From Candidatus Coprousia avicola (lineage in GTDB: Bacteria > Actinomycetota > Coriobacteriia > Coriobacteriales > Coriobacteriaceae), in the NCBI GenBank assembly GCA_018715125.1, contig DVMF01000048.1, forward strand, positions 1-49,738: a stretch of DNA of 49,738 nt. Direction: 5' to 3'. Under the pieces are notes generated by a model. It saw only the letters and a list, made by a program, of their open reading frames with translations. It did not search any database and had not been told where the DNA came from. The translations under genes were made by a program, and so were the position numbers. Shown here piece after piece: positions 1 through 49,738 of this stretch (within the stretch, counting starts at the first letter, position 1; every line of letters starts with the position of its first letter).

Positions 1-101
1 AGTGGTACCGCGACGAGAGGCTGAAGCTGTTCGAGGAGGACGGCGCGAAGGTGTACGACACGATCTCGGGCCGCAGGAGGCGGCTCGGCTACGCCGTGTA
101 G
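1..101 (+). CDS. 3' end of an unidentified gene (partial)
   Basis: Reading from base 3, an open frame of 32 codons ends in TAG at 99-101. The peptide starts WYRDERLKLFEED and ends RRRRLGYAV. Its mix of charged and aromatic residues looks more protein-like than the overlapping frame starting at base 2. The gene starts outside the window, so no family can be named. It converges on gyrA, and the hairpin at 222-245 lies between the two. A real coding end is likely but not proven. Confidence 0.45.
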   Translation, partial: WYRDERLKLFEEDGAKVYDTISGRRRRLGYAV

Positions 102-221
102 GCGGTCCAGGCTGGCTGCCGCAGCCCCCGCTGCCGTTTTTGTCCATGGGGGGGGTTATTTTATCCACCTTGCCGCCAATCGGGCGTCGCTGGCGGGCGC
201 GTGCGGGCGGCGTATAAGACA

Positions 222-245
222 AAGGGGAGCCCGCAGGCTCCCCTT
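222..245 (-). terminator. Terminator hairpin of the gyrA operon
   Basis: A perfect 10-bp stem (aaggggagcc / ggctcccctt) closes on a 4-base loop, 34 bases after the gyrA stop. On the minus strand it is followed by a short T-containing tail (tttgtcttat). It may also serve the convergent gene at the left edge. Confidence 0.75.
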
Positions 246-278
246 CGCAATGATTTCACGGTTACGCGAGGTCCAAAT

Positions 279-3041
279 CTACTCCTCGAGCAGATCCTCG
301 ATCCCTGCGTCGCCGGCACCGATGTCAATGTGATCGTCGGTGTCTCCCGAGGCGTCCGCGCCCGCACCGAAGTCGAGCGCCTCCTGCCCCTCCATTACGG
401 CCGGGGCCTTGGGCTTCTTCTTGGCGCTCGTCATGCGCGCCACCGCCGTGACGCGGTCGCCGTCGGCGACGCTCATCATCTTCACGCCCTGCGTCGCACG
501 ACCGGTCTGGCTGATTTCATCCGTCTTCACGCGGATGACGGTCGCGTTCTCCGTGATGATAAAGAGCTCGTGCTGCGGGCCCACCGTCTTCATGGCGGCG
601 AGCTTGCCCTTACGCTCCGTCATCTGGATGGTGTACACGCCCTGGCCGCCACGGTTCTGCAGCGGATAGTCCGCCACCGGGGTGCGCTTGCCAAAGCCCT
701 TCTCCGTGATGACAAAGAGGTCGCCGCGCCCGTTGGAGATCTCCATGCCGAGCACCTGCGCGTCACCCTTCATGCGGATGCCGAGCACGCCCGAGGTGTC
801 GCGGCCGGTCGCGCGGACCTGGTCCTCCTCGAACATGATGGCCTTGCCCTCGGTCGTCGCCATGATGACGCGGTCGCCCTCGCGCACGCGGCGCACGTCG
901 AGCAGGGCGTCGCCCGCCTTGAGGTTGATGGCGATGATGCCGTCGCGGCGGCTGCGGTCGTACGCGCTCATGACGGTCTTTTTTACCATGCCGCTCTTGG
1001 TGGCAAAGAGCAGGTACTCGTCATCGGGGAACTCGCGGCAGCTGATCACGCTTGCGATCTTCTCCCCGTCCTCAAAGGGCAGGAGGTTCACGATAGCCGT
1101 GCCGCGCGCCTGGCGCGTACCCACGGGGAGCTCATGCACCTTCAGGCGATAGACCTTGCCCTTGTTGGAGAAGAAGAGCACGTACTCATGGGTCGAGGCG
1201 ATAAACATCTCGCTGATAACGTCGTCTTCCTTGAGGTTGACGCCGCTCACGCCCTTACCGCCGCGCTTCTGCGCGCGATAAGCCGCCACCGGGATGCGCT
1301 TCACGTAGCCGGTGTGGGTGATGGTCACGACCATATCCTCGTCGGCGATGAGGTCCTCCACGTCGAGGTCCTTCTCGGCCTGGCTGATCTCGGTGCGGCG
1401 CTTATCGCCGTACTTCTTGGCGATCTCGCGCATCTCGTCCTTAATGACGCCGAGGATCTTCTCCTCGTGCGCAAGCAGGTCCTCGTAGTAGGCGATGGCC
1501 TGGCGCAGCCCGGCGAGCTCCTCCTCGATCTTGTTGCGCTCGAGGCCCGTCAGGCGGCGGAGGCGCATCTCGAGGATGGCGCTCGTCTGCTCGGGCGTGA
1601 AGCCAAAGCGCGCGATAAGGCGCTCGCTCGCCTCGGTGTCGGTCTGCGAGGAGCGGATGATCGAGATGACCTCGTCGATGTGGTCGAGCGCGAGCAGGTA
1701 GCCCTCGAGGATGTGCGCGCGGGCCTGCGCCTTCTTGAGGTCGTAGCGGGTGCGGCGGGTCACCACGTCGACCTGATGGTCGATGTAGTGGCGCAGCATC
1801 TCCGGCAGTGACAGGCACTTGGGCACGCCGCCCACCAGCGCGAGGTTGTTCACGCCAAACGTCGACTGCAGCGAGGTGAACTTGTACAGGTTGTTGAGCA
1901 CGACCTGCGGGATGACGCCCTTCTTGAGCTCGATGACGAGGCGGATGCCCTTCTGGGTCGACTCGTCGCGCATGTCCGAGATGCCCTCGATGCGCTTCTC
2001 GTTAACAAGCTGGGCGATCTTCTCCTGCAGGGTGCCCTTGTTCACCTGGTAGGGAATCTCGGTAAACACGAGGCGGTTGCGCCCGGTCTTAGTGGACTCC
2101 ACATGCGCCTTGGCGCGTACGGTGATGGAGCCGCGGCCGGTCTCGTAGGCTTGGCGGATGCCGTCCGTACCCATGATGACGGCGCCCGTGGGGAAGTCCG
2201 GGCCGGGCATAACCTGCATGAGCTCGTCCACCGTAGCGTCGGGGTTGTCGATGAGCAGGCAGGTCGCCTCGATGGCCTCGTTCAGGTTATGAGGCGGAAT
2301 GTTCGTCGCCATGCCGACCGCGATGCCCGAGGAACCGTTGACGAGCAGGTTGGGGAAGCGCGCCGGCAGCACCTGCGGCTCGGCGAGCGACTCGTCGTAG
2401 TTGGGCTGCCAGTCGACGGTGTCCTTCTGGAGGTCGCGCAGCAGCTCCATCGCGGGGCGCGCGAGGCGGCTCTCGGTGTAACGCATGGCTGCGGCGCCGT
2501 CGCCGTCGATGTTGCCAAAGTTGCCGTGGCCGTCGATGAGCGGCGTGCGCATGGAGAACCACTGCGCGAGACGCACCATCGTGTCGTACACGGCCGAGTC
2601 ACCGTGCGGATGGTACTTACCGATAACCTCACCAACGGTCCACGCGGACTTCTTGTGCGGACGGTTGGGGTAGATGCCCGACTCGTTCATCGCGTACAGG
2701 ATGCGGCGGTGCACCGGCTTCAAGCCGTCGCGCACGTCCGGCAGGGCGCGCGCCGTAATGACCGACATCGAGTACTCGATAAAGCTCTGGCGCATCTCGT
2801 GACCAAACTCCGAGATCTGGAGCTGGCCGCCGTTGATGTCCTCGCCGGCGGACTCACCGCGGTCGACCGTGCCAAAGCTCTCCTCGAGGTCGCCGTCGTC
2901 GGCCTCCTCGTCCTCGTCATCGTCGCCCTCGACGTAGACGTCGGTGCCCTCGTCGGCGGCCTCGGCGCGCGCGAGCAGGCGCTTGAGGTCGTCGGAAAGC
3001 CCCTCGCCCGACTCGGGCGCGTTCATCATATCGTCTGCCAC
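279..3041 (-). CDS. gyrA: DNA gyrase subunit A
   Basis: This is the breakage-reunion subunit of DNA gyrase, which introduces negative supercoils together with GyrB. The 920-residue product carries the conserved core from about residue 81 ([15 protein letters not shown]). The catalytic tyrosine is Y188 in AAAMRYTE. The beta-pinwheel carries the GyrA box as QKRGGKG, which argues for gyrase over topoisomerase IV. The residues matching E. coli S83 and D87 are S149 and D153 in GDSAVYDT, so no classic quinolone-resistance change is present. About 75 residues precede the core and are strongly acidic, longer than usual; the C-terminus is also acidic. The start is GTG (3039-3041). A good ribosome site AAAGGAG overlaps the gyrB stop 10 bases upstream, so the two subunits are probably translationally coupled. 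Confidence 0.98.
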
Positions 3042-3051
3042 GTAAGCTCCT

Positions 3052-5079
<2,028 letters not shown>

Positions 5080-5161
5080 GTTTTCTCCTATCGGATACCC
5101 TGCCGGATATCTCGTCGAACCGATACGCGTTCAAGCTTACTTATGATACCTGATTAAAGTG

Positions 5162-5175
5162 GGTCTCTAGAGACC
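5162..5175. promoter_or_regulatory. 14-bp perfect palindrome upstream of gyrB
   Basis: The sequence ggtctctagagacc is a perfect palindrome in the 145-bp gap between dciA and gyrB, about 85 bp before the gyrB start. It has no loop, so a DNA-level operator is more likely than an RNA hairpin. No binding protein is known to me. Confidence 0.35.
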
Positions 5176-5224
5176 GTAGATAAGGCTCTACAAGGCCACC
5201 AGATTGCCGTCAGGACCCGATTAG

Positions 5225-5788
5225 CTATTGGTTAGCCTTTTTCCACTCAAGACTGGCTTTCATGGCCTTTTTGAGCGCTGCCGCCAGTTTTTGGTCAGAG
5301 ATCGGTGAGACGGCGGCGTCGAGGGCGGCGTCCTCCTCGGCGGAAAGCGGCGCCCGGGCGGGCGGGGCGGCGGCGGGGCGCGCGGCAGCCGGGGCAGCGG
5401 CCTGAGAGCGCGCGGCGCCGTTTGCCTGAGACCCCGAGGAGGGCTGCCGGGACACATGGCTCTTTACATGGCCCGGTTTGGTGGTGCGAAACTTGAAGCC
5501 GGCGAGCGAGACCCCCTCGCGCTCCATGCGGGCCCGAATGATCTCGCGCAGCATCGACATCTCCTGCGTCCACGAGGGCGCGTCGAGATAGACGAGGAGC
5601 TCGTTGGAGTCTGGCAGGTAGCGCAGGCCCGTTACGTGCGCGCCCTCGCGCGTGCCGCCGCAGACGGCGTTCCAGGCGCGATAGACGGTGCGCGACTGCT
5701 CGGCGCGTGCCATCTGCTCGCGGCGCTCCGCGCTCGCGGCACCCAGAATGCGCCGGCGCTCGTCATCTAGATAGGCGTTCAGCTCCAT
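5225..5788 (-). CDS. dciA: DciA-type (DUF721) replicative helicase loader
   Basis: DciA-family proteins help load the replicative helicase DnaB in bacteria that lack DnaC/DnaI. The 187-residue product has a DUF721-like domain at about 30-100 (VYRAWNAVCGG, then ELLVYLDAPSWTQEMSMLR). An Ala/Pro-rich low-complexity stretch follows at about 115-160, and the C-terminus is Lys-rich. The start ATG at 5786-5788 fits the GGAGG site; an in-frame GTG two codons upstream overlaps that site and is less likely. The recF-dciA-gyrB position is the classic actinobacterial place for this family. dnaB is in this same window at 23961. The assignment rests on the domain pattern and position; sequence conservation in the family is low. 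Confidence 0.82.
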   Translation of the reverse strand: MELNAYLDDERRRILGAASAERREQMARAEQSRTVYRAWNAVCGGTREGAHVTGLRYLPDSNELLVYLDAPSWTQEMSMLREIIRARMEREGVSLAGFKFRTTKPGHVKSHVSRQPSSGSQANGAARSQAAAPAAARPAAAPPARAPLSAEEDAALDAAVSPISDQKLAAALKKAMKASLEWKKANQ

Positions 5789-5833
5789 GCGCACCTCCCT
5801 GGCTGCTTGATTTGGGGACGGGGTCGAAACACG

Positions 5834-7030
5834 TCAGTGCAGCGCCGCGTCTTTCTCTATCGTCACCACACGGGCACGGCTAAGTATAGCGTCCGAGAAG
5901 TACCCGAGGTTGGTGGTGGTGATGACGGTCTGGACTTCGCCCTCGATCCCGCGCATGAACGCCTCGCGCCGCTCGGCGTCGAGCTCGCTCATAACGTCGT
6001 CGAGCAACAGGAGCGGCGGGTGGCCCAAGATGTCTCGCGTGACGGCCACCTCGGCGACCTTCCACGCGAGCACGAGCGAGCGCTGCTGCCCCTGCGAGGC
6101 AAAGGCGCGGGCGTCGCGCCCGTCGACGGTAAAGCGGATCTCGTCGCGATGCGGCCCCACCAGCGTGATGCCGCGGCGGAGCTCGTCGTCAAACACCGCG
6201 TCGAGCGCCTCGAGAAAGCGCTCGCGCCACCAGGCGGCCTGCGCCGGGCGGTCCGCGGGCACGGGCGCGCCGGCACGGGCGGGGGCCTCCGCGCTATCCG
6301 CACCGGCGCCGGTATCCGCGCCGCCCCGGTGTGCCTCCGGTCCGCCCACGTCGAGCACCGTCGGCTCATAGGCGATATCCGCCCCCTCGCCAGGCGCGAT
6401 GGCCGCATACGCCTCCACAAACCGCGCGCGGAGCCGCTCGAGCAGCGCCAGGCGGTGCACCATGAGCGACGACCCCGCCTGCGCGAGCGCATCGTTCCAC
6501 GCAACGAGCATCTCGCGCGTGCACCAACGCTCCTTGAGAAGGGCGTTGCGCTGCTCCACGAGGCGCTCGTAGGTGCCCAGAAGCTGCGCGTACTGCTCGT
6601 TGAGCTGCACGCCGAATCCGTCGAGCGCCGCACGGCGGACACTTGCCGAGCGCTTGACCATGTCGAGGTCGTCCGGGCAGAACAGCACGCTCGGCACCAC
6701 ACCCCGCACCCCGGCGGCGGGGCACTTCTTACCGTTGCGGCTAAATGTGCGTTTGCCACCCGCGACCGTGCAGCCCAAGTCGACCACGCGGCCGTCGCCC
6801 TCAAGGCGGAGGGCGAGCGAGCACGAACTCTCGCCCTCCGCCACCAGCTCAGAGGGCGCGGGTTTGCGAAAGCTCGCGCCCGACGTCAGAAGCTGCAGCG
6901 CCTCGATAAGATTCGTCTTACCCTGCGCGTTGCGCCCCACGAGCACGGTCACACGCGGGTCGAGCTCGAGCGTGTACGACGCGTAGCTGCGGTAGTGGCG
7001 CACCGTGAGCGTGCGCGCAAAGATCGCCAC
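5834..7030 (-). CDS. recF: DNA replication and repair protein RecF
   Basis: RecF is an ABC/SMC-like ATPase that directs RecA loading (with RecO and RecR) at gapped DNA. The 398-residue product has Walker A GRNAQGKT at about 33-40, the late motif GPHRDEI, the signature SQGQQRSLVLA, and Walker B LLLLDDVMSELD. An Ala/Gly/Pro-rich stretch at about 230-265 (GGPEAHRGGADTGAGADSAE onward) interrupts the coiled-coil half and looks like a lineage-specific insertion. The start is GTG (7028-7030), 11 bases after the dnaN stop. The ribosome site there is poor (GGGGCGGGAC), which suggests coupling to dnaN translation. Confidence 0.96.
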   Translation of the reverse strand: MAIFARTLTVRHYRSYASYTLELDPRVTVLVGRNAQGKTNLIEALQLLTSGASFRKPAPSELVAEGESSCSLALRLEGDGRVVDLGCTVAGGKRTFSRNGKKCPAAGVRGVVPSVLFCPDDLDMVKRSASVRRAALDGFGVQLNEQYAQLLGTYERLVEQRNALLKERWCTREMLVAWNDALAQAGSSLMVHRLALLERLRARFVEAYAAIAPGEGADIAYEPTVLDVGGPEAHRGGADTGAGADSAEAPARAGAPVPADRPAQAAWWRERFLEALDAVFDDELRRGITLVGPHRDEIRFTVDGRDARAFASQGQQRSLVLAWKVAEVAVTRDILGHPPLLLLDDVMSELDAERREAFMRGIEGEVQTVITTTNLGYFSDAILSRARVVTIEKDAALH

Positions 7031-7041
7031 GTCCCGCCCCG

Positions 7042-8145
7042 CTAGATGCGCACGGGCATCACGAGGTAGAGGTAGTTGATCTTGTCGTAGCTCTTAAACA
7101 CGCCGGGCGCCTGATAGCTCTTGAGCTCGAGCGTGATCTCCTTCTCGCGGTTGAGCACGTTCAGGCAGCCAAAGATGTAGTGGTAGTTAAAGGCGATGGT
7201 GCCGCTCTCTCCCTCGGCCTCCACGTCGATAGTCTCCTGGGCGAGATCCTGGTCGCCCGAGATGGAGGAGAGCGAGAGCGTGCCGGCGTCCGTATCGATC
7301 TCGATCTTGACCGCGGGGTTGCTGCTCGCGATGACGGCGACGCGCTTGAGCGCCGCGTTAAAGGAGGCGACGTCGATCTTGACGCTCGTCATGCACGAGG
7401 TGGGGATCAGCTGCTTGTAATTGGGATACGTGCCCTCAAGACGGCGCGAGACGTAGCAGGTGTTGCCCGCCTCAAACACCACCTGAGTGTCGGTCGCCCC
7501 CACGAGGATCGCCGGCTCGTCGCGCATGATGGAGAGCGCGTCGTTCATGGCCTCGGCCGGAATGTTGATCTCAAAGGCGCCCTCGAGCGTCGAGGTCTCC
7601 ACCTGCGTGTCGCATACGGCCAGACGGAAGGAGTCGGTCGCCACGAGGCGCAGCGTGTTGTTCTCGACCGTCATGTGCACGCCGCCCAGGATCGGGCGTG
7701 CCTTGTCGGTCGAGGTGACGCGCCACACGCGCGCCGTCATCTCGGTCAGGATGTTCATCGGCAGCTCGACGCTCGCCTCGATCGCGTACGCCGGGAACTC
7801 CGGAAAGTCCGCCGGGTCGAGCGTGTTCAGGCGCACATGCGATTTCTGGCAGGTGATGGCGATCTGCCGGTCGACCGTCTCGAAGGCGACGGCGGCGTCC
7901 GGCAGCGTCTTGATGAGGTTGGCGAGCATCTTGCAGGGGATGACAGCTGCGCCCTCTTCCTCCACGTGCGCAGCGATGCGATGGCGGATGGACGTGGTGT
8001 AGTTGGACGTCTGAAACTCGAGGACACCGTCGGTCGCGCGGATGAGCACGCCCGCCAAGATGGGCAGAGTGGATGAGGTTGCGACACCTTTCTGTACGGT
8101 GGTTATCGCGTCGGCGAGAGATGACTGGCTTACGGTGAACTTCAT
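7042..8145 (-). CDS. dnaN: DNA polymerase III beta subunit (sliding clamp)
   Basis: DnaN forms the ring that tethers DNA polymerase III to DNA. The 367-residue length is standard for a three-domain clamp. It begins MKFTVSQSSLADAITTVQKGV and ends with the usual short tail YLYLVMPVRI, whose MPVRI-type end lines the partner-binding pocket. The ATG (8143-8145) is preceded by AAAGGG. It sits in the expected dnaA-dnaN-recF order and is 251 bp away from dnaA, with DnaA boxes in that gap. Confidence 0.97.
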   Translation of the reverse strand: MKFTVSQSSLADAITTVQKGVATSSTLPILAGVLIRATDGVLEFQTSNYTTSIRHRIAAHVEEEGAAVIPCKMLANLIKTLPDAAVAFETVDRQIAITCQKSHVRLNTLDPADFPEFPAYAIEASVELPMNILTEMTARVWRVTSTDKARPILGGVHMTVENNTLRLVATDSFRLAVCDTQVETSTLEGAFEINIPAEAMNDALSIMRDEPAILVGATDTQVVFEAGNTCYVSRRLEGTYPNYKQLIPTSCMTSVKIDVASFNAALKRVAVIASSNPAVKIEIDTDAGTLSLSSISGDQDLAQETIDVEAEGESGTIAFNYHYIFGCLNVLNREKEITLELKSYQAPGVFKSYDKINYLYLVMPVRI

Positions 8146-8396
8146 GGCGCGCCCTTTCTTTTATATATATAAGTTCTAACTACCAATGATAGTAATAAGA
8201 CGGTTGATGGTGTGGATTGTGCGCGTTCCCCCTGCGTATGGCCTAAAAGTTATGCGCCGTTGCGCAGTGGATAACGGGGTTGGTTTTCCACTGCGGGCCC
8301 CTGTGTAAAAGTTTTCCCGCATGCTGCTTAGGTTATCCACAGGTTATGTCCCACCTTTCCCGTCGTTTTCCCCACGTACGATCGTGCCCGTTGCCG
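8146..8396. other. dnaA-dnaN intergenic region, probable part of oriC
   Basis: This 251-bp gap holds an exact DnaA box TTATCCACA at 8333-8341 (plus strand) and an 8/9 box TTATCCACT at 8266-8274 (minus strand). A weaker TTTTCCACT lies at 8284-8292. An AT run (tttatatatataag) lies at about 8160-8173, next to dnaN. Together with boxes on the far side of dnaA this suggests a bipartite origin. The dnaN promoter must also lie here, but I cannot place it with confidence. Confidence 0.65.
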
Positions 8397-10175
8397 CTAG
8401 GAGCGCAGCATGATCTTGTTGCGCAGCGCCTGCAGGTCTTCGGCAAACGAGCGGTCCTTCTTAAGACCCTCGACCACCTTCACCGAGTGCAGGATCGTCG
8501 TGTGGTCTCGTCCGCCAAAGGCTGCGCCCACGGCCACGCCCGAGATCTCGCACATGTCGAGGGCGAGGTAGGCCGCCACGTGCCGTGCGCGCACGATGCC
8601 GGCCTGGCGTCGCGGCCCGATGAGGTCGGCGTGGCTCACGTGGTAGAAGTCCTCCACCACCTTCTGCACCGTCTCAACGCTGATGCGCTTGTGCGCCGAG
8701 TCGAAGTATTCGTTGGCGATGCGGTCGATATCCTCGGCGGTCAGGTGCTCCCCCGCCTGCTCGCGCTCAAACGACTCCCCCGCGCACCGCTCGCAGAAGC
8801 TCTCGAGCTCGCGGATGTTGGTGCCGGAGACGCTCGCCATGTGCTTGAGGTCGTCTTCGGTGAGGTGTCCGCCGCCCGTGCGGATGGACGAGAGGAGCGA
8901 CTGGTCGCCCCGCGGCGCCCCGGCGTCGTCGGCGGCCGGAAGCACCGTGTTCTCGTAGTAGTGCCGCAAGATCATGTACTTCATCTCAAATCCGGGCTCC
9001 GAGACAAGGCAGAGCATGCCGGCGTTAAAGCGGCTCGTCAGGCGCTCGTCCATGCCGAGGTTTTTGGGCGCGCGGTCTGAGGCGATGGCGACTTTCTTGT
9101 TGTTGCGGATGAACTCATCCATCAGACTGAAGAAGTTGTCGATGGACGCGGTCTTCCCGATGATGTTCTGGATGTCGTCGATGATGAGGACGTCGGCGTC
9201 ATGGTAGTCGCGCAGGATGGCGCGGTGCTGGTCTTTCTGCAGCGCGACCTCGTTGATGAAGTCGTCGATGTAGGCCTGGCTGTTGGCGTACTTGACGCGC
9301 AGGTGCGGGCAGTTCTCGTTGAGGTAGTTCTTGATGGCGAGCAGCAGGTGCGTCTTGCCGAGACCCGACTTGCCGTAGATGAAGAGCGAACTGTAGCTCT
9401 CGGGGTCCTCTGCCGTGGCGGCAAAGCGGACGGCCGAGTTGTACGCATGCTTGTTCTCGTCGCCGTAGACGAAGTTCTCAAAGGTGAATTTGGAGTTGAT
9501 GGGTACCGCGGGATAGCTCGCCGCCCGCGCGGCAGCGTTCCCCGCGCCAGCGGTCTGCGCGGCGGGCGCGGTTGTTCCCACGGCATGGGCCGGCGCTTGG
9601 CTCATGGAGCTCATGAGGCGTTTGAGGTCGCCCGCGCTGATGGTGTTGACCACCTTGACGCGCGCCTCGCCCTCGTCATCCGCTGGCTCGCTCGAGGCGA
9701 TGCTGATGGCGGGCGCCGATGCAGGCGCTATCGTCGGTGCGGCCGCTACGGGCGCGGGTACGGCGGCATGCGATGCCGCCCCGGCGGCCGTCGGCACGGA
9801 AGGCGCCGCCTGTGCGGGCGCTACGGAAACGGCAGCGGATGCGGTCTCCATTGTCGCGCCCATGGTAGCCGGTGCGGGTGCGGGCTGCGGCACCTGAACG
9901 GTTTCCCGTGAAACGTTCTCAGTCGCCGGCAGCGCCGTGGTCACGGTGAGCGAGACGGGCGCGAACGCGATTTCCTCGAGGTAGCGCTCGATGGTGGCGC
10001 GCTGCTTCGTGAGCGCCGCTGCGGCAAAGCGCGACGGTGCCTCGAGGGTGAGGGTCGTGTCCGTGAGCTCGAGTCCGCGCGACTGCTTGAGCATGTTGAT
10101 GAGGCGCGCGTCGATTCCGTCACGCTCGCAGAACGAGATGGTATCGTCCAGGATGATCTGCGCTTCGTTGTCCAT
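8397..10175 (-). CDS. dnaA: Chromosomal replication initiator DnaA
   Basis: DnaA binds DnaA boxes, melts the origin and recruits DnaB. The 592-residue protein is long for the family because domain II is an Ala/Pro-rich linker at about 90-225. Domain I occupies about 1-80. Domain III begins near KFTFENFVYG with Walker A GKSGLGKT at about 268-275 and Walker B VLIIDDIQN. Domain IV has the DNA-binding signature AFGGRDHTTILHSV. The start ATG (10173-10175) fits the GAGG site; the GTG two codons upstream overlaps it. It is 16 bp downstream of the ATPase gene and probably co-transcribed with it. A near-parS sequence lies inside its 5' part (9901-9914). Confidence 0.97.
   Translation of the reverse strand: MDNEAQIILDDTISFCERDGIDARLINMLKQSRGLELTDTTLTLEAPSRFAAAALTKQRATIERYLEEIAFAPVSLTVTTALPATENVSRETVQVPQPAPAPATMGATMETASAAVSVAPAQAAPSVPTAAGAASHAAVPAPVAAAPTIAPASAPAISIASSEPADDEGEARVKVVNTISAGDLKRLMSSMSQAPAHAVGTTAPAAQTAGAGNAAARAASYPAVPINSKFTFENFVYGDENKHAYNSAVRFAATAEDPESYSSLFIYGKSGLGKTHLLLAIKNYLNENCPHLRVKYANSQAYIDDFINEVALQKDQHRAILRDYHDADVLIIDDIQNIIGKTASIDNFFSLMDEFIRNNKKVAIASDRAPKNLGMDERLTSRFNAGMLCLVSEPGFEMKYMILRHYYENTVLPAADDAGAPRGDQSLLSSIRTGGGHLTEDDLKHMASVSGTNIRELESFCERCAGESFEREQAGEHLTAEDIDRIANEYFDSAHKRISVETVQKVVEDFYHVSHADLIGPRRQAGIVRARHVAAYLALDMCEISGVAVGAAFGGRDHTTILHSVKVVEGLKKDRSFAEDLQALRNKIMLRS
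9901..9914. other. parS-like site inside dnaA
   Basis: GTTTCCCGTGAAAC matches the ParB core GTTTCACGTGAAAC at 13 of 14 bases. It encodes NVSRET of the DnaA linker. True parS sites cluster 5 kb away at 15.2-15.6 kb. ParB binding here is an inference. Confidence 0.5.
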
Positions 10176-10191
10176 GGTCACCTCGCCCTAC

Positions 10192-11502
10192 CTAAGAATG
10201 ACTGCGCGCCCAGCTCGCGCCCAGCTCGGTCAGGTAATACTTCTGGCCCTGCTTGACGGTAAAGCCGCGCTTGCCCAGTGTAGCAAGCTCGCGCGACCAC
10301 GTGGGGCCGGACTGGCCGTAGGCCTCGGTGAGCTCCGAGGGGCCGGCATGACCGTGTTCCAGCAGGTAGGAGAGGGCGAGACGGCCGCGTTCGCTCACGA
10401 TGAGCTCGCCCGCGGGCATCGCCGCACCGTCCCCTTCTAAGGGAGAACGCGCAGGTTGCGGCCCTGGGGCGGGCATTGTGGAAAACTCATGTCCCGTCTG
10501 TGGAAAACTCGCAGACGGTTGTGAATAGCCGGGGACCGGTTGCCATCCGGGTGCAGACGGGTACGTCGGCCAGGCGGGATATCCCCCCGCCGCGGGCGCG
10601 TATGGGTTGGCGTAGGGGTTCTGGTACGGGTACTGATTCGCATAGGGCTGGGGGTATCCCGTTCCGTGGGGAGCGGGATACGGTCCGCCATAAGCGGGGG
10701 GCTGCACGGGCGGCTGCTGCTGGTCGACGGGCGCCCCGGGTGCGCCTTGCCAGCCCTGCGGCGCCCCGGCTCCCTCGCCCCAAGGTTGAGCTGCGGGGTT
10801 CGCCATCTGCTCCTCCCAGGGGCCCGGCTGCGCCGCGCTCGCTGCGCCCTGCGTCCTTTCATCTACCGGACGCACGGCCGCTCCGCGCCCGCCCGCGCGC
10901 TTTATCTCGAGGACGCGCTTGGGATCGGTGCTTACGGTCACGACGGTTCCGCCGCCGAGGTTGTTCTCGATGGAGACGGCCCCTCCTGCCGCCTCGAGGT
11001 ATTGCTGGACCATCGGCAGGCCGGATCCGGTGCCGCGGATATAGCGCTTCATACTGCGATTCGCCGAGGTCACGCCAAACTCGAATGCCCGCTCCTTGTC
11101 GGCTATGCCCGGTCCTTGGTCGGCGAACCGGATGGTGTTGCCGCCGTCCAGAATCGAGATGATGGGTTCGACGAAGTGCGCGTGAATGAAGTTCTCCACT
11201 ATCTCGCGGATAACCATAAGCGAGATAGCGCCCCCCTGCTCTTTCATGGCACGGTAGACCGTGTTGGTCACTTCCTCTAGATAAGAGCGTACGGGGCCGG
11301 GCTCGATCACGATGACGCGCGGCGTTGCGTAGAGGTCGTCGTAGACGGAGATGCGTGTCGCATAGGCCGCCGTCTCCGCTTTGCCGGCGGCCTCAGAGGG
11401 TGCAGCTCCCGGCTGCTCCGGGGCCGGCGTGGCATCCGGGAGGTGCTGATTGTCCGGCGCCGGATCGCCTGAGTCGACAAAGGGATAGAAGTCGTCAGCC
11501 AT
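10192..11502 (-). CDS. GHKL-family ATPase with C-terminal winged helix, origin-linked
   Basis: I do not recognise a named family. The 436-residue protein has a histidine-kinase/anti-sigma type ATP-binding fold at about 55-190: N box REIVENFIHA (99-108), G1 box DQGPGI (128-133) and G2 box GTGSGLPMV (157-165). No phospho-accepting His domain or membrane segment is visible, so it is not a normal sensor kinase. A Pro/Gln/Tyr/Gly-rich linker (about 210-350) leads to a winged-helix-like domain (about 365-436; LALSYLLEHGHAGPSELTEAYG, then VKQGQKYYLTELG). It is the first gene leftward from oriC, 16 bp upstream of dnaA, so it probably shares the dnaA promoter. I infer an ATP-dependent DNA-binding regulator of initiation or of this operon. 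The domains are well supported; the role is not. Confidence 0.85.
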   Translation of the reverse strand: MADDFYPFVDSGDPAPDNQHLPDATPAPEQPGAAPSEAAGKAETAAYATRISVYDDLYATPRVIVIEPGPVRSYLEEVTNTVYRAMKEQGGAISLMVIREIVENFIHAHFVEPIISILDGGNTIRFADQGPGIADKERAFEFGVTSANRSMKRYIRGTGSGLPMVQQYLEAAGGAVSIENNLGGGTVVTVSTDPKRVLEIKRAGGRGAAVRPVDERTQGAASAAQPGPWEEQMANPAAQPWGEGAGAPQGWQGAPGAPVDQQQPPVQPPAYGGPYPAPHGTGYPQPYANQYPYQNPYANPYAPAAGGYPAWPTYPSAPGWQPVPGYSQPSASFPQTGHEFSTMPAPGPQPARSPLEGDGAAMPAGELIVSERGRLALSYLLEHGHAGPSELTEAYGQSGPTWSRELATLGKRGFTVKQGQKYYLTELGASWARSHS

Positions 11503-11743
11503 GGTCTCTCAATCTCCGTTGGTGCGGTGTATAGATAGTAGCTCACCTGAAAGGTTTCAAACCTTTCCACAGGTTTTCAAAACATGTTGAAAACTGAAGA
11601 AAACGAATGAAAAGTTATGCACACACCTTGCACAACCTGTGGAAAACTCCGAAACGCAGATGAAAAGTCGTGAAAAGTTCGAAAGTGCCTTCAGAGCGGC
11701 GTCGAACGCCTGTGATGAGTTGTCGTTAACCTGCGGAGATTTG
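11503..11743. other. Probable oriC segment with DnaA boxes
   Basis: This is the divide between leftward and rightward transcription. DnaA-box matches to TTWTNCACA are TTATGCACA at 11615-11623 (plus) and TTTTCCACA at 11638-11646 (minus). A weaker CTTTCCACA lies at 11563-11571. A purine-rich AT stretch with repeated tgaaaa words (about 11586-11680) could be the unwinding element. The region also holds the promoter of the dnaA operon, for which TTGAAA-17-TATCTA on the minus strand (about 11532-11560) is a weak candidate. Confidence 0.75.
11549..11567. promoter_or_regulatory. 19-bp perfect palindrome in the oriC/dnaA-operon promoter
   Basis: The arms gaaaggttt and aaacctttc flank a single C. The site overlaps a weak DnaA box (11563-11571) and lies about 47 bp upstream of the ATPase gene. 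It looks like an operator for a dimeric DNA-binding protein. The winged-helix domain of the adjacent ATPase is one possible partner; that is inference. Confidence 0.5.
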
Positions 11744-11773
11744 TTGACATTGCCCAGATGTATTCCCTACAAT
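11744..11773 (+). promoter_or_regulatory. Promoter of rpmH
   Basis: A consensus -35 TTGACA (11744-11749) is followed after 18 bp by -10 TACAAT (11768-11773). The rpmH start lies 82 bp downstream. It probably drives the rpmH-rnpA-yidD-yidC operon. Confidence 0.8.
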
Positions 11774-11855
11774 CTGAAAGCTCACGTGCATAAACCGCAT
11801 GTCGTGCATCATCCACTCGTACGCATGCTAGAAACGCAGCAGGAGGATTGTAACC

Positions 11856-11990
11856 ATGAAGCGTACCTACCAGCCTAACAAGCGCAAGCGCGCCAAGACC
11901 CACGGCTTCCGCGCCCGTATGGCCACCAAGGGCGGCCGTGCCGTTCTCGCCCGTCGTCGCGCCAAGGGTCGCAAGCGTCTCACCGTCTAG
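11856..11990 (+). CDS. rpmH: 50S ribosomal protein L34
   Basis: The 44-residue product begins [20 protein letters not shown] and ends KRLTV, the standard length and sequence of L34, a basic protein of the large ribosomal subunit. The ATG follows a perfect AGGAGG site (11841-11846) with 9-base spacing and a strong promoter. It is the first rightward gene from the origin, as in most bacteria, and lies 20 bp before rnpA. Confidence 0.98.
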
Positions 11991-12010
11991 TCGTTCTTGC
12001 TAGGTTCCGT

Positions 12011-12343
12011 ATGCAGACCATCAAGTCTCGTCCGGACTTCGAGCGCGTCTATACCGAGGGAAGGCGCTACAACCATCCCCTGATGCGTATGGTGATAGTT
12101 GATTCTGTAAGCGAAGGCGGCCCTGGTAGGGTCGCCTTCGCTGCTCCTAAGCGTCTGGGAAACGCGGTGTGGCGCAACCGTTCAAAGCGGGTCATGCGGG
12201 AGTGTGCCCGCGCAGTGGGTGTTCCGGTGGCCGGCAAGGACATCGTCCTGTTCGCCACACGCGGCACCGCAACTGCGTCGGCCGATTCGCTTATCCAGGC
12301 CCTTCAAGGGCTCTGCAGGCGGGCAGGTGTCACCCTTGGCTAG
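12011..12343 (+). CDS. rnpA: Ribonuclease P protein component
   Basis: RnpA is the protein cofactor of RNase P, which matures the 5' ends of tRNAs. The 110-residue product has the RNR motif in [14 protein letters not shown] and starts [19 protein letters not shown], with the family's usual length. The ribosome site is weak (tagg at about 12001). The gene end overlaps the likely yidD start by 17 bases. Confidence 0.96.
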
Positions 12344-12563
12344 CGGTGCGCTGCTTCGCCGGTGCGCAATCGCACCCATCCGGTTCTATCAGCGACACAT
12401 CTCGCCGATGCTCCCGGATTCGTGCATTTACGTGCCAACGTGCTCTCAATATGCCGTCGAGGCTATAGAGAAGCACGGTGTTCTGTTCGGCATATTCCTA
12501 GCCGCGCGCCGTATCCTACGGTGCAACCCGCTCCATGCGGGTGGCTACGACCCCGTCCCATAG
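12327..12563 (+). CDS. yidD: Membrane protein insertion efficiency factor YidD
   Basis: YidD is a small membrane-associated protein that assists YidC-dependent insertion. The family core is clear: [20 protein letters not shown], then [15 protein letters not shown] and [17 protein letters not shown] at the end. I chose GTG at 12327, giving 78 residues, which fits the family length and overlaps rnpA by 17 bp. A TTG at 12336 is an alternative. The longer frame reaching back to 12204 would add residues that merely shadow rnpA. Confidence 0.9.
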
Positions 12564-12590
12564 CGGGCCGGGACACGGAGGATTTCCATC

Positions 12591-13361
12591 ATGTGGGATT
12601 GGATCGTCAACATTCTCTTCGAGATCCTGCGCCTCATCCAGAGCTTCGCTGTCGACTGGGGCCTCTCGATCGTCATCCTGGTGCTGATCGTGCGTCTGCT
12701 GCTGACGCCGCTTATGATCAAGTCCACCAAGTCGACGGCGCGCATGCAGGTGCTGCAGCCCAAGCTGCAGGAGATTCAGGACCGCTATGCGGATGATCCG
12801 CAGCGCATGAACGAGGAGATGCAGAAGTTCTACTCGGAGAATAAGTTCAGCCCGCTGGGTGGGTGCCTGCCGCTCCTCATTCAGATGCCGATCCTTATCG
12901 CGCTCTTCACGCTGCTCTCCAACCTGCAGAACTACTTCGAGGGCACGTCCTTCTCCTTCTTCAATATCCTGCCGGATCTGACCGCCACCCCTGCTGGCAC
13001 TATGGCTGAGGGCATTGCGGTCGCCCTGCCGTACCTCATCTCGCTCGTGCTCTTCGCCGTGCTGACGCTGATCCCGCAGCTGTACATGTCGCGCAACCAG
13101 ACGGGTGCACAGGCCTCCACCATGCGGACCACCTCGGTCGTCATGGCTGTCATGATGCTCTTCATCGGTTGGGGTCTTCCCGCCGGCGTTCTGCTGTACT
13201 ACGACGTCTCCACTGCCTGGCAGGTCGTTCAGCAGATCTTCATTACGCAGCGCGTGATGGAGAAGGCGAAGGCCGATGAGGAGGAGCGTCTCAAGAACGC
13301 CCCGATCGAGGTCGACGTCGTGCGTCGCGAGCGCAAAGCGCGCCCGCATAAGAAGCACTAA
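12591..13361 (+). CDS. yidC: YidC/Oxa1-family membrane protein insertase
   Basis: This insertase places small proteins in the cytoplasmic membrane, alone or with Sec. The 256-residue protein lacks the large periplasmic domain of proteobacterial YidC, as usual in Gram-positives. R35 in LIVRLLLTP is the conserved hydrophilic-groove arginine. A helical cytoplasmic hairpin (about 50-85) follows, then hydrophobic segments near 95-115, 140-165 and 180-205. The tail is basic (RRERKARPHKKH), which may contact ribosomes. GGAGG lies at good spacing before the ATG. A strong terminator follows. Confidence 0.96.
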   Translation: MWDWIVNILFEILRLIQSFAVDWGLSIVILVLIVRLLLTPLMIKSTKSTARMQVLQPKLQEIQDRYADDPQRMNEEMQKFYSENKFSPLGGCLPLLIQMPILIALFTLLSNLQNYFEGTSFSFFNILPDLTATPAGTMAEGIAVALPYLISLVLFAVLTLIPQLYMSRNQTGAQASTMRTTSVVMAVMMLFIGWGLPAGVLLYYDVSTAWQVVQQIFITQRVMEKAKADEEERLKNAPIEVDVVRRERKARPHKKH

Positions 13362-13375
13362 CGCGCTATAGTGGG

Positions 13376-13404
13376 AGACGGCTGCTGCGGCAGCCGTCTT
13401 TTTC
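13376..13404 (+). terminator. Terminator after yidC
   Basis: The 10-bp perfect stem agacggctgc / gcagccgtct has a tgcg loop and is followed by tttttc. It ends the rpmH-yidC operon, so khpB needs its own promoter in the short gap; no convincing one is visible. Confidence 0.88.
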
Positions 13405-13450
13405 TATCTCATTGAGAAATATTAGGTACCTAACAAAATGTGAGGCACGT

Positions 13451-14038
13451 ATGTCAGACGCTTCTGTTGAGTTTGAAACCGCAAACGATGTGCAGGTTAC
13501 CGTCGATACTGATGTCGTCGCCGGTCCCTATGCTGCTATTGGGCAGAAGTATAAGGCTGGTGAGGAGCTAACAGACGAGGAGATCGATACGCTCGTAGAT
13601 GTCGCTCTTACCATTCTTCGTGAGTTCCTGGGCTTCTTCGATGCTGCCGATGCGCCTATTGATGAGTACGACGGTGACGAGGGTGAGATCATCCTTGACA
13701 TCACTGCTCCCAATCTTGCCGTTCTCATCGGCCGTCATGGCCGTACGCTTGAATCCTTCCAGACTATGTTCTCTCTGCTGCTGAGCCGCAAGCTTGGCTT
13801 CCGATTCCCTATCGTGGTCGATGTCGAGGGCTACAAGAGCCGTCGCCGTGATAAGATCACTGAGATGGCAGAGCGTGCTGCAGCCCGAGCTATTCGTCAA
13901 CATGGGTCTGTATCACTTCAGCCGATGAATGCCTACGAGCGTCGCCTTGTTCATCTTGCGCTTCGTGAGAACACAAGGGTTGAGACTCATTCTGAAGGCG
14001 TTGACCCTGATCGTCGTGTAGTTATCTCTGCTATCTAG
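13451..14038 (+). CDS. khpB: KhpB/Jag-type KH-R3H RNA-binding protein
   Basis: KhpB (Jag, EloR) is an RNA-binding protein that controls cell elongation and small-RNA biology in several Gram-positives. The 195-residue product has an acidic N-terminus, a KH domain at about 78-140 with the loop GRHG (94-97), and an R3H domain near the C-terminus (ERRLVHLALREN). The separate Jag_N domain of Firmicutes is not apparent. I chose the ATG at 13451 with a GAGG-like site; the upstream TTG at 13412 lies next to the yidC terminator. Codons here are visibly more AT-rich than in yidC. Confidence 0.92.
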   Translation: MSDASVEFETANDVQVTVDTDVVAGPYAAIGQKYKAGEELTDEEIDTLVDVALTILREFLGFFDAADAPIDEYDGDEGEIILDITAPNLAVLIGRHGRTLESFQTMFSLLLSRKLGFRFPIVVDVEGYKSRRRDKITEMAERAAARAIRQHGSVSLQPMNAYERRLVHLALRENTRVETHSEGVDPDRRVVISAI

Positions 14039-14075
14039 TGTATTTATCTACTCACCTTCGTATTTAGGTATGCTT

Positions 14076-14106
14076 AGGAGACGCACCTGGTGCGTCTCCT
14101 TTTTTA
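14076..14106 (+). terminator. Terminator after khpB
   Basis: The arms aggagacgcacc and ggtgcgtctcct form a stem of at least 9 bp, followed by a run of six T. Confidence 0.88.
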
Positions 14107-14153
14107 TGACTGAAGTTCTTGCTTCATAGGTTTTTGTCAGAGATGAGGTTCTT

Positions 14154-14903
14154 GTGACTGAGTGTGCTGCTATTTCTATTCCAGAGTCAGATGCTTTAAC
14201 TTCTGAGTTCCTTCGGCTCTGTTCTAAGAATGACTTGAGTGTTTCTCCAGAGTTTGCTGAGAGGTGCGTCCAGCATCTACTGTTAGTTCTTGAGGTGAAC
14301 AAGACTACCAATCTCACTCGTATCACCGATCTTCATGAGGCTCTTGTGCTTCATATCTTTGATTCTCTGACTCTTCTCCCTTATCTCTGTGCTGCACCCG
14401 ACGGACCTTGTCTTGATATGGGAACTGGTGCTGGTTTCCCTGGTATTCCTCTTTGTCTATGTTCAGATCGTCATTTCACTCTTTTAGATTCTGTTGGAAA
14501 AAAGGTCCATGCAGTTTCATCTTTCATTGAGTCCTTAGGGTTAGCGTCACGATGCGAAGCTGTTCAGGACCGTGTTGAATCCTTCGCCGCCTCGCATCCA
14601 GGTTCCTATGCTGCTGTTACCGCTCGGGCTATGTCATCTCTTCCTGTACTTGTTGAGTATGCAGCGCCCTTGCTAATCTCCGGAGGCTACTTAATTGTCA
14701 GCAAGGGTAATCCAGCTTGCGATGAGCTTGATCATGGGGATCATGCAGCAAAGATCTGTGGTTTGCGTCTCGTCAACCAATCTTCTCTTGAGCTTCCGCT
14801 TGATTTAGGTCATCGAGAGATTCTTGTTTACGAGCGATATGCAAAGCCACGAGTTGTTCTGCCTCGAGCAGTTGGTGCTGCTAAGAAGTCTCCTCTTGGT
14901 TGA
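14154..14903 (+). CDS. rsmG: 16S rRNA (guanine-N7) methyltransferase RsmG
   Basis: RsmG (GidB) methylates one guanine of 16S rRNA using S-adenosylmethionine; loss gives low-level streptomycin resistance in several bacteria. The 249-residue product has the SAM-binding motif LDMGTGAGFPGIPL near residues 87-100, then LLDSVGKKVHAV and the late segment AVTARAMSSLPVLVEYAAPLL. The start is GTG with GAGG (14145-14148) 5 bases upstream. It is flanked by two terminators, so it is probably monocistronic. Codon use is AT-leaning compared with the rest of the window. Confidence 0.96.
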   Translation: MTECAAISIPESDALTSEFLRLCSKNDLSVSPEFAERCVQHLLLVLEVNKTTNLTRITDLHEALVLHIFDSLTLLPYLCAAPDGPCLDMGTGAGFPGIPLCLCSDRHFTLLDSVGKKVHAVSSFIESLGLASRCEAVQDRVESFAASHPGSYAAVTARAMSSLPVLVEYAAPLLISGGYLIVSKGNPACDELDHGDHAAKICGLRLVNQSSLELPLDLGHREILVYERYAKPRVVLPRAVGAAKKSPLG

Positions 14904-14954
14904 TTGAACTTCTGACGAAATTACAATCGTCTAACGTTCTTGCTTTATAACATG

Positions 14955-14996
14955 CCCTCAATCCTATGCCGCTCGCTCACGGATTGAGGGTTTTTT
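14955..14996 (+). terminator. Terminator after rsmG
   Basis: The stem ccctcaatcc / ggattgaggg (10 bp, 16-base loop) is followed directly by six T. Confidence 0.9.
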
Positions 14997-15208
14997 ACGT
15001 TTCTATTTTCATCTTTACAAGTTGACGCAATGGTTTCGATTCACGTGTCAGCAGATCATCTTATGTGTTGTTGAGTGTTAGGTTATATGGCTGTTGAGGG
15101 TGTCCGTACCCCATCTTATAACTTCAGCCTGTTACCATGCTGCTCGAAAGTATTACTTTATATACGGCCCCTCATTGGGTGTATATCACTATCATCCCTA
15201 TATCATAT

Positions 15209-15224
15209 GGTTTCACGTGAAACA
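15209..15224. other. parS site 1
   Basis: GGTTTCACGTGAAACA contains the full 14-bp core GTTTCACGTGAAAC. Confidence 0.9.
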
Positions 15225-15287
15225 CTTTCATACTACGTCTTCAAGTTCTCCAACAGTAGCCTCATTGATCATTCTGCGGAGCAGAAC

Positions 15288-15303
15288 TGTTTCACGTGAA
15301 ACA
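15288..15303. other. parS site 2
   Basis: TGTTTCACGTGAAACA is a perfect 16-bp consensus ParB-binding site. Confidence 0.95.
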
Positions 15304-15561
15304 TATGCACTGTAATGATGCCTGTTAGCTGGTATCTCAACTCAATATTTAGTTTTAGCAATATAGGCTTCACTATAGCCAAGTTCTGTATCTCTATTAG
15401 TGGTTTGTTGCACAACAAATAGGCATGCAGACTCTAGCTCTATCAGTTGGTACTGCGAATCGATGTTGCTTATCTTGAATATATCAATTCAATTAGATGA
15501 AATGAGATTAATGAATTGGCAACCATGCATTATCGTTCGCAATCTTGAATATATAGCTTGT

Positions 15562-15587
15562 CATTATGTTTCACGTGAAACATAATG
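15562..15587. other. parS site 3, within a 26-bp palindrome
   Basis: The perfect 16-bp parS (15567-15582) is extended by cattat / ataatg arms into a 26-bp perfect palindrome. Confidence 0.95.
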
Positions 15588-15612
15588 AGCCTATGAGTCG
15601 TTTCATGTTGGT

Positions 15613-15628
15613 AGTTTCACGTGAAACA
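15613..15628. other. parS site 4, just upstream of parA
   Basis: AGTTTCACGTGAAACA contains the full 14-bp core and lies 47 bp before the parA start. ParB bound here could repress its own operon; that is inference. Confidence 0.92.
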
Positions 15629-15674
15629 TGCCTCATGTTGCATCAAACACGCTTAAAACAGACAAGGAGGCAGT

Positions 15675-16475
15675 GTGGGGTTTAGAGATACAAAGCGTTC
15701 GAAGAGCGCTAAGCCGACACGTGTGATAGCTATTATCAATCAAAAAGGCGGTGTTGGTAAGTCGACGACGGCTGTAAATCTAGCGGCTGCGCTTGGCGAG
15801 AACAACAAAAAGGTCTTACTGGTTGATTTTGACCCTCAGGGGAACAGCACCAGTGGCTTTGGTATTGAAAAAGAGGAGTTAAGTCAATGCATCTATGATG
15901 CTTTGCTTAACGATGTGCCGGTTGAAGACCTGATTCATGATACGGACAGTAAAAAGGTCTTTGTTGTGCCGGCTACCATACAGCTTGCAGGTGCCGAAAT
16001 CGAGTTAGTCTCGGCGATGGCGCGTGAAACTCGTTTAAAAGAGCTTCTGGCTTCCGTGCGCGACGAGTTCGATTTCATATTCATTGATTGCCCACCTTCA
16101 TTAGGCTTGCTCACCATTAATGCGCTGACAGCTGCAGACAGTGTATTGATTCCTATTCAGTGTGAGTATTATGCACTTGAGGGCGTTACCAAGCTTCTCG
16201 AGTCAATGAGAATGGTCAAGTCTCGCATCAATAAGGATCTAGATACCTTCGGTGTCCTCATGACGATGTACGACTCGCGCACTTCGCTTTCGAACCAGGT
16301 GGTTGACGAGGTCCGGAACTATTTTGGCGATAAGACATTTAAGACGTTGATTCCGCGTACCGTCAAGTTGTCGGAAGCCCCTTCGTTTGGTATGCCGGTA
16401 ATTGAGTATGCACCTAACAACAAGGGCGCAAAAGCATATCGGGAGTTAGCGAAAGAGGTGATGAAGCGTGCCTAG
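15675..16475 (+). CDS. parA: Chromosome-partitioning ATPase ParA (Soj)
   Basis: ParA is a Walker-type ATPase that, with ParB bound at parS, moves or organises replicated origins. In B. subtilis its homologue Soj also regulates DnaA. The 266-residue product has the deviant Walker A KGGVGKST (24-31), motif A' VLLVDFDPQGNST and Walker B FIFIDCPPSLG. The start is GTG at 15675 with AAGGAGG (15664-15670) just upstream. Its 3' end overlaps parB by 8 bp. Codon use is more AT-rich than in the flanking regions. Confidence 0.97.
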   Translation: MGFRDTKRSKSAKPTRVIAIINQKGGVGKSTTAVNLAAALGENNKKVLLVDFDPQGNSTSGFGIEKEELSQCIYDALLNDVPVEDLIHDTDSKKVFVVPATIQLAGAEIELVSAMARETRLKELLASVRDEFDFIFIDCPPSLGLLTINALTAADSVLIPIQCEYYALEGVTKLLESMRMVKSRINKDLDTFGVLMTMYDSRTSLSNQVVDEVRNYFGDKTFKTLIPRTVKLSEAPSFGMPVIEYAPNNKGAKAYRELAKEVMKRA

Positions 16476-17346
16476 TCCAAAAAAGAAGGCTTTGGGTCGT
16501 GGTCTGAACGCGCTTGTTGGCGAGGCTCAATATGAGACAGGCAACAGCGTGTCTGAAACAAAGCTCTCAATTGGAGATATTGTTCCTAATTCCAATCAGC
16601 CCCGAACTCATTTTAATGAAACTGAGTTGAATGAGCTGAGCGAATCAATCAGGGAACATGGCGTTCTGCAGCCGCTGCTCGTACGTAAGAAAGGCAGTAA
16701 GTACGAGATTATCGCAGGAGAACGCCGCTATCAGGCATCAAAGCTCGCTGACCTCACTGAAGTGCCTGTGATCATCAAGGATGTTGATGATCAACAGATG
16801 ATGGCTCTTGCACTTATCGAGAATCTGCAGCGCTCCGATTTGAACCCGCTTGAGGAGGCGAAGGGATATCGTCAGCTCATCGATGCGAGTGGAATGACGC
16901 AGGATGCTCTGTCTAAAGCTGTCTCCAAATCCCGCTCTGCAATAACAAACTCTCTGAGGCTTCTCGATCTACCTGAGCCAGTTCAGCAGCTGATATTTGA
17001 CGGGCAGCTTACTGCGGGCCATGCAAGGGCTATCCTTGCAGTTCCGTATGAGGATGCAAGAATCAAGCTTGCTGAGCGGGTTGTCAAGGAAGGTTTGTCG
17101 GTACGTGCGACAGAACATCTTGCACCGTTGTTTTCTGTCGGAGATGCACCGAAAGCTCCTCGACCCGTTACCCCTCAGTCTTTTAAAAAGGCAGCTCGAG
17201 TGTTGCGCCAGCGCTTTAATACGAATGTGCGCGTGAAGAGCACTCGAGGTAAGAATAAGATCGAGATCGAGTTCAAGGACGAGGACGAGCTGAAGAGGAT
17301 TCTCTCTGAGATGATACTTACAGAAGGTGACTCAGATGAACAATAA
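16468..17346 (+). CDS. parB: Chromosome-partitioning protein ParB (Spo0J)
   Basis: ParB is a CTP-dependent clamp that loads at parS and spreads on DNA. The 292-residue product starts with a ParA-stimulating peptide (KKKALGRGLNALVG). The CTPase domain includes NSNQPRTHF and GERRYQAS (84-91), then ALALIENLQRSDLNPLEEA. A helix-turn-helix (about 143-170) reads parS, and a C-terminal dimerisation domain ends the protein. The start is GTG inside parA. Its cognate sites are the four palindromes upstream of parA. Confidence 0.97.
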   Translation: MPSPKKKALGRGLNALVGEAQYETGNSVSETKLSIGDIVPNSNQPRTHFNETELNELSESIREHGVLQPLLVRKKGSKYEIIAGERRYQASKLADLTEVPVIIKDVDDQQMMALALIENLQRSDLNPLEEAKGYRQLIDASGMTQDALSKAVSKSRSAITNSLRLLDLPEPVQQLIFDGQLTAGHARAILAVPYEDARIKLAERVVKEGLSVRATEHLAPLFSVGDAPKAPRPVTPQSFKKAARVLRQRFNTNVRVKSTRGKNKIEIEFKDEDELKRILSEMILTEGDSDEQ

Positions 17347-17593
17347 GGTTATGACAGCTTTGATCTTCGGCGGCGCTGCTGTAGCTATTGGCTCGTTTGT
17401 GGGTTACAAAATAGCGACTGACAAAGAGCTGCGTGAGTATTTGTTACGCAATGTGCAAGATGCATTCAACATCTCGAAGCGTAAAGTTGCGGGTATGACC
17501 GAGGATGTTGCAATGCGTACGGCTCGGATGACGAGAAACCCAAAGATAAATCAGGAGTGGGTTGAGAATCAGTGGGAGGCTATCGGGTTCTAG
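17336..17593 (+). CDS. Small one-pass membrane protein, YtxH-like, in the parAB operon
   Basis: The 85-residue product has one N-terminal membrane helix (about 7-26: TALIFGGAAVAIGSFVGYKI). A charged helical part with basic and acidic residues follows. This resembles YtxH-type small proteins, but no diagnostic motif is present, so the function is unknown. The ATG at 17336 has AAGGTGA upstream and overlaps the parB stop by 11 bp, so it is co-translated with parB. A tie between the ParAB apparatus and the membrane is only a guess from position. Confidence 0.8.
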   Translation: MNNKVMTALIFGGAAVAIGSFVGYKIATDKELREYLLRNVQDAFNISKRKVAGMTEDVAMRTARMTRNPKINQEWVENQWEAIGF

Positions 17594-17820
17594 GACGATC
17601 TAGCCGAGAATAGGCAAAAATAAAGTACCTAACTATCATCTCATGAGGGAGGTATCAGGACAGACAGAACTGCGGTTATGGGCCACAGTGCGCCAGAAGT
17701 TTCATGCATGGGCAGCACTCATTGAGATGGATGGTCTGTTATCGAGCTAGATGGTTCGGTGCAGTGGGTAGCCGAGCGCTTAAAAATTCGGTGTGTTCAA
17801 TCTTATGGTGTTTCACGTGA
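17594..17820. other. Gap after the parAB operon, no clear gene
   Basis: The gap between the small membrane protein and rlmN is 306 bp in all; the hairpin that follows is listed separately. A 35-codon frame (17643-17750) has no ribosome site. A degenerate ParB site TGTTTCACGTGAAGCG lies at 17809-17824, with 12 of 14 core bases matching. Confidence 0.5.
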
Positions 17821-17854
17821 AGCGCCCGGAACCAAATGAATGGTTCCGGGCGCT
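17821..17854. terminator. Hairpin between convergent parAB and rlmN transcripts
   Basis: A perfect 14-bp stem (agcgcccggaacca / tggttccgggcgct) has a 6-base loop. No T-run follows on either strand, so termination may be inefficient or factor-assisted. It lies 46 bp beyond the rlmN stop. Confidence 0.55.
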
Positions 17855-17899
17855 CTGTCGTACATATGGGGCGTTGTGGGGCGCTCCGCTCCCCTATCT

Positions 17900-18946
17900 C
17901 TATCGCGCGTTGATGATACGCTGCTTTAACTGCCCGCAGGCCGCATCGATATCAGAGCCGCGAGAATTGCGGATAGTTGCTTCGATACCGCGTGAGGCGA
18001 GCATGTTCTGCAGCTTTTCGACCTTCTCAACCGGAGAGGGACGGAACGGGCTGTCAGGGATGTAGTTGAGCTGGATGAGGTTCACATGGCAGAGCGTTCC
18101 CTCACAGAAGTCGCACAGGGTGAGCATCTCAGGGTTGGTATCATTGATGCCGTCGATCATGGCGTACTCGTACGTGGGGCGGCGACCGGTCTTCTCGACA
18201 TAGTCCTGCAGCGCCTCATGGAGACGGAGCAGCGTGAACTTCTTGACGCCCGGCATAAGCTGGTTGCGCGTCGCCTGTACGGCGGAGTGAAGCGAGATAG
18301 CGAGCGTAAACTGCTCGGGAAGCTTGGCAAAATCGCGAATCGCGGGGATGATTCCGCAGGTAGAGACGGTAAGGTGCCGGGCACCGATATTCAGGCCCTC
18401 GGGGCTGTTGAGCATGCGCAGCGCCTTGACGACCTCGTTGTAGTTGGCAAAGGGCTCGCCCTGCCCCATGAAGACGACGCTCGTGACGCGCTCGCCAAAA
18501 TCGCGACCGACATGGATGACCTGATCGACGATCTCCTGCGCGGTAAGTGAGCGAGTGAGGCCGGCGAGGCCGGTTGCGCAGAAGGAGCAGCGCATACCGC
18601 AGCCCGCCTGCGAGGAAACGCAGACGGCAAGTTTGCCGCGCGACGGCATGCCGACGGTCTCCACAGCGACGCCATCGGTGAATTGCAGCAGGTATTTGCG
18701 CGAGCCGTCGCGCGAAACCTGTTTTGCGACCTCAACGGGAATGTTGAAGCTAAAACGCTCGGCGAGCGATGCGCGGAGGGCTTTGGGGAGGTTGGTCATC
18801 TCGTCGAACGAGGTAGCCTGCTTCTCTCCGAGCCACTCGATGAGCTGCTTGGCACGGAATGCGGGCTGGCCGAGCTCGGCGACGAGCGAGCGCAGCTCCT
18901 CGTGCGTGAGCGAGCGGATGTCGCGCAAAGGCGCAGATTGTTCCAT
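17900..18946 (-). CDS. rlmN: 23S rRNA / tRNA (adenine-C2) methyltransferase RlmN
   Basis: RlmN is a radical-SAM enzyme that methylates C2 of an adenine in 23S rRNA and in some tRNAs. The 348-residue product has the 4Fe-4S motif CGMRCSFC (C116, C120, C123). C337 in DIDAACGQL matches the essential C-terminal cysteine. GQGEPFANYNEV and SLHSAVQATRNQLMP are family motifs. I chose the ATG at 18944-18946, preceded by AAAGG; an upstream extension would only shadow ddl. It is the only minus-strand gene between the origin and pdxY, so it is head-on to replication. Confidence 0.97.
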   Translation of the reverse strand: MEQSAPLRDIRSLTHEELRSLVAELGQPAFRAKQLIEWLGEKQATSFDEMTNLPKALRASLAERFSFNIPVEVAKQVSRDGSRKYLLQFTDGVAVETVGMPSRGKLAVCVSSQAGCGMRCSFCATGLAGLTRSLTAQEIVDQVIHVGRDFGERVTSVVFMGQGEPFANYNEVVKALRMLNSPEGLNIGARHLTVSTCGIIPAIRDFAKLPEQFTLAISLHSAVQATRNQLMPGVKKFTLLRLHEALQDYVEKTGRRPTYEYAMIDGINDTNPEMLTLCDFCEGTLCHVNLIQLNYIPDSPFRPSPVEKVEKLQNMLASRGIEATIRNSRGSDIDAACGQLKQRIINAR

Positions 18947-19029
18947 AGCGAACCTTTCTGGTGGCCGCCGCCGTGCGATATGTGACGTTTTGAATGGGCG
19001 CGCCGGTGCGGCGGTGGTGGTTGAGCCTA

Positions 19030-19035
19030 TAGAAT
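19030..19035 (+). promoter_or_regulatory. Possible -10 box for ddl
   Basis: TAGAAT lies 66 bp before the ddl start in the rlmN-ddl divergent gap. No good -35 is visible at the right distance. Confidence 0.35.
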
Positions 19036-19100
19036 AGGATACCGTGAGTGAGATAGGGCACCGAGAGCGATGCAAAAACATCGCGAAGGGAGCGGTCGCT

Positions 19101-20138
19101 ATGACAGAAAAGGCACGAGAGTCCATGCGAGTGGTCGTGCTTGCGGGCGGTATTTCCGACGAGCGGGAGATTTCGCTCAACTCGGGCAAGAACGTGTGCG
19201 CAGCGCTCACCGAGGCGGGCTTCGGCACGGTGGAGATGCTCGACCCCGCAGCAGGGGATTTTATCGACCGGCTCCGCGGCGGTGCCTACGACGTCGCGTT
19301 CCCGGCGCTCCACGGTAAGGGCGGCGAGGATGGTCAGATCCAGAGCGTGCTGGAGTTCTGCGGGGTCCCCTACGCCGGCTCGGGCGTTATCGCGAGCGCC
19401 TGCGCGGCGGACAAGGCCGTCTCGAAGGCGCTGTATCAGCATGCGGGGATTCCCGTCGCCCGCGACATGGTGTTCGAGCGCGGGGAGGGCGTTAATGCGA
19501 AGGCCGTTGTGGCCGAGCTGGGGAGTGAGCTCTTTGTCAAGCCGGCCGTCAACGGGTCGAGCTACGGCGTCTCGTGCGTGCATAGCGCCGCCGAGCTTAT
19601 GCCCGCCATCGAGCGCGCGGCCGAGCATGGCGGTAAGGTGCTCGTCGAGCAGCGACTGGTGGGTACCGAGATCACGGTCGGTGTTTACGACGCGCCGGAT
19701 GCGCTGCGCGCCCTGCCGGTGGTGGAGATCCGCCAGCAGGAGAACGCCGAGTTTTACGACCTCAACGTGAAGTACATCGACCCCACCGAGGTGCACCGCA
19801 TCCCCGCGCAGATCGCGCCGGAGGACTACGCGCGCGCCCAGGAGCTCGCTTGCCGCGCCCACGAAGCGCTCGGATGCACCGGGTTCTCGCGGAGCGACTT
19901 CATCGTTACGTCGGAGGGGCCCGTTATTTTGGAGACCAACACCACGCCGGGTATGACGGATACGTCGCTGTATCCGGACGAGGTGCGCCACGCGGGCCTC
20001 ATGTTTAGCGAGGTGTGCGCCCGCCTGATTGAGCTCGCGCTCGACGGCACGCGCGCGCACCTGCTCTCGGACCCGCGTGTTCCGGCGGACCTCGCGCCCT
20101 CGCGTTACCCGCAGCTCTGGGGGCAGGCGTGCCGATAA
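19101..20138 (+). CDS. ddl: D-alanine--D-alanine ligase
   Basis: Ddl joins two D-alanines with ATP for the peptidoglycan stem peptide. The 345-residue product has the N-terminal GGISDEREISLNSG and HGKGGEDG, the ATP-grasp segment FVKPAVNGSSYGVS, and the late metal-binding segment ETNTTPGMT. The omega-loop reads EFYDLNVKY: the KY pair matches the tyrosine of D-Ala ligases, where D-lactate ligases usually carry Phe. I therefore expect normal D-Ala-D-Ala ends. ATG at 19101 has AAGGGAG 8 bases upstream; a GTG at 19044 is possible. The stop overlaps the next start (TAATG). Confidence 0.96.
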   Translation: MTEKARESMRVVVLAGGISDEREISLNSGKNVCAALTEAGFGTVEMLDPAAGDFIDRLRGGAYDVAFPALHGKGGEDGQIQSVLEFCGVPYAGSGVIASACAADKAVSKALYQHAGIPVARDMVFERGEGVNAKAVVAELGSELFVKPAVNGSSYGVSCVHSAAELMPAIERAAEHGGKVLVEQRLVGTEITVGVYDAPDALRALPVVEIRQQENAEFYDLNVKYIDPTEVHRIPAQIAPEDYARAQELACRAHEALGCTGFSRSDFIVTSEGPVILETNTTPGMTDTSLYPDEVRHAGLMFSEVCARLIELALDGTRAHLLSDPRVPADLAPSRYPQLWGQACR

Positions 20139-22597
20139 TGGGGAGCGTGCCGGCGGCGCTCGCATCGGCGCTCATGCCCGACACGCCCGCGTTTGTGGCG
20201 GAGCGGTACGCAACGCTTGCCGAGCGCGCTCGCACGCGGAGCTTTGGGCTGCTGAGCGATGACGTCGTTATCCTCGACACCGAGACGACGGGTCTCTCTG
20301 CGCAGGAGAACGAGCTGATTGAGATCTCGGCCGCACGGCTCGAGGGCGGTGCCATCGCGGAGCGGTTCGATACGTTTGTGCATCCCACGGGTCCCATCCC
20401 GCCGGAGATCATGGAGCTCACGCACATCACCAACGCCGATGTGGCCCATGCGCCGAGCGCGCGCGACGCCGTGGCGGCGCTCGCCGAATTTGTGGGCGGA
20501 CGGCCGGTGGTGGCGCACAACGCCACGTTTGACCGGACGTTTATCGAGCATGTGCCCGGCGGCGTTGCTGTGAGCGACCTCTGGATCGACTCCCTTGCGC
20601 TGTCGCGCATCGCCTTGCCGCGCCTCGCCTCCCATAAGCTGGCGTCGATGGCGGAGCTCTTTGGCTGCGCCACGGTATCGCATCGCGCGTGCGACGATGT
20701 CGACGCGCTCGCGGGCTTGTGGCCCATCCTGCTCACGGCGCTCTCCGATCTGCCCGAGGGCTTGGTGCGCGCGCTGGCTGACATGCACCCCGAGGTCGCC
20801 TGGCCGTACCGGCCGCTCTTCTCCTATCTGGCGGAGGAGGAGGTCTCGGCAGCGCCGTTCTCGCTCGCGGCGGCCCGTGCGCGCGTGCTCGAGGCGGATG
20901 CGTCCCCCCAGCATGTCGATGTGGACGAGCTGCCCGCGCTGAAGGTCCCTACGCGTGACGAGATTGAGCGGGCCTTTGCGCCGGGCGGGCTGGTGGCCGC
21001 GATGTATCCCGAGTACGAGCCCCGTCCCGAGCAGGTGGCGATGGCGCTCGAGGTGCGCGACGCCCTTGCGACGGGCACGCACCGTGTGGTGGAGGCGGGC
21101 ACGGGCGTGGGCAAGTCCGTCGCCTACCTGGTGCCGCTCGCCCTCACGGCAAAGCGGAACAACGTCACCGTGGGCGTGGCCACCAAGTCGAACAACCTGG
21201 CTGACCAACTGATGTTCCACGAGCTGCCGCGTCTTGCGCGCGAGCTCGACGACGGTCTGGGCTACACCGCTCTCAAGGGGTATGACCACTACCCCTGCCT
21301 GCGCAAACTCGAGCGACTCCGCCGCAGTACGGCGGAGATCAAGACCAACCGCGACCCGGCGGACACGCTTACGGCCATAGCGGTCATCTACGCGTACGTG
21401 TGCCAGTCGCCGGAGGGCGACCTGGACGCGCTCGGTATCCGCTGGCGGAGCGTCGACCGCTCGAGTCTTACCACGGGGTCGCGCGAGTGCGCCCGCCGCC
21501 TCTGCCCGTTCTTTCCCGACAAATGTCTGGTGCACGGCGCCCGCCGCCGCGCCGCACGTGCGGACGTGGTGGTGACCAACCACTCGCTCCTGTTTAGAAA
21601 CGTGCAGGCAGACGGCAAGATTTTGCCGCCTATCCGTATCTGGGCGGTCGATGAGGCGCACGGGATCGAGGCGGAGGCGCGCCGTCAGTGGGCGGCTGAG
21701 GTCTCTGCCGAAGAGGTACGCACGCTCTTCGAGCGGCTGGGCAACGATAAGACGGGTGTGCTCGGGCGGCTGCTCTCCGAGGTGGCCCAGTCGGATGCCG
21801 CCACCCTCTTTATGGGGCTTCTCGCCAAGGCGAATGCCTCGGTGCAGCGCGCATCGCTCGTGATGGCCGACGTGTTCGACCGCACGCGCGACGTAGCCCG
21901 TGCGGCCCGCGAGCGCGGCTACGACAGCGCAAACGTATGGGTGAGCCCGGAGCTGCGCGCATCTGGCGCATGGGTGGAGCTGGCAGAGGCCGGCATCGTC
22001 GCCGTCGACGCGCTCGACCAGTGCGACAAGAACCTCAAGGCGGCCGTGGAGACGCTCGGTGCCGAGCGGCCGGAGTGGGTTGTCGACCTCGCGGACGCCG
22101 AGCGGCGCCTCGCGGAGGTACTCGCCGGCCTCAAGCTCGTGCTCGCGGGCGAGGACGAGCATTACGTGTACGCCCTCCACGTCAACCAGCGCCTGCGCGC
22201 GGGCGGCGAGGCGCTCTCGGCGGAGCGGATCGACATCGGGCAGGTGTTTGCCGAGCGCTGGTATCCCGAGATGCGGAGCCTTGTCTTCGCCTCGGCCACG
22301 CTCTCGGTGGCAGATGACTTCAAGCACTTCAACCATGCCGTCGGTTTGGACCTGCTCGAGCCGGGCGCATCGCGCGCGCTTCATCTCGACTCGAGCTATG
22401 ACTTCGACCGCAACATGGCGGTGGTGGTGGCGGGCGACCTGCCCGACCCCCGCAATCGCGACGCGTACCTCACGGCGCTCGAGCGCCTGGTGGTGGACGT
22501 GCACCGCGCCATGGGGGGGATCAGTGCTCACGCTCTTCACCAACCGGCGCGATATGGAGGACCTCTACGAGCGCGTGGAGCCCGCGCTTGCGCGTGA
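20138..22597 (+). CDS. dinG: DnaQ exonuclease-DinG type helicase, frameshifted (N-terminal part)
   Basis: An epsilon-like 3'-5' exonuclease domain (about 35-210; DTETTGLS, then VVAHNATFD) is fused to an XPD/DinG superfamily 2 helicase. Walker A is EAGTGVGKSVAYL and the DEAH box is VDEAH. A cysteine set (YPCLRKL, then ECARRLCPFFPDKC) resembles an iron-sulphur cluster site. The frame runs true to HRAMGG, then goes wrong after seven G at 22513-22519 and stops at 22597. Removing one G gives MGGSVLTLFTNRRDM, the expected motif, and joins the frame ending at 23045. The truncated product lacks the last helicase motifs. The start is ATG overlapping the ddl stop (TAATG); GTG at 20129 is an alternative. 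Repair helicase/nuclease role is inferred from the family. Confidence 0.85.
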   Translation: MGSVPAALASALMPDTPAFVAERYATLAERARTRSFGLLSDDVVILDTETTGLSAQENELIEISAARLEGGAIAERFDTFVHPTGPIPPEIMELTHITNADVAHAPSARDAVAALAEFVGGRPVVAHNATFDRTFIEHVPGGVAVSDLWIDSLALSRIALPRLASHKLASMAELFGCATVSHRACDDVDALAGLWPILLTALSDLPEGLVRALADMHPEVAWPYRPLFSYLAEEEVSAAPFSLAAARARVLEADASPQHVDVDELPALKVPTRDEIERAFAPGGLVAAMYPEYEPRPEQVAMALEVRDALATGTHRVVEAGTGVGKSVAYLVPLALTAKRNNVTVGVATKSNNLADQLMFHELPRLARELDDGLGYTALKGYDHYPCLRKLERLRRSTAEIKTNRDPADTLTAIAVIYAYVCQSPEGDLDALGIRWRSVDRSSLTTGSRECARRLCPFFPDKCLVHGARRRAARADVVVTNHSLLFRNVQADGKILPPIRIWAVDEAHGIEAEARRQWAAEVSAEEVRTLFERLGNDKTGVLGRLLSEVAQSDAATLFMGLLAKANASVQRASLVMADVFDRTRDVARAARERGYDSANVWVSPELRASGAWVELAEAGIVAVDALDQCDKNLKAAVETLGAERPEWVVDLADAERRLAEVLAGLKLVLAGEDEHYVYALHVNQRLRAGGEALSAERIDIGQVFAERWYPEMRSLVFASATLSVADDFKHFNHAVGLDLLEPGASRALHLDSSYDFDRNMAVVVAGDLPDPRNRDAYLTALERLVVDVHRAMGGISAHALHQPARYGGPLRARGARACA

Positions 22598-23045
22598 CGG
22601 GCTGGAGCTCGCGTGCCAGACCCGGCAGGCGTCGACGCGCCGCCTGCGCGACAGGTTTATCGCCGAGAAGGGCTCGTCGCTGTTTGCCCTCAAGGCGTTT
22701 TGGGAGGGGTTCGATGCGAGCGGGGAGACGCTCCGCTGCGTGGTGATTCCCAAGCTGCCGTTCGCTCGGCCGACCGACCCGCTCTCGTGCGAGCGCGACC
22801 TGCGCGAGAAGGGGGCGTGGGGCCGCTACGTGCTGCCTGAGGCGGTACTGGAGCTCAAGCAGGCGGCGGGCCGCCTTATCCGCTCGTCGTCGGATACGGG
22901 CGTGCTCGTGCTGGCGGACTCCCGCCTGGTGAGCAAAGGGTACGGCAAGAAGTTCCTGTCTTCGCTCCCCACAGGGGCGTACCAGCGTATCGACGCGGCG
23001 CAGGTGGGCCGCTACCTGGAGCTGTGGCGGCGCAGCCACGAGTAG
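22524..23045 (+). pseudogene. dinG: C-terminal part of the frameshifted DinG-type helicase
   Basis: This frame continues the helicase after the seven-G run: SVLTLFTNRRDMEDLYERV, then FWEGFDASGE and the final motif KQAAGRLIRS, where the QxxGRxxR arginines help ATP hydrolysis. It ends at TAG 23043-23045. It has no ribosome site of its own; GTG at 22524 is simply the first in-frame start-like codon. It is either the second half of a broken gene, the product of a frameshift, or correct coding split by one sequencing or assembly error. Confidence 0.8.
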
Positions 23046-23080
23046 GAGGCAAGCGGGCGCCGAGCGGCGGGGATAACATC

Positions 23081-23330
23081 GGCGGATTGTATGTTTGGGA
23101 CCCCGCGGGGATGAAAGTCGCAGATTGCATAGGCAGATTGTATGTTCCGCATTTGGGTTGCAGAAATCCCAGCTCAGAGGGGTGCAAAGTACGGGCGGAT
23201 TGTATGAAAAGATGCAATCCGCCCCATCTTTACCCTGATTCTCATACAATCCGCCGCTTCTCTCCCTTTTCTGCGCGGGCATACCGTCCGCCGCTTTTCT
23301 CCCGTGGGTTCCAGGGCATGCAATCAGGCG
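23081..23330. repeat. Dispersed word repeats GGCGGATTGTATG
   Basis: Exact 13-mers lie at 23081-23093 and 23194-23206 (plus) and at 23243-23255 (inverted, catacaatccgcc). Close variants lie at 23119-23130, 23132-23144, 23212-23225 (inverted), 23280-23294 (inverted) and 23316-23330 (inverted). Plus copies come first and inverted copies last, so the segment could fold on itself. Confidence 0.75.
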
Positions 23331-23512
23331 ACTCTTTCCCCTCGCCGGTGCGGGCATTTCGAGTTATTCGACCATGTGCGCACGCCTGTTCCCTTGACAG
23401 ATGCGAGGAGTAAGAAATCCACAGGTAGAGTGTCGTGGGTCGCGTTTTAAGAACCACCGATTGTCAGCAGATGGTCAGATGCAAGGCCGCTCTTCGGTAG
23501 CATGACCATACC

Positions 23513-23557
23513 ATCTACCTGCGGATTTATAGAAACACAGTAATCTACCTGCGGATT
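23513..23557. repeat. 15-bp direct repeat ATCTACCTGCGGATT
   Basis: Two exact copies lie 30 bp apart (23513-23527 and 23543-23557). A near-match in inverted orientation (aatccacaggtagag) lies at 23416-23430. Confidence 0.7.
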
Positions 23558-23637
23558 CACTAACTGCACACAAATGGTGGCGTAAGGGGAGCGTAAGGGA
23601 CGATGTGCGCGATGGGCGCCGCCGACGACCCGCTGCC

Positions 23638-23729
23638 TGTGGAAAACATACAGACGGACGCATCGCCGCATTGTGGAAAACGTTGACAACTGTCATTCGC
23701 GCAGGGTCATCGTGGCAAAGTTATCCCCC
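23638..23729. promoter_or_regulatory. DnaA-box-like cluster upstream of dnaB
   Basis: Two TTTTCCACA boxes on the minus strand (23638-23646 and 23672-23680) fit TTWTNCACA. TTATCCCCC at 23721-23729 is a weaker third. They suggest DnaA control of dnaB, or DnaA titration; neither is shown. Confidence 0.5.
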
Positions 23730-23960
23730 ACTTGTGCAGGGCTGAGAGCGCGCATGTGGAGACCTCTCCCGTCCGGCGCCCTGCCGCCCGGCACGCGATC
23801 GTGCGCGGGGCAAAAGCGCATGCGGAATCTCGCGATTTGCGTGTCTGCATGCCGGTGCGTGTCGTAGTATGGGTGCTCCCAGAGCCAGAACAGGCGCCGC
23901 GCGCCGCGAGCCGCGCCCGCACCGGCGCGCCGCCTCGCCCCGCTATGTGAGAGGAGTCCC

Positions 23961-25349
23961 ATGCCCGACGATTACGGATACGAGCTCTCCACCAACGAGC
24001 GCGCCGCGCGCCAGGGGCTCCCCAACAACACCGAGGCAGAGGCCACGGTGCTCGCGGCCATGCTGCTCTCGCCCGAGGTGGTGCCCGACGCCATCTCCCA
24101 GCTGCGCCCCGAGGACTTCTACCGCCCGGCGCACCGCACGCTCTTCCAGGCGCTCATCGAGATGAACGAGCGCAGCATCCCCATCGACTCCATCTCGGTC
24201 ATCGATTACCTCGTCTCCATCGACAAGCTCGCGGCGGTGGGCGGCGAGGCCTACATCTTGGAGCTCGTGGGCAACACGCTCTCGCTCGTCAATTGGCAGC
24301 ACCATGCGGGCATCGTCCGGCGCGACTCCATGCTGCGCGAGATCATCGGCGCCACCAACCAGATCAACGCGCTAGCCTACGATGCCCCGCTCGACACCAA
24401 AGAGGTGGTGGAGCGGGCCGAGAGCATGCTGCTCTCCGTTACCGAGCGCGAGGTCTCGACGGCGTACCGCTCGCTTACCGAGTTCATGATCGAGGCGTAC
24501 AACGAGGCGGCCGAGGTCTGCGCCGCGGGCGGGCAGGCGCACGGCGTGCCGACGGGCTTCCCCAGCCTCGACCGGCTCCTGCTCGGCTTCCGCGAGGGCC
24601 AGCTCATCATCGTGGGCGCGCGCCCCGCCGTGGGTAAGACGTCGTTCGCACTCAACCTCGCGTTAAGCGCGGCGGCGGCGGGCTTTACCGTCGGCTTCTT
24701 CTCGCTCGAGATGAGTGGTAAGGAGATCGCCCAGCGCCTCATCTGCGCGCACGCGATGCTCTCCATCTCCGACTTCCGCACCGGCCGCATCACGCCCGAG
24801 CAGTGGGCGAGCATCAACGAGGCCACGCAGGAGCTCTCGAAGCTCGACATCCTTATCGATGACACGCCGGGCACCACGGTGACCGAGATTCGGGCCAAGG
24901 CGCGCCGCATGCTGCACAACAAGGAGCACGCGGTGATTCTGATCGACTACCTGCAGCTCGTGAGCCCGCCGCCCGGGCGCCGCGCCGAGAGCCGCACCGT
25001 CGAGGTCTCCGAGATGAGCCGTGGCCTCAAGATCATGGCGAAGGATCTCGAGGTGCCGGTTATCGCGCTGTCGCAGCTCTCGCGTGCCGTCGAGAGCCGC
25101 ACCGGCAAGCGCCCGCAGCTCTCCGACCTGCGTGAATCGGGCTCCATCGAGCAGGACGCCGACATCGTCATGTTTCTCGACCGCGCGGCGGACGAGACGG
25201 AGGCCTCGCGCGATGACCGCCCCGACCTGGGCGTCACGCGCATCATCGTCGCCAAGAACCGTTCGGGCCCCATCGGAGACGTCGACCTGGCGTTTGTGCC
25301 CGCGTCCACGAAGTTCTACGAGCTCGACGCCGTGCACGACGAGGAGTAG
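23961..25349 (+). CDS. dnaB: Replicative DNA helicase DnaB
   Basis: DnaB is the hexameric helicase that unwinds DNA ahead of the replisome. The 462-residue product has the N-terminal domain (PNNTEAEATVLAAMLLSPEV) and a RecA-like C-terminal domain. Walker A is GARPAVGKTSFAL, followed by GFFSLEMSGKEIAQRL and Walker B VILIDYLQLV. The arginine-finger region reads RESGSIEQDADIVMFLDR. No intein interrupts it. GAGGAG precedes the ATG. The loader DciA lies 18 kb away on the other arm, so much of the initiation machinery lies near one origin. Confidence 0.97.
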   Translation: MPDDYGYELSTNERAARQGLPNNTEAEATVLAAMLLSPEVVPDAISQLRPEDFYRPAHRTLFQALIEMNERSIPIDSISVIDYLVSIDKLAAVGGEAYILELVGNTLSLVNWQHHAGIVRRDSMLREIIGATNQINALAYDAPLDTKEVVERAESMLLSVTEREVSTAYRSLTEFMIEAYNEAAEVCAAGGQAHGVPTGFPSLDRLLLGFREGQLIIVGARPAVGKTSFALNLALSAAAAGFTVGFFSLEMSGKEIAQRLICAHAMLSISDFRTGRITPEQWASINEATQELSKLDILIDDTPGTTVTEIRAKARRMLHNKEHAVILIDYLQLVSPPPGRRAESRTVEVSEMSRGLKIMAKDLEVPVIALSQLSRAVESRTGKRPQLSDLRESGSIEQDADIVMFLDRAADETEASRDDRPDLGVTRIIVAKNRSGPIGDVDLAFVPASTKFYELDAVHDEE

Positions 25350-25449
25350 CAGAAGATACAAGGGAGGGGGCGGGTGCCGTGCAGTACCCGCCTGCCGGTT
25401 GAAACGGTGCGATTACCGCGTGCGATGCATGGTGCCGTGCCCGCGCGGC

Positions 25450-25455
25450 TATAAT
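25450..25455 (+). promoter_or_regulatory. -10 box upstream of purA
   Basis: A perfect TATAAT lies 68 bp before the purA start. No good -35 is visible 17 bp upstream, so strength or activator need is uncertain. Confidence 0.5.
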
Positions 25456-25522
25456 AGAGAGGTTGTTGAGTTTTCGCGCACGCCGGTAGGTGCCTGCGGG
25501 GCGCGCAAGGTGAGGAGACACC

Positions 25523-26815
25523 ATGTCGTCGACCGTGTTAGTCGGAACCCAGTGGGGCGATGAGGGCAAGGGCAAGATCTGCGACCTGATCGCCGGCGAT
25601 TTCGATTGCGTCGTACGTTATCAGGGCGGCAACAACGCCGGCCACACCATCGTTGTGGGCGACAAGAAGTACGGTCTCCACCAGGTGCCGTCGGGCATCA
25701 TGTATCCTCAGTGCATCTCGGTCATCGGCAACGGCTGCGTCGTCAACCCGGCGGTGCTCCTCGAGGAGATCGACATGTTTGAGGCGGACGGCATCTCGAC
25801 CGCCAACCTCAAGGTCTCGGGCAACGCGCATGTCATCATGCCGTACCACATCGACCTCGACGGCGCTTACGAGGAGCTGCTCGGCAGCCATAACATCGGC
25901 ACCACCAAGCGCGGCATCGGCCCGTGCTACCAGGACAAGATGGCGCGCATCGGCATCCGCATGCAGGACCTGCTCGACGAGGGTGTGTTCCGCGACAAGG
26001 TGGCTCGCGCGCTCGACCGTGTGAACCCGCAGCTCGAGCTCATCTTCCACCGTCCGACCTACACCGTCGACCAGATCTGCGAGACGTATCTGCCCATGGC
26101 GGAGCGCCTGCGCCCCTACATCACCGAGACCGGCCTTTTGCTGGGCGAGCTCGTGGACGCGGGCAAGCGCATCCTCTTTGAGGGCGCCCAGGCGACGCTG
26201 CTCGACATCGACCACGGCACGTATCCGTACGTCACGAGCTCCAACTGCACCGCCGGCGGCGCCGTGACGGGCTCGGGCATCGGCATGAAAAACGTCGACC
26301 GCGTGCTCGGCATCATGAAGGCCTACATCACGCGCGTGGGGTCGGGCCCCATGCCCACCGAGCTCGCCTACGAGACGCCCGCGGGGCGCACGCTGACCGA
26401 GCAGGGCTATGAGTACGGCGTGACGACCGGCCGCCGCCGTCGCTGCGGCTGGTTCGACGGCGTGATCGCCCGCTATGCCGCCCGCGTGAACGGCCTCACG
26501 GACATCGCGCTCACGAAGCTCGACGTGCTCTCGGAGTTCGACACCATCAAGCTGTGCGTTGCCTACGAGTGCAACGGCGTGCGCTACACCACCGTGCCGG
26601 AGCACGAGAGCGCCTTTGCGGCCGCCATGCCCGTGTACGAGGAGATGCCCGGTTGGCGCGGCGTCGACATCTCGGGTTGCCGCAGCTTTGACGAGCTGCC
26701 CGAGGCGGCGCAGAACTACGTGCACCGCATCGAGGAGCTTGCCGGCACCAAGGTCTCGTTTGTGTCGGTCGGCCCGGGCCGCGACCAGACGATCGAGTGC
26801 GGCTGGGAGCACTAG
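25523..26815 (+). CDS. purA: Adenylosuccinate synthase
   Basis: PurA makes adenylosuccinate from IMP, aspartate and GTP, the first committed step to AMP. The 430-residue product has the GTP-binding start GTQWGDEGKGKICDL with the catalytic aspartate. It also has RYQGGNNAGHTIVV, the IMP-binding NIGTTKRGIGPCYQDK, LFEGAQATLLDIDHGTYPYV and the late TGRRRRCGWFD. Length and motifs are normal. GAGGAGA precedes the ATG. purD lies two genes on, so purine genes are grouped but not adjacent. Confidence 0.98.
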   Translation: MSSTVLVGTQWGDEGKGKICDLIAGDFDCVVRYQGGNNAGHTIVVGDKKYGLHQVPSGIMYPQCISVIGNGCVVNPAVLLEEIDMFEADGISTANLKVSGNAHVIMPYHIDLDGAYEELLGSHNIGTTKRGIGPCYQDKMARIGIRMQDLLDEGVFRDKVARALDRVNPQLELIFHRPTYTVDQICETYLPMAERLRPYITETGLLLGELVDAGKRILFEGAQATLLDIDHGTYPYVTSSNCTAGGAVTGSGIGMKNVDRVLGIMKAYITRVGSGPMPTELAYETPAGRTLTEQGYEYGVTTGRRRRCGWFDGVIARYAARVNGLTDIALTKLDVLSEFDTIKLCVAYECNGVRYTTVPEHESAFAAAMPVYEEMPGWRGVDISGCRSFDELPEAAQNYVHRIEELAGTKVSFVSVGPGRDQTIECGWEH

Positions 26816-26964
26816 CGGCTTCTAGGCGAAGCCTCGCTTCCTGCTCCCGCGGGCTATCCGTCCTCGACGCCTCGGCGAAAATCGTCAACGAGCACGCAAC
26901 ATCGCCCCGCATTGGGGTACGCTTGTGAGGTGTGTGCTAGGGGTCCGCTCGGAGAGGAAACACG

Positions 26965-27879
26965 ATGAACCAGTTCGCCGTCGTAACGGATAGCGCCGCC
27001 GACATCCCGCTTGCTCTGGCTGAGAAGTGGGGCATCAATGTGGTGCCGCTGCATGTGGTGTTCCAAGGCAAGGACTATCGCGACGGTGTGGACATCACCA
27101 CTCCCGAGCTGCTGAAGATGATGGACGGCGCCGAGGCTCTGCCCGTAACCTCACAGCCCACCCCGGCGGACTTCCTCGAGGTGTACAAGGAGCTCTTCGA
27201 GGCCGGCTACACGCAGATTCTCTCCATCCACCTCGCCCGCGCGCTTTCCGCCACCATCGAGAGCGCCCGCGCCATCGCCGGGCAGATTCCCGAGGGGCTG
27301 CGCCTTGAGGTGGTGGACAGCTGCACCGCCTCGGTCGCCCAGGGCGCCATGGTGCTTGAGGCCGCGGTCATCGCGCAGCGCGGCGGTACCATCGAGGAGG
27401 CGCTCGAGCGCATCGAAGCCATCCGTCGGAGCTGTCACATCTACTTCTCGCCGGATACGCTCGACAATCTGGTAAAGGGCGGCCGTGCTACCAAGGCGCA
27501 GGGGTTTGCCACCACGCTCCTCAACATCAAGCTCGTCATCGGCCTTTTGGAGGACGGCTCCATTGAGGTCGAGAAGAAGGCCAAGGGCGTTAAGGGCGCC
27601 ATCTCGCATATGGCCAAGCAGATTGCGGCGGACGCCGAGGCGACGGGCGGGCTCATCTACTACGTGCTGCACACCAACCAGCGCGAGCGCGCCTATCAGA
27701 TAGCCGAGGCCATCAAAAAGACCGGCGCGCCCGTTCGTGAGCTCACGGAGGGGACCATCGGCCCGGTCATCGCGACGCACGTGGGCGAGGGCGCCATCGG
27801 CATCTTTACCATGCCGGCGGCCCTGCATGCTCCCGAGCTGGATGATCTGGCGGATTACCTCACACCGGATTTCTCGTAA
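26965..27879 (+). CDS. DegV family fatty-acid-binding protein
   Basis: DegV proteins bind single fatty acids; FakB-type members present them to the kinase FakA. The 304-residue product has the N-terminal TDSAADIP motif, VTSQPTPADFLEVYKELFEAG, and the C-terminal THVGEGAIGIF typical of the fold. The usual LSGTYQSA segment is changed to ALSATIESARA, so ligand choice may differ from well-studied members. GGAGAGG lies at good spacing before the ATG. It sits between purA and purD with 149-bp and 177-bp gaps; no functional link is obvious. Confidence 0.92.
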   Translation: MNQFAVVTDSAADIPLALAEKWGINVVPLHVVFQGKDYRDGVDITTPELLKMMDGAEALPVTSQPTPADFLEVYKELFEAGYTQILSIHLARALSATIESARAIAGQIPEGLRLEVVDSCTASVAQGAMVLEAAVIAQRGGTIEEALERIEAIRRSCHIYFSPDTLDNLVKGGRATKAQGFATTLLNIKLVIGLLEDGSIEVEKKAKGVKGAISHMAKQIAADAEATGGLIYYVLHTNQRERAYQIAEAIKKTGAPVRELTEGTIGPVIATHVGEGAIGIFTMPAALHAPELDDLADYLTPDFS

Positions 27880-28056
27880 GTCTGCATACCATGCATGCCC
27901 GGTGCGCAGATGGAGTCCTGCCGATCCGTTTCTAAATATGCGGTCGCTCAGCACCGTTGGCTGGTAGAGTAGAAGGTGGCGAATACATCGAGCGCAGGCA
28001 CCTGATGCCTGGGCCGTGTGGGCGCGCCTGCGGGCGGGCCGGGAGGAGCTGATCCC

Positions 28057-29352
28057 ATGGGGAACACCATCAACATCCTGCTTTTGGGCAGCGGCGGCCG
28101 CGAGCACGCGTTGGCGGCCAAGCTGGCCGAGAGCCCGCGCTGCGGCGAGCTCTTTATCGCGCCGGGCAACGGCGGCACGCTCGCGGCGGGCGAGAACGTC
28201 GCGCTGGACGAGAACGATCCGGCGGCGGTGGCCGACTTCGCGCGTGAGACCAACTGCGGTCTCGTGGTCATCGGCCCCGAGGCACCGCTGGTGGCGGGCG
28301 TTGCCGACGCCGTGCGGGCGGCGGGCATCCCCTGCTTTGGCCCCGGTGCCGCCGGCGCGCAGACGGAGGGTTCCAAGAAGTTCTCCAAGGAGCTCATGGG
28401 GCGCGCCAACATCCCCACGGCAGCCTACGGGAGCTTTACGGACGAGGAGTCTGCCCTGGCGTATGTCCGCGCGCAGGGTGCGCCCCTCGTGGTCAAGGCG
28501 GATGGCTTGGCAGCCGGCAAGGGCGTAGTGGTGGCGACGGAGCTCGCCGAGGCCGAGGACGCGGTGCGCGCCTGCTTTGAGGGCGCATTTGGCGACGCCG
28601 GTCAGACGGTGGTCGTTGAGGAGTGCCTCACCGGTCCCGAGTGCTCGCTTCTGGCCTTTACCGACGGCAAGACCGTGCGGCCCATGGCGACGTCGCAAGA
28701 TCACAAGCGCGCCCTCGAGGGGGATCTCGGCCCCAACACGGGCGGCATGGGCGTGTACAGCCCGGTGCCCATCGTGACGGAGGCGGAGCACGCCGAGATG
28801 GAGCGCATCATGGCGGCGACCGTGGCCGAGCTTGCGGCCGAGGGTATCGACTACCGCGGCTGCCTCTACGGCGGATTCATGCTCACGCCCGAGGGTCCCA
28901 AGGTGCTGGAGTTCAACGCGCGCTTTGGCGATCCGGAGACGCAGGTTATCCTGCCGCGCCTGGAGAACGACCTCGTGGAGGTCATGCTCGCGTGCGCCAA
29001 CCAGACGCTCGATGAGGTGGAGCTCAGCTGGCGTCCCGAGTGGGCGGTAAGCGTGGTGCTCACGAGTGCGGGGTACCCGGGCAGCTACGAGAAGGGCAAG
29101 GTCATCACCGGTATCGAGGGTGCCGAGGCCATGGAGAACGTGACGGTCTACCACGCCGGCACCGCCGTCAACGATGCGGGCGAGCTGGTTACGGCAGGCG
29201 GCCGCGTGCTGGATGTAACAGCGTTGGGCGAGACGTTTGAGGCGGCACGCGACCTGGCTTATGCTGCCTGCGAGAAGATTTCCTTCGAGGGCAAGACGCT
29301 GCGTCGCGACATCGGCCTGCGCGCCCTCAAGGGCCGCGAGGCGTGGGCGTAA
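28057..29352 (+). CDS. purD: Phosphoribosylamine--glycine ligase
   Basis: PurD joins phosphoribosylamine and glycine with ATP, the second step of purine synthesis. The 431-residue ATP-grasp enzyme starts [15 protein letters not shown]. It then has [15 protein letters not shown], the ATP-binding [25 protein letters not shown], and metal-binding [13 protein letters not shown] chose ATG at 28057, with GGGAGGAG upstream; the frame extends 13 codons further but without need. A terminator follows. Confidence 0.98.
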
Positions 29353-29420
29353 CAAATTGATCGCCGGCCGAGCGTCGTCGCGACAACCTCGGCGGTAATT
29401 GCATAGCAATCGATTGAGGG

Positions 29421-29446
29421 GCGGGGTCTGCACAGGCCCCGCTTTT
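29421..29446 (+). terminator. Terminator after purD
   Basis: A 9-bp stem with one G-U pair (gcggggtct / aggccccgc) has a gcac loop and is followed by tttt. Confidence 0.75.
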
Positions 29447-29458
29447 GGTCTAGTGCAT

Positions 29459-29613
29459 AACCTCAACGTGAGGTCAAATAATGAGGTTTAGCGCGAGGTT
29501 ACGTTGAGGTTTAGCGTGCACCTAGATGAGGTTTAGCAAGAAACCAGCAGGTAAAAGGCTAAACCTCATCCGAAACCTAAATTGAGGTTTAGGATGAGGT
29601 TAATGAGGTTTAG
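29459..29613. repeat. Repeat array TGAGGTTTAG
   Basis: Exact 10-mers start at 29482, 29505, 29527, 29583 and 29604 on the plus strand, and one lies at 29559-29568 inverted. Partial copies lie at 29459 (inverted), 29469, 29494 and 29595. Neighbouring copies are 21-23 bp apart, about two helical turns. The array is in the non-coding gap between purD and the giant surface-protein gene. Confidence 0.85.
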
Positions 29614-30107
29614 GGGTTACTTGCCCGCACGGCGTACGGGGATTATCCCATCCTCGGACAATCGAGCACTCGCGGATGGTCATGGGGTAGGGTGCCGTTC
29701 GATGGGGTCTGGGTGTCCGATATAATAGACGGCCCCTAGAATCGATGAGGTATTACGCAATAGAGACCAATACGCCCCGTCTAGCAGGACAGACGTTCTC
29801 AAATTCTTCAAGGTGAGCGGTCCGAATAGGGGTATGAGCGGTATCTCGCACGTCACGAGTGTTATTCGACCATTACACAAAGCTTAAAGATGAATAAATT
29901 TTAGATGTGGCAAACATCTGCTATTACCTGCACAAATAGTAAACCACATACCCCGTACATTAGGTAGAGGGGGTACATATTTAAGCAAATCTTAAACCTT
30001 AAAGCGAAACTAGAATGTTCCATGTCTATCGCTATGCCGTGGCGATAGCTGTGCGCAAATGAACCAGAACTGCCCGCGCACGTTGAGGAGAAGGATAGGT
30101 GTTGTCT
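29614..30107. other. Leader region of the giant surface-protein gene
   Basis: About 490 bp with no supported gene; the last 250 bp are AT-rich. TATAAT at 29721-29726 has a poor -35 (TTCGAT at 29698, 17-bp spacing), and TAGAAT at 30011-30016 is a closer alternative. A hairpin (ctatcgc 30026-30032 / gcgatag 30042-30048) could lie in the 5' leader. If transcription starts at 29730, the leader is nearly 380 bases and could be regulatory. Confidence 0.45.
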
Positions 30108-33100
30108 ATGAACCGCAAAACGTACCGTGGGAGGGGACTCAGCGCTGCCAGGATTGTGTCTTGGTGCGCTGTAATCGCTCTGACCTTATGCGGGATTCTC
30201 ATTGCCCCGCAGATTGCGGAGGCTGCTGCTGCTTTTCCGGGGTACGCTTCTGAGGGGCTGACGCCACGAGGAACAACACTCAATCTGTTTGACTACTGGA
30301 TTGCTGAGAACCGCTCCGATAGGGATGACAGTGATCCAACCGGTTATGGTAGGACGGAAACAGGAATAAACGATGGCAAGTCGTTGAAGTTCCGCAAGAG
30401 CGGTAGCGGGTTCCCTGGTACTGGCAGCGGGGAGGTAAATGCCTATACGGACAGTTGGGCCCCCAACCAAGGAATCGTAGCTCGTAACCTTGTCAATGGA
30501 TATCCGGTTCTCTCCGGCGATAAGGCGACTGTAGAAAACGAATCTCTGGATTACCTGTTTGACGGCAGTGAGCAGGCGGGTAAAGAAGCTTTCATGAATG
30601 TCGGCGGACTCCTCACCGTTGACCAAGATGGCTACTATGTATATGACAGCACCAACAACTACGCAGAATTTGATGAGGGCGAGAGCCATTTCTGGCTCTA
30701 CGACCAACCTGCGGTGCAAGGGAGCGGCAATACCAGTACCGGCCAGTTCTTCCCCTTCAATGACGGAAACGATGTATTCGACAGGTGGTATGGAGGGCTC
30801 AGCGCAAAGGACATTAACGGAGATAACTCGGTCCTAAACCACTATTTCGGTGTGAGCATGACGACGAATTTCGTCCAACAGTACGGTGGTCACACCGATA
30901 GCTCTCGGAATCAGGCTGTAACCTACAATTTCTCCGGCGACGACGATGTGTGGGTATTCATCGATGGTGTGCTCGTCGGCGATGTGGGCGGCATCCACGG
31001 CCGCGCTTCTCTTGAGATCGACTTTGCGTCGGGCGAAGTCGTGGTCTATAACGATGAGGACGGCGATAACACTTATGATGGTGGACGCCAGGGAGAAGAT
31101 ACGGCGCAAGAAACAACTATTCGTCAACAATTTGAGCTTGCCGGTGCGAGCACGAGTGGGTTTGACGGCGACACCTTTGCCGACGATACCTATCACACGC
31201 TGAGCTTCTTCTATCTCGAGCGCGGTAACAGCGCATCAAATATGGCGCTTAAGTACAACCTCGTTACGGTTCCGACGACCGACATCGTCAAGGTCGATCA
31301 AGATACCGAGTATCTCGCCGGGGCACAGTTTGACGTTCTTACTGCCGACGGGAGCCAGATCTGCCATGCCGTTACGATTGATAACGGTGGCATCGTCCTG
31401 CTCGACGAGAACAATAAGCCCATTACCCTTGATGATATTTGGGGAGACTATTCTGGTCAGGCTAGTGGCAATCAGCTTGATTTGATTTTCCGCGAAACGG
31501 TTGTGCCAGCGGGCTATCGCAGCGTGGTTGACAGAACAGGTGCTGGCAATTTTGATATCCCAATGTATATCCAACACTACGCAGCAGGTGCGACGCAGGG
31601 CACTGAGGATGTAAACCTCCTGCTCTCACGTAATCCTTGGAGCACGGGCGCCTATGCACAAGCAAAGGTGACGGCGACCATCGGAAATGAAGGCGTTAGG
31701 ATTGCTAATCGGACGCTGACCGAGGACGATCTTATCAACGGTCGCCTTTTCGCCATCGTTGAGAAACGGGTCAATGGGGAATGGGTCCCGGTTTACGGTG
31801 ATGCGCTTACTGGTTGGCATATTGGCAACGGTTCTGCAGAGAGCATCATTGAAGCTGGCCGCACGGCTAACGCCGTATTTGCTCCGGCGAGTTCGGGTGC
31901 TTGGGAGACGGAGCTTGCCGATCTGCCGGGTCGTATTCAGGACTACATTTTCTTTGCCGGTAATCAAGACGGGCAGTATCGCGGCGCATATTACTATTCT
32001 GATGTTGCATCATGGGAAGCAATGGACGCCGACAGCCTGCATAGGGTGACGAATTCCGATACGTTCGGTCGCCGGTTCTCGGCGCATGTGTACATCGCAA
32101 ACATCAACAACCGCGTGCTGCTGCAGAAGGTTGACGAGTCTGGTACGCCTCAAACCGGTGCCACTATGGCGCTGTATAGAGCGGATGATGTCACCATCGG
32201 TGAGGACGGCCAGCTAACCATCAACCAGGGTACGCAGCCCTACCGCACGGGAATGACGAGAAATCTCACCAAGGCGGAGGATAAGATCAACGTCGACGGT
32301 GCAGTCGTTTTCGATAAGCTTGTAAACGGCACGTACTACGCTGTGGAAACTGAAGCTCCCGATGGCTTTGTGAAAACCGATGACTATTCCGTGGTCTATG
32401 TAACCGATGATGGTGTGTTCGCGGATGCGGGAACTGCGGATGACGATATTTCGGTAACGCGCGGTGTTGGTCGCGTCGTTGGTTCGCTAAAGCAGTTTGC
32501 CACTAATGATGCCATTGATACGACCCTGTATAACATCACAGCTACGCCGGCAGTCGCTACCATCGAGAATGGGCAGCTTGTATCTACAAGTCCCACTGGT
32601 GAAGATGCATTCCACCTGATTTACAATGGCGCCGCGGAAGATGTGCTCGATTATGTTGCACGCGATGAGGGTGGCAACATAGCTCTGACGGTCGAACAGG
32701 GCATTCCCTATCTCCAGATTGCGCAGTGCGCGGAGCATAAGGGTAGCTTGGCACAGGATGTCAATGATGGTGACATCACCAACCTGTTTACCGGCTCGAC
32801 CCTCGTTACCTTTAGGAACGAGCGTAGGGCAAGCCTTGAAGTTGAGAAGCGGCTTGAGAAAGATGAGGCCCTGGTTGGCCCGAGCGCCGATGCGAAGTAT
32901 CAGATGGACGTTGAGTTCACTTTCCCTGACGGAATTATCGTCGATGACCTCACCATCATGGCGAATGTATTCGACGCAGATGGTACGGCAACGGGAGAGG
33001 CATTCGAGGTTGGGCTGAACCGGACTGGCTTGCCGTGGCAGGAGCCCACCTACAGCTGTGGCCAGGCCATCACCGCCGGTCAAACGGTGCGTTTCTACGG

Positions 33101-36100
33101 CCTCCCCGATGGAACCGAGTACACCGTCACCGAGGATACCAGTGGCGAGCATGCGCTGCCCGCCGGTGTTATCTTGGCGAGCATTACCAATGCCAACAAT
33201 GAGGAAGATACCGAAGAGCCCATTGTGGCGGAAGGCACTATCGACGCTAGTCAAGAGGCGCCTTCCCATGTGACCGTAACCAACAGGTATGATGCTTCAG
33301 CGACGCTTGAGGGCGATAACCAGCTCAGGGTGACCAAGCGTGTTGCTGGTACTACCTTTGACGACAATCTGACGTTCAACTTCACGCTCAAGCTCGAAAG
33401 GGCGGTGGGGACGGATAACGCCACCGACGTAAGCGATGGTCTGACCGTCGAACAGGGTGGTTCGATGGTGGCTATGCCCGAGAACGGTGTTTCAATCTCC
33501 GTCACTGGCGATAATGCATCCGCGGAAAGCGGTCAGAAGTCCGGTGTCTTTGGCAATATGACCTTCACCAAGGCGGGTACCTACACCTTCTCAGTGGATG
33601 AGACAGGCGATGCTCCGCAGTATTGGACGTACGATGGCTCGGTTAAGACCATCACGGTGAGCGTGGCCGATGACGGCAACGGCACCATGACAGTTACTCC
33701 GCAGGGCAACAATCCGACCTTCCTCAATACCTACTACAATACGGATGAGGCCAAGTCCGCTGAGACTCAGCAGGGTGGCGTCGTCGTCGACGAGACCGGA
33801 TCTATTGCCGGCGTGGGCGACACCATCCACTATGAGATTAGGTGGACCAACAACGCGGTGGACGAGAACGGTGTTCCGTGCTCGGCGGACGTTCGGATTA
33901 CCGATGCTATCCCCCAAGGGACACAGCTTGTCGACGACTCCATTGGAAGCGATCCCGAGGCAACCTCGACCCAGAATAACGATGGAACCATCACATGGAC
34001 CTTTGAGGATCGAGAGCCCGGTGCCACTGGAACGGTGAGCTTTGATGTCACCGTACTGGCTGAGGCAGCCGGCGGCAACGTCGTTAACGACCCGACGGTG
34101 CTCGTGAACAGCGTCGATGTTGAAGCCAACTCCACCACCACCGTTATCCCCGGTAAGGATTCTGCGATTGGTGATGACGATACGGATGGCCTCCAGGTCG
34201 GTGACGTTCTGACGTACACCATCACGTACCAGAACACCACGGGTGAGACCGTTAAGATGGTCATTGAGGATACGCTGCCCGATGGCGTCACCTTTATCGC
34301 GCCCGAAGATGGTGAGGGTTGGAGTGACAACGGCGACACCGGGTTTACGTTTACGTACGACGGGCAGAACCTTACGTGGACGGCCGACCAGGCTGCCGAA
34401 TCCGCGCGGGGTACCATTAGTTTCCAGGTGCGCGTGAACGAGCAAGCCACTTCGGTTAAGATTGGCAACACCGCATATGTGACCGTGGGGAATCATACCT
34501 ACTCGACGAACACTACAACCGACAGCACGACGGGTGATGGCACTCTGACCGTAAAGAAGGTCGTGGTCGATCAGTCGGGTGATGGCATCGATACCGATAA
34601 GGCATTTAACTTCACCATCACCTTGACCGACGCGGCGGGAAATCTGCTGACCGGCGCCTATGACGCGACCGTTCATGCGAGCAATGGTACGGATTACGCC
34701 CTTAAGATCGGAAACGATGGTGTTGCGGGTGCTCAGAACGCGTTTGAGCTGAAGCATGACGAGACCATCGAGATCACCGGGCTGCCCGAGGGAGCTCACT
34801 ACATGGTGGCGGAGACGCTCGAGGTCAACGGGAAGGACAAGGGTTATAGCCAAGCTGTGACCGAAGGAGCGCAGAACGGGACGATTCCCGTGGGCGAAGA
34901 TAACGCGTCCGTGACCTTCACCAACACGTACAACCCTGATAGCGAAACCTTCGACATCGACGGTGAGACCGGAGTGGCGGTCACCAAGCGCGTCGTCGGT
35001 AACGGTGGGAGCCTGTCTGCTGCGGGCTACACCTTCAACCTGAACATTGTGAACGATGCTACGCATGATGAGACGGGCATCAGCTCAGGTGCATCGCAGA
35101 ACGGAAAGACGAGCGACGCCAATGGCTTCGTGGCCTTCGATGACGTTACCTTTACCCAGGTGGGTATCTACACTGTGACGGTTGAGGAAGTTGTGCCGCA
35201 GGTGGGCGATCCTGCCTACAACGAGCATATGACCTATGACCGTCATACGCTCTCCTACCAGATTCAGGTCACCAACGGCGATGGCGAGCTCATTGCTGAG
35301 GTTGTGGACGGAACTATCACCGAGGGAGAGAACGTCTTCACCAACTTCTTCTACGACGAAGAGGACGCCAAGCATGCCCAGAACGAGTCGGGCGCATTGA
35401 TCGACGGTAAGCTGGTGGGCGTGGGTGAGACCATCACCTATAGCATCGACTGGGTGAATACCGCCATCGATCCGCAGACGGGCTTGCCGGCGAGGGGCAC
35501 GGTGACTGTAACCGATAAGCTTCCCATAGGAGTTGAGCCTGTAGCCGACACGTTGGGCAATGGCCAGTACGACGCAGACGAGCACACTATCACTTGGACC
35601 ATCGATGCTAATGCGGCTCAGGCGGATACTATCACCTTCGATGTAACGGTCCTGCCCGAGGCTGCCGGCACCACGCTTATCAACACGGCGCAGGTGAACG
35701 GTGTTACCACCAACTCCGTGACCAATGTGGTTCCCGGCAAGCAGGAGACCACCGATCCCGACCAGATTGGTGAGGGTACGGTTCTCACCTATGAGATTAC
35801 CTTTACAAACACCGAGGGCAACGATGCCACGGCGACGGTGGTTGACACTCTGACCAAGGGTCAGGAGTACAACGCCGGCTCTGCAACGGTTTCGGTCAAC
35901 AACGGCGAAGCGGTACCCGCTGAGCCTCAGAAGACCGGTGCCGCTGAAGACGGAGAGACTCTCACGTGGAATCTCAGCGACCTTTCCGAGAACGCAATGG
36001 TAACCATCACCTTTAGTGTGACCGTGACACGCGACGCCGCAGCGACGGTCGACAACACCGCCTCGGTGAATGGTCATAACACCAACACCACCATCACTCC

Positions 36101-39100
36101 GTATCCGACCGACAGCAAGAAGGATGTCTTCGAGGCCGATGAGCCCACGGTGTCGGTTGGCGGCAAGATGGTGAGCGTGGGTGACGAGCTCGTCTATGAG
36201 ATCGATTGGGCTGCCGATGGCGATGGGTCGATGACCATCACCGATACCCTCCCGGCAGGCGTGGAGATTACCACCGATGATGTGACGGGCGAGGCAACCA
36301 ATATCTCTGACAACGGAAGCTACGACAGCGCTTCGCGGACGGTTACGTGGACCATCGGTCAGGTTGCTGAAGGTGACAAGGGTACTGTCTCGTTCCACGT
36401 TGTTGTGACGGGCGAGGGCGTTGACGCCGAAACGGGCGAGATCGAGAACGAGGCCACCATCCAGATTGGTGAGGGGAATCCGCAGCACGTGTTTGTGCCG
36501 GTTCAGATCCCGACCAAGCAGGAGACCGGAAGCGACTCTGCTGATGGCCTGCAGGTGGGCGATGTGCTCGAGTTCACTATCCGTTACGCCAACACCACCG
36601 ACGATAGAGCGACCGTGACCGTTGAGGACACGCTGCCTGCTGGACTGACGTATGTGGCGGATAGCGCCGCACCGAGCGATGGCTTTACCCACGAGGGTCA
36701 GAAGCTCACCTGGGTGATTAACGAGGTGGCTGCTGGTGCTGAAGGTACTGTCTCCTTTTCGGCACGCGTGAACGAGAATGCCACCACCGTTGAGAATCCT
36801 GCGGACAACACAGCTTACGTGACAGTCGGTGACAACATCTATACGACCAACACGACGCACGGTGGCGACAAGCCGGCGACAGGAGACCTGACCATTTCCA
36901 AGACTGTGGTCGCGACTCAGGGCGCCTCGATTGACGCGAGCAAAGAGTTTGAGTTCACGATTACCGCGACCGATGCAAAGGGCAACGCTCTCGCTGGGAC
37001 CTATAAGGTGACAGGTGTCGAGGGGACCGACTCGATTACCTTCGAGGGCGGCAAGGCTACGCTGAGTCTTACGCATGACGAGTCCGCTACCATCGCTGGG
37101 CTACCCGAGGGTGCTCAGTACACGGTGACGGAGTCCGATGCAGGCGCAGGCTACGAGCAGACTGCCCCGGTTGACGGGGAAGGAGCCGTGATCGAGGACG
37201 TTACGGGCACCATCCCCACCGGTGATGAGAACGCGAGCATTGCGTTTGAGAACACCTATACCCCCGGCGGTGATGAGTTTGACCCGACGGATGTCGATCT
37301 GGGGCTCGATGTGAAGAAGGTCATGGCTGGCAACGGCGATGACGCACGGATGAGCCCTGAGGGCTACACCTTCACCATGGCCGTAGCGAACAACGACTCC
37401 GATCATGCGAGCGAAGGCTTTACGGTTGCCGGTAACAAGACGACCGACGAGAGTGATGGCAATGGTGATGTGGAGTTTGGCAACATTACCTTTACGCAGG
37501 TGGGTACTTACACGGTGACCATCGTCGAGAACAAGCCTGCCGACGCTACTGATGAGAATGCGGCCATGCCCGGCTTCCAAGTGGGTAACGTGACCTACGA
37601 CGAGCATGTCTTCACGTATCAGGTCCGCGTGAGCGACGACAATCACGACGGAGCGCTTGAGGCCGAGGTTGTCGGTGGCAGTATCTCGGGAGCTCCGACC
37701 TTCACCAACGTGTACTTCAACACGGATGATGCCAAGAGTGCAGTGTCTGAGGACGGCGATGGTGACGTAACCTCGCAGGACGGCACCAAGGCCATGGTGG
37801 GTGATACCATCACCTATACCATCAGCTGGGTGAACTCCGCAGTCGATGGCAGTGGTGCGCCGACTCGGGCCGACGTGACGGTGCACGACCGTATCCCTAC
37901 CGGCACCACTCTGGTGGAGGGTTCCATCTCTGAAGGTGGCGTGGTTCAGAACGGTGTCATTACTTGGACGTTCGCCAATCAGGAGCCGGGCGCATCTGAC
38001 AGTGTGTCCTTCCAGGTAACGGTTGACGAGGGCGCCGCCGGTACTACGGTGGAGAACGCGGCTTGGTTCAACAACAAGCCGAACGTGACCACCAATACGG
38101 TCCAGACTCAGGTGGGCGCGGGCGACCTGACCGTTTCCAAGGCCATTGAGCTGGTCGAGGGCCAGGGCACCGAGATTGACCAGACCAAGCTGTTCGAGTT
38201 CACGCTGAGCCTCAAGGACAGGAGCGGTAACGACCTTACTGCCGACTATGCGATTGAAGGCGCGTATGACGCGGAGGGCAACGAGCTCACCACGGTAACC
38301 AACGGCAGTACGTTCTACTTGCATCATGGCGATGAGGCTACGATCAGCGCTCTGCCTGCCGGCGCGGTTGCGGTCGTGGACGAGACGGACATCCTGAATG
38401 ATGGCTACTCTCAGAGGCAGCCTGCAAACGGTGTGCCCGGAACGGACGGCATTGAAGCGGGTAAAACTGCGAACATCAGCTTCGTGAACCTCTACAACGC
38501 CGATTCCAGTACGGTCGAGGAAGGTACCGACAAGGCCTTCAACTTGACCAAGCAGTTCACCGGCCGCGACGGCAACGCGTGGCTCGAGGGCGACCAGTTC
38601 ACCTTCACGCTGACGGCAGGCTCTGCGTACACGCTTGATGATGCTGCGGACGGCAAGCTCGATACGCCGCTTACCGGTGTGACGGTGCCCATGCCCGCCG
38701 ATGCGACCGACGGTGCCAAGACTATCGTGGTGGGAGATGACGAAGAGGCAAACGCTGACGGTATTGCTTCCATTGACTTTGGCGCCATCAAGTACGAACG
38801 TGCGGGCGTCTATACCTATACGGTGCAGGAGGTTGGCGCTGACGGAGCGCTTGGTACAGGCGGAGAAGCTAACGGCATCACCTACGATGGCCGTACCGTG
38901 AAAATCACCGTGACTGTGAACGACTACGGTGAGGGCAAGCTGGTGGCTGCGGTAGCCAAAACAGACGAGGCCGACGGAGCCTCCTTCGTGAACACCTACG
39001 ACTCCACTGTCCACTATGGCGCGGATGGTAATGGCGGCTTGGAGATTACCAAGCAGCTCAACAACCGCGATATGACGGCTGGTCAGTTCACCATGACGGT

Positions 39101-41300
39101 GACGGCTGCAGACGATGATTCTGCCAAGAAGATTGGCGGCCAGACGGTCGAGCTCAAGTCTGCAGCGGCTGCGGCCAACACCGCCGCTCCTGTGACGAGC
39201 AGCCCGTTTGACAACGTGACGTTCAACCTCGCTGACGCGGGTAAGACGTTCACCTACACCATTGCTGAGACGGGCACCGCGCCTGCGGGTTATCAATTCG
39301 ACACTAATGTCTACACGGTGAGCATCACGCCGCGCGACAACGGCGACGGCACGATGACCGTGAGCACGCAGGTGTCGAGCGAGGGCGGCTACAACGAGAT
39401 GACTGAGGGCGTGGCGACGGTTCCGTTCGTCAACACCTACGACCCCGACCAGACCACCGTGGGCGCCAACGGCAGTGCAACCATCGTTGCCCACAAGACG
39501 CTCGAGAACGACGACATCGCCAACTACGAGGGTGCCTTCACCTTCAAGGTGACCGACGGTAACACTGTGGTGGCGACGGGCACTAACGACGCGGCGGGCA
39601 ACATCGCCTTCAGCGACATCGCTTACACGAGCGAGGGGCTCTACAAGGCCACGCACGGCGGCTCCGACGTCATCGGCACCGCCATCAAGACGACCGACGA
39701 GGCGACGGGCAACGAGGTCTACACCTTCAAGTACGCGGTGAGCGAGGACGCGCTCTCGGGCGATAACGGTGTGAGTTACGTTTCCGGCAACGGCGGCGTG
39801 ACCGTGGTTGTGACCGACGACCACTCCGGTAAGCTCTCTGCCGAGGTCGTGTACGACAACGACGCTCAGGGCATCGAGTTTGTGAATGCGTACGGAACGG
39901 GTGCCGATGGCGCTACCACGCTGACTCTCGCGGGGTCCAAGAAGCTCGTTGGCGTGGACGGTGCTCAGCCCCCGGCGCTTAAGGCCGGTCAGTTCAACTT
40001 CAGCATTGTGGGCAACGCGGCCACGGACGGTACGCGCGCCCCGATGCCCGCATCCACGACGGCTTCCAACGCCCAGAGTGGTGCGGTGAGTTTCGGCCCC
40101 ATCACCTATACGATGGAGAATGTCTTTGGTGCCGAGACTTCGGCAACCGATGAGTCCGCGACAAATGAGGGCATCGAGACCTACACCGAAGGGCGCACCA
40201 AGGTGTTCACCTACACCGTGACCGAGAATCAGGGCGGCGAGGTTGTCGACGGCATCACCTACGATGATTCTGACCAGATCATTGAGGTCACTGTGACCGA
40301 CGAGGGCAACGGCAAGATCTCCGCATCCGTGACGGATGTGTCCGATGAGGCGAAAGGCAATGACGACTTCACCTTCACTAACACCTACACGGTGACGCCT
40401 GAAAAGTCCACGCCCACCGGCGATGGCGGCCTGACCTTCACCAAGAAGCTTGACACGCAGTCTGGCACGCGCCAGCTGGCCGAGGGTGACTTCACCTTCC
40501 AGCTGGCCGACGCTAAGGGTACCGTGGTGGCCACCGGCAAGAACGACGCTGATGGCAACGTTGCCATGGGCGCCATCACCTTCACGCAGGAAGGCGACTA
40601 CAGCTACAAGCTGACTGAGGTTGTGCCTGAGGGCGCTACCCCCAATGCCGACGGCAGCTACACGCTTAACGGCGTGACCTACCGGCCCGCTCAGTATACG
40701 GTGACGGCCCATGTGGTGGATAACCACAACGGCACGCTTACCGTGACGTGGAACATGACCAATGCCGACAACGACGCGGTAACCACCGCTCAGTTCGTGA
40801 ACGTGTACAACGTCGATCCCACCACGGTGACCTTTGGTGCCGCCAAGGCGCTTGAAGGCCGCGAGATTGCCGAGGGTGAGTTTGAGTTCGAGCTCAAGGA
40901 CGCTCAGGGCGACGTGGTGGCAACGGCGACGAACGATGCGGACGGCGCGGTGACGTTCGAACCGCAGACCTTCGGCGATGCGGGCACCTACGAGTTCACC
41001 ATCTCTGAGGTGCAGGGCGATGCCGAGGGAGTGACCTATGACACGACGGTTTACGATGTGGTTCTGACGCTTGTGGACAACGGCAAGGGCGGCCTTGAGG
41101 TCACCGAGCTCACCTACAACGGTGCGGCTGCGCTTCCGGTGTTCACCAACACCTACACCGAGCCCCCTGCGCCGGTTGAGCCCGATGAGGTTATCCCTGC
41201 AACGGGCGATGCTGCGGTCGCAGCAGTCGCCGCAACGGTCGCTATTGGTGGTACTCTGGTGGCAGCGGGCTACGTGACAAGTAAGAAGCGTGGTGAGTAA
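30108..41300 (+). CDS. Giant sortase-anchored surface protein (fibro-slime, SpaA/Cna-B-like, DUF11-like and FctA-like modules)
   Basis: The predicted 3,730-residue protein is exported and wall-anchored. A signal peptide (about 1-41) ends near IAEAAAA. A fibro-slime/PA14-like domain spans about 125-380 (FSGDDDVWVFIDGVLVGDVG). SpaA/Cna-B-like domains follow at about 381-480 and 665-768. FctA-like pilin modules, each ending near F(V/T)NTY, lie at about 900-1210, 1620-1750, 2400-2535 and 2805-3685. DUF11-like modules (VGDTIHYEIRWTN type) lie at about 1238-1475, 1765-2258 and 2561-2668. Modules rich in internal repeats at 1475-1608, 2258-2385 and 2668-2798 resemble DUF5979. The end has IPATG (3696-3700), a hydrophobic helix and TSKKRGE, a sortase signal. 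FctA and Cna-B domains often carry isopeptide bonds, so a rigid adhesive stalk is likely. No sortase gene is in the window. ATG at 30108 was chosen over GTG at 30099. Confidence 0.93.
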   Translation: MNRKTYRGRGLSAARIVSWCAVIALTLCGILIAPQIAEAAAAFPGYASEGLTPRGTTLNLFDYWIAENRSDRDDSDPTGYGRTETGINDGKSLKFRKSGSGFPGTGSGEVNAYTDSWAPNQGIVARNLVNGYPVLSGDKATVENESLDYLFDGSEQAGKEAFMNVGGLLTVDQDGYYVYDSTNNYAEFDEGESHFWLYDQPAVQGSGNTSTGQFFPFNDGNDVFDRWYGGLSAKDINGDNSVLNHYFGVSMTTNFVQQYGGHTDSSRNQAVTYNFSGDDDVWVFIDGVLVGDVGGIHGRASLEIDFASGEVVVYNDEDGDNTYDGGRQGEDTAQETTIRQQFELAGASTSGFDGDTFADDTYHTLSFFYLERGNSASNMALKYNLVTVPTTDIVKVDQDTEYLAGAQFDVLTADGSQICHAVTIDNGGIVLLDENNKPITLDDIWGDYSGQASGNQLDLIFRETVVPAGYRSVVDRTGAGNFDIPMYIQHYAAGATQGTEDVNLLLSRNPWSTGAYAQAKVTATIGNEGVRIANRTLTEDDLINGRLFAIVEKRVNGEWVPVYGDALTGWHIGNGSAESIIEAGRTANAVFAPASSGAWETELADLPGRIQDYIFFAGNQDGQYRGAYYYSDVASWEAMDADSLHRVTNSDTFGRRFSAHVYIANINNRVLLQKVDESGTPQTGATMALYRADDVTIGEDGQLTINQGTQPYRTGMTRNLTKAEDKINVDGAVVFDKLVNGTYYAVETEAPDGFVKTDDYSVVYVTDDGVFADAGTADDDISVTRGVGRVVGSLKQFATNDAIDTTLYNITATPAVATIENGQLVSTSPTGEDAFHLIYNGAAEDVLDYVARDEGGNIALTVEQGIPYLQIAQCAEHKGSLAQDVNDGDITNLFTGSTLVTFRNERRASLEVEKRLEKDEALVGPSADAKYQMDVEFTFPDGIIVDDLTIMANVFDADGTATGEAFEVGLNRTGLPWQEPTYSCGQAITAGQTVRFYGLPDGTEYTVTEDTSGEHALPAGVILASITNANNEEDTEEPIVAEGTIDASQEAPSHVTVTNRYDASATLEGDNQLRVTKRVAGTTFDDNLTFNFTLKLERAVGTDNATDVSDGLTVEQGGSMVAMPENGVSISVTGDNASAESGQKSGVFGNMTFTKAGTYTFSVDETGDAPQYWTYDGSVKTITVSVADDGNGTMTVTPQGNNPTFLNTYYNTDEAKSAETQQGGVVVDETGSIAGVGDTIHYEIRWTNNAVDENGVPCSADVRITDAIPQGTQLVDDSIGSDPEATSTQNNDGTITWTFEDREPGATGTVSFDVTVLAEAAGGNVVNDPTVLVNSVDVEANSTTTVIPGKDSAIGDDDTDGLQVGDVLTYTITYQNTTGETVKMVIEDTLPDGVTFIAPEDGEGWSDNGDTGFTFTYDGQNLTWTADQAAESARGTISFQVRVNEQATSVKIGNTAYVTVGNHTYSTNTTTDSTTGDGTLTVKKVVVDQSGDGIDTDKAFNFTITLTDAAGNLLTGAYDATVHASNGTDYALKIGNDGVAGAQNAFELKHDETIEITGLPEGAHYMVAETLEVNGKDKGYSQAVTEGAQNGTIPVGEDNASVTFTNTYNPDSETFDIDGETGVAVTKRVVGNGGSLSAAGYTFNLNIVNDATHDETGISSGASQNGKTSDANGFVAFDDVTFTQVGIYTVTVEEVVPQVGDPAYNEHMTYDRHTLSYQIQVTNGDGELIAEVVDGTITEGENVFTNFFYDEEDAKHAQNESGALIDGKLVGVGETITYSIDWVNTAIDPQTGLPARGTVTVTDKLPIGVEPVADTLGNGQYDADEHTITWTIDANAAQADTITFDVTVLPEAAGTTLINTAQVNGVTTNSVTNVVPGKQETTDPDQIGEGTVLTYEITFTNTEGNDATATVVDTLTKGQEYNAGSATVSVNNGEAVPAEPQKTGAAEDGETLTWNLSDLSENAMVTITFSVTVTRDAAATVDNTASVNGHNTNTTITPYPTDSKKDVFEADEPTVSVGGKMVSVGDELVYEIDWAADGDGSMTITDTLPAGVEITTDDVTGEATNISDNGSYDSASRTVTWTIGQVAEGDKGTVSFHVVVTGEGVDAETGEIENEATIQIGEGNPQHVFVPVQIPTKQETGSDSADGLQVGDVLEFTIRYANTTDDRATVTVEDTLPAGLTYVADSAAPSDGFTHEGQKLTWVINEVAAGAEGTVSFSARVNENATTVENPADNTAYVTVGDNIYTTNTTHGGDKPATGDLTISKTVVATQGASIDASKEFEFTITATDAKGNALAGTYKVTGVEGTDSITFEGGKATLSLTHDESATIAGLPEGAQYTVTESDAGAGYEQTAPVDGEGAVIEDVTGTIPTGDENASIAFENTYTPGGDEFDPTDVDLGLDVKKVMAGNGDDARMSPEGYTFTMAVANNDSDHASEGFTVAGNKTTDESDGNGDVEFGNITFTQVGTYTVTIVENKPADATDENAAMPGFQVGNVTYDEHVFTYQVRVSDDNHDGALEAEVVGGSISGAPTFTNVYFNTDDAKSAVSEDGDGDVTSQDGTKAMVGDTITYTISWVNSAVDGSGAPTRADVTVHDRIPTGTTLVEGSISEGGVVQNGVITWTFANQEPGASDSVSFQVTVDEGAAGTTVENAAWFNNKPNVTTNTVQTQVGAGDLTVSKAIELVEGQGTEIDQTKLFEFTLSLKDRSGNDLTADYAIEGAYDAEGNELTTVTNGSTFYLHHGDEATISALPAGAVAVVDETDILNDGYSQRQPANGVPGTDGIEAGKTANISFVNLYNADSSTVEEGTDKAFNLTKQFTGRDGNAWLEGDQFTFTLTAGSAYTLDDAADGKLDTPLTGVTVPMPADATDGAKTIVVGDDEEANADGIASIDFGAIKYERAGVYTYTVQEVGADGALGTGGEANGITYDGRTVKITVTVNDYGEGKLVAAVAKTDEADGASFVNTYDSTVHYGADGNGGLEITKQLNNRDMTAGQFTMTVTAADDDSAKKIGGQTVELKSAAAAANTAAPVTSSPFDNVTFNLADAGKTFTYTIAETGTAPAGYQFDTNVYTVSITPRDNGDGTMTVSTQVSSEGGYNEMTEGVATVPFVNTYDPDQTTVGANGSATIVAHKTLENDDIANYEGAFTFKVTDGNTVVATGTNDAAGNIAFSDIAYTSEGLYKATHGGSDVIGTAIKTTDEATGNEVYTFKYAVSEDALSGDNGVSYVSGNGGVTVVVTDDHSGKLSAEVVYDNDAQGIEFVNAYGTGADGATTLTLAGSKKLVGVDGAQPPALKAGQFNFSIVGNAATDGTRAPMPASTTASNAQSGAVSFGPITYTMENVFGAETSATDESATNEGIETYTEGRTKVFTYTVTENQGGEVVDGITYDDSDQIIEVTVTDEGNGKISASVTDVSDEAKGNDDFTFTNTYTVTPEKSTPTGDGGLTFTKKLDTQSGTRQLAEGDFTFQLADAKGTVVATGKNDADGNVAMGAITFTQEGDYSYKLTEVVPEGATPNADGSYTLNGVTYRPAQYTVTAHVVDNHNGTLTVTWNMTNADNDAVTTAQFVNVYNVDPTTVTFGAAKALEGREIAEGEFEFELKDAQGDVVATATNDADGAVTFEPQTFGDAGTYEFTISEVQGDAEGVTYDTTVYDVVLTLVDNGKGGLEVTELTYNGAAALPVFTNTYTEPPAPVEPDEVIPATGDAAVAAVAATVAIGGTLVAAGYVTSKKRGE

Positions 41301-41301
41301 C

Positions 41302-41646
41302 ATGCCAGGTACGGGTGCGTCGCTCACGGGTGTGAGCAACCGGATCAACGGCAGACATGCCTTCATCCACGAGCGCGTACTCGAACTCATTGTGCGCGAG
41401 ACGGAGTTGCGCGAGTCGGTCAGCTTTAGCAAGGCCGACCTCGCGCGCCGCCTCGGGTGCTGCGATCGAACCCTCGATCGCGCCCTCACCCGCCTGCGCC
41501 GCGAAGGGCTCATCATCTCTGAGCCCACGTATGGACCCTCGGGCGCACAGCTCGGTAACGTGTACCGTGCAACCGAGGAGGGCAAGCAGGTTGCCCACCG
41601 CTTTACGCGCGAGAAGCCCAAGCGCAAACCTGAGGCAGACGCGTAA
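41302..41646 (+). CDS. Winged-helix DNA-binding protein, coupled to the giant surface-protein gene
   Basis: The 114-residue product has one winged-helix domain at about 25-100. SFSKADLARRLGCCDRTLDRALTRLRREGLI forms the helix-turn-helix, followed by a wing (ISEPTYGPSGAQLGNVYRAT) and a basic Lys/Arg tail. The named family is uncertain; MarR- or ArsR-like is the closest description. ATG at 41302 lies 1 base after the giant gene's stop, with a GGTGAG-like site inside that gene's end. It is therefore probably co-transcribed with it, and a strong terminator follows. I infer a regulator of the surface protein, possibly acting at repeats near either end of the pair. Confidence 0.85.
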   Translation: MPGTGASLTGVSNRINGRHAFIHERVLELIVRETELRESVSFSKADLARRLGCCDRTLDRALTRLRREGLIISEPTYGPSGAQLGNVYRATEEGKQVAHRFTREKPKRKPEADA

Positions 41647-41715
41647 GGGTGTGCGGGCAACGCGAACTCGCCCAGCCTGACCGACGCAACCGTCCGTAAG
41701 GCGTCACATGAGACT

Positions 41716-41758
41716 AACGATCCCGGCAGGTCTGAACCGCCGGGGTCGTTTTGTTTTG
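41716..41758 (+). terminator. Terminator after the surface-protein/regulator pair
   Basis: The 12-bp stem aacgatcccggc / gccggggtcgtt (one G-U) encloses a smaller ggt/acc stem and is followed by ttttgtttt. Confidence 0.85.
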
Positions 41759-41831
41759 GTTCTTATCTCCGTGCGCAGGCGGAGTGCATGGCGAGCCTCG
41801 CGCGTCCATGCCGCCGAATCGGATGCATCTC

Positions 41832-41886
41832 TATTTGCATCTAATTTGCTTCTTATTTGACGCTTATTTGCTTCCTATCTGCTTGG
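41832..41886. repeat. Five tandem 11-bp units
   Basis: Units are tatttgcatct, aatttgcttct, tatttgacgct, tatttgcttcc and tatctgcttgg, each exactly 11 bp and with no gaps. The period equals about one helical turn and gives phased A/T tracts, a pattern typical of curved DNA. Confidence 0.85.
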
Positions 41887-41975
41887 CCAGTGCTTGCACT
41901 TGATTTCTATGGCACGCGCGGGCGTCGGCGTAGACGGGAATAGACCTCTGAGGTTGCCGAGAAGCGTAGGCACTA

Positions 41976-42155
41976 CCTAGGAAACTTAGGAAGTTACCTA
42001 GGAAGTTGCTTCCTAGGTTTCCTAGGTAAGTTCCTAAGTAGACCGCAAAACTTCCTAGGTTAGAGGCCAAACTTCCAAAGTACACGCCAAATCTTCCTAG
42101 GTTCAGCTCATTTATTTCTAGGTTCAATCGACAGCGCACGAGATTCAATCGAGAC
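41976..42155. repeat. 21-bp tandem array carrying CCTAGG
   Basis: CCTAGG or a one- to three-base variant recurs at exactly 21-bp steps: 42012, 42033 (CCTAAG), 42054, 42075 (CCAAAG), 42096 and 42117 (TCTAGG). The ttcaatcga word at 42123 and 42144 extends the same register. Extra CCTAGG sites lie at 41976 and 41997 (also 21 apart) and at 42021. A 10-bp inverted repeat (acctaggaag / cttcctaggt, 3-base loop) spans 41996-42018. Unit consensus is about cttcctaggttnnnnnccaaa. Confidence 0.88.
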
Positions 42156-42289
42156 GGACTCGGTTGAGAGCCGACTCACCGTGCCCGCGCTGCTGCTGCA
42201 AAACGGCGGCGCGATAGCGCTGATGCAGCCGCGCGGGTGGGGAGCCGCTTGCAGAGGGGCGCTGCATGAGAGGTGCCGTCCGCGAGACG

Positions 42290-42405
42290 GCTAACGTCAG
42301 TTTCCCGTTGTTAGCGCGCTGTCGCTTTTTCTAACGACAGGAAAAGCCGTTTTCCTGTCGTTAGAATCGCACTCTTCAGGCTAACGACAGGAACCTGACG
42401 TTAGC
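42290..42405. repeat. Nested inverted repeats CTAACGTCAG / CTAACGACAG
   Basis: A central hairpin has a perfect 16-bp stem (42330-42345 / 42350-42365, tctaacgacaggaaaa). An 11-bp outer pair (42290-42300 / 42395-42405, gctaacgtcag) encloses it. The right outer arm can instead pair with 42380-42391 with one mismatch. Pairings are mutually exclusive. No T-run follows, so it is not a simple terminator. It ends 145 bp before the Nudix gene. Confidence 0.8.
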
Positions 42406-42549
42406 GCAGGCGGGCCAAAAAGATTCACCCGGGCGGCAGGTACCAGAATGGGTACCCTTACAACGATATGTGTTGCGGTGCAGGCGGTGCTTTACGCAGC
42501 TGCGTTGTCGTCTGCGCCCGATGGCCTGAGTCCACATGCGGGAGGCACC

Positions 42550-43287
42550 ATGGCAGACGAGAAGCATGACGAGACGTTGGATGCGGCAGAGCGCACCGAT
42601 GAGATTGGCTCCATCGAGGTGGAGGACGGCGACCGCACCGAGGAGAACGCCTCGCCCGAGCCCGAGATGGAGGATCTGCCCGCGCTCGTGCTGGGCGACG
42701 AGGCGGAGCACGACGCCGAGCTCCACGAGGAGGTCATCGATAGCGAGATCGCCTGGCGCGGCAAGATCTTCGACGTCGAGCGCCTGCAGGTGCGCCTGCC
42801 CAACGGCCACACGTCCGTGCGCGACGTGGTGCGCCACCGGGGCGCCGCGGCCGTGGTGGCCCTCACTACGAGCGGCAAGATCGCCCTCGTCCGTCAGTAC
42901 CGCACCTCACTCGGTCGCGTGACGGTGGAGATTCCCGCCGGCAAGCTCGACTCGGGCGAGGACCCGCTCGAATGCGCCAAGCGCGAGCTCAAAGAGGAGA
43001 CGGGCTTTGTGGCCGGGCGCATCGCCTATCTCACCACCATCGCCACCAGCTGCGGATTTGCAGACGAGCTCATTCACATCTACCTGGCGACGCAGCTCTC
43101 GTTTGAGGGAGCGCGTCCCGATGACGACGAGTTTCTCAACGTCGACCTCGTGCCGGTGGGCGAGCTGGTGGACGCCGTGCTCGACGGCAAGATCGAAGAC
43201 GCCAAGACCGTGGTGGGCGCTCTGGCCTGCGAGGTCATGAGCCGCCGGCTGGCAGACGCCGCCGTGGCGGAGGAGGCGGGCGAGTAG
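42550..43287 (+). CDS. Nudix hydrolase, ADP-ribose pyrophosphatase-like
   Basis: Nudix enzymes of this group cleave ADP-ribose or related nucleotide sugars. The 245-residue product has a full Nudix box GKLDSGEDPLECAKRELKEE followed by TGF, with the catalytic RELKEE glutamates that bind metal. Before it lie VVALTTSGKIALVRQYRTSLG and the family's EIPAG. About 65 N-terminal residues are strongly acidic (Glu/Asp-rich) and unlike the enzyme core. I chose ATG at 42550 (GGGAGG, 5-base spacing); the frame runs 34 codons further upstream without a better start. The exact substrate cannot be read from the sequence. Confidence 0.92.
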   Translation: MADEKHDETLDAAERTDEIGSIEVEDGDRTEENASPEPEMEDLPALVLGDEAEHDAELHEEVIDSEIAWRGKIFDVERLQVRLPNGHTSVRDVVRHRGAAAVVALTTSGKIALVRQYRTSLGRVTVEIPAGKLDSGEDPLECAKRELKEETGFVAGRIAYLTTIATSCGFADELIHIYLATQLSFEGARPDDDEFLNVDLVPVGELVDAVLDGKIEDAKTVVGALACEVMSRRLADAAVAEEAGE

Positions 43288-43347
43288 GCCGTCGGCACTT
43301 GCCCTCGCCGCCGCACCCACCCTTGCCATAGACGGACAGTAATCTGG

Positions 43348-43384
43348 CGCCATCCCTAGGTTGTGGTCTAACCTGGGGATGGCG
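43348..43384. promoter_or_regulatory. 15-bp inverted repeat between Nudix and ABC genes
   Basis: cgccatccctaggtt and aacctggggatggcg pair with one G-U and a 7-base loop. No T-run follows, so it may be a weak terminator or a regulatory hairpin. It contains another CCTAGG. Confidence 0.55.
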
Positions 43385-43524
43385 TTACCTGTATACAAGG
43401 TTATCCGTCGCCCCGTCGCATCGGCCGCTGTCGTATACTAGGGCGTTGCCGCGCCGCCGCGTTTTGTCGTGCGCCTTACCCTGCGGCTTCATTTGCATAA
43501 ACGCCTGATAGATAGCGAGTACTC

Positions 43525-45318
43525 ATGAGCAAGCCCAAGACGATGTTCCGTCGCTTCCTCTCTTACTACCGGCCGGAACTCGGTCTGTTTATCGCCGATA
43601 CCGTGTGCGCCCTGGTGATTGCGGGCATCGACCTCGCGTTTCCGAGCATTCTGCGCGCGCTCACGGGCGGCCTGTTTACCGAGGGGCGTGACGCCATCCT
43701 CGGCGCGCTCGGTATGATCGCCCTCGGCTTGGCGGCGATGTACCTCGTCCGCATGGGCTGCCGCTACTTTGTGTCCGCGCAGGGCCACATCATGGGCGCG
43801 CGTATGGAGTCGCGCATGCGCGAGGACTTGTTTGACCAGTACGAGCGCTTCTGCTTCAGCTATTTCGACCGCGTCAACTCGGGCGACATGATGAGCCGCG
43901 TGGTCAACGACCTGTTTGACATCTGCGAGGCCGCGCACCACGTGCCCGAGTGGATCATCATCTGCGGCGTCGAGATCGTGGGCGCCTACGTGATCCTCTT
44001 TACCATCTCACCCGTGCTCGCCGGCGTGATGGCCGTGGTGACTCTGGTGTTTGTGGCCATCATGGTGCGGCAGAACCTGCGCATGCGCACGGTGTTTGCC
44101 GACAACCGCCGCAAGATCTCCGAGGTCAACTCCCAGCTGCAGGACTCGCTCGCCGGCATTCGCGTAGTGAAGTCGTTTGCCAACGAGCAGACCGAGCGCG
44201 AGAAGTTTCGCCACTCCAACGCGCGCTACCTCGAGTCCAAGGTCAACCAGTATCACGCCATGGGCTCCTATCAGGCCACGAGCGCCCTCATGACGGGCGC
44301 GCTCTTTACCATCATCGTCGTGCTCGGCGGCTATCTGGTTGCTCAGGGCCAGATGACCGCCGTCGACATGGCGACCTTTGCGCTCTACATCAGCCTCTTT
44401 ACCACGCCCATCGAGACGCTCGTCAACTCGACCGAGACGGTTCAGAAGGCCATCGCCGGCTTCAAGCGCATGGATGAGGTCATCCTGAGCATGCCCGACA
44501 TCGTCGATGCGCCGGATGCGCGCCCGCTCGAGGTGACGGAGGGTGCCATCGCCTATAACGATGTCTGCTTTAGCTACGACGACGCGGAGCTCGCCGAGAA
44601 CGGTTCTGCCCCCGCGCGCCCTGTGATCGACCACCTGTCGCTTTCAATCGCGCCCGGCGAGACCATCGCGCTCGTGGGTCCCTCGGGTGGCGGCAAGTCC
44701 ACCACGTGCTCGCTGCTGCCGCGCTTCTACGACGTGCTCTCGGGCTCCATCACCATCGACGGGCAGGACGTGCGCTCGGTTACGCAGGAGAGCCTGCGCC
44801 GGGCCATCGGCTTGGTGCAGCAGGACGTGTACCTGTTTGACGGGACGCTTCGCGACAACATCGCCTACGGCCGGCCCGGCGCCTCGCAGGCAGAGATCGA
44901 GGAGGCGGCTCGCCGCGCGAACATCCACGACTTTATTGCGAGCCTGCCGGAGGGGTACGACACCGTGGTGGGGGAGCGCGGCAGCCGGCTTTCGGGCGGG
45001 CAGAAGCAGCGCGTCGCCATCGCCCGCGTGTTTTTGAAGGACCCCAAGATCCTCATTCTGGATGAGGCGACGAGCGCCCTCGACAACGAGAGCGAGGAGG
45101 CCGTGCAGGAGTCGCTCGAGCGGCTCGCCGCCGACCGCACGACGATCATCATCGCGCATCGCCTCTCGACCATTAAGGGTGCCGACGAAATCGCGACGGT
45201 CGAAGCCGGACGCGTGGTGGAACGCGGCACGCACGATGAGCTGCTCGCCCGCGGCGGCACGTACGCGCGCTACTACCGCATGCAGTTCGAGGGCGCCCGA
45301 GCCCACGAGCTGGCCTAA
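43525..45318 (+). CDS. ABC exporter, MsbA/multidrug type (fused membrane and ATPase domains)
   Basis: A half-transporter that works as a dimer to export lipids or drugs. The 597-residue product has a six-helix type 1 exporter domain (about 1-310) and an ATPase domain (about 345-590). Walker A is GPSGGGKST, the Q-loop region VQQDVYLFDGT, the signature LSGGQKQRVAIAR, Walker B ILILDEATSALD and the H-loop IIAHRLST. A short acidic stretch (AELAENGSAPARP) precedes Walker A. The start ATG has a weak site (gcgag). No partner half-transporter is adjacent, so a homodimer is likely. The substrate is unknown. Confidence 0.94.
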   Translation: MSKPKTMFRRFLSYYRPELGLFIADTVCALVIAGIDLAFPSILRALTGGLFTEGRDAILGALGMIALGLAAMYLVRMGCRYFVSAQGHIMGARMESRMREDLFDQYERFCFSYFDRVNSGDMMSRVVNDLFDICEAAHHVPEWIIICGVEIVGAYVILFTISPVLAGVMAVVTLVFVAIMVRQNLRMRTVFADNRRKISEVNSQLQDSLAGIRVVKSFANEQTEREKFRHSNARYLESKVNQYHAMGSYQATSALMTGALFTIIVVLGGYLVAQGQMTAVDMATFALYISLFTTPIETLVNSTETVQKAIAGFKRMDEVILSMPDIVDAPDARPLEVTEGAIAYNDVCFSYDDAELAENGSAPARPVIDHLSLSIAPGETIALVGPSGGGKSTTCSLLPRFYDVLSGSITIDGQDVRSVTQESLRRAIGLVQQDVYLFDGTLRDNIAYGRPGASQAEIEEAARRANIHDFIASLPEGYDTVVGERGSRLSGGQKQRVAIARVFLKDPKILILDEATSALDNESEEAVQESLERLAADRTTIIIAHRLSTIKGADEIATVEAGRVVERGTHDELLARGGTYARYYRMQFEGARAHELA

Positions 45319-45343
45319 AACTGGCCAAAAAGCGGCTTAAATG

Positions 45344-45494
45344 GGGGGTTATTAATTCTAGTGCACGGTTGCGCGTCGCCTCGCAAAGTAGAGGCGGCGT
45401 GTCGCGTCAGAAAAAGCGCAGGTAGAGAGGTCGCACGATTTTGCGTCTACTTGCGGGAGCCGTTCTGAAATAGGCACTAGAATTAATAACCCCC
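45344..45494. mobile_element. 151-bp element with perfect 21-bp terminal inverted repeats (MITE-like)
   Basis: Arms gggggttattaattctagtgc (45344-45364) and its exact complement (45474-45494) enclose 109 bp with no coding capacity. An internal 6-bp stem (cgcctc 45377-45382 / gaggcg 45391-45396) is present. The size and ends fit a miniature inverted-repeat element; a clear target duplication is not visible. It follows the ABC gene stop by 25 bp and could also act on transcript ends. Confidence 0.7.
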
Positions 45495-45741
45495 TGCGCG
45501 GGCAGGTGCGAGCTATGTGGATAGGGGGCGAAAAGGGCAGATTCGCCTGACGGATGCCGCATGCCCCCTGCTGGTGCGGCTGATTCTTATGGCGAATCAG
45601 CCTGGATTGCGCGCCGCGCGCTTTGCTTCTTACATGAGAATTGCGCAGCGTAAGGCGGCCGCCGTGCCGCTATGCGTATAATGGCGGCGCGGCTCACCGC
45701 CGCCACACTGAGAACACCCCCGACGCGCTCCTAGGTTGGTC
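45495..45741. promoter_or_regulatory. Leader of the unknown membrane-protein gene
   Basis: A perfect -10 TATAAT lies at 45677-45682, about 60 bp before the start codon, but no -35 at the right distance. Upstream, nested inverted repeats (attcgcc 45541-45547 / ggcgaat 45591-45597 around gccgca 45556-45561 / tgcggc 45575-45580) could form one long hairpin. Confidence 0.45.
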
Positions 45742-46614
45742 ATGGCAAAGAAACCCCCGCTTACTCCAGAGGAAGTCACCGAGCTCTTTGCGCAGCTCGA
45801 CGACTCGGGTGTGATCGACCCCAACCGCGCGCGCCGCAAGACCGACCGCACCATCGACCCGCTTTCGGGCGACGACCCCTCGGGTTCCAAGGTCGACAAC
45901 GCCATCTCGCGCGTTGCCATGGCCGTCATCATCGGCGTGCTCGTGATCGTCTTGGGCATGCAGGTGTGGTATGGCGTCAACCGCCGCCTCAACACCGCCA
46001 ACCTCTCGGATACCGTTAACCCGCAGACCGTGTCGTCGGCGCTCGAGGGCGGCGTTGAGTGGGGCAACGGCTTTACGCAGTTCCCGAGTACGTTTACGGT
46101 CAACACGGCCGACGAGCGCAGTGGCGTGGTGGAGGTGAGCGTGGTCGACACCGATTCCGCCAACGAGCTGCAGCTGTTCTCCAACAGCCAGATTCAGGCC
46201 GCCGCGCTGGCGACCAACGCGCTTCTGAACGACAACATCAACCAGGTGGTCTACAACGTTTCCGCCAAGCTGGATGAGAACGGCAACATCACGTACGACC
46301 GCTTCTTGGGGCTGTTGCCCGCAAGTGGCGAGGAGCGCGCGATCTTTACGTTTATCTGGACCAAGTACCGCTCGGGCGAGTCGTCCAACATCGACTGGGA
46401 GCTTCGTATCATCGGCATGGACGAGGACATCGCCGTGCGCATTCAGGAGCAGGTGAACTCGGTGTCCTCGCTTATCGATACGCCGGGGATCAATCAGGAT
46501 GACCTCGATGCGCAGAACGAGGAGCTCGAGCTCGAGCGGAGTCTCATGGGTAGCGAGCAGTACCTGGGCGGTACTGCAGAGAAGAGCCTCGAGGACGTGC
46601 TGCCCGAGGAGTAG
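45742..46614 (+). CDS. Unknown one-pass membrane protein
   Basis: I do not recognise this family. The 290-residue product has a polar N-terminus (about 1-55, AKKPPLTPEEVTELFAQLDDSG), one strong membrane helix (about 58-78, VAMAVIIGVLVIVLGMQVWYG), and a soluble outer part without cysteines (about 80-290). The end is acidic (LEDVLPEE). The topology suggests a small cytoplasmic side and an extracellular or wall-side domain. ATG at 45742 follows an AGG-type site; TTG at 45736 is possible. A hairpin terminator follows. The length and regular coding quality argue for a real gene. Confidence 0.85.
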   Translation: MAKKPPLTPEEVTELFAQLDDSGVIDPNRARRKTDRTIDPLSGDDPSGSKVDNAISRVAMAVIIGVLVIVLGMQVWYGVNRRLNTANLSDTVNPQTVSSALEGGVEWGNGFTQFPSTFTVNTADERSGVVEVSVVDTDSANELQLFSNSQIQAAALATNALLNDNINQVVYNVSAKLDENGNITYDRFLGLLPASGEERAIFTFIWTKYRSGESSNIDWELRIIGMDEDIAVRIQEQVNSVSSLIDTPGINQDDLDAQNEELELERSLMGSEQYLGGTAEKSLEDVLPEE

Positions 46615-46682
46615 GTGCGGCCGCGCGGGCCCTGTTCGCGGGGGCGTTTGTGAGCAACAACGCATAGTATTGAGTGATACAA

Positions 46683-46724
46683 ACCCCGTGGTGCCGTTGG
46701 GCGCCACGGGGTGAATTGGTTTTT
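46683..46724 (+). terminator. Terminator after the unknown membrane-protein gene
   Basis: accccgtgg / ccacggggt forms a perfect 9-bp stem, extended inward by tgcc / ggcg pairs. TTTTT follows 8 bases later, a somewhat distant T-run. Confidence 0.65.
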
Positions 46725-46761
46725 CGGTCGCGGAAAAGCACGGCCACCTTGCGTGAGGGGG

Positions 46762-46812
46762 CTACGCCAAGAGTGCGGTAGCCCTGCGGGAGGGTCTACG
46801 CCAAGAGCGCGG
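46762..46812. repeat. Imperfect duplication at the 3' end of pdxY
   Basis: ctacgccaagagtgcgg (46762-46778) repeats as ctacgccaagagcgcgg (46796-46812), 16 of 17 bases, 34 bp apart. The second copy holds the pdxY stop codon and last residues; the first lies just beyond the gene. Confidence 0.7.
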
Positions 46813-47689
46813 CGACCTTGCCGAGCAGCGGCTCAAAGCTCACGCCGCGGTCCTGGAACTGCGGCTGCTGCGCCGAGACCATCATGGCGTCGTGCACAAA
46901 GTCGCCGGCAAAGCGCACGGCCTCCTCGGTGGAGCGGCCCGCCATGACGGCGGCGAGAAGGCACGAGCAGTACAGGTCGCCCGTGCCGTGGAGCATGTAG
47001 GGCAGAAGCTCGTTGTTCACCTCGAAGAACGCGCCGTCCTGGGTGCCGACGAAGTTGCGGATCAGGCCGTCGCCGCGCTGGATGCCCTTGAGGACCACGG
47101 TGCGCGTGCCCTTGGCAAGTAGTGCGTTTACCAGCCGGCGCGCTTCGGCGTCGGTGATGTCCTCGCCCGCCCAGGCGTCGCCGATGGGCTCGCCCAAGAT
47201 GATGGCGGCCTCGGTGAGGTTGGGTGTGAGGATGTCCGCACCCTCGGCGAGCTCGGCCATGGCGGCGCAGAGCTCGGGCGTGTAGGTGGGGTACACGCGG
47301 CCGTGGTCGGCCATGACGGGGTCGACGATGCGGAGCGCGCGCGGATACATCTCGTAGAGGTCGCGGATGCGGTCGACCTGCTCGGGGGCGCCGAGGAAGC
47401 CGGAGTAGACCGCGTCGATCTCTACGCCGATCTTGTTCCAGGCGGCGAGGTAGTCGGGGAGGATCTCGGTGGTGTCGTGCATGTACCAGCCGGGGAAAGC
47501 GGTGTGCGACGAGAAGAGGCCCGTAGGGACCGGGCAGACGTCGCAGCCGGCGGCCGAGAGCACGGGAATGGCGACGCCGAGCGAGCACTTGCCGTAGCCG
47601 CAGAGGTCGTGCACGGCCGCGACACGGGGGATATAGGCCCCTTCGCGCTGGTAGAGGGGCTGATGAGACAGACTGATTCCGTTGGACAT
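46796..47689 (-). CDS. pdxY: Pyridoxamine/pyridoxal kinase
   Basis: This kinase phosphorylates the 5'-hydroxyl of pyridoxal or pyridoxamine (vitamin B6 salvage). The 297-residue ribokinase-like product has VHDLCGYGKCSLGVAIPVLSA near the start, DPVMADHGR, ILTPNLTEAAIILG, and GTGDLYCSCLLAA with the catalytic aspartate. I chose ATG at 47687-47689 (AAGGAA upstream); longer starts reach into the carA leader. It is divergent from carA. pdxY and pdxK cannot be separated with certainty by eye. Confidence 0.9.
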   Translation of the reverse strand: MSNGISLSHQPLYQREGAYIPRVAAVHDLCGYGKCSLGVAIPVLSAAGCDVCPVPTGLFSSHTAFPGWYMHDTTEILPDYLAAWNKIGVEIDAVYSGFLGAPEQVDRIRDLYEMYPRALRIVDPVMADHGRVYPTYTPELCAAMAELAEGADILTPNLTEAAIILGEPIGDAWAGEDITDAEARRLVNALLAKGTRTVVLKGIQRGDGLIRNFVGTQDGAFFEVNNELLPYMLHGTGDLYCSCLLAAVMAGRSTEEAVRFAGDFVHDAMMVSAQQPQFQDRGVSFEPLLGKVAALLA

Positions 47690-47908
47690 GGGTGTTCCTT
47701 CTTTCATCCGCGGACTTATGGACCAGCGTACGGTTTCCCAGCATAGTACGTGCGCGGTCCCGATGCGTGACGTAATTGAGAAGAAACAGAAGACGCGGGT
47801 GGCGCCGGGGGAGGCGCTGCGGCACCGGGAGAGGCGCCCTCGGCGCCGGGGGGGGTGCGGAAAAATCGCGGACGCCGCCCGGCCCGCGCGCTCGTGCGCA
47901 AAAACGCC

Positions 47909-47914
47909 TACAAT
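47909..47914 (+). promoter_or_regulatory. -10 box of carA
   Basis: TACAAT lies 55 bp before the carA start in the 280-bp pdxY-carA divergent gap. The -35 region is GC-rich and unclear. No pyrimidine-type attenuator is evident; a small hairpin (aggtg / cacct, 47916-47934) follows. Confidence 0.5.
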
Positions 47915-47969
47915 GAGGTGCAGCCTATCCACCTTTAAGCCGGTCCCGCGAGGCCGGGAAGGAGTGTCT

Positions 47970-49457
47970 ATGGCGGTGACAGACGCGACGGGTGTCCTCT
48001 CCCGTCCCTACGGCGGAAACCGCGCCGTCCGCAGCGCAGCGTTGAGTGACCTCGCGCAGCACATGCTTTCTCAAACCAGCAAACAATCGAGTGCTCCGGG
48101 CCTGTTGATGCTCGCCGACGGCACGGTCTTTTACGGCCGCGCGTGCGGAGCCGCGGGTACGGCGACGGGCGAGGTGTGCTTCAACACGTCGCTCGAGGGG
48201 TACTTCGAGGTCCTCACCGACCCGAGCTACGCCGGCCAGATTGTGACCATGACCTACCCGCAGATCGGCAACTACGGCATCGACCCGGTCGATACGCAGA
48301 CCGGTCTTGGCGCCGACGGCGACCCGACCCTCACCACGCGTCCGGCCCTGCGCGGCATGATCGTGCACGACATGTGCCGCACGCCGTCCAACTGGCGCTC
48401 GGCCGAGAGCGTGCCCGCCTACCTCGCCGAGCGCGGCATCGTGGCGCTCGAGGGTATCGACACGCGCGCGCTGGTGCGCCACCTGCGCGACAACGGTGCG
48501 CAGAAGGGCATCATCACGACGGAGGTCTTCGACCTGGAGGAGCTTTCCCGCCTGCTCGCCGAGGCGCCCGATCTGGTGGGCGAGAACCTCGTCAAGACGG
48601 TGAGCCGTACGAGCACGCGCTCCTACACCGCCGCCGACCTGCCGGCAGACCACGCCTTCGCCTCCGCAGACCCCGCGCCCGCCCGCCACAAGGTGGTCGC
48701 CTACGACTGCGGCATCAAGCGCGGCATCCTCGAGGGGCTCGTCCGTGCCGGCTGCGACCTCACGCTCGTGCCGTGGGACACGCCCGCCGAGGACGTGCTC
48801 ACCATGGGCGAGGGCGGCGGTGCGCCCGACGGCGTATTCCTCTCCAACGGCCCCGGCGACCCGGATGCCGTTACCGAGACCTACACGCAGGTGCAGAAGC
48901 TCATCGGCCGGGTGCCCATCTTTGGCATCTGCCTGGGCCATCAGATGATCAGCCTCGCCTGCGGCGCCACGATGGAGAAGCTCAAGTTTGGCCACCGCGG
49001 CGGCAACCAGCCGGTCATGAACCTGCTCACGCACCGCGTGGAGATCACGGCGCAAAACCACGGCTTCGGCCTCGTTTTCCCGAGCCTCGGCGCGCTCGTG
49101 CCCGAGCTCTCGGGCGGTGTGACGGAGCACCCGTGCGGTGCCGACGGCACGCCCGCGACCGGGGACCTGCGCTTCTGGGTCGAGCGCGGCATCGCGCCCG
49201 TCGTCCAAAACGAGCGCTTTGGCCGCATCCGCCTCACGCACGTGAATCTGAACGACGGCACCGCCGAGGGCATCCAGCTGCTCGACCAGCCCTGCTTCTC
49301 GGTGCAGTACCACCCCGAGGCTTCGCCCGGCCCCACCGACGCGCACTACCTCTTTACCGCGTTCGCGCGCCTTATGGACGGCGACGCCGACTATCTCAAT
49401 ATCGACATCTCGAAAGACCGCCTCGCGGGGTGGAAGTTCGCAGAGGAGGAGAACTAA
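47970..49457 (+). CDS. carA: Carbamoyl phosphate synthase small subunit
   Basis: CarA is the glutamine amidotransferase that feeds ammonia to CarB for arginine and pyrimidine synthesis. The 495-residue product is longer than the usual 360-400. About 40 extra residues lie at the N-terminus before LMLADGTVFYG, and a few more are inserted later. The N-terminal domain has CFNTSLEGYFEVLTDPSYAG; the glutaminase has the nucleophile in FGICLGHQ and the catalytic His-Glu in QYHPEASPGP. The start is ATG at 47970 with AAGGAG. The stop abuts the carB ATG directly, with no spacer. Confidence 0.96.
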   Translation: MAVTDATGVLSRPYGGNRAVRSAALSDLAQHMLSQTSKQSSAPGLLMLADGTVFYGRACGAAGTATGEVCFNTSLEGYFEVLTDPSYAGQIVTMTYPQIGNYGIDPVDTQTGLGADGDPTLTTRPALRGMIVHDMCRTPSNWRSAESVPAYLAERGIVALEGIDTRALVRHLRDNGAQKGIITTEVFDLEELSRLLAEAPDLVGENLVKTVSRTSTRSYTAADLPADHAFASADPAPARHKVVAYDCGIKRGILEGLVRAGCDLTLVPWDTPAEDVLTMGEGGGAPDGVFLSNGPGDPDAVTETYTQVQKLIGRVPIFGICLGHQMISLACGATMEKLKFGHRGGNQPVMNLLTHRVEITAQNHGFGLVFPSLGALVPELSGGVTEHPCGADGTPATGDLRFWVERGIAPVVQNERFGRIRLTHVNLNDGTAEGIQLLDQPCFSVQYHPEASPGPTDAHYLFTAFARLMDGDADYLNIDISKDRLAGWKFAEEEN

Positions 49458-49738
49458 ATGCCAAAGCGGACGGACATCAAGCGCATTCTCGTCATCGGCT
49501 CCGGCCCCATCGTCATTGGCCAGGCGTGCGAGTTCGATTACTCGGGCGCGCAGGCCTGCAAGGTGCTGAAGGCGGACGGCTACCGCGTGGTGCTCGTGAA
49601 CAGCAACCCCGTCACCATCATGACCGACCCGGGCCTGGCGGACCGCACCTACATCGAGCCCGTCACGGCCGAGTTCGTGGAGAAGGTCATCGCCCGCGAG
49701 CGCCCCGACGCGCTGCTGCCCACGCTCGGCGGACAGAC
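49458..49738 (+). CDS. carB: Carbamoyl phosphate synthase large subunit (partial, N-terminus)
   Basis: The first 93 residues of CarB start [20 protein letters not shown] and continue with [31 protein letters not shown] and LLPTLGGQT, the typical N-terminal ATP-grasp synthetase half. The gene runs off the right edge. The start directly follows the carA stop, and GGAGGAG inside the carA end is its ribosome site, so the two subunits are translated together. Confidence 0.97.

Follow-up and report, generated by a model that had tools for sequence, protein, structure and literature searches.

What kind of gene stands between rpmH and dnaA, how faithfully does it stay there, and what might it do? 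In most bacteria, the slot beside rpmH is occupied by dnaA itself. In the window (the whole stretch of DNA that was analysed, 49,738 nucleotides from Candidatus Coprousia avicola), a gene encoding a GHKL ATPase with a C-terminal winged helix takes the place that dnaA usually holds. A sequence-only reading of the same DNA had described this gene as the first one leftward from the origin side, 16 bp before dnaA, and the positions of the two genes bear this out.

10192..11502, minus strand: gene for a GHKL ATPase, disordered linker and winged helix, 436 aa (ORF with an ATG start; homologues known)
8397..10181, minus strand: dnaA, following directly in the same orientation (Bac_DnaA, E=1.4e-44; Bac_DnaA_C, E=1.8e-19)

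The start of dnaA is either the ATG at 10175 or an in-frame GTG at 10181, which leaves a spacing of 16 bp or 10 bp, respectively. Read leftward from the intergenic region on the rpmH side, the gene order is the GHKL-winged-helix gene, dnaA, dnaN, recF, an ORF of 189 aa and gyrB. On the right side lie the divergent rpmH, rnpA and a membrane insertase gene, with soj/parB-type genes beyond. The 189-aa ORF (5225-5794) has no Pfam match at 1e-5; the slot between recF and gyrB is the usual site of the DciA/DUF721 gene, and the ORF is possibly a diverged DciA.

Domain architecture and nearest relatives

The protein is made up of two domains and the linker that joins them, encoded as follows.

10885..11373, minus strand: GHKL (Bergerat-fold) ATPase domain, residues 44-206 (Pfam HATPase_c, AlphaFold2 and structure matches)
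11179..11205, minus strand: N box, residues 100-108 (E100, E103, N104 and H107; invariant or nearly invariant alignment columns)
11104..11121, minus strand: G1 box DQGPGI, residues 128-133 (D128, G130 and G132 invariant)
11014..11034, minus strand: G2 box GTGSGLP, residues 157-163 (G157, G159 and G161 invariant)
10411..10884, minus strand: disordered linker rich in Pro, Gln, Tyr and Gly, residues 207-364 (pLDDT <60 over most of its length)
10195..10410, minus strand: winged helix of the MarR/IclR type, residues 365-436 (Pfam, AlphaFold2 and MarR structures)

The HATPase_c model of Pfam exceeds its cut-off at residues 97-193 (E=2.6e-11) and is matched in all 39 of the diverse homologues that were aligned. 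Throughout this alignment N104, H107, D128, G130, G132, G157, G159 and G161 are invariant and E100 is nearly so, giving the motif forms D128-x-G130-P-G132 for the G1 box and G157-x-G159-x-G161 for the G2 box. The same conservation of the N, G1 and G2 boxes was seen again in a second alignment of 65 homologues. Judged by these residues, the domain keeps an intact ATP site and is predicted to bind ATP. When modelled alone with AlphaFold2, it reaches a pLDDT of 93.4 and a pTM of 0.89. A phospho-accepting HisKA domain was matched by Pfam neither in the window protein nor in the 39 homologues, and the sole conserved histidine of the family is H107 of the N box. The GHKL fold with its three visible boxes and the lack of a phospho-accepting domain, both read earlier from the letters, therefore stand.

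The AlphaFold2 model of the whole protein, built on the alignment of 39 homologues, is confident in two regions, the domains at about 44-206 and 371-435, and has the disordered linker between them; confidence is low for residues before about 41. The winged helix is modelled with a pLDDT of about 97 and superposes on MarR structures with a Z of 12.8 at 1.8-1.9 Å over 70-72 residues. Its own Pfam match (372-434, E=4.6e-7) is below threshold, and the tails of the homologues match IclR in 25, TrmB in 14 and MarR_2 in 10 of the 39. The fusion of a GHKL ATPase to a C-terminal winged helix is thus real, both domains being supported by Pfam, by the models and by structure matches, and the tail is predicted to fold as had been proposed. 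Two residues in and after the wing, K421 and G428, are invariant, and the net charge of the wing averages about +2 in the 39 homologues. Such a basic wing is only suggestive of sequence-specific DNA binding. Family f3 of this alignment, which is Eggerthellaceae-like, has a different recognition helix.

At the N-terminus, a peptide with an aromatic pair (MADDFYPFV, MKxF[FY] or MK[ND]FL; about 11476-11502 in the window) precedes a disordered stretch in 59 of 104 loci from several classes; it is absent from families f3, f33 and f35 and from most of f36. It is a possible docking peptide.

To which known system is this protein closest? The best structure match of the GHKL domain is DIP2311 of Corynebacterium diphtheriae (PDB 3lmm; Z 14.4 over 153 residues, rmsd about 3), which we take to consist of AlbA_2, HATPase_c_4 and a winged helix; on that architecture, the combination of GHKL and winged helix has a precedent. 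However, the two share only about 17% identity, the AlbA_2 (Schlafen-like) domain finds no match in any of the 39 homologues, and HATPase_c_4 is likewise unmatched among them. SpoIIAB and RsbW are alike in being soluble GHKL proteins without a phospho-His domain and in their E-x-x-x-N-x-x-H-A form of the N box, and SpoIIAB is found both by structure (Z 11.1 over 123 residues) and by sequence-profile search (E=6e-4). In contrast to these proteins, the family described here prefers HATPase_c (HATPase_c_2 is matched in 1 of 39) and adds a domain for DNA binding. Neither a sigma factor nor a STAS protein is encoded next to it, the immediate neighbours being dnaA, dnaN, recF, rpmH and rnpA. The sensor histidine kinases KinB, HK853 and CpxA have a HATPase_c CA domain with the same nucleotide-binding boxes (Z about 10-11 for the CA domains; E=4e-8 for the sporulation kinase KinB in the profile search), whereas the window protein has no HisKA/DHp, sensor or membrane part and carries a winged helix instead. 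By structure comparison, the fold is also common to the BCKDH/PDK protein kinases. Unlike the GHL ATPases (GyrB, MutL, Hsp90 and topo VI B), the protein has no S5-fold transducer, its place being taken by the linker and winged helix. The C-terminal fold itself is that of MarR, IclR and TrmB proteins, but here it lacks the dimerisation helices of MarR and is joined to a GHKL ATPase. SirA, YabA, Soj, Hda, SeqA and DciA resemble it in their position at the dnaA locus or their presumed target; their folds differ from that of the GHKL-winged-helix protein, which matches none of these families in Pfam or NCBIfam.

The protein therefore fails the defining features of histidine kinases, of RsbW/SpoIIAB and of the GHL ATPases. 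What it does have are the features by which its own family is defined, namely both domains and a place adjacent to dnaA. No NCBIfam model comes near its cut-off, and no Pfam model is dedicated to the family. A GHKL/winged-helix gene beside dnaA was not found described in the full-text literature searched, which is weak evidence of novelty as subscription journals lay outside the search. The parts are known; the family is, as far as could be found, undescribed.

Linkage to dnaA and descent

Two outcomes would have spoken against the sequence-only reading, a gene unlinked to dnaA in most relatives or a tail without a winged-helix fold, and neither was observed. The distribution of the gene was followed well beyond the window. 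A strong homologue (E<=1e-20) is present in 169 of 197 Coriobacteriia genomes representing 93 genera. Both genes were found in these 169; the gene was never found without dnaA, 18 genomes showed neither and 10 showed dnaA only, which is what physical linkage and incomplete assemblies would give. In the first 87 loci, the home family of the window included, the gene lies beside dnaA and rpmH wherever the sequence piece extends that far. It also adjoins dnaA in 90 of 91 further Coriobacteriia genomes, nearly all from outside the home family; seven of these 90 adjacencies span the start of a circular record, and the sole exception is a contig break.

A family profile was then searched against 396 genomes across Actinomycetota at a cut-off of E<=1e-15. 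It matched 157 of them, 119 of which lie outside Coriobacteriia and belong to 21 families; more than half of the sampled genomes gave no match at this cut-off. Outside Coriobacteriia the matches are nearly always single (five genomes have two), and both domains are recognisable in the proteins recovered. Where both positions are known, the gene adjoins dnaA in 75 of 77 of these genomes, the two exceptions being contig breaks; 70 do not cross the start of a record, and every one of them has the gene upstream of dnaA on the same strand. Adjacency to dnaA extends over more than 35 families, and the linkage claimed by the sequence-only reading reaches far beyond what it had proposed, to the whole class and 21 further families. 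The gap to dnaA is mostly -10 to +82 bp and often -4 to +20 bp; gaps of the latter size suggest cotranscription and sometimes coupled translation.

The two genes also appear to have travelled together through time. Distances in the DnaA and GHKL trees are correlated, with a Mantel r of 0.62 where permutations reach 0.16 at most, and the two trees have 44 of 89 bipartitions in common. Both results are as expected under joint vertical descent. Rearrangement has not separated the pair. Locus L055 has the gene and dnaA flipped jointly, with dnaN on one side and rpmH on the other. In L095 and L096 the gene has changed orientation and diverges from dnaA, yet it is still adjacent, with DnaA boxes between the two. 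Absence does occur: within Coriobacteriia the gene is missing beside dnaA in L115, L118 and L119 and seems lost in the small-genome family f6 (L121, L122 and L123). In all six loci rnpA is present, as is dnaA where the sequence piece shows it. These losses are likely to be several independent events, and since they occurred in lineages that bear dnaA, the gene is not universally essential for initiation.

Both domains are under purifying selection: by the simple Nei-Gojobori method, dN/dS is 0.02-0.11 in the GHKL domain and 0.07-0.20 in the winged helix, as against 0.2-0.4 in the linker. Synonymous divergence of the winged helix is about half that of the GHKL domain when the window is compared with L003 and L004 (dS 0.40-0.44 versus 0.85-0.93), but not with L006. 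The low value at 10195-10410 may hint at a cis-element within the 3' part of the coding sequence, for example a promoter for dnaA. An origin in mobile elements was rejected, as tblastn against 72,556 plasmids and 50,697 phages gave zero matches. Membership of a defence system was rejected as well, the window protein having no match; one homologue gave two weak defence-system matches confined to the winged helix.

DnaA boxes and other cis elements

The elements examined lie in the intergenic region and in the gene body.

11503..11855, no strand: intergenic region between the gene and the divergent rpmH, with the upstream DnaA-box cluster (box scan)
11549..11567, no strand: 19-bp palindrome GAAAGGTTTCAAACCTTTC, overlapping a DnaA-box-like site (not conserved)
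10499..10507, minus strand: intragenic DnaA box TTTTCCACA, the first of a pair on the coding strand (box scan)
10477..10485, minus strand: intragenic DnaA box TTTTCCACA, the second of the pair, reading Phe-Ser-Thr in frame (box scan)

DnaA boxes are plentiful upstream of the gene. Exact boxes or boxes with one mismatch lie at 11563, 11585, 11615 and 11638, and the enrichment was seen over 104 dereplicated loci, of which 61 have TTTTCCACA upstream where 1.4 would be expected and 37 have TTATCCACA where 0.6 would be. Inverted pairs of boxes (CCACA-NN-TGTGG) recur in families other than the home family. A second cluster of DnaA-box-like sites is found at 8266-8374, in the intergenic region between dnaA and dnaN, so the origin may be bipartite; GC skew gives no sharp origin mark in the window.

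The two boxes in the linker-coding part of the gene are exactly 22 bp apart (10477 and 10499). Of 82 Coriobacteriaceae loci, 22 keep this spacing although linker length varies, when the pair is allowed at most two mismatches. Exact intragenic boxes in Coriobacteriaceae number 22, versus 1.4 under synonymous codon shuffling (maximum 5 in 200 shuffles). A few of the counted boxes coincide with conserved Val-Glu-Asn codons and are partly due to the protein sequence; the shuffled controls take this into account. The pair represents a cis-element contained in the codons for a disordered linker. Other families are without excess (2 boxes versus 1.3 expected).

No binding site for the winged helix emerged. 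The palindrome next to the gene had been put forward as a possible target of the protein; the sequence is real, but among the loci inspected it is kept only in the window and in L002, a relative of 96% identity, and it is not conserved even in relatives of 62-66% identity. We reject it as the operator since its conservation ends at this one close relative. With DnaA boxes masked, a search by group for upstream 8-mers and spaced dyads gave no operator motif common across groups. Only variants of the DnaA box, inverted pairs included, and AT-rich words stood out outside the home family. Within it the highest-ranking 8-mers belong to the beginning of rpmH and to the rpmH promoter region, and a CACGG dyad is present in 8 of 26 loci. 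The same intergenic region holds a strong sigma-70-like promoter directed toward rpmH (TTGACA-18-TACAAT, 11744-11773), and a scan for promoters of this type found nothing beyond it.

Proposed function

Its constant place beside dnaA in numerous deep-branching lineages of Actinomycetota makes the protein a strong candidate for a hitherto undescribed regulator, either of DnaA or of the replication of the chromosome. The reading that we favour, at a probability of roughly 45%, is that of an ancient, vertically inherited family whose gene is the first of a presumed dnaA operon and whose product is an ATP-sensing regulator of that operon or of the origin. The GHKL domain would bind ATP, as do SpoIIAB and the CA domains of histidine kinases, and would serve as an ATP/ADP-dependent switch. 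Through the tethered winged helix, its nucleotide state may govern the binding of DNA in the region from rpmH to dnaA. The protein could in this way tune transcription of its own operon and hence the supply of DnaA, and possibly affect the assembly of DnaA at the origin, in response either to the energy state of the cell or to a partner protein. Feedback from DnaA would run through the upstream boxes and, in Coriobacteriaceae, also through those of the linker.

For this regulator of operon or origin speak the near-universal position beside dnaA, the co-occurrence of the two genes, their short gaps and the survival of the pair through rearrangement. The two domains, established by prediction and homology, add a preserved ATP site and a winged helix with a basic wing, and vertical descent and the upstream DnaA boxes point the same way. 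Against it stand the lack of a shared winged-helix site upstream, the different recognition helix of f3 and the absence of the gene from some genomes that bear dnaA.

Linkage taken alone is also compatible with direct action on the DnaA protein. The GHKL domain may work in the manner of SpoIIAB and RsbW, with ATP-dependent binding or phosphorylation of DnaA, and the winged helix would serve only to dock it at the origin. We consider this main rival somewhat unlikely. The closeness of the SpoIIAB fold and the fold shared with BCKDH/PDK kinases are in its favour, and the lack of a transducer of the GyrB/MutL type makes a kinase or switch likelier than a strand-passage ATPase; moreover, proteins whose genes are neighbours and probably translated together are often physical partners. 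The N-terminal aromatic motif, which could dock such a partner, is however missing from several families.

A transcription factor that responds to ATP and serves an unrelated regulon, left beside dnaA in a frozen ancestral operon with no tie to replication, is an unlikely account. It would explain why the tail has a winged helix of a widespread type, MarR/IclR, why no conserved operator is found upstream of its own gene and why some lineages lost the gene yet kept dnaA. Neutral operon fission would then be expected, whereas adjacency survives both inversion and divergence across the many families sampled; the two genes remain neighbours even where their orientations differ, which makes a frozen operon less likely. 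A role chiefly in cis, in which the gene body carries DnaA boxes and spaces the origin from dnaA, is highly improbable: the 22-bp pair and the excess over shuffled codons are found in part of Coriobacteriaceae and are lacking in other families, and the strong purifying selection on both domains and the invariant ATP residues require a protein function.

The regulator of operon or origin that we favour may have a wider meaning, which we put forward still more tentatively. The family may be an undescribed class of initiation regulators, an ATP-sensing GHKL switch joined to a DNA-binding domain, ancestral to much of Actinomycetota, coupling energy state to the supply or activity of DnaA at the origin and missing from Streptomyces and Mycobacterium-type lineages. 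Replication control in actinobacteria is usually studied in Streptomyces and Mycobacterium, where the new class, if true, would be missing. How the level and timing of DnaA are controlled beyond a few model species is largely open. A gene that has stayed with dnaA in dozens of families, and whose product keeps its ATP site and ends in a DNA-binding domain, is a concrete candidate. If confirmed, it would be a new type of protein in initiation control and would help explain replication control in common gut bacteria such as Collinsella, Eggerthella and their relatives.
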